A DNA stretch of 64,000 nt from Litomosoides sigmodontis. Taxonomy: Eukaryota; Nematoda; Chromadorea; Rhabditida; Onchocercidae. The stretch covers positions 3,179,317 to 3,243,316 of the forward strand of contig OY718804.1 in NCBI GenBank assembly GCA_963070105.1. The letters are read 5' to 3'. Both the position numbers and the translations under genes were made by a program. The notes under the pieces were generated by a model. That model saw nothing but the letters and a program-made list of their open reading frames with translations. It made no database searches and had not been told where the DNA came from. Numbering within the stretch: the first letter of the stretch is position 1; each line of letters opens with the position of its first letter. Positions 1-64,000 of the stretch are shown piece after piece.

Positions 1-3000
1 AGGCTTGCAACGCCAAACGTCATTCTACCTGTAACTACTTTCCTTCAATCCGTACGTGCAAATCCTTCAACTTCAACTTCAACTTTTCATTCCTCTCCAT
101 CACGTGACAATGGAATTCATTCCTCTACCGCATATGCAACAATCTTTGAAAATTTAGCCCTTTGGCAGTTTACGTGAACAACGTGTGAAAGATCAAGAAT
201 GATAGGATATTTGAGTGAACTTGAAGCACTACTATCATCGTTCCTTGTAGATTTAAAGAAAGTCGAATAGCTAAATTGGCGAATGAATTAGACACGTAGC
301 AATTCACAACATTGTATCAATTACTTTTATTAATTCTTTTTTTTAAAAGTACTACATTCATGCTCTCTATTTCCTTCTCGAAAACTCGCAATTAATTATG
401 TTTACTATACAATCGATTAATTCGCAATCTTTCAACATTCGTATATATTGGGAAGTGATGTGCGTAAGTTAGAGTGATGCGGAATACTCAACGTGAGTTA
501 GCGTAATATCACGCTAAATTAGGTGAGTTGGTGTGAGAAAGTTATGATGCTAAAACTGTTTGGTTCGTTAAAATGAGTCGAGTGAAGTAAGCGGTGAAGA
601 GTTGTCTGTACGTGAAATGATCACTGAATTCTTTTGCATTCATTAAAATTTCTTTCCATTTTTCACAAAAGACGTCTTTGTAAGAGTTTCTTGCATTTGC
701 ATAATTTCAGAATGCTTCATCAAATCGTACAACTACTGACAATGTTAGCTATCGTGAGCATTTGCGTGATCGTGGATCTCTGAATGAGTATGAGCGACCG
801 GCAAGTATTGCTGACATTACCTGGTTGTCACGATCAAGATCTGAGATGACCACAAGAGGACGCAGTATGGTGGTCAGTTCTATTGCTCATTATCCTCATC
901 CACTCGAATTTCTTTGCTTTGAATTTGTGGCTAAAATGCATTTCGTCTACAATCGTTGTTCTCGGAGGCTTAAAAAGTTTCTCGTCAACTTTCAGGCAAA
1001 CTCAATGATTCAGCATCATCAACCAGCGGTATCCTCTAATTCCAGTCGACCGTCAACCAAGCGACTTTCCTGGTTTCGATCACATTTTCAGGCTAAAACA
1101 ACGGTTGAACTAATTCGAGAGGGTAATGTTAGGTATGAAAACGTATATTTTATCGTTCATAGGATGTTTTCCACTTAATTTGTTCAAATAGCTTGGAGCT
1201 CATTTCATATTTGAAAGCAGTAGAAGTGAAGAGTTTACGAAGCGTAGCGTCGTAAATGGAAAAGGGGGAAAAAATGGAGTGAAAATTATGCTTCAAATAG
1301 TTCACTATACGAAATTAATAGAGGAAAATTTATTTGAAAAAAGTAGCAAGCTTAATTCTTCCATTCAGTTCCTCTCAAAATTTAATTCAAATTTACTGCT
1401 CATAACAATTGAACTGGAATCTTTTTCGAATTATTTAAATTATGAATTTTATTTTCAGTTGTTGCTATCAAACCTGAGTAATCTTTTTCGTCGCTCGACA
1501 AACTGTTAACGAGTAGTTTTAAATTTCGTGCCTGACCATTGCATTTGTTTGCCCCTCTGATATATGAGTGGTTTGGAACTTGAAACGAAACAATGGCGCA
1601 AATGTCGGTTATGTCTGGTGAAAACAGCTGGTGGATATTTGTTAGAGTTCTATTCGCCACCTAAAGTGAGGAAAATTTTTGACAGATTTTTAAATAATTT
1701 CAACATTCCTCAGCTCTTTTCCTTTCCTTAACCAAATGACCAATGCTATATTAATTGCTAAGGCATTCATTGACCAATCAATCATCCATTGAGGTGTGTA
1801 TTTTGGCCTAATGGAGTAATTATAAATTTTAAAATAATACATATCAAAAAAGCGCTTTGCTATCATTATTGAAATTTGAAGGAAATTTCCAATTCACTAA
1901 ATAGAAGCATATTTTTTGTCTTTTAGAGTAGTCGAGCGAAATCCGGCATTTTTTGCTTTCTGATAATGGAAGTTCGCGAAACAACATCGCTGGAATTTGA
2001 GGAAGGAAATGAATCGATCTTTGCTATTCGAGGATATAACGATGTTTGTTTTATCTCTCTGTAATTAATTAATTACAAGCAACCATACTGAATTCTTAAA
2101 CTTCTTTCTTTTTCAAACTGTTAAAAGAATGAAGTGTTTGTCTTCTCAACTGATTTCTGCACTTATTAATATTTATTGCTATTTATTATTATTATTATTA
2201 TTCCTATTCCTTCAAGAGGGAAATTTTGAGGTGGAATATGTGATTGAGGCAAGGAATCCGGATGACTGTCAGCAGTGGTTAGGTGCGATACGCGGCTGTG
2301 TATCGGAGAATGACCGAAGTTCCACGCATAGATTTGTTCGTCAACCTTCTGCACCACCGATCGGCTCAAATTTCTTTCATAATCGACAATTTTTTTCGAC
2401 GCGGTAGGTCTCCTTTTACCTGACTGTTAGAAATGCCACAATTATATTTTATTGTTTTAGCTAATTTTCGCCTCACTAAATCCTTTTTTTTTAGGATTGA
2501 TTTTTGAATTACTGAAATGTGAAATTTTCAACTTTTGTAATTGAATTATTGTACAGCTCGTTAAATAATGTGCATTCGATCGCATCAATGGGTATGGAAA
2601 CGCGAATTCCAATGAGAACCGTACGTGGCAGTGTTCCAGGACTGGAAACCTATCCGTGGTTTCACGCGCGTTTGTCCCGTAGTGTGAGTACTCGATTAGT
2701 GCTTCACAATGGAATTGATGGACACGGATTATTTCTTGTACGTCAAAGTGAAACACGCCCTGGCGAATTTGTATTGACATTCAATTGTCAAGGCAAAGCT
2801 AAGGTTGCAATTGTAATTTTCGTTAGCTTCCTCTGGCCCATTAATCAAATCCTTTCAATTGAAGTTTTCCTGTTTAAATTACAAATTATTGAAATTTGAA
2901 CAATTACAGCACGTACGAATCGTAATGATGCCTGACGGGGAGTGCCGCATTCATCAGATGATTTTTGAGACAATGATTGATCTCCTGGAATACTTCCGCG

Positions 3001-3301
3001 ACAATCCGATACCTCTCGAAAGTTCATCCACTCCACCAATACTTCTTAACGAATATGTTATTTGTATGTTTTACTTCTCATCCTTACAGTACAGCTTATC
3101 AGCTTCTCCTGATAAGTCATTTGATTTACAGGTTGGCGTCGACGATCATTAGCTTCGCTTGATTTAGATGTTCGAGATTTTTTAACGTATGCTGGCTCGG
3201 TTCGACTAGACATTCGTGCACTGGAAGATCTCGTACGGCACGAGCAACGTGATCGTCAACATCGGACCACAACACTTTCTAATAGCTATCGTTATCAATG
3301 A
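1..3301 (+). CDS. SH2B-family adaptor protein (PH + SH2), 5' partial
   Basis: Signalling adaptor that binds phosphotyrosine on activated receptor kinases and membrane lipid through its PH domain. Inferred exons: possibly 1-51, then 711-872, 996-1132, 1569-1665, 1927-2043, 2219-2403, 2557-2803, 2910-3063 and 3132-3301 (TGA). Phases agree from 711 onward. The PH domain runs over the exons at 996-2403 (starting LIREGNVRY, with [21 protein letters not shown] in the middle and [12 protein letters not shown] in the last helix). The SH2 domain covers 2557-3063: [10 protein letters not shown], the phosphotyrosine pocket GLFLVRQSE, then [14 protein letters not shown]. This PH-then-SH2 order and sequence fit SH2B1/APS/LNK. 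The N-terminal dimerization region lies left of the window or in unrecognised exons. The acceptor before 1569 (...ATATGAG) is unusual, but the phase and homology support it. Family confidence is high; the exact 5' exons are uncertain. Confidence 0.85.
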
Positions 3302-6300
3302 ATAATGATGATCATCCATGTATTATCATTAAACTTGTTATCAATTCACCAATAATATTAGTGAAATTCCATAATTAAAAAAAAATGTACTAAATTGAAA
3401 AAGAAAAAATTTTTAAAAAAGAAATGCTTTGCTAGAGATATTGATTGTTTGAGAATTTTTTGAATATTTTAAACGTGCTCAGTTCCGCTTGCTCACATAT
3501 TCTAAATATTTTTTTTTTGTTTTACTGCTCTAATTTGAATGATGTATGTATGTATATGTATATGTACTTTTAATTATTTTTTAATTATTATTAATTATTT
3601 GTTAGCATATCGGATCAATTGTGTTCTCTGCCAATTAATGTCTGATCGATAGTACAATTTTGCTTTCCTTTTCTTTTTTTTTTTTGTTTTTGAGAAATAT
3701 TACAACTTTGCTTTTTTTTTTCAATTTTTAGTTGTAATATTTCTTAGTGTTTAAAATTATTATTTTTCATTTCTTCAAGTTACACGTAATATCGGTTTTC
3801 TTTTGCCTCTGTTCTCAATTGCAAGGCTTTTCCTTGGAAATGGCAGGAGAGGTTTTGTTTTTTTGTTTTTTTTTTTGTTAATTGAATGTTAAATAAGTGC
3901 AGTTAGTTTTCACACGTGGCATTTGTATGTTTAAAGTGCACGGAATTTTTATTGATTAGAATATAGCATTAATTAATTAGTTAATTAATTAATGTTTGAT
4001 CTCGAATTAGTGCCTCAGAAGAAGACTACCTCCGTACAACATTTTCATATATGACATTTGCAAAGCAAAGCAAAGCATTCGTCTAATTCATCCCTTATCA
4101 AGCACTTCCCCCAACTTTGATAATCTGTAAAATTGAATATTTTTAGTTCCGTCTCTCTACACCACAAATAAATGTTATTTCGTGCAGGTTATCCCTCTGG
4201 TCATTCTTTCCTTCTTTTTTTCTTTCTTTTGAACTGTTTGTTTTGCCTTATATTTTGTTACACATTTCATGAAATTTTTTTTTTAAAAAAAAAACTATTT
4301 GCTAAAAATGTGTTGCATCACCTATGCGTCATCTTGGTGGAAAATTTACTGCACTGCGTCAACGTGTTAAGTAAACTACGCAAGACATAGGAATTATTTT
4401 CACCTAACATTGTACAATTGTTATTTCATTTATTTTTTAGAAGACTACCCATTTCTACTAATTAAGGTAATTATAGGGTTTTGTTTAAAAGATTGGAAAG
4501 GGAAGAAAATACTCAATGATACATGTAAATTTGCCGATACACGTATCAAGCGAAATATCTGATCGAAAAATTCAACGTTTTTGTGTCATAAATTAAGCTT
4601 CTATTTCAGCTTACTGTTGTAGGAGCTAAAATTACTCAAATAGTTTTAAAAGTTACGAAAAGATAAAAGAAATCTTGGAAATCAAAAAAAAAATTCTAAT
4701 AAAGCAAAAAAAACAAAAATTGTTACAGATGAGATCGATTTCGTGCAAAACTGTCAGCAATATCCGTGATCAAATTCGTTTTCTTTATCATATATCACTA
4801 AATTAGCTACGTAATCACACGGTCTGATGCTACAATTATCTCGTTTAATACTGCACTTCTATTTTTCATTCCTCAAAATCCTTGATATGATGACGTAACT
4901 TAACCTCATCATTTTCGACCTTAGAAAAAAGGACATAAGCGCCTATTTACCATAAAGGCAGAAAAAAAGATGCAAGAGCCTATTTACTATAAAGACCTAA
5001 AAACTTTAAGAAATAAAGTGAATGAAAATACTGAACCTATTAAGAAGAATCAGTGAATTCAAGATGTTGTTAATTTAAGATGCTGTTCTCACTAGCTTCC
5101 CCCCTCCCCTCCCTACAATTCATACAAGTGGACAGCTGACTGAAAAATGATTTTAAACTTTACAACAATTAGCGGTGATCCATCACCGACTTATTCAACC
5201 ACTACCACCACTACCATTCCTCTGATTTGTAACAATTCTTGGGACATTACAGTTACATAGCGAGAACACGTATGATCGAAGTTTACGAAGTGAGTACCAC
5301 CTGTCCACCAGTAAGTTGTGCTCTCATTTTTGAGGGAGAGGAGGTTGAAGTATTAGGCTGTCGCCAGTTTCCGGTGGTTTTATGGACAAGTTTGTAGGGT
5401 GGAGGATGTGCATTGGTTGGTTACGAGAAACTTGGAATCTTAGAGGAATGTGGCAGTGTGTGAAGCGAAAAAATAGAAAAACTTGATGCTTTGAGACTAC
5501 TGATTGATTGCATTGAGTAGGAATACGCTTAGACACCAACAATTTCTATCGTTTGATGGTTTTGAAATCGTGTCTTTTTGTACAATAATTGGAGTAAGTA
5601 CTCCAGTATAAGTATGTGTTAGTCATTGCTCAGATTATATCTCAAACGATTTGAGGTTGGACTATTCGTTATCACTGATGCGGTAGCAAGGAATTTTTTA
5701 ACCTTAGATGCATTGGCAACAAAACTGCTGAAATTGTTGTTCTCGTTTTATGTGTTCATTTCTCTTTTTCTTTATTGTCTTGCTATTGTGAACTTAGTTC
5801 CCGATTTCCATTTCTTAATATTCTTTTCAATTTCTCGCACATGAAGATTGTATATTTGCGGATTGTAGAATCGCTGTAGAATCGTAGAATCGCTATTGTT
5901 TGGAGTCATTATTCAGTTGTATCGGATGGTAGCGAAGGCGATGTAGGGCTGTTATCTTGGACTAGTGATGAGTCTGTGATCATTTTTAGGACTTGTGTGT
6001 TTTCATCAGCATTTATTCTGTCCTCACTCCTAAATTGGAGCGTAATTTTTTTGGGCATGGCCAGCATTTTTTTTTATTTCCTGTTGTTTTTATCTGTATG
6101 AATAAAAACTCAAAACATTATTTATTTTCCTTGCTTTCGTCTCGAATTTACTTTTTTTTTTCATTCTTTCTCCCGTAACGATGGTAGCCGACTAATGAAC
6201 AGTGTCTGTATCTTTCATCATTCTTTTGCGCGGTATTTTGAAAGTGGGACCTCATTTTCATTGTGGTTTATTATTACATTTAATGAACCATAGATTTCAG

Positions 6301-6332
6301 GATACGAATTAATCAGTTTTCACTTACTGATT
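3302..6332. other. Intergenic region between the SH2B-like gene and rps-21
   Basis: About 3 kb of AT-rich sequence with poly-T runs and short open frames whose translations look like low-complexity noise. It holds the 3' UTR of the upstream gene and the promoter of rps-21. A palindromic ATTAATTAATTAG/TTAATTAATTAAT stretch lies near 3970. No gene is supported. Confidence 0.6.
6291..6300 (+). promoter_or_regulatory. Splice acceptor upstream of rps-21 (candidate trans-splice site)
   Basis: A TAGATTTCAG acceptor lies 32 bases before the ATG with no obvious upstream coding exon. It fits spliced-leader addition, or a 5' UTR intron. Confidence 0.45.
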
Positions 6333-6861
6333 ATGCAGAACGACGAAGGAGTACTTGTTGAACTATACATACCGAGGAAATGCTCCTCATCATCGCGTAT
6401 TATTGCAGCAACTGATCATGCAGCTGTGCAAATCGATTTGGTTGATGTCGATCCGACAACTGGACGCATGGTACCGGGAAAAGTTATAAGGTATGAGATA
6501 GTTAAATCTATATGTTTGACAAATAGTCTGTTGAAACTTTGCATCCGTTCAAGATAACTTTGAGGAGAAATTAAATTATGTTCAAATTAGCAAGTTTTAT
6601 TTATTAACGAGATTATGGACTCCTTCTGCGGGAAACATAACTTTTGTTGTTATTTTTAGGGATTAATTTTTCAAGGATGGATCCTGTATTAGGGGTTTTG
6701 CAATTTTTAACAACAGTTTAACAATTTTTGCTAAATGCTATGAGCTAATAGATCTCTACTGCAGATACGCAATTTGTGGCGAAATTCGGCGTATGGGTGA
6801 GTCGGATGATTGCATTTTGCGTCTTGCTAAGCGCGATGGTTTAATTCCAAGCACTTTTTAA
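6333..6861 (+). CDS. rps-21: 40S ribosomal protein S21 (eS21)
   Basis: Small-subunit ribosomal protein near the head of the 40S particle. Two exons, 6333-6490 and 6765-6861, joined in phase 2 (AG|A), give 84 residues, one more than human RPS21 (83). Diagnostic segments are [20 protein letters not shown] at the N terminus and [20 protein letters not shown] near the C terminus, both close to the animal consensus. The donor is GTATGA and the acceptor CTGCAG. The start is set by the conserved MQND. A poly(A) signal follows at 6929. Identification is firm. Confidence 0.97.
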
Positions 6862-6928
6862 AATTTGAAGGATCATTTGAAAATGACGTTCGTTCTCTTC
6901 TCATTGTTGTTTCTTATGGATAAGCCGT

Positions 6929-6934
6929 AATAAA
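6929..6934 (+). terminator. Poly(A) signal of rps-21
   Basis: AATAAA lies 67 bases after the rps-21 stop codon. Confidence 0.7.
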
Positions 6935-9574
6935 ATATACTTTGCTTCTGTCGAGATGCATTATATGTGAAATGTTAGCGATGGACGCTAGAGAATTCAG
7001 ATTTTTTAGGTCATCCTGCTTATTTCTGGGTAATGCGAAAGGGAATCGGGGGAGTGAGGACGGATGAATGTTTTTTCTGAATTTTTACACTGGAAATTTT
7101 TGTGGTCTTAAGCTGGGTGCCCCGTTATTTGTTTCTAGACAAAATAATTGGTGAGAACTTCCTAAATTTGATAAACGTATGCGTTATTGTTGAATATTTT
7201 ATTTGGTGTTTAAACGAAGATGAATGTATTTAACTTGTGTGTGTTGTGTCAAGCTGCCTTATTTTAGTAGTGAGGTATAAGTGGAGGTTTGGTACTTCTT
7301 CGCTGAGAGGTCGGTTTTTCTGCAAAATTCATTGCATCCGGGGCGTAGATGTACAGATAGAAGTAAGGAAAGGAGAGTGATTAATTAATAATATGGAAAT
7401 AGTGTACAATTTATATGCAAATAATGTACGATTTAGGAAGTGCGTTGAAGTTTACTGCTTTGATTTTTATGATTAAAATGATGTGAAAGGTTGGTGGCAA
7501 CCGGCTGTCCAGTTAGTTGCGGTGAAAAATCAAGATTAAAATTTAAAAACGATTAAAAAAATTCAGCCGATCTTGCTTTTCACTAGTTGAATTGCTTGAT
7601 GATTATCTGGATTTTAATGCTACTCTAATCTTGATTTTTAGCGAAACATTAATTATAATGGTAGGGCAATACAACAGGTCCGATTAGTTGCGCATTCCAA
7701 AAACTTGAACTGCGGCTCACTTTTGAACCATCTCCAATTTCACATCCTGTTTATTTTCTATCGCGTTATGCGTACATAAACTCAAATGAAATGTAAGGTT
7801 TCTCAGAATTTGTGCATTTCATCCTCTTTAAATGAAAATGCTAAAGGATGTGCGCCCCGTGGTCGATTTTCTACTTGTCAAGCGATTCTAACTATGAATG
7901 CCATCCAGCATTCCTTTTTTTTGCATCTGGGCAATTTCTCAAATAACTGCCTTCACATATCATATGTTGGGCCGAAATTAAGATATTTAAAACGAAGGTT
8001 AAGAAGGATTTAACACTCCAAGAACGACTGACATGCCAAATAGTAAATATGATGACAGGTTACGCTCAATACATTCAAACACCTTCTTCCGATATTTAGT
8101 TTACAGTGTATTCTAGAAGTACTTTCTCCTGGTTTTCTTCATTTATCCTTGATTCTTTTTTCTGATTTTCCAATTTAACCAAGTTTAGTAACATTTATCA
8201 CAGGTTATGAAAGTTTAAAAGTTAAATGCATTCATCTTTGTTAAGGTGAAATGACTACTGCCATGCAAGTTTTTTATCATTTTTTTTTTTAAAATTACGC
8301 CAACAGCTTTTCATTTAAGTGAACTAACAAATTACTTTATAACATGCAAAAACTTTCATCTGCTCTATTGTCATCATCGTTTAACAATATTGTCATTTGT
8401 TCATTTGATTATTTATGCTCAAAAACCTGGAAGTTTGGTTTAAGCAATGAAATGACTAAGGAAGAAAGTAGTGACTGATGATGACGCACTCATAATTTAC
8501 TTCATCTTCGTTATCAATCACAAAGCATTCTTGTTTACTTGATTTTATCATTCTCTGTGATCTGATGATGTCTGTTCAATGGAAAAGGGTTCACTCAGTA
8601 GTCTGATAAATATGAAGTTCAGCAAAGTTGACAATTGATGTGTGAGTTCGTTATGTGTTCATTGGCTCTTTGCTTAATCCCACTTCCACCTCGTATTCAA
8701 AAAATATTGAATTTTTTAGATCATATTGGATAAGAAGAAATAATAGTGTTTGATTGGTAGGAAAAACCGGTTTTAACGATCAACGAATGTAGCGTGAAGT
8801 TACGAGAGCGCATACCTTTCATTCCTCCTAAACGACAACTATCCGTTCGTTTTGGTATGCCTTTTTTTTTTGGATACATCTGTCGATACATCTGTCTGAA
8901 GGAATCTTGAAAATTTTGACAAATGTTTTCTCTTAAATTTAGTATGTTTTTTTTTCCTTTGAAGTTATCTGTTACCGTTGCAGACATGTGCGAATGATGA
9001 TCACCATATTGAGATGATGAGGTGACAAATTTTTGCAAAACTGTCTTTTACATCGTTTATTTGTAAAATTATTTAATATTTGTGAATTGATTGTTAGCAT
9101 TGCTTAAGGATCTATCACTTATGTTCAAAAATTCTAATGCTTTCTTCGAAAAAATAAAAAAATGTTATGAGTAAAAATTCGTGCAAAAATTTTTTTTCTT
9201 TTCTTTTTTTACTCATTCGAATAAAAGTTATGTTATTGTGCGCTTTTCTTTTTTTTTTTTTTTAGGAAATTGTCGCAATTATGACAGTACTACGAAGCTT
9301 ATGAATGGTAATTGGAGTTCACAGCACTTGCCGTCAATTTTTTGTCATTTTGATTTTTATCTGTTCTCTATTCTCATCATCTTTGATAATATTGTCGTCA
9401 CTTCCAGTTGATCTCGAAAAATATGAACGTGACAAAATGAATTCTAAAGTATTGAACAAAGATTTCTTCCTTTCTATTTCTTCCCACTTACGCTCATTTA
9501 TTTCATACCTTTCTCTTCGCTTTTTCCGAGCTACTTTTATACAAAGTTCATAGCTTGTATGAATTTTAATTTTT

Positions 9575-9584
9575 TTCGTTGCAG
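9575..9584 (+). promoter_or_regulatory. Splice acceptor just upstream of the P450 reductase start
   Basis: TTTCGTTGCAG ends at 9584, ten bases before the ATG at 9595. This is the spacing expected of a trans-splice site or a 5' UTR intron. Confidence 0.45.
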
Positions 9585-9594
9585 TGTTGGAAGA

Positions 9595-12500
9595 ATGAGA
9601 ACTGTAATGACGACGATGACAGTGATGGATTGGTTACGAACACGACTAGATGTAATTGATCTGATTATTTTAATTATCATACTGCTAACAACGGTTTATT
9701 GTTCCTGGAAATTATGGATCAAAAACGCCACCAATAAGCTTACATCAACTGTTCTACCACCTTTCACTTCTTTCGAAAGTTCATCTGATCAGCAAACTTC
9801 ATTTGTTACACGAATGAAATCGGAAGAACGAAAGGTTTCATTTTCTTCTATCAGAGTTGATCTTTGACAAGATTATGTTAAATTTCAATTTCGCTGCATT
9901 CTCGATTCTTCTTACTTAAATTATTTTTGTGTGATGGGAAATATTTGATGATTTCTGAATTGAGATTTGTAGAAATTTTTTTTTGAAGTATTAAGTTTAC
10001 TCTTTATCCTACGCTTCTCCTTCCAGAAAATTATTCATATATGTAAGTCCTATTCTAATGAAACTTATTCAGGGTTTTCAGCTACTCAAGGAAGGATCGG
10101 ATGTTCATTTCTCCCTTGCAAAACTTCTTACTTTAGATTGACAGTCAGTATCGAAAATTAGTTTTTTCAGGTCTTAATAATTTATGGTTCACAAACAGGA
10201 ACAGCTGAAGAATTGGCAGGTCGTCTTTCTAAAGATGTTCAGAATTACGGTCAAAAAGTTTGTTTCTTGGTATAATATATAGAAACTATAAATCATATTT
10301 TCAAAAAAAGAAAGGAAAGAGCTGATTTCTTTTTAGAATTTGAATTCGGTGGGCTGGTAGCGAACCGTCTGGCTTTTTATTTTATTAATTTCTCTTACTT
10401 ATCTATTCTACAGTATTGTTCCATAAAAATACTTCGTTTATGGATTGCGGAATTTCCAGGCTCTTGTATTGGACCCAGAAGAAATGAACGTTGAAGATTT
10501 TGAAAAAATCAAGGAAATTCCCGGTGTTCTTTTGATACTATGCATGGCAACCTATGGTGAAGGTGATCCGACAGACAACGCGCAGGAGTTTTATCAGCAT
10601 GTTGTGGATACAAGCTTGGATTTGACAGGCGTTAATTTTGCTGTTAGTTTAATGATGTTAGATAAAACTGAGCTAGCATATTTAACATATTGGAAGAATT
10701 TTTGAATTCCGTGATTGGAGTTTTTACTAGTTTATACTGTACTACACAGATTTTACCTCGGTTTATTCAACTCTGGTTGATCTCTTCGCAACAATTAATC
10801 TTAATGTGCAGTGTTGGTTCCTGGTAGCGTATTAGCGGCGGTAGCTTATTTGAGAATAAAATTTTTAGGTTTTTGGCTTAGGTAATAAAACATATAGACA
10901 TTTCAATGAAGTCGCGAAATATTTCGACCGACGACTGGAAGAATTCGGTGCTACGCGTATTTACAACCTTGGTGTCGGCGATGACGATGGAAATCTGGAG
11001 GAGGATTTCATGAGGTCCGATTGCTCATGTTCAAAAATTGCAAATTTGTTATTTTTTCACTTATGGTATTTTACTGTGTAATTTTTTGCATTTTATTTCA
11101 AAAACTGTGTAAACTGCTTTTGAGTACTTTAATTTTCAAAAAAAAAAAGAATTTTCAAGAATAAAACATTTTTCAAACATATACGTTTAGATGGCGCGAA
11201 GGCTTTTGGGCCACTGTAACAACCGTTTTTGGTTGGGAAATTGCTGATGTAGGTTTAGTACGGCAATATCGCTTCGAAATTGTGGGGGACTTCTCAGTCA
11301 AATTATTCACCGGGGAATATGGTCGTTTGGGATCATTTGAAAAGCAGAGACCGTGAGTTTCCTACTGCTTTAAAAAAAAATGTGTTGCTTCTAAAGTTAT
11401 AAGAGAAATGATTTTCGATTTTTAGACCCTTCAATCAGAAGAATCCTTTTATCGCTACGGTCAGTGTTAATCGTGAATTACACGGCATAAATAGTGATAG
11501 AAGTTGTCGTCACATCGAATTTATTATTAATGAAACAAGGATGAGGTTCACCATTTGAATTTTCGTTTCATCTTTGGATTTTCAAAGTGCCAAATTTTCG
11601 ACAAATATTCAAATATTAATAGTACAACTAGTGCAATGAAGAGCTTTCAGATATGAAGTGGGTGATCATTTAGGCGTTTTTCCAACAAATGATCCAGTCT
11701 TGGTAGAGGAATTGGGACGATTGCTCAACGTTGATTTGGATCTACGTTTCAGTTTGGTTAATCTTGATGGTATTGATTACTGTTTTCTTATTCATTAAAG
11801 TGTCCTTCCATTGTTTCACCGACAAAACGGTTATTTTCTTGCATTTATAAAATTTAATATTTCGATTTAAGTGCTTTTAAAGCTTCTTCTTATCATGTTG
11901 ATTTTAGAGGAAAACTTGAAAAAGAATCCATTTCCTTGCCCGTGTACAATAAGAACTGCGTTCACTCATTATGTTGATATCTGTGCACCAGTTAAATCTA
12001 ATGTACTGAAAGCTTTGGCTGCTTTCACGAATGCTGAAGATGAAAAAGAACATCTTTTATTATTGAGCACGGCGAGTGAACGAGGTTTGGTAAGTTTCTT
12101 TAGAGTTGCACTGTGAAGTTTCTCTAGCTTTCTTTTTCACTTGAAAACAAAGTGTCATATTTGCAGAAGGAATACGGGAATTATATTCAGAAAGAAAGGC
12201 GCTCCATCATTGATGTTCTTCTTGCATTCCCAACATGTAAACCTCCAGTTGATTATGTGCTAGAATTGTTGCCTCGTCTTCAGGTATCTTTCAACTTGGT
12301 TTTTTTTTCTTTTGGTTATTTGTTGTTGGACATTGAATGTTAGTTTACGTGAAATCATTCACTCATTTATTTTGTTGATATATCCTTAAGTTTTGAATTT
12401 TAAATTTCGTTATTTGGTTATATGATAATTTTTGGTGAATAGCTATACGTTTATGCATTGCAGCCACGTTATTACAGCATATCATCATCATCCAAATATA

Positions 12501-13814
12501 GTCATGACGCAGTGGCTATAACAGTTGTTGTAACAAGATATATGATCGGTGATCGGCTAATCAAAGGAGTTTGCACCAACTTTCTTCTCAAAAAAGTTAT
12601 TTTCTCCTCTTTATGGGAAATTTTTTTCTTCATTTCCTTCCTCACAACGAATTGTCGGAGCGCATTCCTCTTTAGCTTCCATTTTTCCGACTTCTGAAAA
12701 TGGATCTCCGGAAATTTTTGAGAGTGCAAATTTGTTGTTTCGATTTGCTATCACATTGAATATTGATATGTGAATATTGTTATTTTCTGCCTTTGACCAC
12801 TACATTTTTCGGAATCATAAAGATTCGCTCAATGGAATTATTTTCATTGAAGGGTGAAGGCTCAAAAGTACCGATATTTGTTAGAAAATCAACAATGCGA
12901 TTGCCACATCGATTGAAAACACCAGTTATCATGATAGGTCCTGGGACAGGTTTTGCTCCATTCCGAGGTTTTCTTCAGGAGCGTAGCTGGCAGAAAAAAC
13001 AAGGTGAAAATTCACACGTAAGAGGCATTAATTCACAAATTTTGTTAGATTGAAATTAGCAAGTTCTAGCGCATTGAACGATTACGTTCATTCTGAATGC
13101 AAAGTCATTTAGGCCAGGGTGTTGGACCAATGACATTATATTATGGTTGCCGACATCCCGAACATGATTACATTTATGAAGAAGAATTGAAGAAATTTGT
13201 TCAAGATGGTGTACTTTCTGAGTTGCACATTGCCTTTTCTAGAGTTACTTCAAGCAAAGTAAGTCTTCGTGTCTTTGTCTTTTCTTTTCATTTATGGAAC
13301 GGAGGACGAACAGACATAACACGTTTACATTGCTCGAAACCAGAAATCAATAATCACATTAAAGCGGTGTAATCGGAAATAATTTCTTTAGATTTATGTG
13401 CAAGATCAAATTTGGAAAAATCGTGAAACAATATGGAGAGCTATTGAAGATGGCGCAAATGTATGTGTCTGTGGGTAAGCATTGTCAAATTTTTTACTTC
13501 ATTTCTTCCTGAAATTAATTATTCAGTATTGCGAGAATTTGAATTTGAATTTGTTTTCTTAATTTAGTATTTACGGTATTTTCGAGACTTTCTCCCTACT
13601 TTTTTTTGTTGTTTGTATGAGATTGTTTTTGTTTTTGTTCCTTTCCTTTTGCATTTCATACTATTTTAGCGATGCACGCAATATGGCACGTGATGTGCAA
13701 AATACATTCATACGAATATTCATGGAAATTGGCGGTAAAACTGAAACGGAAGCGCAGAAATTTCAAAAAGATTTAGAGCGGAAACGATGTTACCAAACAG
13801 ATGTCTGGTCCTAA
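9595..13814 (+). CDS. emb-8: NADPH-cytochrome P450 reductase
   Basis: ER flavoprotein that passes electrons from NADPH through FAD and FMN to microsomal P450s. Exons: 9595-9834, 10171-10257, 10460-10642, 10869-11014, 11191-11352, 11426-11545, 11651-11769, 11908-12089, 12167-12283, 12464-12595, 12823-13003, 13113-13258, 13392-13474, 13670-13814. They sum to 680 codons plus stop, against 678 residues in rat. In order: N-terminal membrane anchor ([16 protein letters not shown]); FMN domain with [30 protein letters not shown] and [15 protein letters not shown] site [15 protein letters not shown] site [15 protein letters not shown] and [17 protein letters not shown] terminus [12 protein letters not shown] and the terminal DVWS, whose Trp stacks on FAD. 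The 12823 acceptor is not pyrimidine-rich but keeps frame and length. A poly(A) signal follows at 14029. C. elegans calls its orthologue emb-8. Confidence 0.96.
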
Positions 13815-14028
13815 TAACCTTAAAAATTATAAAATATCTCTGTACGTGCAACTTGTGCCTTCGCATTTTTTATTATTCGCTAAATTGATAGTTATTGTTG
13901 GGAAATATTAGGTGCGGAATGTTATCTCTTCGCATCACTTTGAAAACAATTCAATGATGTTGATAGTTCATGTTTTGCAAATATGAGGTTGGCAATTCCT
14001 CCTCAAGAAATTAGTTGTTATCAAACTG

Positions 14029-14034
14029 AATAAA
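14029..14034 (+). terminator. Poly(A) signal of the P450 reductase gene
   Basis: AATAAA lies 215 bases beyond the stop codon. Confidence 0.55.
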
Positions 14035-14743
14035 ATCTTCTCATCCAATATTTTTATATAAGATTAGTTACCTCGTATATGTTAAAATTTCATCGGCGAT
14101 TGTTGTAATGAAATGAGGAATGGAAATAGATAGATTTCAACTTAGGTTCTACCGGTTTTTTTTTCACATATTTTAATAGATCGACGAATTGCACTTCGTG
14201 TTACTGCAACAGTTATCAGTTACAATGATGACGCCTAGCTAGCATTGTGTGAAAATTGCAATCATCATTATCCGTTTTACTATTGCTAACTGCTCTGTGT
14301 GTTACATACGAAGGTGTGAAATGCAAAACAATCTTGCTTGTTACTTTCGGATGTTACATTCAACATACAGGAAATGTTTTTGGAGTGAGTGAGAGAGAGA
14401 GAGAGAGAGAGAGGGTGAAATTTCTTCTTTTGAAAATTATTTGGAGAGAATGAAACTCTCTTGTCTCTTGGCTTTTCCTGGCCAGTGCGCTTCTTTCGAT
14501 GTTTACAAAAATATTAAAGCCGATTGGGAAACATCAAATGTGTCGAATTTCATAACGATTTTTATGTGTTGATCGATAAACGCTACGGGTTTCATCGTGA
14601 GAAGATCGTTGCCACTGATATAGCTGCTGTAACGTCGTAGCTTCACGTGTTTTGCGCCGAGAGATTAGCCTTACTGGTTCTGTCAAGCGTTTACCCACTA
14701 CTCGTTGCATGTGAGTGACGCCTTCAAGCTCCCATATGAGGGA

Positions 14744-14803
14744 AATTGTTGCCTGCTTTCTATCGAGCTTAAGCAATTGTTGCCTGCTTTCTATCGAGCT
14801 TAA
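14744..14803. repeat. Two tandem copies of a ~30-base unit
   Basis: The unit (A)ATTGTTGCCTGCTTTCTATC plus GAGCTTAAG occurs twice back to back, almost without change. Confidence 0.8.
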
Positions 14804-14824
14804 GAAAGAATACGGAAATTTGTA

Positions 14825-14862
14825 GCGCGCGTCATGTCAGCGAGTACGTGCTGACATGACGC
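14825..14862. repeat. Perfect inverted repeat (hairpin)
   Basis: Arms GCGCGTCATGTCAGC and GCTGACATGACGCGC are exact reverse complements around an eight-base loop (GAGTACGT). The arms are much richer in GC than the surroundings. Confidence 0.85.
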
Positions 14863-15571
14863 GCTCTCCGTAATGGTGCACATCAATCATCCAATGCTTT
14901 ACTTCAGTTTCTCTCCGTTGCATGAATATAACTTGGATAGCGTGATGCGTGAGGAGGAATATATTTCTCACGTCATCTCTTTGAAAGTTGCTGAGGCGAA
15001 GTGTTCCATGATTGTAGACGAAATAATTGCCTTTCAAAGAAGGAAGCAATGTTCAGTGGGCATAGCACCCTGTTCCGTGAAATGTTGCGTAATTTCACGG
15101 TGATTTGCAATCTCCTGGTGGCAATCAATCCTAACTCTCTCTGCTGCTCTTCTACAATGCTTTTTACTGTGCTAGTAGTAGGAGTACTTTAGCAGTACAA
15201 CTGTGCAATACTTAACAGTAATAACTTTCTGGTTATTTCATCAGCCTTGGTCTGTCACATCTCTCAAACCATCACCGTCACAGCTAAGTCACGTTGTCTA
15301 CAACGCTGGTAGCGTTACAGCAAGCATATAGAATATTTTCATTCGAAGGCCTCGTTCGATCACACATTCTTGAACCACCCCATGTAGTCTCGATATTACA
15401 TCAGGAAGTTTTATAGGGGCTTATCTAGCTTCCTAGACGATAGCAGGTAGTTAGTTATCAGGTTTGGAGAGAGATTTGAATTAGTTTAACTATGATAAAT
15501 TGTAATTTTCAGGAAGTTAATACCTGGTGTCCTACCACTTCTTCACTGAACTCAGTGAAGGCTTAGGCAAC

Positions 15572-18500
15572 ATGTCGTCTGGTTTAAAAGTGAAGGAATC
15601 GGCGTGGTGCAGGAGGGAAAGTGAAGAAGTGGAACCGATAGTGTCATTTGCTGAAATAATGAGCGAAGAATTGGCGGAACAACTTGAGGTTTATTTTTTT
15701 ATGCCTTTTCTTTGAAGTATGTTGATTAATGTGTGCATAAGGTAACATGAAAGTGTGTACATTTTCACTTCCAAACATTCATTTCGCTACCTCTTTTTTC
15801 AATTTTACTTTAAAAAGTACAAGAGGTATACTTTTTGGGAAGATTTACAAAATGTTTGGTACATTTAGGTCTTTAGGTTACACCTTTCATACTTCAGATG
15901 CATTTTTCATTTCGCTTTGATAATAACACATTTACTTTTCTACGTGTTTGCTCTATGTTTCTTTATTCTCATTCGAGTAGCATAATTATCGGCGCTCCCT
16001 TTAAATTTTTTTGTTAATTGATTAGCTAAATGCTTGGATAACAAAAATGCTTTCTTTATGAAGGTTAAGGGGAAAGCGTGGTTTGTTACAAGTTTTACGG
16101 TAGCTTCTCTCGTATAAATGAACAAAAAAAGGAAAAAAACTACTGCTATGAAAATTATTCTGGCTGGCAGTTCTTTGTGCTTACATCTTTTTTATGGGAA
16201 ATAACTTATTAGTCGATATGTTACTGTGTAAAAATTGCTGCCATTGATTCTGAAATCTTTTGATTTATTCAGGAAGAAGATGCAGATAGCCTCGATCCAT
16301 CCATAGCACAATACGGTTTGAGTCCCAATGAATTGGCTCAGTGTAAGAATGATCTGGAGCTTGCTAGAAAGTTGCAGGAAGAGTTTGATCGGGAATATGA
16401 AATAAGTTTAAAATCGGCAGAAGAAAAGGAAGTTGGGACAAAGAGTCAGTTTTTTGATTATAAATTTGTTTTCAAATCTTCGGTTCGGTGTTAAATTTTT
16501 GCGGAATGTTTAGTATTGCAGTTGAGTTGGGGTTTGAGCGCTACCGTCCTTCTTATGATAGCGATTACGATTTGGAGGAAGAACTAAGTGAAGACGACGA
16601 GGATTTTCGAGAAATCGCTATTGATTTGCTTTATTGTATGTTGATTTTTAATTGATTCTGGAGGACTAGGGTATGCTTTTTTTTCGAATGTTTAATGTGA
16701 GAACCATGGTAAATTGAGGAAAAGGATGAAAAGGTTTTGTGACTTATAGTTATGTATTTTCAAGCAAAATACCTGGAACAGTGAATTTCAGCAAAACCGA
16801 AAGACGAGTTTCCACCAAGTGGCTACATACGTGATGCTTCCGGACATTTAATTACAAAACATAATAAAGAAATTGCTGAAAGACGTAATTCCGAAAAAGT
16901 GATGCATGTTAGTTCTGACTAAATTCAGTTTTATAAATAAACATTCTTTGTGGAGTTACCATATTTGTATAGTCTTTACTAAATTCGTTACACTCAATTT
17001 TAACATTTGCTTTGTTATATGTGTATCTCTTTTTATAGCTTCCTATTGACATTCCTACTGGTGATGTAGTCGGTGAAAAACTGAGTAACAGGGTTTACAA
17101 TAAGTTACGTAACTACTGCAAAACTGAACAGAGAAGAAATGTCCGTGTGAAGGTAAGTCAAGTTCTATTTGAATTATTGGATTATAATTGAAAAATAACG
17201 AAACAATGAAAATGTGCGTAGTTGAACTTTTTATAAAATTTCGTTTTGATTCATTTTTTTTCAGTTTCATTAGTTACTTTATTTTTTTTCAGGATAAGGA
17301 TGAAAAAGCAATAAATGAATTAAGTCTGGACAAAGTCACTCGCTTGATAATCTATAAATTTATCACTACTGGTCTTTTTGATGTAATCGAAAATGTTATC
17401 GCAACCGGCAAGGTAAAGTTATGAGAGCAATGTACGAGAGGAAAAAATTTTAAAATATGACAATTTTGTTAGTTAGGTATTTCTTAAAAAGATGTATTTT
17501 CATTGTCGCATTCTTTGCTAGATATTGTAATACAACCATGTCTACCAATATATTATCGAATTATCCAAAAAGCTACTCGTCTTTACTGTACATCTATTAA
17601 ATTTTAGAAACGTAGAATGTGAAGAACCATAGATAAAAATGCTACGAATTCACAGGATCTCCCCAGGAGATTCTATAGCAGTATAATAGTTTAAGTCACT
17701 CTGACTATCCTTAAGAAATTGAAAACTAGAAGCATTTGAAAATGATAGATAAACCTGTTAGGTATTTAAAAATGTACACACCTTTGAGGAATGCTAAATC
17801 TCTCTATTGTTTTGTCAAGAGTAGTAGAATACTATAGGAAATCCATATACTTTGTACGCCATTGTTAATATATTTTTGCATAAATGTACCTCAGAATGCA
17901 TTTGTATTATTGTTATATTTTCAAGAATTCAATCGAAAATTGTGCTTGAATTCAGGAATCAGTAGTTTTGCATGCCAAAGCACATGCCGATGGAATACGT
18001 CTACTGGAAGAAAGACATTGTGCTTTAAAAGTTTACAAAATGACGCTGTCGGAGTTCAAGAATAGATCAGAATACGTCCAAGATGATTATCGTTTCAAAA
18101 ATCCACGACGAGTATTGCGGATTTGGGCTGAGAAGGAGTACACTAATTTGAATCGGCAGGTTTTATTCATCTTTGTTGATGTATAGAAACGGACATTGCA
18201 ACTATGTTAAGAAAAACCAGTGTCGGTTACATACGTATGTCATCGGAAATAGTCAAAAGCAGGGGAAGTTTCTTGCCATGTAATTTTTTTTTGATTTCTA
18301 CAATTTTTAAATGACTAGGTTGGAAGAGAACCTAACAGCTGATAATGCCAAAGAACAAGTCAAATAAATATGGCTGCTAGGGAGTCATATTTTTTTGCGC
18401 AAGAAATTCCCTTAAGAATTCCCTTAACTATAATATAACTCTATTATATGTTGAGAACTCAGAGGAAAGCTGTTGTAAAGTTATTGAATTCAATTCTTTT

Positions 18501-19922
18501 AAATTATAATTAAATGATCATCAGTTTTCGAAGGTTGTGATTTTTTAAGGATGGTCCGAGCAGGTGTGAAATGTCCGATACCGATCCGCCTTAGAAAACA
18601 TATCATGATCATGACATTCATTGGCTCTAATGGTATTGCAGCTCGCAAACTGAAGGATATCGAATGGAATGATCAGGAAATTATTTATGAAACATTTTTG
18701 CAAGTGAAAGCGGTTAGTTTCAAGTTTTTATCATTCTTTCTGAACTGAACACAGTTAAGTTAAGAACAAATTGTTCGGAAATTGGACTTGCGAACAATGC
18801 GTTTTCCCGATATGTATTTGTGTATGTCTTCATGTTTACTCCACTGCGAAGAATAATTCAATTGCAAGTATTTTATTTACAAGTATTCCTTCAAAATTTT
18901 GTTAACGATTTAAAAGTGATGATTCAAAGAAAATGTTGGCAAAATACGTAGGGTAACGCATAAGGACAATATTTAGGCACTGGTCAAGATGTTTACCAAT
19001 TGCAACCTTGTACATGGTGATCTCAGCGAGTTTAATATCCTTTATCACGAAAATGATGTTTACATTATTGATGTTTCGCAGGTTATTTTACTCATTAAAT
19101 CACAAATCAATTTGAAGTCGATTTTGACGGCTTACGTTTGCTAACGAAGTTTCAAATTACATTTGTATTTTTCATTTGATAATAACTACCTTACAGTGAC
19201 AAAGTTTTATTTACGTGAATTTCAATACCATGAAGACCTTCTTCGATTTTCATTAATGAATTTTTTAAGAAAATAAAACCTCCTAAAATTGAAACGTTTA
19301 CAAGTACCATCGTGATTTGTTTTTAAAAACTTGTTATAGGCAATGGACATCTCACATTCCCGAGCACTGTTTTTCTTGTCACGTGATATCGACAATGTTT
19401 TACAATTTTTCGCGAAACTGGGCACCAAGAATCTGCCATCGGCTACTGAGTTATTCAACGAAATTACTGGTTTAAATATGGATCCAAACAAAAATCTTGC
19501 AGTGCAGGTTGAGTTATTCCATACGTCGGATTAGGCTACATTTTAGCAGCATTTTTAAAGTTACTCCTAGGCCATCAAATCTAACAAAAACCATGAGGTA
19601 TAATTTGCAACAACATGCAAGCTAAGTTCAAAAAAAGCTGTGTAACTGATTCATTTTATTTGCATGTAGATTCATTTTATTGTTGTCTTCTAAATTAGCT
19701 GAATATGAATTATGTCTTTTGTAGATTTATTATTTGGAGAAGCCTACCTATGACATCTAAGGAATAAAAGCTAGCGTTAATTTCTAGGTTGAACATTTTG
19801 AAAAGGATAATCGCAATGTTCAATTACGCCGCGATAAAGCAAATCCAGCGGATATGGAGTTGCGTTTGTACGATGCTGAAGTTGCAGAAACAGAAAATGA
19901 CCCAGCAGAACTATACAACTAA
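15572..19922 (+). CDS. riok-3: Serine/threonine-protein kinase RIO3
   Basis: Atypical kinase linked in animals to 40S subunit maturation. Exons: 15572-15688, 16273-16444, 16522-16635, 16792-16907, 17039-17152, 17293-17412, 17956-18155, 18550-18712, 18977-19081, 19340-19507, 19788-19922; 507 residues, against 519 in human RIOK3. The long acidic N-terminal region contains [14 protein letters not shown]. The kinase domain has the nucleotide loop GKESVVLHA, the lysine in [22 protein letters not shown] (the RIOK3-type segment, distinguishing it from RIOK1 and RIOK2), the catalytic loop [10 protein letters not shown] (human has HAD) and the metal site IIDVSQ. The intron at 18156-18549 starts with GC: the GT donor four bases later would break the frame of the conserved NLNR-MVRAG junction. 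The start is the first ATG of the first coding exon and could move. Confidence 0.93.
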
Positions 19923-21603
19923 ATATGTCATGTTATGTAGTTTATTTGTGTTACAGTTTATCTGCAACGTCCTAAAGCTCTATAAAATTATGTAAAGAAA
20001 TTTTCAGGTTTTAATATGGCATTTTGAATACAGCTGCGCCGAATACACTATTCAACACATATTCAATGTATCTATATTTGCTCCCTACAATCAAAAATTT
20101 TTGAAAATTTTCTCTAGCCGATGAAATAGTGATATTACCATTTTTCTCTACGTTGACTCCTTAAATGACATTGTTGAGACTGCATCATCTACTTTTATTG
20201 CCAAAAACTAGCGTAGTTGTTAAATAAGCGCTTCATCATGTCTATCTTCGTGTGATCATCGTTATCATTTTTGAAGCTGGGGTTGGATTTTGATTTTTGT
20301 ATTTATCGTTGTAATATATTCGATAAACAAAAACCTATCAACCTGGAAGTTTACATTTTGCAGCGTAAAGCGCTGATATTTCACACAACTTTCGGACATT
20401 TAACTTGATCAGAATGTGTAATTTAAAAAACTTTAGCAAAGTTGACAGGCAGATAATGTGCGCGTGTGTTGGTTCTATTCGATTAGGGGATCGCATCATT
20501 TACACAGGTGAGGATTTGCTGAAACGGCGCCAAATTTAAAAAATCTTCACACTTATGGCACATAGCAACACGGGTAACAATTCCACATAAGCACATTCCA
20601 AATGGGCACTTGTTTGGACTATTCCAACTCATATCTTGTGTTTATAAAACAATCTGAAACTGAGTATCTTCATTAAAAAAACAGGACGAAACATTCATTA
20701 TACAGTGGTTATTAAACTATGAAGAAGGCGATGAATTAACAGAATAGAAGGAGTAGCAGATAGAAAATCATGCCGAACGGATGTGCATATTTGAATGAAG
20801 AAATAAGGAAGCTGGGAAACTAAAATATGACAATTCAAAAAATAAAAAAACATTTCAAACGCTCCGAGGAATATATTTTATGACAGATTTGAAATCCAGT
20901 GCAGAGAAATTCGATCAAGCGACCACAGTATAAAAACATGGAAGGTCAATAAGTTTAATCTGTTCAACGTCCCTACACACTTCTACGTTCACGAAATTCT
21001 AAAATTATCCTCCAGAGAGGAAGAGGACTCTATAATTACAAGCAAAATTTCTACTACTCTTACTGTCGTAATCTCTTCACATAATTTTATTTCAAACTTA
21101 AAAAAGTGTCATAGAAAACAGAACTGACATAACCTCTAAAATAAAAATCTCTCACAGTTTGATCCTATACCTAATGAAACTCCGGATACGAGCTGGATAC
21201 TTTTGAGTAAACAGGCTATCAAGAGAATCGGGAATGCTAACGTACTTTCCCTGTGTATTTAAGCATAAAAAAGACTAATTCTTTGAAAGAAGTATTTCCA
21301 CTGGATTAACTCGACTTGTGAGAATATAATGTGACTTCCTTCAAAAGAAGTAACCTTATGCACTCAACTGCAAAGTTTCAAATAATTAATAGTAAAACAC
21401 GTTCATATTTGCAAAATGCAGTAAAATTTAAACTAGATCAGAAAACCAACAGCAGCGACTAAAATCTTGAGAAACCATTTAATAAAATAAAGAGCAATCA
21501 TAAAGCAACAAACAGATGCTGATGAACGATCTAAATTACCCGTACCGGATGGACTTCACTGGGTTTGAGCAACCCCACAAACTCTGAACCGTAACGAACA
21601 ACT
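19923..21603. other. Convergent intergenic region
   Basis: About 1.7 kb between the ends of riok-3 (+) and repeat gene B (-), holding both 3' UTRs. AT-rich; no coding exon or repeat of note was found on either strand. Confidence 0.55.
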
Positions 21604-24600
21604 TTAGCTTTGTACTGCCCAACCATGATCCATTTGACTATCATACCGAATATATGAGTCATACAGAAGCTGTTCGTTATTACCTTCACGATTTGCATCC
21701 TGGAAGCATGAATTGTACTTGACCGACAAAATTCGCCAGATTAACGTGTTTCATAAGCATTAAAACGCAATAAATGTGCGTATATTAACAGTGCAATTTG
21801 TTATTAGAAAGGTTCTTAGTATGCATTGATATTCGCTGACATCTCTCTACATCATATATCCAGTTAATAAGCCTGAACCTTTCTTTTTTCAAATATGGCT
21901 GTTTATTTTAAAATCTTTAACACCTTAAGGTCCACTCATGCAATTGGCCAAAGTCTGACGTGATAAAAACAAAGAAATCGTGAATTTTCATCTATTTCGT
22001 AAACAGAAAACTCATCTACATACTTCTTTGTAAATTAAAAAAAAAAAACCATTTATAGAGTTCACGAAACTGAACAATGATGGAGTGTCTACTGCCAAAG
22101 TCAATTCAAATAGCCAACCTGTTCACGGGTCTCCTGGTGAATTTCGTTTTGTTGCTGTTGTTGCTGTTGTTGTTGCTCCTGCTGCTGACGCTCACGTTCC
22201 AATAGTTCTTGCTCTTCTTTTTGTCGTTTTCTACAAATAATTTGGTGAGAATTTTGTTCAAAAGCCAGTAGTGAAATTTCACTGAAGATCATCCTCAAAG
22301 TTTTTTACTTAGCAACTAACCTCTGGCGCCTTTGCGCATCCCTCATCGCATTATACTGGCGTCGTTCTTCACTACTCATTCTATGGTACTTCAGTCGAGC
22401 TGCTTCTGCTCGTTTTGCACGACGGCGCTGTGCTTCAGCTACCTAAAAATCAGAATGACTTCGCCCCTAAAATAAATTTCCATCCTCAGACACAATCTGT
22501 CAGAATTCAGGTATAAAAATTTCAAAACAGAAAGAATACCTGTATCATCAAATCTGCGTCCAAAGTAGTTCCAGACATCTGAGCTCTTTCCGCCATTCGA
22601 CACAGTTCGTCATCTCTCATGCGAGCTGTCCGCAAAGCTTTAGCACGGCGGGCGTTGAAGTTACGTCGCTCTTCAGCAGACATGTTGTGATAACGCAATC
22701 TGAAAATTCCATATCATACCAAAAATAAATTACTGATTCAAAACATCGACACTGATTTTAAACCAGATTAAACTGACATTCCACATGCTTAGGTAAGTTA
22801 CCTTGCTCGTTCTGCTCGCTTTGCTCTTTGCATTTCTAACTTTTGTTCGGGAGAAATTCCGGTTGTTGGTCCGACTGATGCTGCAGTCGCAACTGCCAAA
22901 ATATCTCGTCTATTTGGAGCCGTATTCATATGACGTGGAGCAGTTGCTCGATATGGAGATTTTATTTCCGTCTCGCTTATTATCGGTGTTGCTGTTATTG
23001 TAACCTGAAAAATAAAAATGTTTATATCGTCGAGGAGAATACGCAGGAGAGAAAAACCTGGCACACTTGCTGAATAAAACAATCGGTAAGCCATTGAAAT
23101 CCTACAAGACTTACCTGTCCTGACGGTAGCATCACATTTCCTTGTTGATGCTGAATTGCAGCAGCAGCGGCAGCATACATAGGAGGTCGACCGCGAGAGC
23201 GTCCATGTCCACTCATACTTGTAAGAACAGCTCCGGTTGCTTGATTCAAATCAGTAACAATTATCTAAATTGCATTTGATTAAAGAAAAGAACAATTTCT
23301 TCCATAAAATTTTCGAAATCTAATGCAAATGAACAAAGATGAAGCTTCCACCTGATGTTGCATGGGCTGTTGCGGTTCCTGCAAAGTTACAATAATATGC
23401 TGCGGTTGCGCTTGTTGTTGCATATGCTGTTGTGAAGTCTGCTGCTGATGTGCTTGCAGCTGTCCATGCGCATCAACTTGATTTTCGCGTGCCGTATGCT
23501 GCGCACTATCCGGACCACCTCCTTCCTGTACATTGTGAAGTTCAGCAAGCTGCGGAATTATCTGTTGTTGCTGACTCATTGTAACCTAGAACGAAAAACT
23601 TAAATTTATTTTACTTCACGACCTTATGTTAACATAGTAACATAGTGGCACTGAAAAACTGCTTTCGTCTTGATCATTTTATATCTTCGTCACATACATG
23701 TAGATGAAACGTTCTAGCTCTTCCTCTCATTCTCGCAGAAGAGAGCGGTAATCTACTAGAAAATTGTTGCTGGCATTAGTCTAACATTTGTATCTATTTT
23801 CTATTTCTTGAGATTTCCTAAACCTTTTTAGCTTCGACCTTCCATATTCAATTTGTCCGACGTATTTCCGTAAGCATGAACTTTTCTGCAATTATTTTCA
23901 TAAGCTCTCTTTCGCACCGCTATAACATAAAGCTAAAAATGCATTCGACCAACTGTATAACCCTTTGTGTTTGTTGGTCCTTTTTTAAATCATATATTCT
24001 AATATTTTTCTAAAATATTCAAGCATTCAATAGGAAAAAATTTCACAAACTTGATGTGATGTTTCTCCGTGATCATGGCTGTTACTGTGCTGCTGCTGCG
24101 GCAAGCCGAGGAGTTGGGGCACTGATGCTAACTGCAGCGGCTGTTGTGCAGCCCCTAATAGTTTAGTCGAATCATCAACCAATGTTAGAGTGTTCGGATC
24201 AGCGCTGATAAGTTGCTGTGTTATGGCTGGAATATGAAATACTTGCTTCCCATCCTCCGTTGTTGTTGCTGTGGCAGGAATGTGAAATATCTGTTTACCA
24301 TCCTCAGTAGTTGTTGCTGGAATAACTGTTTGTGTACCATCGGGATTTGTACTCACCTGCAAAAATTCTTGTTAGCATTGAAACCCACAATTTCCAATAT
24401 CTTATATTACGCACTAATTGTATAGCATCACTATAATTTAGTTGTATAATAATGCAAATTCATTCGTTCTGCAAATTTAGGTATGTGAGGACATTTTCGT
24501 TAGTTTAATTGATAACAATTATATCTGTTCCTTCGCAAACCAAACATTCCTTATCACACAGTGCTTAGGAATGTCAGGACAAATTAAGCTATCTTCTCTT

Positions 24601-27600
24601 TTTTTCCCGATCCAAATGAATTGTAAAACATACTATAACGAATTGTTCCTGCGGTGGAAGCCTTTTTTGCCGCATTAACACCATATTGGCTTGTCGCGTC
24701 CGTTTTAGCACATCTCTTTCGAGCGTAGATAATACCTCTTCGCTAACCACACTGTCAATCACTGGCTTCTGTTCCACTGCACTATTACTACTGTTAACTT
24801 GAGTCGAAGTTTCATTTCCATTTATAGACGACGACAAGCTTGACATAGCGTCCTCTGAAAAAATGAATTTTGAATTTCGAATCAACTTTGAGCACTTATT
24901 GTTGCTCTCCGAATAAACCCACAATATCAATTCCGATCCCAAAACAAATGGGGTGAGCTACAGGAGAACATCTCTTATGTCCAACGTTTCAGGTTACAAA
25001 AATAAACCTGATGCAGCACGCATCACTCGTTCGCGTTCTTTTTTTGCACGAGATCTTTTCTGATTATATGCTCGTCGCTGTTCTGGTGTCATTCGTTGGT
25101 ATCTAAAATATATACTCTTAAATGATAAGGGCTCTGTGCTGGAAGTAGTTCAACAACTAAACGAGGACGACAAATTACACAGATGAAATGAGAACTAAAT
25201 GAAAAGTGTTTACTTCATAAAGGAATAGATCTAATATAATCAAAGTAGTAAAATAAATGACATAATTATTAACGAAAACTTCTCAGCCTTGTTAAGGAAA
25301 GCAGGGATCTGAAACTCTAAAATGCATAGTCCCATCAGAATGCATAGTCCCAGCTTGAACAATTAAACCAAAAAGGTTAAGGTCAGATTTCCGTGAAATC
25401 AAGCAAGCACTTGCTTACGTAAATTACTAATTCATAGGCACTTTAGTGCTAATGCTCAATAACTAACAACTTGCAAGCATATGCATCAAGACTCCACAAT
25501 ATTCATATAACACTCAAACTGGATTCAACTATGTACCAAAGCTATTGTTAAAATGAGATTATAAAACATTGAAATCTAGAAATACAGAAAATTATACCGC
25601 AATCGTGCAGCTTCTGCTCGTTTAGCATTGCGTAACATAATTTGCTGTGCTCTGTTCAAAGCCTCCGCACTTATACGACCTGCTGGAGTAGACAGCAAAA
25701 TTTCTTCTTCGATACGTCTGCGACGAAAAGCCTCTGTGCTGAAACTAAAATTATTTACACTAAAGAATTTAGTACTTGGAAAATCCAGTTACCAACACAG
25801 TCAAAACCATAAAAAATGATGAACTGTGGAACTCGGTGAAGTTCTGCTAAACACAACAGGAATCATTTTGCCTTACCGACATTTGAACAAATATAAGAAA
25901 TCATTCACGATACTTTATTACCTTTGGTAAAGAAATATGCAACTTTTATAGAAGCATCAATCTGATGTTTAAACGTATCACTAAATTCCTTTAAAATTTG
26001 TGCAATAATTACCGTCTCTGATTGTATTGACGTTTCTCTTCATCAGTCATTCGATGATAGCGCAATCTCGCTGCTTCAGCTTTTTTGGCATTTTGTTCTA
26101 TGATATGTTGCCGCAACTTTTCCTCATCCATGCCGTTCTTCTTTGTCCCTTAAAATATATTCTTTCACATAACAAATAAAGAAATATAAAAATTTGCAGA
26201 TAATATGATATGAAGCATGAAGTGGCTTTATCAACCAGTAATTGAATAGCAAAAGCTTTAACATCTGAACAGTTTATTGATTCATATCAGTACCACTGTA
26301 AACAAGCACCAATTTTTACATAAAATGCAGCAGTTAGAGAAGAGATTGGAGTTCTGAAAACTTGAGTACTCTGAGAATAAAATTATATGCTTGAGAATAA
26401 AATTATATGCACCAATAAGCCGATATAAAACAATTGTGAACTTCCTAACTTAACCTATGTTCTAACATCAAAAACTAAACTTCCAACCAAATGATGAGAA
26501 GCAGAGCAAAAATAAAAAAAAACAATTGGCTGCTTCTCAACTATAACTATAAGTATTCAATCTTGAAAACAGACAGATTTGCTTATTCTCTACTGATAAG
26601 CTCCAACTTCATTTAAAAATCTTAAAAGAACAACTATTTCATGATCCTTCGAACCTGCCTTTAGCCCAGCACTTTTCTTGATCACTATCCACAAAAAAAC
26701 AACCATGAACAAAGCAGCAAGTACAACATCACCACCTTGAATGCCAAGCTGTCGAAAACGCCTTCTCTGATTGTAAGCACGTCTTTCTTCCGAACTCATT
26801 CTCTGATAACGCAGACGTGCAGCTTCAGCACGCCGAGCTCGAATTCGCTTTTCTCTTAATTGTTCATTTATTGCCGGATCATCTTCTATATCTTTCGACT
26901 GACGCAGCAATGATTCCAACTCCTCCAGCTAAAATATTCAAATAAAATACACATCTGCTCATAAGAAAACTAAATAAGAAAAAAAAATATATACATGCAG
27001 AGTTTGAAAATGGATAACTTCCAAATGTTCGTACTTCTTTATCTTTTTGTCGTTTACGCTTCTGTGCTTCAGTTCGCTTCTGATTTACCTCCTTTCGCTC
27101 CTCCAGAGTCATTCGCTGATACCTCTGGCGTGCCGCATCCGCTTGTTTTTGCCGTTTTAACTGTAGCGCAGCAGCAGTGTCAGACCCACTCAGCGAACAC
27201 GTTTCGCTACTACCACTTTTGTTTGCAAAATCTCTACAAGAACACAAAATCTGAAACTTCACCCTGGCCATGGTATTTTTTAGAAAAACACACAGGTGGA
27301 AAACAATTTTTTTTTTTGCAATGAAATGTATATTTAAGTGTTCCCGTTTCACTCACTTGCCATTTTCAGCTCCAGCTGATGCTTCAGATAGAAGACCGCG
27401 TGAATTCGCATTCATTGTTGCCGAAGTTGACGGGTGTTGCTGATCAACATAATAATGCTCATAAATTATTTGCTGTTGAGTATTTGACTGCCCATCATTA
27501 GTCAGCTATAATATGAATTAGCTGTTATAAATTAGGTGGAGAAATCAGCAGTTCTGAAACCGACAAGTAAGAAATTCCTGCGATCAAACTCAAATCTGAA

Positions 27601-28206
27601 TGATATTGAGTTAAATAATGGAAAGTTACCTAGTTCTTAGTTCTAGGTTACTTAGTTCTAGTGTAGAGAAAGTGCATGATTTACTTGTACAGGTGCCAAC
27701 TGCACATGAGAAAGTGGGACAGCAGTAAGCTGAGCCACCGAACTGGCTGTGTCAACTGTCCCCACGGATGCAAGAGTGCCTCTACCACTTGCTGGTATTA
27801 GGCCCGAAGCATCGTTTATTTGAACACCAGCTGGTAATACAGCCACCTAAAAATTACTTTTTGAAACCGAAGTTATTTAAAAAACAATTATTTAAACACT
27901 GCACTAGCAAAACATACATATTCCTTGCGTTCCTCGACAGCCGGAGGTAGAAATGCCCCAGCACTATGAAATGGAGATCCAGTTGAAGTGTAAAACGTTG
28001 GTGTAACGGTAGATTGATAGAGAACCGAAGTTGAGCAACCAGATGATTGAAACTGTACGGACGTTACAGCAGGACCTATATTAGTTGTAGGTAGGCCTGA
28101 AATTTCATCATTTCAAACCAATTCTTAAAGGCACTAAAATTTATTCAGAACTAATAAATAAATAAAATTCAATGAACAAACCATCAAGGATTTGTGATTG
28201 CCCCAT
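21604..28206 (-). CDS. Basic-repeat protein B (six copies of a ~24-residue STPR-like motif)
   Basis: Unrecognised protein, probably nuclear. Exons from the 5' end: 28206-28182, 28096-27918, 27846-27685, 27505-27357, 27233-27035, 26928-26736, 26148-26013, 25738-25598, 25102-25008, 24854-24634, 24356-24051, 23585-23352, 23264-23115, 23004-22802, 22699-22540, 22442-22321, 22230-22119, 21699-21604. The lengths sum to exactly 961 codons. Six copies of a motif like AEAARLRYQRMSSEERRAYN lie at about 27165-27090, 26850-26760, 26090-26015, 25625-25040 (split by an intron), 22830-22630 (split) and 22435-22355. Between copies 4 and 5 are Gln-rich exons, a duplicated TTEDGKQ-FHIPA block and an AT-hook-like GRSRGRPP. 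Copy 6 leads into a glutamine run. Start: the ATG ten bases after a CTGCAG acceptor. It shares exon layout with gene A. The motif resembles the 23-residue STPR repeats of FMBP-1-type DNA-binding proteins; this is an inference. Confidence 0.8.
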
Positions 28207-29868
28207 AATTTCCGAACCTGCAGTTGAAAAAAATGCACGTTGGCTCATTCTGCCCAAAAAAAGGTAGCATAAGCTACTGTAACCCAAGTAATTTGCGAAT
28301 ATTAAGATAAAAATATATTGTTCAAATTTTCACTAGTAGTTACCGTCTACTGGAACGAATCCTGAAATGGGTATTTAAGATAAATGTATACTGTCTCCAA
28401 AATTTTCCACCATTCGATATCTAAAACTTGTTTTCCAACTGATGTATGAAATTGAAGGAAGTCGATTAAATAATTTCAATCTAACGAAAAGATAACAAAG
28501 CGCTTGTCTCAAGCAAAGACTCATAGTATACGCTTCCGCGAGATCAGCAAGTTTATTCAATGAATCTGTGATTAAAATGGAAACACTTGGTGAACAACTG
28601 ATGATTCAAATATTCTGAAAAATTTTATACATATATAAGTCAAGTAAAATCAAACAATAAACTCTTCCTTTTCAGCTCTGGGAAGAAATTACGTTTTAAA
28701 AAAAAATTTATAGTCCGTGATTATCAATACCAGAACTTGTAAAGCCTTCAATTTTTCTTAAATTCACAAAATTCCAGGGTGCTATGAAGGGGAAGCTAGA
28801 TAATGTAGAAATATAAAAACAAGTCCTGACTACTATTTAATCAAAGTCGTGTAAAAATTAGGAAGTTTTCACACACTGACTGTCAACATGGTTAAGATTA
28901 GTAAGCTTAAATGCAAAAGCTTAAATGTACTCAGTTACTCAAAATTTCAAAATAAGAAAAATTTGAAACTAAAGTGATGAATTTCTTGGTACTAAAATCA
29001 AAAAACGCAGGAGCTCTCTCAAAAATAAAACTCCAGAGTGAAACGAAGACGACGGAGTCAAGTTAGACACGGAATGATAGAACCCAAATTATTACTGCAT
29101 AACATAAAATAAAACATTAAAGAGCAGAAAAGAACCTGAGAGTACACTCAACATGAATATTACTGCAAGGCCGTGCATTCCAGTACATATTTATGATATC
29201 AGCAATACATTTAATCCATTCTACCATTGTTACAAAGTTCATCTATTCTCAAACAAAAAAAAAAATGGTTTACAAGAGCTTCTTTTAGACAATTAACAAT
29301 AATATTTTAAAAACCTGGCGCATCTGTGCCAAGTTCATTTACGCCATGCACGCCTTTTGCTCTTTCGAATTCAATTAAAAAATTAACCTCCTTTTACAAC
29401 GTGCGATAGCAAAGGTTCAATATTTACCATCATATATATTGACAGCAATTAACTAATGTCTATGCACGGGGTAAAAAAGATGTCTGGAGGCACAGGAACC
29501 TGTCTCAAAGCCCAATGATCCAATAAAATGTTTTGAAAACATGGAATTCATACTGAAGTGTAAATTTTAATGTTCAAAAGAATATAAAAGGAAGTGAATA
29601 AAGGACGGATGATAATGCAGATAATGCAGAATCATATCATGCAGAATCTTTTTTACACAGAAGAATATAGTTCGCTCATTTATGTCATCATAGAGCGGAA
29701 AACATAACAGAAATATCCCCTTGTTTTACTATATCTAAAGGATTTAGACATTAATCAGGTTCCTGGCACCAAAGGTATGACCGGATTATAATACATAAAT
29801 GTAGAACACCCCAAAGACTGAGTTATAGTGTCATTCACAATACTGGAGATTCCAGAAGAAAAAATTAC
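28207..29868. other. Spacer between tandem genes A and B
   Basis: About 1.65 kb between the stop of gene A and the start of gene B, both on the minus strand. It holds the 3' UTR of A and the promoter or operon spacer of B. A short minus-strand open frame at 28560-28375 resembles nothing known. Confidence 0.5.
28218..28227 (-). promoter_or_regulatory. Splice acceptor before gene B start (candidate trans-splice site)
   Basis: Reading the minus strand, TTTTTTCAACTGCAG precedes the likely ATG by about ten bases. Confidence 0.35.
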
Positions 29869-32800
29869 TTAGACTCTTGGAGGCACTGTAGCGTATGGCG
29901 CAAGTAACTGTTGTTGTAGGTGTTGTCCAACCATCATTTGACCACCTGGTGTTACAGCGTACTGAATCTGTTGTTGTGATGACTGATTCTGAATTTGTTG
30001 GGGATGAATTTGCTGTACCTGAAACTGAGATTGTCCTGGTAACAAACATAAAAGGAATTGGTCCGTTGGTCATCTAATTCTACTCCCATTACACAATCTG
30101 GAAATCTTTAACAAACGGTCTTCGTACCTCTTGTCATCTACAGCTGTTAATGAATTTTAAAGCCCAAAACTAGAGTTCGGCTTCGTCCTTTCAAAAATTT
30201 GCTATTTTTTGTTGTGTTAAAAACATTTTAAATCCCTGAAATTAAACTACAAAAAACTAATAAAGTAAGACGAAAGCTAATTTTACTGTTTATGTAAATC
30301 AAGCTAAATTCGGCACCGTATTCAAAAATTACCTACGACAACACCATCACTACGCAAATGAAATATACCTCGCTTTTATCAGTTACCTGAACTTGTGGAA
30401 TCTGTGTCATTGTCTGCTGCTGCATAGACTGGTTTGTCTGCTGTGACTGCACTTGTTGCGCTTGAATTGGAGTTTGAATCTGCGATGACTGAATCTGAGC
30501 AGCCAAAACAGCACCACCCGGTAATACACCGCTACTATTTGGGATTATTGCTGTACTCGGCAGAACCGTAGTTACATTTGACTGAGGTTGCTGAACTACA
30601 TGCGCTGTTAAGTAAGCACCTGTAGGAGTATTTGCAGAAGAGGTTCCTCGTTGACGCATCAAAGCTTGCTGTGCCTAAAGCTGATTTTTTCGACAGTTAA
30701 GAAGCTCATAACGCATCAAAATTACTTAAATTGAAGCAATATTTTATATCTCGAATCTATTAGTGCTCTTCATTATGGTTCAACCAAAAAGCTTTAAATT
30801 TCCATTCACTTATCGCTAATACTTACAGCATTAAAAGCTTTATTCTGAAATAATAGCTGCAGGTTGGCTGCAATGGCTTTTATTATGACGTATCAGTCAT
30901 CAGACACCACGACGAAAACAAAAAATACCTGCTGTGTCCTCTTTATCACATCTCTCTCCAACGTTGAAAGCGCATCAAATTGTTCTTCTTGGTTACGTTT
31001 TCGGCCACGATTTGCATTACTCTCACTATCCTCAGCGTGTTCAAATCGCTTCCGTTTTGGTGTATACCGTTTTTGGTTATAGGCCTTCCTTTGCTCGGGT
31101 GTCATTCTTTGATATCTGGAATTCTTACTTAACGATACAGATCATAACTCTGAAGAAAGATTTATTCTACACTATATTCGGTAGCAGAAACCTAACACAA
31201 CACCTCAGCCTAGCAGCTTCTGCTCGTTTAGCATTTCGGACAACAATCTGCTGCGCTCGATCTAAGGCTTCGCCATTAATACGTCCAATGGGCATTGCAA
31301 GCAACATTTCTTCTTCCATACGTCGCCGCCGAAACGCTTCCGTCCTATAACAAATGTTCGAAATATTTTAAAAATCTCTGATGCATGAAATAAAAAATCA
31401 ACTTCAAAATCGTCCACATTTACCAGAATACAGAACGGCAATTCACCTTCTTTGATTGTAGGCCCTCTTTTCCTCCTCGGTCATTCGATGGTAACGAAGT
31501 CTGGCAGCTTCAGCTTTCTTTGCATTTTGTTCTTTAATGTGCCTCTTGATTGCTTCTTCATCCTAAAAAAGTAGGCTCATCATTTCTCCACATTCTTGTC
31601 AGATATTCCGTGTAATGTAACATGTAAATGTAATGAGAAAAGTCATTTTAAAAATTAGCCAAATCTAAGTAAACTCAATTGGAAAATTACGGGCTGTCCG
31701 TCAGGCCCCTTTAATCCTTCCGTTGCAGCAATTTGTCTCATCCGTCTACGATTGTTATGAGCGCGGCGTTCTTCTGATGACATGCGCTGGTAACGCGAGC
31801 GTGCTGCTTCAGCCCAACGTGCCCGCATTCGTTTCTCACGTAGCTGCTCATTAATATCAGGATCCTTAAACACAGAAAATGTTATGAGAATTAGCCTTTT
31901 TCCACAAATAAAACAATTCCACTACCTCTTGTATATCATTTGTTTGTCGCAACAAATTTTCAAGTTCTTCAAGTTCCTTTTCACGCTGTCTTTTGCGTTT
32001 CTGTGCCATAGTTCGCTTAATATTCAAAGCTCTTTTTTCTTCAGCACTTAACCGGTGATACCGTAACCGTGCCGCTTCCGCCTGTTTCGCTCGTTTTGCT
32101 TCATCCTTTTCTTTCTTTTCTTGCGTTGATCCTTTTCCACGTGTATACCTAAATTCAGGTTGTACTATCATTGTAAAAAAGCTATCATTCGAAGGTCCGC
32201 ATATAAGCACTTCGAATCAATTAAATATATCTAGTCACTCAGAGGGATTATCAGCATTTTATTGTACAATATAGCTTCTGTATCCTCCGCAGCACAGCAC
32301 GCATTACGCAACTTACTTTGCGACAATACTGGCAGGCGATGGATATGAAGCTGGCGTTGCACCAGCTACTGCAGCTGATGTAATAGGTGCAACCACGGAC
32401 GTTGTGGGAGCCTGTTGCTCTATGAAATATGAATCCAATATGGCAGCAATACGCCGTTCATCTGTTTCAGCGCCTTGTGGCTGGAGAATCTGCATAGTTG
32501 TACCACTCGGATTCTGCGCCGTTACAACTGCAAGTAAAGAGCAAAATGTGAATTTTATTTGGCTCAATATATGAACTATGGAAATCGTTAACATTGTCCC
32601 TTCAAAAAAACATTGCTGGAAATGCGCATCTTAAGTCATCGCTTTGATCTCTTCAAATGCACAACAGACCAAGTGAACCGTTGACTGAATTTGTTAGTCG
32701 AACTTAATTTAAATCACTAGCAACATCAAACCAATTCGTGTCAAATAACAAAAATGGTTGCACCGTAACTATTACCAGTCAGAACTGTAGCACCTTGCTG

Positions 32801-33823
32801 TTGAGGAGATGTGGCATTTACAGTCGGTGTAGGATTGACTGCTTGCACAAGGCGTACCTGCTGTTGTCCATTAAGTCTTGCAGCACTGTTTGGCTGAATC
32901 TGGACGTTCTGAACCTACAAAATATTAATTTCGTAAAGAATAGTAAAAAACACATCGAAACACTAAATGACTTATTCAGTAAATATGATAAATAAAGAAA
33001 TAAGGTAAGTTAATGATTAATGATTCGTACACAGCTCACCGAATTGGGAAGAAATGTTGATGATGTTGTAGAACTATGAAAAATAGGACCACTATTGGTT
33101 GTTGTAAATGGACTACTGGATGTTGTTTGGAAAAAAGCTGTACCTGCTGGATGAATAGTCATACCCGTGGGTGTTTGCGCTTGTAGCTACAATTGAATAT
33201 TACAGTAAAACATGGAACTGTTAGATGGATAGGAACGAGTGATAAAATTCGTCTCTAAAGCTTTGTCTGAAGAATGCTAATCACATCTCCATTTCATCAG
33301 CAACTAAAGTTATGCTCAAATTTCATGAAAAACTCATGGAAGTCATCAAAACCAAGCGTTCCTCAATTTCATGTGTAACTTTGAAGTGTTAAATGTTCTT
33401 CGATGCCACGTGTCATCACGATGTCAGTGCTCTAAGACACCGTAACATTATTTGTTGACAAGTACTTAATCAAAATAAGTACGGCTAGAATGGAGTAATG
33501 ACTACGAAAACTGCCATACAATCTCCCTCCGCGCCTACCTAACTTTACCTGCATCGCTGTTTTCGTTTCATCTTTCAGTATACTGACACGATCACCAATT
33601 ACCACATGCTCGACCTGAACACAATCAAAATAAAATACTTTTTTATTACAGTCAGAACTGATATCCCAGCACAGCCACATATGATAGCCTCAGGAAATCG
33701 CTCGTAAAAGCCACTCACAATTTATAAAAAAATTCTACTTTGGAAAGAAAGTAAGACCTGCTGCGGAGCAGAGTTAGATATATTTCCAGTCTGAAAATAA
33801 GCTGGCACCAAATTCTGATTCAT
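29869..33823 (-). CDS. Basic-repeat protein A (four copies of a ~24-residue STPR-like motif)
   Basis: Paralogue of gene B directly upstream of it. Exons from the 5' end: 33823-33758, 33614-33549, 33186-33040, 32914-32776, 32527-32317, 32148-31926, 31864-31691, 31562-31447, 31344-31204, 31115-30929, a possible 18-base microexon 30844-30827, 30674-30387, 30018-29869. They give 642 codons in one frame. The N-terminal third is Gln/Ser/Thr-rich (for example TTSSSPFTTTNSGPIFHSS). Four basic motifs follow: QAEAARLRYHRLSAEEKRA, WAEAARSRYQRMSSEERRA, KAEAARLRYHRMTEEEKRA and RAEAARLRYQRMTPEQRKA, with the fourth split by an intron after RLR. Spacers such as LEELENLLRQTNDI and TEAFRRRR are nearly identical in gene B. 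The C terminus is Gln-rich and ends TVPPRV. No known catalytic domain. Probably nuclear and nucleic-acid binding (inference). The donor near 30387 could instead be at 30369. Confidence 0.78.
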
Positions 33824-33835
33824 TTCAAACACACA

Positions 33836-33845
33836 CTGAAATCAC
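33836..33845 (-). promoter_or_regulatory. Splice acceptor before gene A start (candidate trans-splice site)
   Basis: On the minus strand TGATTTCAG is followed after 12 bases by the ATG at 33823. This is typical spacing for spliced-leader addition in nematodes. Confidence 0.45.
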
Positions 33846-34807
33846 CATGATGATATGACCACTTTCCTCCTCCAATAACATTTGAATAACTGTTAAACGA
33901 ATATTCTCATTGGTTGCACACGATGTTACAAATTTCATGGAAAAGTGCACTGATACCGTCTTATCGGATAATTTGCAACAGCGAATATCACAGTACATAT
34001 GTTCGTAATTCATGACGTCACTCTTTTTCAGGTTGCGGCTACTCTTAGATGCATTAAATTAGCCAAAAAGGTTTTTTAGTTATAAATAATCGGCGTATGT
34101 GTGTATATATATGTATACATATATATGTGTGTGTGTTACTAAGCCATTACAGCATTTGAAATTTAACTTAAAAAAACGTATATGCAGATAATCATTATTA
34201 ATAATTAGTATTGCAGATTTCCTTAGAATTTATGCCGTATGATACGTAAGGCTTAACAAATGCCTATTTTAGCAATCTCGTTACCGTTCATTTCTTACAG
34301 TACACCTTGCCATCCAGCCGTACATGGCTCTCCTTCGTTTCAAATCCAACTTCTTCCTTCCTTCCTTCCTTCCTACCGTACTCCAAGAGGCATCGATCTA
34401 TACATACATAGATAGATACACGGATAAGCGTATGCGTGTGTATGTGTATACATGTATATGTATGTGAGTGTGTATGCATGTGTGTGTGTGTGTGTGTGTG
34501 CGTGCGTGTGTGTATGTCTGTACTATCGAAAGATGCAAATTAAAGAAAAGTTAAATTTAGATGCATCATCCTGCATGTTATCAGCGGTTGCATGAGGCGC
34601 AAAAGGATGTTGCAGTCAGTGTCAGTTGCAATAGTTTGTTGTTGCTTCGTAGAGGAAGAGAGGAAGAGCGGAGGTCACGAAGGTTGCTGGATTGGATACA
34701 GAAGGACGAGAGTAGCGTTCATCCGCGTAGCAAATGCAAATCTCTCTCCTCTCATCCTTCAGGTCACGTACACCTCCTGACCTCCACCAAAACAGATCAC
34801 ACTGAAC

Positions 34808-34858
34808 CACTTACTACTACTACTACTACTACTACCACTACTGCTACTGCTACTACTA
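34808..34858. repeat. ACT/GCT trinucleotide microsatellite
   Basis: Roughly sixteen triplets of ACT with GCT and CCT interruptions. Confidence 0.85.
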
Positions 34859-35046
34859 TTTATGCATTCAGTGCATTGCATTCGTCGTTGATCAATCGGT
34901 ACAACTTGATGAGCTCATCATCGTCTGTTTATCTGTCTGTCTGTCCATCCTTTCAAGGTGACACACACTAAACAAATACTTAAAAATATAGATAGAACGG
35001 AATATAATAAAACGAGAAAAATATAAGTGAAGTGGACGAGTGAGAC

Positions 35047-35130
35047 GTGTGTGTGTGTGTGTGTGTATGCGTGCGTGTCCGTGTGGGACACACACAGACA
35101 TACCTCCCTCTCTCTCTCTCTCTCTCTCCC
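35047..35130. repeat. GT run followed by CT run
   Basis: A GTGTGTGT tract ends near 35067. Then comes a mirror-like GTGTGGGACACACAC segment, then a CTCTCT tract of about 22 bases. Confidence 0.8.
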
Positions 35131-35244
35131 TCTCTTTGTGCATTAATATATTGGACTACAACAACAACGCCCCCAACGTACCATTGCCAACCATCACCAT
35201 CATTACTCGCTCCTTTCCCCTCTATCGCACACCCTTTCTGTCTA

Positions 35245-35279
35245 TGCGTGTGCGTGTGCGTATAGCACACGCACACGCA
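35245..35279. repeat. GTGCGT inverted repeat
   Basis: TGCGTGTGCGTGTGC and GCACACGCACACGCA are exact reverse complements around a five-base loop (GTATA). Alternating purine/pyrimidine sequence of this kind can adopt Z-DNA or a cruciform. Confidence 0.85.
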
Positions 35280-37789
35280 CATACATGTATAGCGAAATCA
35301 TAGACACACACACACACAAATGCCGCACGTACGACAACAAATATATAAAGTGTAAAGAGGGAGAGGGGCAGGCAGCGGCAGAGGAGACAGCGTTGAACAC
35401 TGAGCAGCCCTGGAGAAGATACACTGCTTGGTGGGTGGAGATTGCTCTTCGATAGATTCGATGACCTATAGATAGTGTGCGTTGCGGGGAGAATTATACA
35501 TTTTGCTTGTGAAATAGTGCTAGATAAATAGGATGTACAAACGACTAGACAATTGAAAAGTGAAATAGTTACCAAGAATGATGAGAGAACAAATTGTGAA
35601 ATGTGTGTAGAGTGTAAAAAAAAATGCGCTTTTTCAATGTATATGGAAGCAGAGAAAAATGATACATTGGAATAATTGAGAGGGTGGGAGAGAGAGAGAG
35701 GAAAGAGATTGGGTCAATAACGAGAAAAGGATGAGTGGAAAGGGGAATGCGCACACAACGATACGTATGTAAAGGGACCGTCTCAGAGTGGGGAGCTGCT
35801 GCAGAGTACGTCAATTGTTGTGGAAGAGGAGGAGAAGATATTGATAACATGGAAGAGTGTATGTTATACATGTAGTATAGTGAGAGGAGTAGACTAGCGT
35901 GCAATTGTTAAGAGAGTATTGAAATCTATGCCACAAGTGATCCATAACAGTCGTATGATGCATTTTGGAAAGTTTACCTGATACTACTTCTGCTACTGCT
36001 ACATCACTGCTTTCTCTCCCTTCTTATCAGAGACAGAGGGTGACCGAGCGACCGGCCGACCGACCAACTGACCGATCTTTTTATCCGCCCACGCATTTTA
36101 CTATTACCATCCAAAAATGTCTGGGAGGTGAAAAATGGGCCAGAAGAGTTGCGTTGCAAGTACTGTAGGTAAGTGATTCACACTATTGGAAGACGCCAGT
36201 CACTACTATCACCTAAAGTAGCAATTAGCAAAAGTCACGTGAGGGTCACTTCACTTCTCCCTACAAATTCTAGATGATCTTAAAGCATCGTGATATCAGT
36301 TTCGTCTTTGATGCACTAGCTTACTTTCTATGCTCGTTTGATTTAAGCGTCATGAGCGATGTTTTGGAAACGCTTCTTTAGCATTCAGGAATTGCAATAA
36401 CGACTGGTAAAGTTTCAGTTTTGTCAAACAGGAGGAGTAGCAATCAGCTGATTGGATCTGATCCTATGAAATACCAGCGAACGCAATGCATTCATTCATT
36501 CTTATAAATAGTGACAATAAAAGTTCTCAAATTCATCATTCTTTGAAGCACTTAATTTAAAAAATTAAAACCACATTCATAAGTAAGGTTATACTTTATG
36601 GCTCTAACAAGGGTTAACTGCCTTCTCGAACTTTTTTTCGCTCTCATCCTTAACGCAACTTCTGTAGAATTGATTGGTCATTGACGGCTTTTGAGTATAA
36701 ACAATGCAGCATTCCTCTTCAAGCAGCGGTCATACTTGCAGTCTTACTTAAAGAACGAAATTGCGCAAAATGTGCCAAATCTGTCTTCTACTACCGCCCG
36801 TGCTACTTTGCGCACCTAAAATGATTTGCAAGTTATTTCAGTGTAGCTGAAATTATTTCAAAAAAAGAACATCTATATGGTACGCTAAATTGTTACACTT
36901 TTGCTAGCACATCGCATGTCACGTTCTTTAACCCCATCTTCGTTGATGACCGTATGACGCAAATGTAAACTTAATGCAAAATAAAACAAAGCTGAGAGTG
37001 AATTTCTTTTTCGCCAATTAATTGTTACATCCTTCCAAGAACTTTTTCGTCATCATGGAACTTCTCCTTGAATTGACGAATTGGAAATACATTTTTAAAA
37101 TTACTACGAAACATTACGTTCGAAGAGTGTGGAAGTGAACTCCAACTTGCTAAACTTCTAATAAATCACTTTATCATCCGTTTGGGGATTTTTTCCCGCG
37201 GAATAAACAGTCACTTTTCCCTGATAGCACAAAATGTCCATGTCTACAATTACCGTACTCAAGCGATTGATTGATAACGAATGATCATCTGACATTCTGT
37301 CTGTCCATGTTGAGCAAAGTTAAGGAGGCTTGACAGGAAGAGATTACAGTAGCTGACAGAGTAATACTGCAAATATTCCTATGGAAGAGGGAGGAGGAAG
37401 GAGGCTTTTGGTTTGATGAAAAGATGCAGGATAGAAGTTAGTGATAATTACAAATGGTGCATGTATTCCAAGACAGAGAGGTAGATTTTACAGATGGGAC
37501 AAAGTTCATCTCTCAAAAGGTTACGGTAGCTAGTTTGCAAGAGAAAACAAAGGCGCAAATGATTGAAGGGAAAGGAGTTTGAAGGAGAGGTGGTAATGTT
37601 GGTGACATACATATAGGATTTTAATATATGAAGTGAAAAAAAAGAAATAAGACGGAGGAGGGAATGACAAAGGAACTGAAATTTGTTGGAAGAGAATCGA
37701 GAGACACGTATTTTTGAGAATCGAGATTGCTACAACGAAAGATATAAAATAAGAAATTAAAGAAGCGGTTGACATCATTAACCCCAAAA

Positions 37790-38120
<331 letters not shown>

Positions 38121-38148
38121 AGTTATCAAAAGGCGACATAACGGACAC

Positions 38149-38893
38149 TCACACATCGTGAATAGAGTGGCTGTTTGATGAAATACCTTTTTCATGTATA
38201 AATCTCTCTGCTTCTGACCTGAAATAATTTCTCTCTGCGAGCTGCTTTTCTCTCATTCGTAACTGCATAATGCCTCTACAGTAATCGTACGGAAGAGATT
38301 CTGCTTGTTGAGATACAATGTAAATTGGTTTATTCTTATTAGAAATTTCAAAGCTACAAAATATCCCACAGATGTATTTTGTAGCAGAATATATGCCTCT
38401 CATCAAATGCTTAATTCCTCACTCTCCAATCGGTCAGCTGTCCATTCAATGCCACTGCACTGATATGATGACGGATGGGATATAAATGTCAAGTGAAGAG
38501 AAGCCACTCTACAATGCTATATCATCAAGCAGCAGTACTATGTTGAAGCTAATGTTCAATCTTCATTGAGATAGAAATGCATTTACAGTTTTTTCTTTTC
38601 GAGACTTCCTTTCCGGGATAATGACATCATAGATGGATGCAACATTGCTATAGATGGATGAACTGCAAACGTCGTAACTGCGAATTGTAAAAACAAAACT
38701 TTCAAATTTAACATTTTTATAAAAAATGACTGCATAAATGACCTGCTTCTTCCTGACTCCTGTAATTTGCAATTAGAGCACATTTTTTCAATTTGATCAC
38801 TCATGAAAAGGAGTGTGTTTTAAACTTTATTAAAATAACAAGTGCTCTCTGTGTTATCAATCGAAACTGTACCGCAAAATTAAATGGCAAGAA

Positions 38894-38928
<35 letters not shown>

Positions 38929-39437
38929 CAAAATCTAGTCATTAATTTATGGTTATATATATATATATAACCATAAATTAATGACTAGATTTTTATCATT
39001 TTAATAAAAATTCGCACTGTTCGAAAAAATCTGAAAATATAAGGAAGAAATTTCGAGACCTTTACTTTAGCTAAGTACTTAATCTAGCATAGTGAGTTAA
39101 AGAAAGAATTTTGAATATTATATGAATCTGAGAGACTTTGTTCTATGAAGATTTTAATTTATGACTACGTACTTATCCCAAATACAGTGATAGATATAAA
39201 CTTGATCGATTGACTATAAGTAAACGGCATTGTTTAAGCCATCACAAAGCGTTTACGTGGTTTTCGTCGTGTGACTAAATAGTTGCTCAAAGACGACATG
39301 TCTCCGGGATAAAGAAAAATTATGATAGTGATTTCCATCAGAAGTACGAATGCGATTGTGAACGCAAAAATGGCCATCACGGAATGCTCCAATTTGGTTC
39401 CTTTCAGTTTCCTTTCAACCGACGTTGATTTCATAAG
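38149..39437 (-). CDS. Candidate small one-pass membrane protein (two exons)
   Basis: Not recognised. Exon 39437-39257 (upper limit approximate) encodes [20 protein letters not shown] and then a hydrophobic ITIIIFLYP, a clear membrane helix, followed by a basic RRKP. A GTAAAC donor in phase 1 can join to an AG acceptor so that a second exon, 38300-38149, continues with [38 protein letters not shown] and a stop. Phases match. If unspliced, the first frame stops at 39234. A good GTATTT donor at the end of the second exon could also lead further on. Amino acid composition looks coding, but there is no family match to support it. Confidence 0.35.
38896..38993. repeat. AT tract followed by a 64-base palindrome
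   Basis: A (TA)n tract at 38896-38927 is followed by a palindrome at 38930-38993. Its arms (AAAATCTAGTCATTAATTTA plus TGGTTATA and the reverse complement) match exactly and meet in a central TATATATA. Confidence 0.9.
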
Positions 39438-41228
39438 TTGTGAGACTGACTTGGCATTATCGCCTTCTGATTTCGCTCATATGGAAAGTATGAGAATCAT
39501 AGGCATTTTGAACACGTTCGAAAGAGCATTGAAGCATTGAAGAACGATGTAAAGATGTGTGCTTAGCAATGTATTATTGATTTTGAAATCCATCATTGTT
39601 GCAGTTAGTAGTTTCTACTAGCAATACCGTCGGGAAGATTAGAATTACAACGCTCTAACACTATTGTCTTCTAAAATCCACTTTATGTACATCATAGTTT
39701 TGATATTCAAAATATTTTGATATCAATCTTTGCATCAAGTAGCAATCGTTGATTGATTATATATATATGTAATGGTAATAATTTAATTCGAACTTACTTC
39801 ATTACTTAAATATATATTTTAGAATGAATGTAATATGACATTGAAATATTTTCGATATAAGAGAATTTGTTGCACAAAATCGACTGTAAAAAACAAAGGA
39901 TTTATTGAAAATTAAGCAGTAGTATATCTTTAAAAAAAATTGTTCGCATTCTTGCTGTATGAGAGATGACTAGACAATTATAAGACTTCGAATTCTAGCC
40001 TTTTTTGATAAAATTATTGAAATTAAATCAAGTGACTGGCCTGGTCCAATAAACTGTATTAAATCTAGTACATATGAAACAAAGATATTAGTGTTGTCTA
40101 GTTTGGAGTTATCGACTATATTTAATTAATTGTTATTATATGCATATATTTTATTTCTCAAGTTAAGACTTTATTAAAATTAAAGATATTACAAAGAACT
40201 ATGGAGATGAACATATAAGTACTGTTTTGGCTGTCGTGCTCTACCTTACTGTAACCGCTTACCATATAACTTACCACCGTATCCCACCAAAAACTGTGAT
40301 CAACTAATTTTAGATAAAAAACTTTCGTTTTACATATTTCTTGATTCTATCATCTCCGCATTCTTAAATTTACGAAAATTGGATCTGTAATCAGATATTA
40401 GTACACGAAAAATGGTTTTAGACAACGAAAATGTGAACGCTTTTTGAAAATGCTGCACTATCTGCTCTATGCACCGAGCTATGCGCCATAATCAGCCTTA
40501 CAGATTTGAAAATATCGAGTCAAAATTCGAAGTCTTTACTAAGTTATTGTTTAACTCCTCAACTTAACACCCAATATCTCAAAGGACGGACTTCTATATA
40601 ACGCAACCTTCCAACGGCGCTATCTGCTATGCAAATTCCGCATCTGCCTGCGACAATTCTAAACTTCTGCATGGAGTCGCCACTTCAGCCCAATGTTATT
40701 ATTAGCTAACAATTTTATAACAAACATCAGATACATGCATTGAAATCCATCTCGGGAGAGCTTCACACTTCCGTTAGACAGATCAATCTGAGGTTTTTAT
40801 ATTAAAAGAAGGATGAATAATATTCCTTTGTTATCATATCAATGTAAAAGTATTTAAAGACACCAAATCTTTTATTAATAAATTTCACAACTTTTGAGTG
40901 CAGGCACCAATTGTTGTGGATAGCAAAACGACAATTTTATGTTGATTGTGAAAATTGACCGAATGAGCACAGCAATCGTATGGTTGTCAAATTCACAAGG
41001 GATTTATAGCCAAGAGTCACTAAGGCTGACAAACGTTTTAGATCGGCCATTCCTCCGCACATAGAGTTTTTCAAGTTTATTTATGGCAAGAACGCGATTG
41101 AAACTTCCAGCTAATCATATAACAAGCTAAATAATTTCCCAAAATCGAACTGCGCCTTGCATCATTCGAAAATTACTTTCCACTAGCAACATTATTAAGG
41201 AGAACATATTAAACAGTATAAAGCTAGC
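39438..41228. other. Intergenic region upstream of the small membrane gene and downstream of SAP18
   Basis: About 1.8 kb, very AT-rich. I see no coding exon, RNA gene or significant repeat beyond a short TA run near 39760. Confidence 0.55.
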
Positions 41229-42706
41229 TTAATAAACTCGTCGTCGTACTGGAGATCGATCTCGCATTGGTAGTCCCCCACTACGTCGCATTATTGGTCC
41301 AACAGGTCCAATACCTGGTAATGTGATTGCGACATCGATAAAATCACCGATTTCAAATTTGCAATTTGCTAACTGTAAGGCAAATGATGTGAAGCATGAT
41401 ATTATTTCTGTATAAACTTTCTAGAGAATCCAAGATTTCAAATAAAAAAGTGAAAACACCCTCATACTTGAGCTATACACAGTCAATAACGGATTTCGAC
41501 GTTAAATTCAATCCAGATCTTTTTCAAAATTAAAATTAAGGGCCCGATCAGGGGCTGCTCAACATGGTCTAGTAACTCATTAAAGCTCCTGAAAAACTTA
41601 CAGTCTTATTGTCGTCCACACCACGTTGCCCGTTCATTGTGTTGCCAATATCCCTCATCACATATCTAGGAGTAAAGCGATCTGGAGCTACTGAAATTGA
41701 AATCAATTAAAAACTCTCAGTAACTAGAACATGTCATGATGACTTAACCCAACGAATCTGAATTAGTCATACTCCTATGGTGGTGCAGTTTCCTCAGTTC
41801 AGTCTCTTACGATCATTCTAAAGGATTCGCTGTTATAAAACTTACAAATCCCTACTTTTATCAGTGACTAATTTATCAAAATAATATTACCGACTGCAAA
41901 ATCAAATGTAGTGCCACGTCGTCGAGCATCTGGATTCACCTCCTTGATTAGTGACATTAGTTCTCTTAGGGTACAATCCAACCTGCAACAAAGTTCCTTG
42001 ATCATCATTAATGAAAGCTAATTGAGCATTTCTCCCAAAAAGACCCAAAACTGTCAGGAACTGGAATATGACACATACGATCACCGTACTCAACGAAGCA
42101 GAATCAATAAAAATCTTGTAGTGATGCAGTTTCGTTCAGTTTAGTCTCTTCTTGCTACAATCATTCTACAAAGGGAACGATGGAAATGACGAAACTAATA
42201 ACGCTTAAATATCCGACTTAGGAATATTAGTGAACATTGGTACCACTGGCTGGAATGCAAAACATTAACGAGTGGTACCAACGTTCAGTAATATTCACAA
42301 AAATTCGACATACGAAGCAAAATACCAAGTATAAATCTGCAATTCATTAGCCGGAGTACTACCACGTCCATATTCTGACAATGGATTATGTCGACCATTT
42401 GCACAAAATATTCGCAACAAAAGTGGACATATCTAAAGAGGAATTACATGCATAAAGTTATTATAAATAACTTTTATAACTGCTTTGTGATCAAAGAGAT
42501 AAATAACTGCCAATTTTTATGATTTATTGAGCTCAGCTCACAAATCAGGTGATCTTTTGTAGCTGGAATAACCTTAATTTTTAAAAGACACAATTAGACG
42601 GTGAAATTCAATAAGAAATAAGAAACCATAATAAAAAAAAATCAGTAACCTTTTCACGGTCCACAGTCTTCTCTTCCGGTGCTTCTACTTGAGATATTAC
42701 GTTCAT
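41229..42706 (-). CDS. SAP18: Histone deacetylase complex subunit SAP18
   Basis: Ubiquitin-fold protein of the Sin3/HDAC complex and the ASAP/exon-junction complex, acting in the nucleus. Exons from the 5' end: 42706-42650, 42432-42326, 41982-41891, 41690-41602, 41372-41229; 162 residues (human about 153). Matching segments: VDREK then CPLLLRIFCANGRHNPLSEY, ELQIYTWLDCTLRELMSLIK, EVNPDARRRGTTFDFAV, FTPRYVMRDIG and FEIGDFIDVAITLP. The C-terminal tail is Arg-rich (RSPVRRRVY), like the vertebrate tail. The middle of the domain carries QRGVDDNKT where human has RKGTDDSMT. It is divergent from the acyl-CoA-binding protein gene, with 407 bases between the start codons. Confidence 0.94.
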
Positions 42707-43113
42707 TCTTAGCTCTGCTTGTTATTACGATCGCTTTCGTTCCTAGAATCAGTGTAATATTAATTCGTTCTACCTTAACCTCTAATGGTGTGACCTCCTA
42801 AACTGTACTTCATATGGCATACTGCTACCAATTCCAAGACATTTCCAATGACAGCAGCGCCTCTTGAGAATGATGGTGTGACCTTTGAACCAAGTAAAAC
42901 TTCACAACACAACAACACGTACACACAACCAGGAACGCACACCAGCATTGAAAGTTAGCTATCTGAACCGAACCTCCCACACTTTCGAATTATATCGCTC
43001 TGCTAAATGGACACTATGAACACATCCGTCTCTCGCCTGGTTGTGGGATGGAGTATGTCGTTACATCGGGGTGATCATTGGGGATGTGGTAGGAGGGGAG
43101 GTTGCAAGAACGG
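42707..43113. promoter_or_regulatory. Bidirectional promoter region between SAP18 and ACBP
   Basis: The start codons of the two divergent genes are 407 bases apart, so one short interval must serve both. No specific factor site was identified. Confidence 0.5.
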
Positions 43114-43608
43114 ATGGACTTTGATGAAGCTGTGGCAAAGGTGAAGCAGTTGAAGAAGCGTCCTACAGATGACGAATTGTTAGAGCTGTACGGACTCTAT
43201 AAACAGGCCACTATGGGTGACAATACTGCTAGCAAGCCTTGGATTGACTTCAAAGGTCGAGCAAAGTGGGAAGCCTGGCAAAAAAGAAAAGGTTACCAAT
43301 AACTGTCACACTTAGCATATCTTCCTTGAAAAGAACATTGCAAATTTTGTATCACAAACTTAGAAGTGTCCTTCTTAAGTATATATATAATAAGGCCGTT
43401 CTACGTGTTTCTTCAGTCAGCAGTATTTATCTGTACAATAGTTGCAGGTATGGTTAACTTCAGCACATTAAATTTCGCTAAAGCGTCATCCGTATAATTG
43501 ATTTTGTAAAATTACCTTATTTGTTGCTTTAAAGGTATGTCCAGTGAAGATGCCAAGGAGCAATATATTAAGCTCGTCCAAAAGCTCGTCGAGAAATATG
43601 GTGTATAA
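43114..43608 (+). CDS. Acyl-CoA-binding protein (ACBP)
   Basis: Small cytosolic carrier that binds medium- and long-chain acyl-CoA. Exons 43114-43291 and 43535-43608 join in phase 1 and give 83 residues, close to the usual 86-87. The signature helix region is LLELYGLYKQATMGDN followed by SKPWIDFKGRAKWEAWQKRK, with the conserved Tyr and Lys residues of the acyl-CoA pocket. The second exon gives MSSEDAKEQYIKLVQKLVEK. The start ATG (MDFDEAVAKVK) gives the normal family length. C. elegans has several acbp genes and I cannot say which is the orthologue. Confidence 0.96.
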
Positions 43609-44239
43609 ACGATGTGTAAAGTCTTGGTTGCCCGATGTGTTAATGATTTCTATAAAATACAAGAGTTATAATTTCATACTATGCTGTTTGCTTACGATAT
43701 TACCGCCAGTTTGACATTTCAATTATTGTACAATCACCGTTATACAGTTTAACAGCCACCTGTTCATACCGTAAAATACTTTGCTTTCTGTTGCATCGCC
43801 CTTAAATATCGTCCCTTCATTGTATTCAAACTTTAACATCTGTTAGAGAAGAAAAGATATGAAGTGAGAGGAAGGTGGCTGTCCAGATTTTAATATCATG
43901 AAATTATCTGTAAAGAATGTGTTATGGATGCCTTTTTATTTTTAATAATTGTATTCCCAGAATGTTGTTTTGCAGATGTGTTGAATTTTGAATGGATAAA
44001 TACTTAATATTAATACTTAAATAAATACTTAGACATAGTCATCACAATGTTGCTATAACTCACGTGTAAATTATTGTCACCTGGTCACGTGTACCTTTTC
44101 CATTACATGATGTTCACGTTCACATTGTCGGTGCGCAGTTTCTGCATCAAATGTGTGATTAGAGTGATGATCGTAAATTCATTCGATGATAACGATTTTT
44201 TACATGATCTCGACTATTGTGCGGGGAAACATAATCGAG
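43609..44239. other. Intergenic region between ACBP and COQ2
   Basis: About 630 bases holding the ACBP 3' UTR and COQ2 promoter. No other feature seen. Confidence 0.5.
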
Positions 44240-47200
44240 ATGAATATATTGTCAAATCGATGCATCTGTCAGTTGTATCTCCGCAGGAAGTTTTCTATCA
44301 AAACACAAAGGACAATATCTGCAGCAACTCTTGTTGATGTTTCACCAAGAAGTATTCAGCCTTACCTAAGACTGATTCGTTTGGATAAACCTACTGGTTC
44401 GTTTGTTCCAACATATTATATGAAATACGCCGTAGTGCACTATAAGCATGCTACTAATTTATTGTTTCTCATTTTTGGAACATTTTGTTTAATTTTTTGA
44501 AGTGCTCATGATTTGTTCAAATTATGCTAAATAAATACAGTTGTATTTATATAGGTTATTGGTTACTTTATTGGCCATGTGCATGGTCAATAGCATTAGC
44601 TGCACCACCGGGTTCATTGCCCGATCTGAAACTGCTTGCATTATTTGGTGCTGGTTCGATTCTAATGCGCTCTGCCGGTTGTATTGTGAACGATATTTTC
44701 GACAAGGATTATGACAAATTAGTTAATTTTAGATGTTATTACTACGATTTCATTGATTTCGGTGATTCCTCATCTTTTACCAATTAACTCATTTACAGTT
44801 CAATCAGATAGCTAGCAGCGCTATGAATAGAGATATTCCGTTCCTTGTTTTCTGCTTTTATTCATACTTCGTACTTTTGAGGTTGAACGAACAAAATCAA
44901 GACCGCTTGCAAGTGGAGAGCTTAGTAATAGGCAAGCCGTCGCTGTTCTTGCTCTGTTACTCTCTGGATCTTTGTCGATACTTTTGCAGTTCAGCTGGTT
45001 CAGGTTTCTTTCAGCATTATATGGAGTACATTGTGGTTCACTAGAAATAATACTATTAAATTTTTGTCACATTCTTTTTAATTTCCTTTTTTTTCAGTTT
45101 CTTCTTATGATCTGTTTGGGTTATACGAATAAATTAATATGTCGATATAAACCACGCACGAGTAACCAGTTTGGCATTCTCTTAATCGTAACTGCCATTT
45201 GTAATTACATATAGCTGTTGTTCTGTGAAATAGGTGAATGTCAACTTTTATGGGTCAAAAACAAGTTCTAAATACATGCAATTTCAGTGTTTTTGTGGGT
45301 GCTAGCTCATTATCTTTAGTTATCGTATATCCATTGGCAAAGCGTTTCACATATTGGCCACAGTTCGTCCTTGGTAATCTTAGCATTCTTTAACGACTTA
45401 AAGTATTCGGCACTATCGTTTCATGTTTTCTTTTCAACAGCAGATTTGATTTTAAATTGCCGATTTGCTGAATTTTGCATTCATTTCAATCCAATACCTT
45501 TCTCACAATATTGCTGTTTTTGTAATCCGAAAATTCAGGAAATTTGAAAGTTCATTCCCTGTTCGAGGATTTCAGGCCTCACCTCTAATTGGGGAGTGCT
45601 CATTGCATGGTGCCATTTGTGTCCGAATACATTACTTAACGTCATACCTTTATACACTGCCACTGTGCTTTACACTGCTACATATGACACCATATATAGT
45701 CAGCAGGTATAATACCTTACATTATCGTTGCACATCACTGACAGCATGAGGGACTACCAAATTTGCAAAACCAGCAAAAGCTCGAAGGAAAATTAAAAAT
45801 ATTTTGCCGTGCAATTCTGCTCCTCTCTAATACATTTCCAAATTTTTTTGTTAAAAATACCTTCCTTCGATCACCTTTAAAGCATTTTTTTTGTCACGTA
45901 TTTGTTCTTTCCCTTTCATTCATGAGTTTCCGCGTTATGTTTGTAACTTGATTTTTTCACACTTTCTTTCAATTATAACTAATTCTACCTAATAGTTCAC
46001 TTGTCCGTCTGCTTTTTTTAAAGGGCTGATTTGCTTTCACGAAAGATAGTGCCGATTGTTTTTACTCTTTAGAAACAATTGATACTTTCTACTGCGGCTT
46101 ATATAATGATTGTAATTAGGTAATTGTGTGGAAACGACATTTTGTTAGCGTATTTTCCAATGTTATCATCAAACGAAAAGCAGTTCCTAGATCTTTTTAA
46201 GGAATTAGGCAGCGAAAATTTTATGAAAAAGTGGAAATGTTAAGATGAATTCTCAAGCTTTAAAGGCGAAGAGCATCCCATTGCTTCTTAAAACAATGGA
46301 TTTTAGTAAAAAAGTTTTCATGCTAGTGTGTAACTGCAGTATTTACTTAGAACTTCTAAGCAGTCATCCATTTATATTATAGCTTGAACAAGCAAGAAAT
46401 AGGGGTTAAATTAAAAGGTCGCAGAAGAGTTACCATCCAGGACTTTGCACCACTACTGCATCTACTACCAATTTCTCAGGATTGACTTTCAACTGGGGTG
46501 CACTGCTGGGCTGGGCCGTTGTACGCGACGAATTATGCACAGCGGCATTTTTATTGTATTTGGCTTCAGTGAACTGGACTCTGATTTACGACACAATATA
46601 CGCTCATCAGGTGGAATAGGCTTGAACACAATATACTCCATTATGTCCGACATATACTTGAACCCATTACAGATAAAAACATTATAAAAGATCACTAACA
46701 ATGGAACAGTGTTACTGGAATAGAAGTGACTGCTAAAAATCCTCCAGCAATATAATATAATGAAGAATTTAAGTCATAGTTTTTTCCAAAAGTATGTTAA
46801 AGTTATTTCCTTAATGACAACGATCAGTGTAAAGTTGATCGTTCGTCATTAAGGAGATAACTTCAATTATTATTAGTAGACATTATATTGTTGCACTCTT
46901 TATTTTTACATATACTTTAAATATTTAGGATAAAGCAGATGATCTGGTTGTTGGCATTAAATCTACGGCTCTGCTTTTTGGCGATAAAACGAAGTATTGG
47001 TTGTCTAGTTTCGCAGCTGTTACTGTACTAGGTATTGGGACCATGGGTATTATGATGCATCAGACGTGGCCCTTTTACGGTGCGCTAGCGGCTACTGGTG
47101 TACATCTTGCATGGCAGGTTGGTACTCTGAATATTAACGATCCAAAGGACTGCTGGAAAAAATTTAAAACCAATCAGGTCAGTATGTTGATATCTTCCAA

Positions 47201-47486
47201 ACACAAAAAAACAGGACTGTAAACAAAGAAAGCATTTTTTAATATTTTGTGCTTGAAAGATGAAACACATAAAGGAGTAACATATAGCACCAAGACTCTG
47301 GGACGTATCTCTGTTGCGGTCGGGGGCGGCTACAGAGGACACAAGAATTTATCTTACGGTGACCTTAAATATGACCATTGGTTTTTCACTACGTTTTTTT
47401 TCTAGTGGCTTGGCGTCATTTTATTCACTGGTATTGTCGTGGGGAATTTATTACGGAAAGAAGATAAGGAAGAAGTGTTACCTTGA
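44240..47486 (+). CDS. coq-2: 4-hydroxybenzoate polyprenyltransferase, mitochondrial (COQ2)
   Basis: Inner-membrane enzyme that joins the polyprenyl tail to the benzoquinone ring precursor in ubiquinone synthesis. Exons: 44240-44396, 44555-44721, 44882-45003, 45288-45373, 46480-46610, 46929-47177, 47406-47486; 330 residues in one frame. A basic N-terminal leader ([14 protein letters not shown]) fits mitochondrial import. The first Asp-rich prenyl-diphosphate site is NDIFDKDYD and the second is DKADDLVVG. Other UbiA-family landmarks: [61 protein letters not shown] and [12 protein letters not shown]. The junction of exons 3 and 4 is supported by a gap-free alignment to the human SIALGASSL region. 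Intron 4 is long (1.1 kb). In roundworms the product could also serve rhodoquinone synthesis (established for C. elegans). Confidence 0.95.
46789..46867. repeat. Inverted repeat inside COQ2 intron 5
   Basis: GTTATTTCCTTAATGACAACGATCA and a near-exact reverse complement (TGATCGTTCGTCATTAAGGAGATAAC, in two parts) lie about nine bases apart. Confidence 0.8.
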
Positions 47487-47516
47487 AAAGTTAAGTCATG
47501 TCTTTTATGCTCTTTT

Positions 47517-47522
47517 AATAAA
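47517..47522 (+). terminator. Poly(A) signal of COQ2
   Basis: AATAAA lies 31 bases after the stop codon. The stop of the convergent RFC2 gene is only about 110 bases further on. Confidence 0.65.
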
Positions 47523-47630
47523 AATGCTAAATATCAACTTTCAATGTGTCTCTCATATAAATGTCAGTCTGGATCGCTAATATGTATTTAACCGTAAAGG
47601 AGTTTGAGGATGTTTTCATGTACATAAAGT

Positions 47631-49875
47631 TCATTGGCTTTGTTTGAGGCACATTCGAGCAATCAATGCAGACAACTGAAGTAGTGAGCTAAGTCCTTCC
47701 ACAACTCGCACATGGCATAAGCCAATTTCCTGAAATCACTAATTCTTCAGCACCGCATGCTTATGCAACACCCGAATGAAATAAAAGCAATAACCTTCAC
47801 ATATTCCAACTTCAGGTATTCAGGAATGTTGACTGTTTTACACACACGAACCATGTTGTTGAGGATATCCTCTGACGAGTAACCCATCCGATAAAGACTG
47901 TGCACAATTTCACCAGCTTCGATTACCTTCCCATGAACACAGTACTCAATCATTTGCATTACCATCTTCGGGTGTGGCTCATCACATACCTATATGTATT
48001 ATACCTCATGAACTCCATACTTTCATAAAGCTTTAAACCACGGGCTTACTATCTTACATACTGTGTTAGAAAAAAGTTTTATGGCATTAGTTGGCAGTCT
48101 CACACTGGAATACTGTGGAATGCTCATGAGTTCAAGCAATATTGAAGCTCCGGATGTTATCATTCATTTTCAGGTATGCAATACATTACTCTACTCAGGA
48201 AGGTAAGTGTTGTCCGGGAACTAAACAGCAATGAGATGATCGTAATAGCGTTTAAAAGAATGTGGCAGTTTTCACTTTCATCTCAGCAAAAAGTACCAGT
48301 GAATCAAAATGCATACCTTGAAAACATTATCGGCCGTGATATTATTGAAACCAACTACTGTACATTGTAAATTATTAAGAGCCTGGAAGAAACATCCATT
48401 ATATGAATGATAAAAGCAATGTATGTTGCATCCGCAGAAGTAATTTCCTAACTTTCAAGGATAAGTGAGTGATGCATGGTTTCGTATCTACTGCTAGTGA
48501 AACAAATAACATGGTCCACCTGTCAACATCTTTCTCTGCGTTGAACGAATTAGATGCATTACCTGTCGCATATCTCCTTGAGCAGTAAAAACTAGGGCGT
48601 CAATCCCACTATCATCATAGGTCACCTTTTCTGCTTCACATACTTGCAACAATCTTTTCACAATTTGTTCCTCAGAAAGTTTCGAAAATCGTAAAATAGC
48701 ACATCGAGATTGAATCGGTTCTAAAATGGCTCCAATGATTCAGAAAAAATAATAGTCCAATGAATAGTCCAGAAAGCACACTTCGTAAACATACGTCAGT
48801 ACAACAAAGGCATTATAATTGAAAAATTTTAGTTCAACTCTTCAAGATAATGGTTTTTTCCTTTCTAATCCTTTTCTCACTTATAACTTACCCATTATGT
48901 TTAACAAAAAGCAAACAGAAAGATTCCCGAGAAAGCGAACTTTTCTGAAAACACAGTGTATGAAAGAGTTTACCTATAACTTTTCCAGACAAATTGCAAG
49001 CAAGTGCAAAGCGTGTCGTTTTGCTATATACTTCCATTGTTCTTCGAAGCGCCTGTTGCGCTCCTTCCGTCATTGAATCTACTTCATCCAATATAATTAT
49101 TTTATGCTTTCCCGGTGGCAGTGTCACTTTACTTTGTGCAAAGTTTTTGATTTTATTTCGTACAACATCTATCCCCCTAAAATCTTGATCAAATTTTCGA
49201 AATAATATATTTTCAGATCTCAAGAGCGAATTCCTCACCAGCAAACGTAATGATAATTGAGGAGGGTAACAGATCCAGAATAGTATACATTAAAAGCAAT
49301 GAAAATTTGGAAACATTTACCTGTCATCAGAAGCATTTAATTCCAGGCATGCGCTTTTAAGACGATCGCCAAGCATTTCTCGTGCTAACGCCCATATACT
49401 CGTTGTCTTTCCACACCCTGGTGGTCCCTTAAAAATATCAAAACTACGCAAAAAAAAGGCATATTTGTTAAAACAGACTTTACGTCAAAATTTGCACTTT
49501 AAAACACTGATCAAAAAGTGACTGAGATAATGATGTTTGGTGTGTTTCCTTGCTTTGCAAAGGCGGCCAAACGCTGGACTACAAATTCATTTCCGACCAC
49601 TTCTGCTAACGTTTTCGGCCGATATTTCTCGACCCTGCAATGACAAAAAAAACTCATAAAGCATCGTTATAGCTAAGTATCCAAAGTTGAAAATGGAATG
49701 AGTTTTAGTGACCTTAAAAATGAACATAAAGTGACTTACACTCCCTCTCTTCTCAGTTTACACACATTGTCCATGAAGTACAACTAGTTTTGCTTCGACA
49801 AAACTCTTACTTCACAAATTTATCAACTTGAAATAACGATAGAAATGTGACTAACCAAGGAGTGCCTGAATTCAT
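47631..49875 (-). CDS. rfc-2: Replication factor C subunit 2 (clamp loader small subunit)
   Basis: AAA+ ATPase subunit of the clamp loader that opens PCNA at primer ends. Exons from the 5' end: 49875-49856, 49634-49523, 49427-49321, 49176-48974, 48720-48563, 48382-48317, 47989-47795, 47729-47631; 319 residues (human RFC2 354), with a short N terminus. Motifs in order: [11 protein letters not shown]; Walker [34 protein letters not shown]; Walker [21 protein letters not shown] (DEVD where the family usually has DEAD); sensor I FALACNLS; the arginine-finger segment [10 protein letters not shown]; sensor II GDMRQALNNLQ; then the C-terminal oligomerization helices ([12 protein letters not shown]). 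The [10 protein letters not shown] and DEPHP segments mark RFC2 rather than the other small subunits. ATG at 49873-49875 follows a TTTGCAG acceptor. Confidence 0.95.
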
Positions 49876-49906
49876 ACTTCTATATTTTCTCTAATTGGTC
49901 TTGCAC

Positions 49907-49916
49907 CTGCAAAGAA
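49907..49916 (-). promoter_or_regulatory. Splice acceptor before RFC2 start (candidate trans-splice site)
   Basis: On the minus strand CTTTGCAG lies 31 bases upstream of the start codon with no coding exon before it. Confidence 0.4.
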
Positions 49917-50401
49917 CAAAACATATCTTAGTCAATAAGTCCTTAACAGCAGAATTTTTTCCCTAAAATAATAGTGTACTTAATAGTTGATACATAAAAT
50001 TAGTCTAGAAAGCCTGCTTAATGTCAAATTATAGCCCTTCTCATCATACTTTTTATAACCATACCTCCCCTCCCCTCCTCCTCAGCCAAGACCTCACCCC
50101 CTTTTCAAAAAGTTTGAAATTCAAAAGCAATTCCAAAGGAATGATTGTGGACGCGCTATGAAATCCATTTGTACCACTTTGTACCACAGTAATGAACGTC
50201 GTTTCTTCATGACATTGTGATGTAAGAACTTTTCAACTCATGAATTTATATTCATAAAAGCTTTACTGAATTTGTTCCCTGAGGAGTTAGAATGAAGAGG
50301 AGATCCTGCCGAGGGTGAGAAAACCAAATGAAATTTTGATTATGAAGCACTAATTGGTAGGACATTGTAATAATGTTGCTGAAAATAGGAACAGCAAAAA
50401 A

Positions 50402-50515
<114 letters not shown>

Positions 50516-50675
50516 CATATTTTGAAAAGTTTAAATATTGAGATAAGAATAAGGGGATTTGGAACCTGATTGTAATGCTGGAAGACTAAACTACTTCTGA
50601 AAAACCTCATTCTTGATGACTTCCTAATTTTGAGGAAGCACCAGAAGCATTCAAAAGTGTTCTACATTAAAAGTG

Positions 50676-51367
50676 TTAAAAAAATTTCGAGGTGAATAGT
50701 TCAAAGGAACTACTATATTGAAATGTTTGAGAGAATTGATTTATTTCTAGGCTGATAGACATTTCATAGCCTTTAGCTGTAGCAAAGTCTCCTAAGAATT
50801 GTCTGGTCAAAGCAAGCAAAAAATTTCTAACAACTTCTAAAGTTTTTATACAAGGTCTTTTAAAATACTTACTGAGACAAAAACCTTTTTTATGGAATAT
50901 TTTACTATGTCTCGAAAAACTCATCTGTAAGGACCGACATATTCACAATACCTAGCTTCATAAGACCAAATGCTTCAGCTATTGTAAGAAAAGATTTAAT
51001 CGTTTCCCATTTCAGTTCAGATCGCATGACATGACCGACTACATCAGAAATTTCGAAATGACAGTTCCCTTCTTGATTTTCTTCAACAGCGTAGATCTGC
51101 TGAAGAAATCATACACATAAGCAGGGTATTTGAACTGAACATCGGTGAATGATGCTAGTTGGAAAGAGCGAAATTCACATTTCGTTCTTCAATCTTCTTG
51201 ATTTTCTCTCCTTCCGAACGATTATAGAAACATCTGAATAGCTTCTTATTTGCGAAGAGCATAAAAATGCTCTTATTTAATGTACGAGTGTGACAGTTTT
51301 CAAAATAGTAGTCGAAAATAGACGAAATCATTTCAGTTTTTACCATCAATTTTAAACAGAGACCAAG
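50676..51367 (-). CDS. Hypothetical protein with Bcl-2/CED-9-like pattern (5' end uncertain)
   Basis: Unrecognised. Three exons on the minus strand, 51367-51179, 51096-50952 and 50836-50676, join in frame (phases 0 and 1) and end in TAA: 164 residues, none with an obvious membrane anchor. Features that recall the Bcl-2 fold: an N-terminal EMISSIFDYYFEN helix (compare BH4); then FEISDVVGHVMRSELKWETI followed by KSFLTIAEAFGLM, which resembles the BH1 layout (helix, then xxWxxIxxFxxxxxxG); then VVRNFLLALTRQFLGDF, like the following helix. A clear BH2 Trp motif and C-terminal anchor are missing. The gene may extend upstream, perhaps to the exon at 52329. That these are coding exons is fairly likely; the family assignment is only a hypothesis. 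Confidence 0.5.
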
Positions 51368-52100
51368 CTGGAAATATTTGAGTTGTTTTTTTTTTTGGAT
51401 CACTCAGCAAACGATTTGTAAAGAGCAACAAAAACTAATTGTTAAATGTGATGGAAAGATTTTTTTTTCCTGAATGATCCATCACGTTAAGTGTGTTTTG
51501 AAACCATTCTCGAGAAGATTATCCTTATAGCTAAAGATATTGTGACGATTCATCCTGCACGAGGGGAAAACTTTCGAAATCATTGCCGAAGTTGTTGCCC
51601 TAAAAGAAACCGGAAAAGAAAAAAGTTCAGCTCTTATTAGCAAAACGGAATGTTATATTCAGGTGCCTATTGAGTCCCATGACTACGTGAAATACGTGAA
51701 ACTGTGACGCAAGTGAGTTTCTGGTGTAAAATAATATGTCGCCATAGCTTACAACGAAAGCAGTGGATTAGACATGGATTATTCAGAAATGAGCAGGTAA
51801 TCTCCAATTTATGTAATCATCAAAGAAACGTCAATGTAAATTGCCGTAGAGTACGCTGAAGTATATGACACATTTCACAGTAATGAAGATAGTAAAAAAT
51901 ACAGTATATAGCATATCTACTAATATCTCCGTTATTTCTCCGTTCCTATCAGTATTCGTATCAAATCTCCCACTCTCACTACTACTAAAATAAAGATATC
52001 CTGTAGAAGCGGAAATGACATGAGAAATTTCACGACAAGGTAATTTAATTACAATCATAGTCTTAGTGTAGATGGGAAGCTCTCTTGAGAAGGTATGAAA
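51368..52100. other. Possible intron or spacer of the minus-strand hypothetical gene
   Basis: About 730 bases. Minus-strand open frames at 52040-51831 and 51623-51495 follow usable AG acceptors and could be exons. I could not join them convincingly to their neighbours. Confidence 0.35.
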
Positions 52101-52104
52101 AAAC

Positions 52105-52329
52105 ATTGCCAACGGGTGAAAGGAAACAGTGTGTGAATTAGTGATAATTTAGGTAGCATCTCTATCGCGAAATCAGGCTCAAATTTATTTATAGATTTGA
52201 GCCTAATTTGAGTCTTTCCAGCCTCATCGCATCCTAAAAGGCCCGACCAGTGCTTCGCGGTTCCCTTCTTTGTTTCCTCGAAGTAACTGAGTAAGTTATT
52301 TGCTTCGTTGAAGTTTGTCATTAGCTCTT
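52105..52329 (-). CDS. Candidate 5' exon of an unidentified minus-strand gene
   Basis: After a TTCCAACAG acceptor the minus strand opens with MTNFNEANNLLSYFEETKKG, then KHWSGLLGCDEAGKTQIRL and KSINKFEPDFAIEMLPKL. The composition looks coding and the ATG (52321) is eight bases after the acceptor. It may be the first exon of the gene whose later exons lie at 51367-50676, or a separate gene. It is divergent from malectin, with only about 77 bases between start codons. Confidence 0.35.
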
Positions 52330-52382
52330 CTGTTGGAAATTTCTCCACTCATCAAGTTGCAGCATGTTTGTGATCAGTTCGT

Positions 52383-52392
52383 TAATTTGCAG
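52383..52392 (+). promoter_or_regulatory. Splice acceptor before malectin start (candidate trans-splice site)
   Basis: TAATTTGCAG ends six bases before the ATG at 52399. Confidence 0.45.
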
Positions 52393-52398
52393 GGTTCA

Positions 52399-54497
52399 AT
52401 GGAGACTGTATATCGTACGGTATGGTTCTTCGCCGTTTCATTCGTTCATTTTGCACTTGCAATGGACAATGTTTTCCTTGGTGACAAAATTTATTACGCT
52501 GTGAATTGTGGTTAGTAACATTTATGTTCATTGAGGTTAGATTCGATTGAAAATTCGAGCACAGTACGTGACGTAAAACTTGAATGTTACGTTACTGAAG
52601 TATTAACAAAGATATTGAGTGATTAACGATTCGGATAAAGATGGATAGACTTTCTACTTATTTTTTGCAGTGGATAAATCCATTCGTTTATCCGAATGCA
52701 TCGCCGGTCTTCCACTTCTTTGTCGGATAATGCATTTAAAAATAGAAAAGAGGAATTAATGTTTTTCTCTTCCTAATAACATTTGACTTCGTAGCAATAT
52801 TGCTACACCGGAAATTGTTTCACAGTTGAATGTGGCAGGCTTTTGATAATTAATAACTTTAAAAAGGACAAATTGTCATTACGCATTGTAGGTGGACTGG
52901 CACATACAGATCTTAATGGTGTCCATTATGAAGCAGATCCGTTACGCGTTGGCGTTGCATCTAATTTTGGCAGTAGGCTAATGATAGTGAGGGTTGATCC
53001 ACATGATGCTATTCTTTATCAGACCGAAAGGTTAACATATTTGATAATAATTGAATAATATTGAACGACGTAATAGGGGTTCATTTCCATTAGCTGTAGT
53101 AAATTAGCTATAATGAGTTATTGAACAGACTCTTCGCTTAAAAACAATTGATGGTATCACTAATAATTTCACTTTGTGCTGCTGTAATCAATGAATTAAC
53201 ACATCTATTACTTCCTTGCGTTTTGCTACTGTTAAATTAAAAAGCAGAAAATTTCACGTCTGAATTTAATCATTTCAAAGTTTTAACGATTATTGGGTTT
53301 TCAGGTATCACACAGAAGATTTCACTTATACGGTACCATTACCGAAAGATGATGGAGAATATACACTGGTACTGAAGTTTTGTGAAGTTTATTTCCAATC
53401 TTCGAAGCAAAAAGTGAGGGTTCACTTGCTTCTATTGAGTTATCTGTAAGATTTTGCTGTGTAATTATTGGAGGGAGCTAGAAAGCTAGTTCAGTTTTTA
53501 TTGGAGAGAGCTAGAAAGCTAGTTTCTATTACATAAATTTTAGGTGTTTAATGTCCTACTTAATGACGAAGTGGTGATCGCAGAATTAGATATTTTCAAG
53601 GAAGCAGGAGGCACTGGAGTTGCTTATGATCGTTTGTTGACATTTAATGTGAGTAGTAATTCTTTTTGGATCCTGGTGCTTGAAGCGTAGTATTTCTTGG
53701 ATCTTGATTTTGAAACAGATGATCATATCACACTCAATACTTTGACAGCGGATTATTTTTGTTGCCTCAGTCAAAGAGATGGATTTTTTTAAAGTGCTCC
53801 AGTTCACTTCCTATTGTAGATTAAATCTCTCCAGCCTTCGTAGGGTCTTCCTAAATTCTTTGCACCTTTGTTGGTTTAAAAAGTTGTAAATGTCTTATTG
53901 GTACAGGTTGAAAATGGTGTTCTGATATATGGAGACCGACGTGACTCTTCTGGATATGTGAAAATTACGTTAGCCAAGGTATGTTTTGTTTTGCATATCT
54001 TGGTGATTATCACAGTGGAACTTGCGTGATTTCAGGAAAGCTATAAATTATTGAAATAATATCACTTTTCAGGGTGCTTTGGATAATCCGAAAATAAACG
54101 CATTTTACATTTATCGTGGCCCCGAAACGGTAATCCATTTGAGATCTGATCTTGACTAATTTACTGAAATTATAAGAATGTTGAAACTTTCATATTAAAT
54201 CGAGTGGAATAGTTTTACGAAGTCTGTGAAAAACATTTTTATATTTCAAGCTTTTTTAAGGATATCCCAATTCAGCGAGGCGTATCATTTGATGAGGAAA
54301 CAGAGGATGAGGAAGAAGAAGAAGAGGAATTTGATGAAGCAGCAAGCATCAAATTACGTAATGAGGTCAGTCGCTTCGAAGATGAGCCCCTAGTAGAAGA
54401 TCCTTATGCTGAGCAGGATACAAGTCATATGTTCATACCATTCCTAATAGCCTTCGCTTGTTTTTTTCCTGTTTTATTCTGTTTATGTAAATTATAA
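52399..54497 (+). CDS. MLEC: Malectin
   Basis: ER-resident membrane lectin that binds diglucosylated N-glycans and works with ribophorin I in glycoprotein quality control. Exons: 52399-52510, 52892-53030, 53305-53413, 53544-53648, 53907-53978, 54073-54129, 54261-54497; 276 residues. An N-terminal signal peptide (TVWFFAVSFVHFALA) precedes the lectin domain: YAVNCGG, HTDLNGVHYEADPLRVGVAS, ILYQTERYHTEDFTYTVPLP, EYTLVLKFCEVYFQSSKQKV and FNVLLNDEVV. Then come an acidic Glu-run linker (DEETEDEEEEEEEFDEA) and one C-terminal membrane helix, MFIPFLIAFACFFPVLFCL, ending CLCKL as in vertebrate malectin (CLCRL). Intron 3 contains a small tandem duplication. All phases match. Confidence 0.96.
53471..53527. 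repeat. Short tandem duplication in malectin intron 3
   Basis: GGAG(G/A)GAGCTAGAAAGCTAGTT occurs twice, about 35 bases apart. Confidence 0.75.
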
Positions 54498-55597
54498 CAT
54501 AACTAATTTTTCCTATCATCCCGCTTTGCTCATTCTTACTAACAATCATAGTTATAAGGATTAGCTTACTTTTATTTAATTTTACATTTGTTATAAAAGA
54601 TATTCTGCGACCTCATTCTGTTACGTTGTGCTTTTTGTTTAATGAACTTTACGGACGAAAAATTCAGCGTGATTGTAATTTTTAATACTCGTCAGTTTTT
54701 CATGTTTCAAAATTTAATTTTTGCTAGTCGTTTATGTCTTGCACATATATTTCTTAACGCACATTGCAATGGATAGTTCAGGGGTTCCTTTTCCTGTCTT
54801 TGTCTTTCACTGTTCGATAATTAGTATTCATCCTTTTGTGATATGCTTGTTTTATTACTGTAATGTCTTCATTGATAATGTCCATTCACAATCTTTATTT
54901 CCATGGGCATTGGAAAGTTGGTTCCATAAAGCACTTTGCTGTTTAATTGATTTGTACAAACTTCTGTAATCATACTATTAATTTTGTGCGCTTTAAAATT
55001 TTGTCAGAAATCTTTGGATCAGTTCATTTTTCTTCTTTCTTGCTCCTGTACTTTTTGTTGCTTTTTTTTTTAAACAGTTATTCCAAAAGGATAGGATCTT
55101 GCTGGTTTTTTTCTTCTCTTGAATGGTGTATTCTTGCCACGATATACAAAATACTATCTTACGTTGTATTAGCTTACCTTTCGAAACGGTGTATTAATTT
55201 ATGGCTGTTATTTGTGGTTAATAATTTTATTAACCTTTTGTGGTTAATAAAATTTTAAATAATTCAGTTATAATTTTTTGACCATTCTTACAGTGTTTTC
55301 ATAACCTTCTCATGGATTATACTGAATGAAAGCACTGCATCGACGGGAAAGTTTTATTACGAGTACTAGAATTTTTTGCATTTTCAGATTTTATTATCAC
55401 AGTGAACTGTCAAGTACGATGATTGGAATCAAGTAGTAAAATATTTTCATAGAATTATGCTCGCAAAATTAAGATGCTTTCAGACGATTTATGACTGTTG
55501 TGTGGCGAACGTCTATTTTTTACGCTGAAAAAAAACTTTAAAGGAGGAGCAATATTCATTACTACACCCATCAGTAATTACAGAGCTGACCTTATCT
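54498..55597. other. Intergenic region between malectin and WRN-type helicase
   Basis: About 1.1 kb, AT-rich, with hydrophobic-looking open frames (54721-54969, 54947-55258) that I read as AT-rich noise. It contains the malectin 3' UTR. Confidence 0.5.
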
Positions 55598-58500
55598 ATG
55601 GACGCTGACAGTACACCACCTGAAAATGCTCTTCGAATACTTAAGAAATTCTTTGGCCATAACAATTTCCGACCTTTTCAATGGACAGTGATTCAAAATG
55701 CATTAAGTGAGAAAGATCAAATTGTAGTGATGTCCACAGGTATATCTTTTTTCCAAATTACACCGATTTATTTATTGATGATTTCGAGTATTCTTTTATT
55801 ATTCGATCCATTGCAGGTTACGGTAAAAGTATTTGCTACCAGTTGCCATCACTGTACACTGAAAAACTAACTGTTGTTATAACGCCACTAATTTCTCTCA
55901 TGAATGATCAAGTGGAAAATGCCCGGTGAGTTATCGCTACATTTATATCATCATCAAATACATAAATTTCATGTGCATATTATCGGAATTTAGATGAAAT
56001 TGAAATTATAGGAGTAATGGTATTCAAGCAGCTTGCTTAAGTAGTGAAACAAACTTGAACGAACAGCGATCAATTCTTGCATCAGATGATTTACGCTTGC
56101 TCTATATCACTCCTGAATTTGCCCTTAATGGTAGTTCGCTGTTAAAACAAATTCGTGAAAGTAAGCTTAATTTCCGTAAAAAGGAACACGCAGCATAAAA
56201 TTCGTACCTAACCAATACTTAATTAATTTGCAGTTAAATTTGCATGCACGGGTTGGGTATCCGTTTTTTGGTACTTGGCTAACATACTTAATATTGGCAA
56301 ACAGTGAGTAGACTATTTCAGATGTTAATTTACTGGCAATCGATGAAGCTCATTGTGTTTCTCACTGGGGTCATGAATTTCGGCCCAGCTATCGACAGTT
56401 GGCAAAAGTTCGTGATCTCTTTGGTAAGAACATTCCAGTGATGGCGCTCACGGCTACAGCTACACAACAAGTCAGAATGGATATTGCTAGCAGTTTGGAA
56501 CTTCATCAGCCAATCGTCATATTTGCGCCATTAGACAGGTCTGACACATTTGTAATATTTGTGTTACATATAACAATCCCTCTCAGGAACTTGTCATTAA
56601 TTATCAGAGGTATTTTTATTAGCATATATTATTAAACACTTTTAGTATGGTTCCTCGATATCTGGTGAAAACTTTATACATTTTAATAATAATTCCAAGA
56701 ATTCTGCCTAAAATTTCAGGCCAAATTTATATTTGTCCGTACGTACTCCTACAAGTCTTGAAGGACTACTAAATTTGCTTAGTGAAGATGAAAAGAATGG
56801 CAAACATTTCAATGGTTCAACAATAATTTATTGCTCTACCCGTATTCTAGTTGATGAAGTTTACGAGTGTATATCTAGTAAGAGCTTAACGCTTAACAGA
56901 TAGCTGGTTTTATAAATATGCCTGAGTTTGGTTTCGCATTACTGTTAAATGAAGTTATTGGAAGTAAATCGATATACCATTAATAGACGTGTTCCACCTC
57001 AAGAAACCCAACTATGCATAAGATGAAAATACTAAAGTTTCAAATAATGCAGAGGAAGGAGTGAAATGTGCGCGATATCACGCAGGTATGTCAGCTGTAG
57101 CAAAGCGAAAAGCTCATGAATGCTTCATGAAAGACCGCATAACAACGATTATTGCAACGGTAGCATTCGGTATGGGAATTGATAAGCCGGATGTGCGTAA
57201 TGTTATCCATTATGGAGGTTAGGATTCAGCAGTATATTTTCGTTACATTTCTCCATTTGTTAATTATCACTTAAAAATTTGTTGTGAGTTGTACTAACCA
57301 ACAATGTGTTAATATTTTTTTAAATGGATATGAATTTTAGCCCCAAAAAACATGGAAAGTTATTACCAAGAGATTGGAAGAGCAGGTCGTGATGGTTATC
57401 CCAGTAAATGTATCGTATTTTACAAGGACCAAGAATTAACTAAACATCGGTTATGATTTTACTGCTTTCTGCATATATTTTCGAATTTCTTAACCCTTCC
57501 TACTTTGACGTTAATAATACGAGGAACATTTAGTTTCCAATCTATAAATGGGTGATTTTAATATGTATTAAAAGAGGATGATCTATGGTTTTGCAAAAAC
57601 TTGCAGTGCTTATTGATTAATATCACTTTAATTCATTTTTAGGTATTGCATATTGAAGGAACCAAGCTTGAAGGAAGAATATAAGAAACATCTGTTAGAA
57701 ATGCTCTCGTTAATGGAACGGTTTCTTCATGCGACAAGCTGTAGGCGATTGTTAGTACCATTTTTTCTTGTTTTTTTTTCATTTCTTTTCTGTGCACTTC
57801 TATTCTTTAAAAAGAACTGGAATTTAAAATGAACAGTCTTTTATTTAGCATGCTTCTATCCCATTTTGATGAGCGCGTGAAAATGGAAGCAGCAAATACA
57901 GGATGCTGTGATATATGTGATGAGCTCATCCGTTCTGAAAATAGTGCTGCCGATCGTTTATTAACAAATTCTAGAAATTATGGTGATGAAGTGTTGATCT
58001 TACTTCGAGCAGTAAACATTTTTGGAGGATACACTGGTCTGGGAAAAGTGGTTGATTTTGTCAAGGGGGTAACGTTATTTTCATTTTAGTAAAGCGATAA
58101 ATTTCATGTCCAGTAATCAAATAAATGTTCTTTGACCTATAATAACCACTTATTATTCTTATATTTGAGATTATTTTTACAGTAGCTGATAGAACTAATT
58201 CTATTGTAAAAATAATCTCATTGCTGCTAGAATACGAGTTATACGATATGGTATAGAAAGCAGGTATTTCTGTAACATTATCATTATTGAAGAAAGCAAA
58301 TGTTGCCCAAATAAAGCAAGAAAGCGAATATTATGGATCAGGAAAGCACAAAACAGAAGTGTTTTGGAAAGAGCTGGCACGCGTACTGAGAATGAATGGT
58401 TATATCATTGAAACGAAAAGCTCCTTTAACAGTTATGCTCATCTTATATCGCTTTCTGATAAAGGACGGAGTTGGTTGTACGAGAAAAACAGGGTTATAT

Positions 58501-61269
58501 ATTATTTCTTTAATAGATGTGCGTGATTTACAATAACGTCTTACCAGTTATAATCGAAATTTAAAATGGAAGAAATCACATAATTTAGAAAATTAATTGA
58601 AAACTTTGATATACATGCAAATGTAGTTCCGATGATTCTTGAAGTTTCAGGAACTGTACTTTGAACCGACGCCTTTATTAATTGGTGGTCATGTAAGTGG
58701 TAGACATTGCACATCTCGAAATAATGAACCTCTTCCTTCCAAGTAAATTTTTTCTCGCTTTTCCAATACGTTTTTTCTCACCGAAAGTTATGCAAGTCCG
58801 TTCTGAAAAAAGAAAGCATTGTTAAAGCATTTATTAGCCCGCATATTTCAGAATAATAAATCTCACAAAGCAACGTGAATGGAAGGATTGCAGTTGTTAT
58901 GGAGAATTAGTGCGCTCGACAGACATCAGTGCTTCTGTAAGTAGTTGATAATTTCAAATGTTTTGAATTTATTACTACTGATCGGTAGTAAGGAATTCAA
59001 TTCTTTTTCACTAACTTCCACTTTCGAAGCTTAGATTGCCCATAATGACTTACATAACTTTGTCTTCACGTCCTATTTTAGGATCAGCTCGAAAAAATAT
59101 TATTTGAGACCCGTACAAATCTGGCTATAGAATATAATTGTAGTGCTCACATCATTGCATCAAACAGGTGTATCCAGCAGCTAGCAACGATGCGACCATC
59201 TTGGTTTGTCTATAAACTTATTAATAAATGGTTTGTTTAATCTAAAAAAGGTTTCCTATGAATTGTGTCTCGCATTACAAAGAGATTTAAATGTAAACAT
59301 TCTAGCATTCAAAACAGTTTTTACGATTTGATTTTGGGTTTGATAGCACTCGGTAGTTTTACACTGAATCATGATTGTTTTAGTGTACAAAATCTATTCA
59401 TAATTGGAGAAATGACGGAGAAAAGACGGCAAAATTTTGGGCAAAAACTTGTAGATGCAGTTGTACAATTCTGCACTACGCATGATATGTCTATGGATTG
59501 CATGACCGATTCAGCTGTATGTTTGGCATGATTCTTTGCAGAAGGAAATGACGGCCTATTTGTATCTAGCGGTTCGCATGAGGAAAAGGGCAATAGAATT
59601 TATGGAATAGAGGAGTGGTACATATCGTTGTTATATGAGAAATGAGTTTATTTGGGTTAATGTAGACGTTAATATAGGTAAGTGATTATGATTCAGAGAT
59701 AAAATGTTTGTAGAATGGTTACATCTGCAATTATTTCAGTTACCGGAAGAGATCAAGAAACGAATGAGCGCATTGAATGAAGCTTGTACTGATGTTTATC
59801 GAAATCATATAAGGAAAAAACTATCACTGGTTGGTTATCGATCAGTATTATTGCAAATCTAAAATGAAATTTACGTAGCTAAACTTTGTGAAATAAGATG
59901 TGAACGTATGGCTACATTTCTTCCAGAATTGTTTTTGGATTGAGGATTATTGTAGAAAAATTTGCTCAATGGTTTAACATCTTTCGCTGCTTCTATTAGA
60001 TTTTTTATATTTCATTTCAATTTTTTTCAATTATCGTGTTTTTCTTGGATCATCTTAAATTACACTGAAGTTCGGAAATTGTGGAAAAAATTCTTTCTGT
60101 ATGGGATTTACCTTATAACTGCTTGAGCAAACACCATTGCTTGTCCACTGAAGATTGAAATAATGTTGCTTGGTTGAAGGATGATTTAGCAGAATTGCGT
60201 GCTGTTAGCGAAGGAACTATAGCTTCATATTTCGTAAATTTTGTGAAAAATGGTTTACCGATATATCTGGATGCTGTTGGAATAACAAAACAGCACATGG
60301 ATATCGTTTACGATACTGTTCGAGAACATGGATCAGGTAATCCATATGATCAGTGAGGATATAACCTACGGAAAAGTTTATTTTAATCATTTTTTCCAGC
60401 TAGCAGAATATCGAAGTTATTCATGTCTACCTGTCATTAAGCAAGGTCAATGCCTAATACAAAATTAGCGGAATTGAACTTGATAGAGTTTAGTAGAAAG
60501 TAGGGCATGGTGAGATAGTAACAATACAAATTATTTTGTTAATTAAGAAATTGTAACTGTTGCAGATATTTTACGTCTGAAGCCTATCATGGAAGCACTT
60601 CCAAAAGATTTCATAGACTATAATCAACTAAAAATTATTTTTGCAATCCTGGAATATGAATATGGTGTTATCGGAGATTCAGAAGGAACGTCGCGCAATG
60701 CTTCCTCAATAGAGAACACTAACAAACGAAAAATTCCAGAATGGATGAAGACACAAACACCATCCTCATTACAAAGTAAAATGAAGAAAAAATCAGGCTT
60801 ACTGAAGTAATTGCATTATGCTATAGATGTCCTCGAACTTTATGCTTTTACCACAAAGAAACATTACTGTTAGATATCGTGTTTTGTTCCTGATCTTGTC
60901 AAACTATTTGTATCATAAGCAAGTTATGCTCTCATATTTCATTCTTACTTCGCTAACTCTGAATGCTCAATAAATGATGGTGAAAAATTCTTAGCACTTC
61001 CTGTCACTGCTACACATGTGAAAAGTTTGATAAAGTTGACCAATCTACACATCAAAATAACATACATTTCAATATCTTAGCGTTAACTATTAGCTTCATT
61101 GATTTATTCTATTTTTGTCGTGTTAATATCTATTAGGAACTCTTCGTCCTGCAATGCAATGCATTCTGACACTACAAAGTATCTGAAGAAATCGGATGAT
61201 CCATCGTATGCATTTGTCAGCACTAATAATGATCACAACAGATTCATCAGTATCACTGTTAAACCTTGA
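55598..61269 (+). CDS. wrn-1: RecQ-family helicase, WRN type
   Basis: 3'-5' DNA helicase of replication-fork repair. Exons: 55598-55739, 55817-55925, 56012-56160, 56322-56538, 56720-56877, 57053-57217 (start may be 57038), 57341-57449, 57643-57750, 57849-58068, 58257-58493, 58651-58742, 58852-58936, 59082-59203, 59384-59516, 59740-59829, 60180-60336, 60566-60806, 61137-61269; about 888 residues. Motifs: [19 protein letters not shown]; Walker [84 protein letters not shown]; zinc-binding CR...[10 protein letters not shown]; an RQC winged helix ([20 protein letters not shown]); and an HRDC domain from 59082 ([19 protein letters not shown]). The N-terminal exonuclease of vertebrate WRN is absent, as in C. 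elegans WRN-1. Reading through the last donor gives an alternative stop at 60810 (845 residues). Confidence 0.93.
58168..58221. repeat. Inverted repeat in a helicase intron
   Basis: GAGATTATTTTTACA and its exact reverse complement TGTAAAAATAATCTC lie about 24 bases apart within the intron 58069-58256. Confidence 0.85.
60969..60974 (+). terminator. Proximal poly(A) signal of the helicase gene
   Basis: AATAAA about 160 bases after the alternative stop at 60810. It would serve the short form. Confidence 0.5.
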
Positions 61270-61432
61270 TGTCTACCGATATTTTAAGTTCAAAATGCGT
61301 AGTTTTGACAAGCGTCGGCATTGTTATACCCATTTCAGTTTACGTTAAGTAACGGGAGGGAGATAGGTATTCCATGTTCAGTCTATGTTTTCTATAAGTC
61401 TAGAACTTGAAATCATAAGTTTTGCAACTCAC

Positions 61433-61438
61433 AATAAA
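61433..61438 (+). terminator. Distal poly(A) signal of the helicase gene
   Basis: AATAAA about 165 bases after the stop at 61269. It would serve the form with the extra last exon. Confidence 0.5.
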
Positions 61439-62069
61439 TGAAGGTTCGAAACTTAGTTCAATCCTAAATTATAATGAAAAAATTGTCTGCGCAATTTTAT
61501 CACTAGCATCGTTATCCTCAATTCTCAAATATAGGATTAGAAAAAAATACTACCTTAATGCATTGTTATATAGAGAAATTAAAAATAACAGTAAAAACGT
61601 TCGTTATCTCATGAGCTAATTAATGATTTCATCATTAGATGAATAGTTAGTGGTTAAAAAATTGCAAAATAAATTATAAGAAATAGACATTTGCACCGTG
61701 GGTATTTTCCTTTCCTTTTGGTGACTTATAATTAAGCAATTTATGGATCGTTCAATTTTAAAATTATCTTTGATTTATGAAGAATTCTTATTTAGAAAAC
61801 TAATTAATGAACTAATGCAATAACTTGGGAATCGAAGTACTACTGCTTTCACCTTTTACAAGTTGTAATTTGTTCATTGCATAGCACTTTTCAATTTATT
61901 GCAGTGATTGGAATTCACTAGAATGTTGTTAGACTATAAACAAGTAAATATTTAGACTTTCGTCATCTCCTCTTCTATTATTTTTTAAAATTTAACAAAA
62001 AGCTTCACAACACTTTCGCTTAACTTTTACTGCACCTCGCGTCTCTTACTTGCGCGCACATCACACAAC

Positions 62070-62115
62070 CATCTCTCTTTCTCTCTCCCTCTCTCTCTCC
62101 CTTTCCCTCTCTTTT
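62070..62115. repeat. CT-rich microsatellite
   Basis: An interrupted CTCTCT/CCCTCT tract of about 45 bases. Confidence 0.85.
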
Positions 62116-62231
62116 CCATCATTTCTTTTCTTTCTAAAATTTATTAGCTAACATTTATTTTGGTATTTCAAAATCTTGCATTCTTTTAGGAAAGGAGAAG
62201 TTTGAAAAAGGAAAAAAAGTGCTACTTGTAC

Positions 62232-62286
62232 CTTAAGAGCAAATTCAAAGATAGCTTCATCCTCAGCGTTCAATTCTATTTCACAA
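62232..62286 (-). CDS. Possible isolated minus-strand exon
   Basis: Between a GTTTTCCAG acceptor and a strong AAG|GTACAAG donor the minus strand encodes CEIELNAEDEAIFEFALK without a stop. The acidic, helix-like composition and both splice signals suggest a real exon. I found no partner exon and recognise no family. Confidence 0.25.
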
Positions 62287-62970
62287 CTGGAAAACGAGAA
62301 AATTCTAGCGAATGAGACTGCGAGCGGTGATGATCAATCATTGATGCGTGGTGGAGTTCGGAATGTTTAGCCGGCTTCGGGTCATGCTACTAATGTAGCA
62401 GTGTGAATTCTCGAAATTCGAATCTCAATATTTTCTAGAAGGATCGCTTCGTTAAGGTTATAAAAATATTGCTCTGAATAGAACGTACTTACTTACACAT
62501 CACAGCTCAGTTTTCCTTGTTTAATTTCCATTAATATTGGAAATTGAAATTGTTTAGTTCAATTATGCATTTCATTCCAAACCAACAAATGATGTAGCAA
62601 TGTGTACCATACTTTCCTTTCTTCCTAGAGTTCCATATTGGATTGCGGTAAAAAGTCGAGCACTACTGGATCATGAAGTTGGTCCGTTTTCCTTTCCTAC
62701 GTTGCTATGTTTTTGTTACAGTCAAACAAGAAAAAAAAAAACAGAAAACTGCCTTCCGAACTTGCTCAACTGTTATTCGATTTTCCAATTACATTCAAAA
62801 TTAAATATTAAATAGCGCACTTCAATAAAATATACGATTGTGTCACATCAGAATTCAAAAACAAAGAAAAAACCTTTGAGATATTTGCGCTCAAAACTTA
62901 ACAAGTAAATTTAAACTTCTTCTTCGTCCAAAATTGATTTCGAAATTTATAATTTCTTTGTTCCGCACAG

Positions 62971-64000
62971 GTCCAAACTGTTCATGTGCCAATAACATTC
63001 CGGAAAGATTCCGAGCACATTTATAGCGCTGATTGTGCAGAGAATAATTGTGATATGTGGAAAAATTGGGCTAAAAAGGACCTTAACATTCGAGTGGATG
63101 GAAGTATGCAAGTGGATTGCTTGCATTGTTTTGCAAGTTCTGCAAACTTCTCGTAACATATCAGTTAACGGTTTGAAAAATGTCTAATTACGCCGGAATC
63201 TTATTGTGAAAAAAAACGATCAGCGTATATGGGTTACATTTTCGTAATTTGAAAAAGAAACCAATGAACTTTTCCGGTATGAGAATGTGCGAAGTAATTT
63301 CAGGTCGAACTGCATGCTTAACCAATCATCAGGTGTGTGCATTACAAATGCTCAGACAGTGTGATACTATCTCGCAGCAGTTTCATGTTGTATCGATATT
63401 TTGTTTGGAACAACATTCTAGCGAAAATTTGGAAGGTCATCGTCGTGCAGTTCGCAATACGGTAAGCTCGATCGAGTCAAGCGCTTTTTTGGTCAGTTCT
63501 AGCTATTCGCAATTATTTTAACATACCTCTACCAACACGATGAATTAAATTTGGTAAAATCACCAGCCAATTTCTCATTTCATTTTCCCTGTGTACCGGT
63601 CACATTGTTAGCTTCTGTGACAAAGAGAAAAAAGGAATCCACAAAGATGGACGCACAAATTATCCATAATAGCCGAGAACAAAGGCTCCCACTCCTTCTT
63701 CACTCCAACAGTGCACTTGTCATTTACATCGCTTGATGTGGAAGCTCGAACTTGCAACGTCTTATTCTCTCAAGATTCTATAGCAAACTCTCCAAAATTG
63801 ATGGTTAAATTTGGCACTAATCATTCGGGTATAAGGTGGAGTTCTTCGAGAAAATGATTATTATTTCAGGAACGCATGGTACAGGTGTCGAAACTCTACG
63901 GGTTAATTTTGTGGAGTTATTATCATTACATTTTAAAAATAAAATACGATATCTCTGAAATGCAATGATCCCGTCATTCTGCACGATAGTTTTCAATAAA
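62971..64000 (+). CDS. Exons of an unidentified protein, probably partial at both ends
   Basis: Not recognised. Exon 62971-63136 follows a TTCCGCACAG acceptor and encodes VQTVHVPITFRKDSEHIYSA, then DCAENNCDMWKNWAKKDLNI and a CLHCF segment. It can join in phase 1 to exon 63304-63461 (RTACLTNHQVCALQMLRQCD ... SENLEGHRRAVRNT), which ends in a good GTAAGC donor. A further short exon may start at 63870 (ERMVQVSKLYG). Seven or more cysteines over about 110 residues suggest an extracellular or disulphide-bonded region. The gene probably continues past the right edge and may begin further left. The donor at 63137 (GTTCTG) is weak; without it the frame stops at 63154. Confidence 0.45.

What the first reader, a model, noticed from the sequence alone, without database searches (positions are those of the whole stretch)
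21604..33823. Tandem pair of undescribed genes built from a repeated basic ~24-residue motif
Seen: genes A and B on the minus strand together contain ten copies of AEAARLRYxRMSxEERRxYNxRR (four in A, six in B) set between Gln/Ser/Thr-rich exons, and they share spacers (ELEELE-LLRQ-DI, TEAFRRRR, RAQQI-RNAKRAEAARLR). Known: STPR proteins such as silkworm FMBP-1 bind DNA through tandem 23-residue repeats carrying TPEER-like cores. Inference: A and B may be a nematode family of multi-repeat nucleic-acid-binding regulators, with Q-rich parts as activation or assembly regions. I know of no named function for this arrangement.
Basis: partly seen in the sequence, partly recalled or inferred. Interest (0 to 1): 0.8.

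Follow-up and report, generated by a model that had tools for sequence, protein, structure and literature searches.

The report
Tandem GEI-4 gene pair in nematode
Two neighbouring genes in this filarial worm are its version of GEI-4, a nematode protein already linked to gene repression, and a faster-changing sister copy; both carry a repeated, highly charged helical unit that turned up here only in nematodes and whose biochemical job is still unknown.

Summary
Both genes splice cleanly (A 635 aa, 12 exons; B 975 aa, 18 exons) and hold four and six copies of the motif. "Undescribed" is wrong for A: it is identical to a public Litomosoides sigmodontis protein whose relatives are named GEI-4 / Gex interacting protein 4. 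In C. elegans gei-4 is listed among the synMuv B genes, and its knockdown de-represses an immune reporter. B is an old tandem paralogue; I did not identify its C. elegans gene name, so print on it was not properly searched. STPR membership fails: no Pfam STPR hit, 0 of 375 adjacent copies 23 residues apart (159 of 213 in STPR proteins), and Arg at position 9 in 1 of 494 units (326 of 331 in STPR). It survives as a loose analogy: basic helices broken at an S/T-x-E-E/Q-R/K cap. My best reading is a nuclear, chromatin- or nucleic-acid-associated repressor; this is inferred. Every organism named in the relatives' lists is a nematode.

The parts
29869..33823 (-). Gene A: GEI-4 orthologue, 12 exons, 635 aa, four motif copies (R1-R4)
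   Evidence: spliced model, identical to P0001; names
21604..28248 (-). Gene B: tandem paralogue of gene A, 18 exons, 975 aa, six motif copies (R1-R4, R5-R6)
   Evidence: spliced model; equals P0068 apart from a 26-residue insert in that public model
31926..32148 (-). Exon with A repeat 1 and the ELEELE-LLRQ-DI spacer
31691..31864 (-). Exon with A repeat 2
31447..31562 (-). Exon with most of A repeat 3; phase-2 intron follows the QRR
31204..31344 (-). Exon with TEAFRRRR and RAQQI-RNAKRAEAARLR: end of A repeat 3, start of A repeat 4
30929..31115 (-). Exon with the rest of A repeat 4 and the conserved LSTLERDVIKRT element
27035..27233 (-). Exon with B repeat 1
26733..26928 (-). Exon with the ELEELE spacer and B repeat 2
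26013..26148 (-). Exon with most of B repeat 3
25598..25738 (-). Exon with TEAFRRRR, end of B repeat 3 and start of B repeat 4
25008..25102 (-). Exon with the rest of B repeat 4
23181..23201 (-). AT-hook-like RSRGRPP of protein B; R-x-RGRPP in 6 of 8 B-type proteins looked at
   Evidence: that this core is an AT hook is recalled, not from a call
22802..23004 (-). Exon with the start of B repeat 5
22540..22699 (-). Exon with the rest of B repeat 5
22321..22442 (-). Exon with B repeat 6

Best explanation
Gene A is the filarial GEI-4 and gene B an ancient tandem paralogue. Shown by computation: in A the repeat block is predicted as eight helices, with each motif astride a helix break at [ML]-[ST]-x-E-[EQ]-[RK]; the block is strongly basic and much more conserved than the Q/S/T/N-rich flanks. 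Inferred: the block docks on chromatin or nucleic acid (B adds an AT-hook-like motif), the flanks recruit partners, and the pair acts in transcriptional repression, as the synMuv B gene gei-4 does in C. elegans.
For: Identity: A equals P0001; 11 of the 120 listed relatives show a GEI-4 or GEX-interacting name. Function in C. elegans, from passages read: GEI-4 is among synMuv B proteins whose molecular functions are less known, and its inactivation up-regulated several target genes, most of all common ones (PMC3297578); gei-4 RNAi robustly induces pals-5p::GFP in a screen of synMuv genes (PMC11975079). Anatomy: pI 10.5 and net +27 for A R1-R4; pI 11.1 and net +31 and +14 for the two B blocks; flanks 36-45% Q/S/T/N. 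AlphaFold2: helices 219-241, 245-278, 286-311, 314-333, 344-368, 371-397, 405-431, 434-445; the ten-residue blocks from 291 to 440 at pLDDT 83-94 except one at 76, the flanks mostly under 50. Constraint: R1-R4 is identical in 182 of 227 residues to C. briggsae P0041, the N-terminus in 29 of 118 aligned. B: R-x-RGRPP in 6 of 8 B-type proteins looked at.
Against: No DNA- or RNA-binding data were found. GEI-4 is named for interaction with GEX proteins, parts of the actin-regulating WAVE complex (recalled), and other screens point to the cell cortex: one peptide in an alpha-catenin co-IP, with gastrulation defects in 5 of 12 against 0 of 20 controls, and less anchor-cell invasion with unc-40. In the same synMuv study gei-4 gave no enhanced-RNAi or PGL-1 phenotype, and a combinatorial RNAi table scores it 'ns' in both strains; what 'ns' means was not in the passage read. 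The model has pTM 0.32, and no PDB match reached E<=0.001. The C-terminal flank of A is also basic (pI 10.5, net +5). The AT-hook-like motif was absent from the two B-type proteins outside clade III that I examined (P0111, P0107). Function is carried over from C. elegans by orthology, and nothing here tests B's function.
Confidence: 0.55

Rival explanations
1. GEI-4 is mainly a cytoplasmic or cortical scaffold of the GEX/WAVE actin pathway; the charged helices are protein-binding surfaces, and the transcriptional phenotypes are indirect.
For: The name (GEX interacting); alpha-catenin co-IP with 1 peptide and gastrulation defects in 5 of 12; invasion phenotype with unc-40; labelled 'Filament regulation' in one table; largest hub in one C. 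elegans interaction set, 181 partners, called a signal transduction protein there; a PP1 regulatory-subunit gene, gfi-2, is described as a GEI-4 interacting protein (PMC3887533 passage).
Against: A single peptide, and more than 200 other proteins were in that initial co-IP list; a 181-partner hub may be a sticky bait; synMuv B listing and immune-reporter induction; pI 10.5-11.1 of the repeat blocks and an AT-hook-like motif in B.
Confidence: 0.25
2. The proteins are divergent members of the STPR DNA-binding family (silkworm FMBP-1, ZNF821).
For: Shared helix break at [ST]-x-[ED]-[EQ]-[RK]; hhalign of single units gave E 0.0013 and score 13.2, against at most 11.2 in 100 column shuffles and 5.1 reversed, but both unit sets were picked with regular expressions that fix this core, so the score is inflated. 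The STPR model also shows helices broken at the cap.
Against: hhalign probability only 19%; no PF21107 match at E<=1, where the filters drop most matches above about 0.1; 0 of 375 spacings at 23 against 159 of 213; Arg at position 9 in 1 of 494 units against 326 of 331.
Confidence: 0.08
3. The block binds RNA, and the proteins act in RNA processing or RNP assembly.
Against: No RNA-related phenotype in the passages read (no enhanced RNAi or PGL-1 change); Z this low is expected for long helices by the tool's own note.
Confidence: 0.12

Closest known systems
C. elegans GEI-4 (W07B3.2), GEX interacting protein 4
   Same: Relatives named GEI-4 in several nematodes share the R1-R4 block with gene A; A-type rows form one clade (SH-aLRT 93); A is identical to a C. 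briggsae relative in 182 of 227 residues of the block.
   Different: I did not see a record labelled C. elegans GEI-4; the link rests on names given by sources and on congeners. Flanks are little conserved outside filariae.
STPR domain proteins (Pfam PF21107; FMBP-1, ZNF821)
   Same: Basic, helical, helix break at an S/T-x-E/D-E/Q-R/K cap.
   Different: No Pfam match, no 23-residue tandem spacing, mostly Tyr, Leu or His instead of Arg at position 9, Asn instead of Leu at position 10.
C. elegans P0101 (782 aa, labelled Trichohyalin)
   Same: Ten copies of the same core.
   Different: On another C. elegans contig than the B-like P0110; spacings from 41 to 126, four of nine at 41-53.

Membership tests
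GEI-4 family | R1-R4 block with conserved order and spacing | tested here: met
   120 listed relatives; spacings 63 (115) and 69 (95) of 375 adjacent pairs found by a regular expression that misses degenerate copies
GEI-4 family | Gene A groups with GEI-4 rows rather than with B | tested here: met
   57 chosen rows of the 120; 32 A-type rows in one clade, SH-aLRT 93; quick tree, midpoint root, long branches flagged mostly among B rows
GEI-4 family | Interaction with GEX-2/GEX-3 | not testable with these tools
   needs an assay; interaction recalled from the gene name
STPR (PF21107) | Match to the Pfam STPR model | tested here: not met
   no match listed at E<=1 for A or B; none at E<=10 in the whole genome read in six frames, but no control genome there reached the cut-off
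STPR (PF21107) | Repeats in tandem every 23 residues | tested here: not met
   0 of 375 adjacent pairs at 22-24 here; 160 of 213 in the STPR set
STPR (PF21107) | Glu4-Arg9 pair of each repeat | tested here: not met
   Arg at position 9 in 1 of 494 units here and in none of the ten window copies; 326 of 331 in STPR. Importance of the pair: PMC4821344 passages. Register set by me from the conserved E and R columns
STPR (PF21107) | Binds double-stranded DNA | not testable with these tools
   needs EMSA or similar
AT-hook proteins (gene B only) | RGRP core with basic flank | tested here: met
   RSRGRPP in B; R-x-RGRPP in 6 of 8 B-type proteins examined; motif definition recalled

The most novel reading that the evidence does not exclude
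The unit A-E-A-A-R-x-R-Y-x-R-M-[ST]-x-E-[EQ]-[RK]-x-x-Y-N-x-R-R is an undescribed, nematode-specific chromatin- or nucleic-acid-binding module. It was multiplied before the GEI-4/B duplication, and the tandem pair forms a two-gene repressor system in which GEI-4 stays nearly fixed while B changes fast, carrying two more units and, in clade III, an AT hook.
Probability: 0.35. Interest if true: 0.65.

Novelty: new member of a known kind. Interest (0 to 1): 0.4.

Why it matters
gei-4 appears in C. elegans studies of vulval repression, immune-gene repression, lifespan, gastrulation and cell invasion, yet the passages I read describe no domain for it and Pfam matches none. A defined, conserved unit with fixed helix breaks gives residues to mutate and a fragment to assay. 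The tandem partner, kept beside it in several nematodes, could mask or share gei-4 phenotypes. Filarial and other parasitic nematodes have both genes, and no relative outside nematodes was named in my two searches.

Tried and rejected

I considered an HMG-box relation (helix, [LM]-S-x-E-E-[RK]-x-x-Y, helix) from memory; Pfam listed no HMG hit, so I dropped it.

Full report
What is there. The window lies at C2:3179317-3243316 of a 65.9 Mb genome in 7 contigs. Splicing the minus strand by hand gave gene A (12 exons, 635 aa, 33823..29869) and gene B (18 exons, 975 aa, 28248..21604), with GT-AG at every intron and no stop in frame. Model A is identical to P0001, an unnamed Litomosoides sigmodontis protein; model B equals P0068 of the same species except for a 26-residue insert in the public model. 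The organism is therefore L. sigmodontis or a very close relative. The gene models are supported by public predictions, not by RNA data.

The repeats. Ten copies (A: 4, B: 6) have a mean pairwise identity of 63% over 27 residues; shuffles reach at most 15.6%. Copies 2 to 4 match their counterpart in the other gene better than any other copy: A2-B2 22 of 27, A3-B3 25, A4-B4 24, against 12-20 for the 21 within-gene pairs. Copy 1 does not follow: A1-B1 is 15, while A1-A3 is 19. The array R2-R4 therefore existed before A and B split; for R1 the shared position and the ELEELE spacer suggest the same. Two introns also fall at the same place in both genes (after QRR, and inside AARLR/YQRM, both phase 2). 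Spacing is regular: 63 residues in 115 and 69 in 95 of 375 adjacent pairs in the 120 listed relatives, counted with a regular expression that misses degenerate copies.

Who they are. The first protein search gave 129 relatives, 120 listed; every organism named is a nematode, and 11 of the 120 show a GEI-4 or GEX-interacting name. A profile search limited by length gave 70 hits, again with only nematode names. Consecutive locus tags put an A-type and a B-type protein side by side in C. remanei (GCK72_011779/011780), Dictyocaulus (04277/04276) and Heterodera (030717/030716); Parelaphostrongylus 038140/038141 and Ancylostoma 13448/13447 are also consecutive, but I did not type their second protein. 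The C. elegans pair was not tested for adjacency: I saw a B-like protein, P0110, but no record labelled GEI-4. In a quick tree of 57 chosen rows, 32 A-type rows form one clade (SH-aLRT 93) and the 25 B-type rows fall outside it; both sets hold clades III, IV and V (clade names recalled). B rows have long branches, their own grouping is unsure and the root is a midpoint. So the duplication most likely predates the split of these clades, and B evolves faster.

What is known of GEI-4. From passages read: among synMuv B proteins of less known molecular function; no enhanced-RNAi or PGL-1 phenotype, but several target genes up-regulated on inactivation (PMC3297578). gei-4 RNAi robustly induced the pals-5p::GFP immune reporter (PMC11975079). 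One peptide in an alpha-catenin co-IP and gastrulation defects in 5 of 12 against 0 of 20 (PMC10081768). Mean lifespan -27% (PMC3483217). Full anchor-cell invasion 6% with unc-40, against 28% in unc-40 alone (PMC4713207). A combinatorial RNAi table scores gei-4 'ns' (PMC1779603). Largest hub, 181 partners, in one interaction set (PMC7204028). gfi-2 is described as a GEI-4 interacting protein (PMC3887533). In Dirofilaria immitis, gei-4 transcripts are up in intestine, uterus and testis against body wall (PMC4642636). The gene is on the record NC 003281 (PMC3418640). STPR background came from passages of PMC4821344, PMC13362889 and PMC6849634. Other papers were seen only in search listings.

Structure and charge. 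In the AlphaFold2 model of P0001 with 61 sequences the repeat region forms eight helices, each motif spanning a helix break at [ML]-[ST]; the ten-residue blocks from 291 to 440 lie at pLDDT 83-94 except one at 76, those from 221 to 290 at 70-87, the flanks mostly below 50, and overall pTM is 0.32, so helix positions are trusted and packing is not. Repeat blocks have pI 10.5-11.1; the flanks are Q/S/T/N-rich and mostly acidic, but the C-terminal flank of A is also basic. R1-R4 is more conserved than the N-terminus: 227 of 227 against Loa loa, 214 of 227 against Parascaris, 182 of 227 against C. briggsae, 134 of 226 against Strongyloides ratti; the N-terminus in the same pairs is 191 of 207, 121 of 179, 29 of 118 and 34 of 180.

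STPR. Against this real set, genes A and B fail the Pfam model, and the GEI-4 family fails the 23-residue spacing and Arg9. What they share is the cap [ST]-x-[ED]-[EQ]-[RK] at a helix break; the model of one STPR protein shows three helices of 20-21 residues and a last one of 37, with the breaks at the caps, at pLDDT above 90. So 'works somewhat like' is open; 'is an STPR protein' is not supported.

Conclusion. Most likely A is filarial GEI-4 and B its ancient tandem partner: nuclear basic-helix proteins acting in repression through chromatin or nucleic-acid contact (0.55). The identity part is near certain; the mechanism is inferred. The main rival is an actin/junction scaffold role (0.25).

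Noticed in passing
window about 26732-26655, gene B after repeat 2: Public B models of five filarial entries (P0068, P0071, P0073, P0093, P0095) read past the donor into a hydrophobic, membrane-helix-like stretch; the models of Loa, Onchocerca, Thelazia, Parascaris, Dracunculus and Toxocara lack it, and three more of the 14 examined could not be scored. Either a mis-annotated intron or an alternative isoform.
   Followed up: partly
P0101 (C. elegans), not in the window: A third C. elegans family member with ten copies of the core at mixed spacings (41-126), labelled Trichohyalin.
   Followed up: no
P0018 and P0104 (Necator), P0010 (Meloidogyne): Necator A-type and B-type proteins share one locus tag, and a Meloidogyne protein has six copies in an unusual spacing, so the pair may be annotated as one gene or fused in some species.
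   Followed up: no
window 24224-24319: 48-base tandem duplication inside a B exon, giving TEDGKQ(I/V)FHIPA twice.
   Followed up: no
window 37790-38119 and 50406-50513: Long ATAG array (82.5 copies) upstream of gene A, and a perfect AT array of 54 copies.
   Followed up: no
window 2.5, 10.4, 44.5-47.2, 48.9 and 56.3 kb: Neighbouring reading frames match SH2, flavodoxin, UbiA prenyltransferase, AAA-type (below cut-off) and DEAD helicase models.
   Followed up: partly
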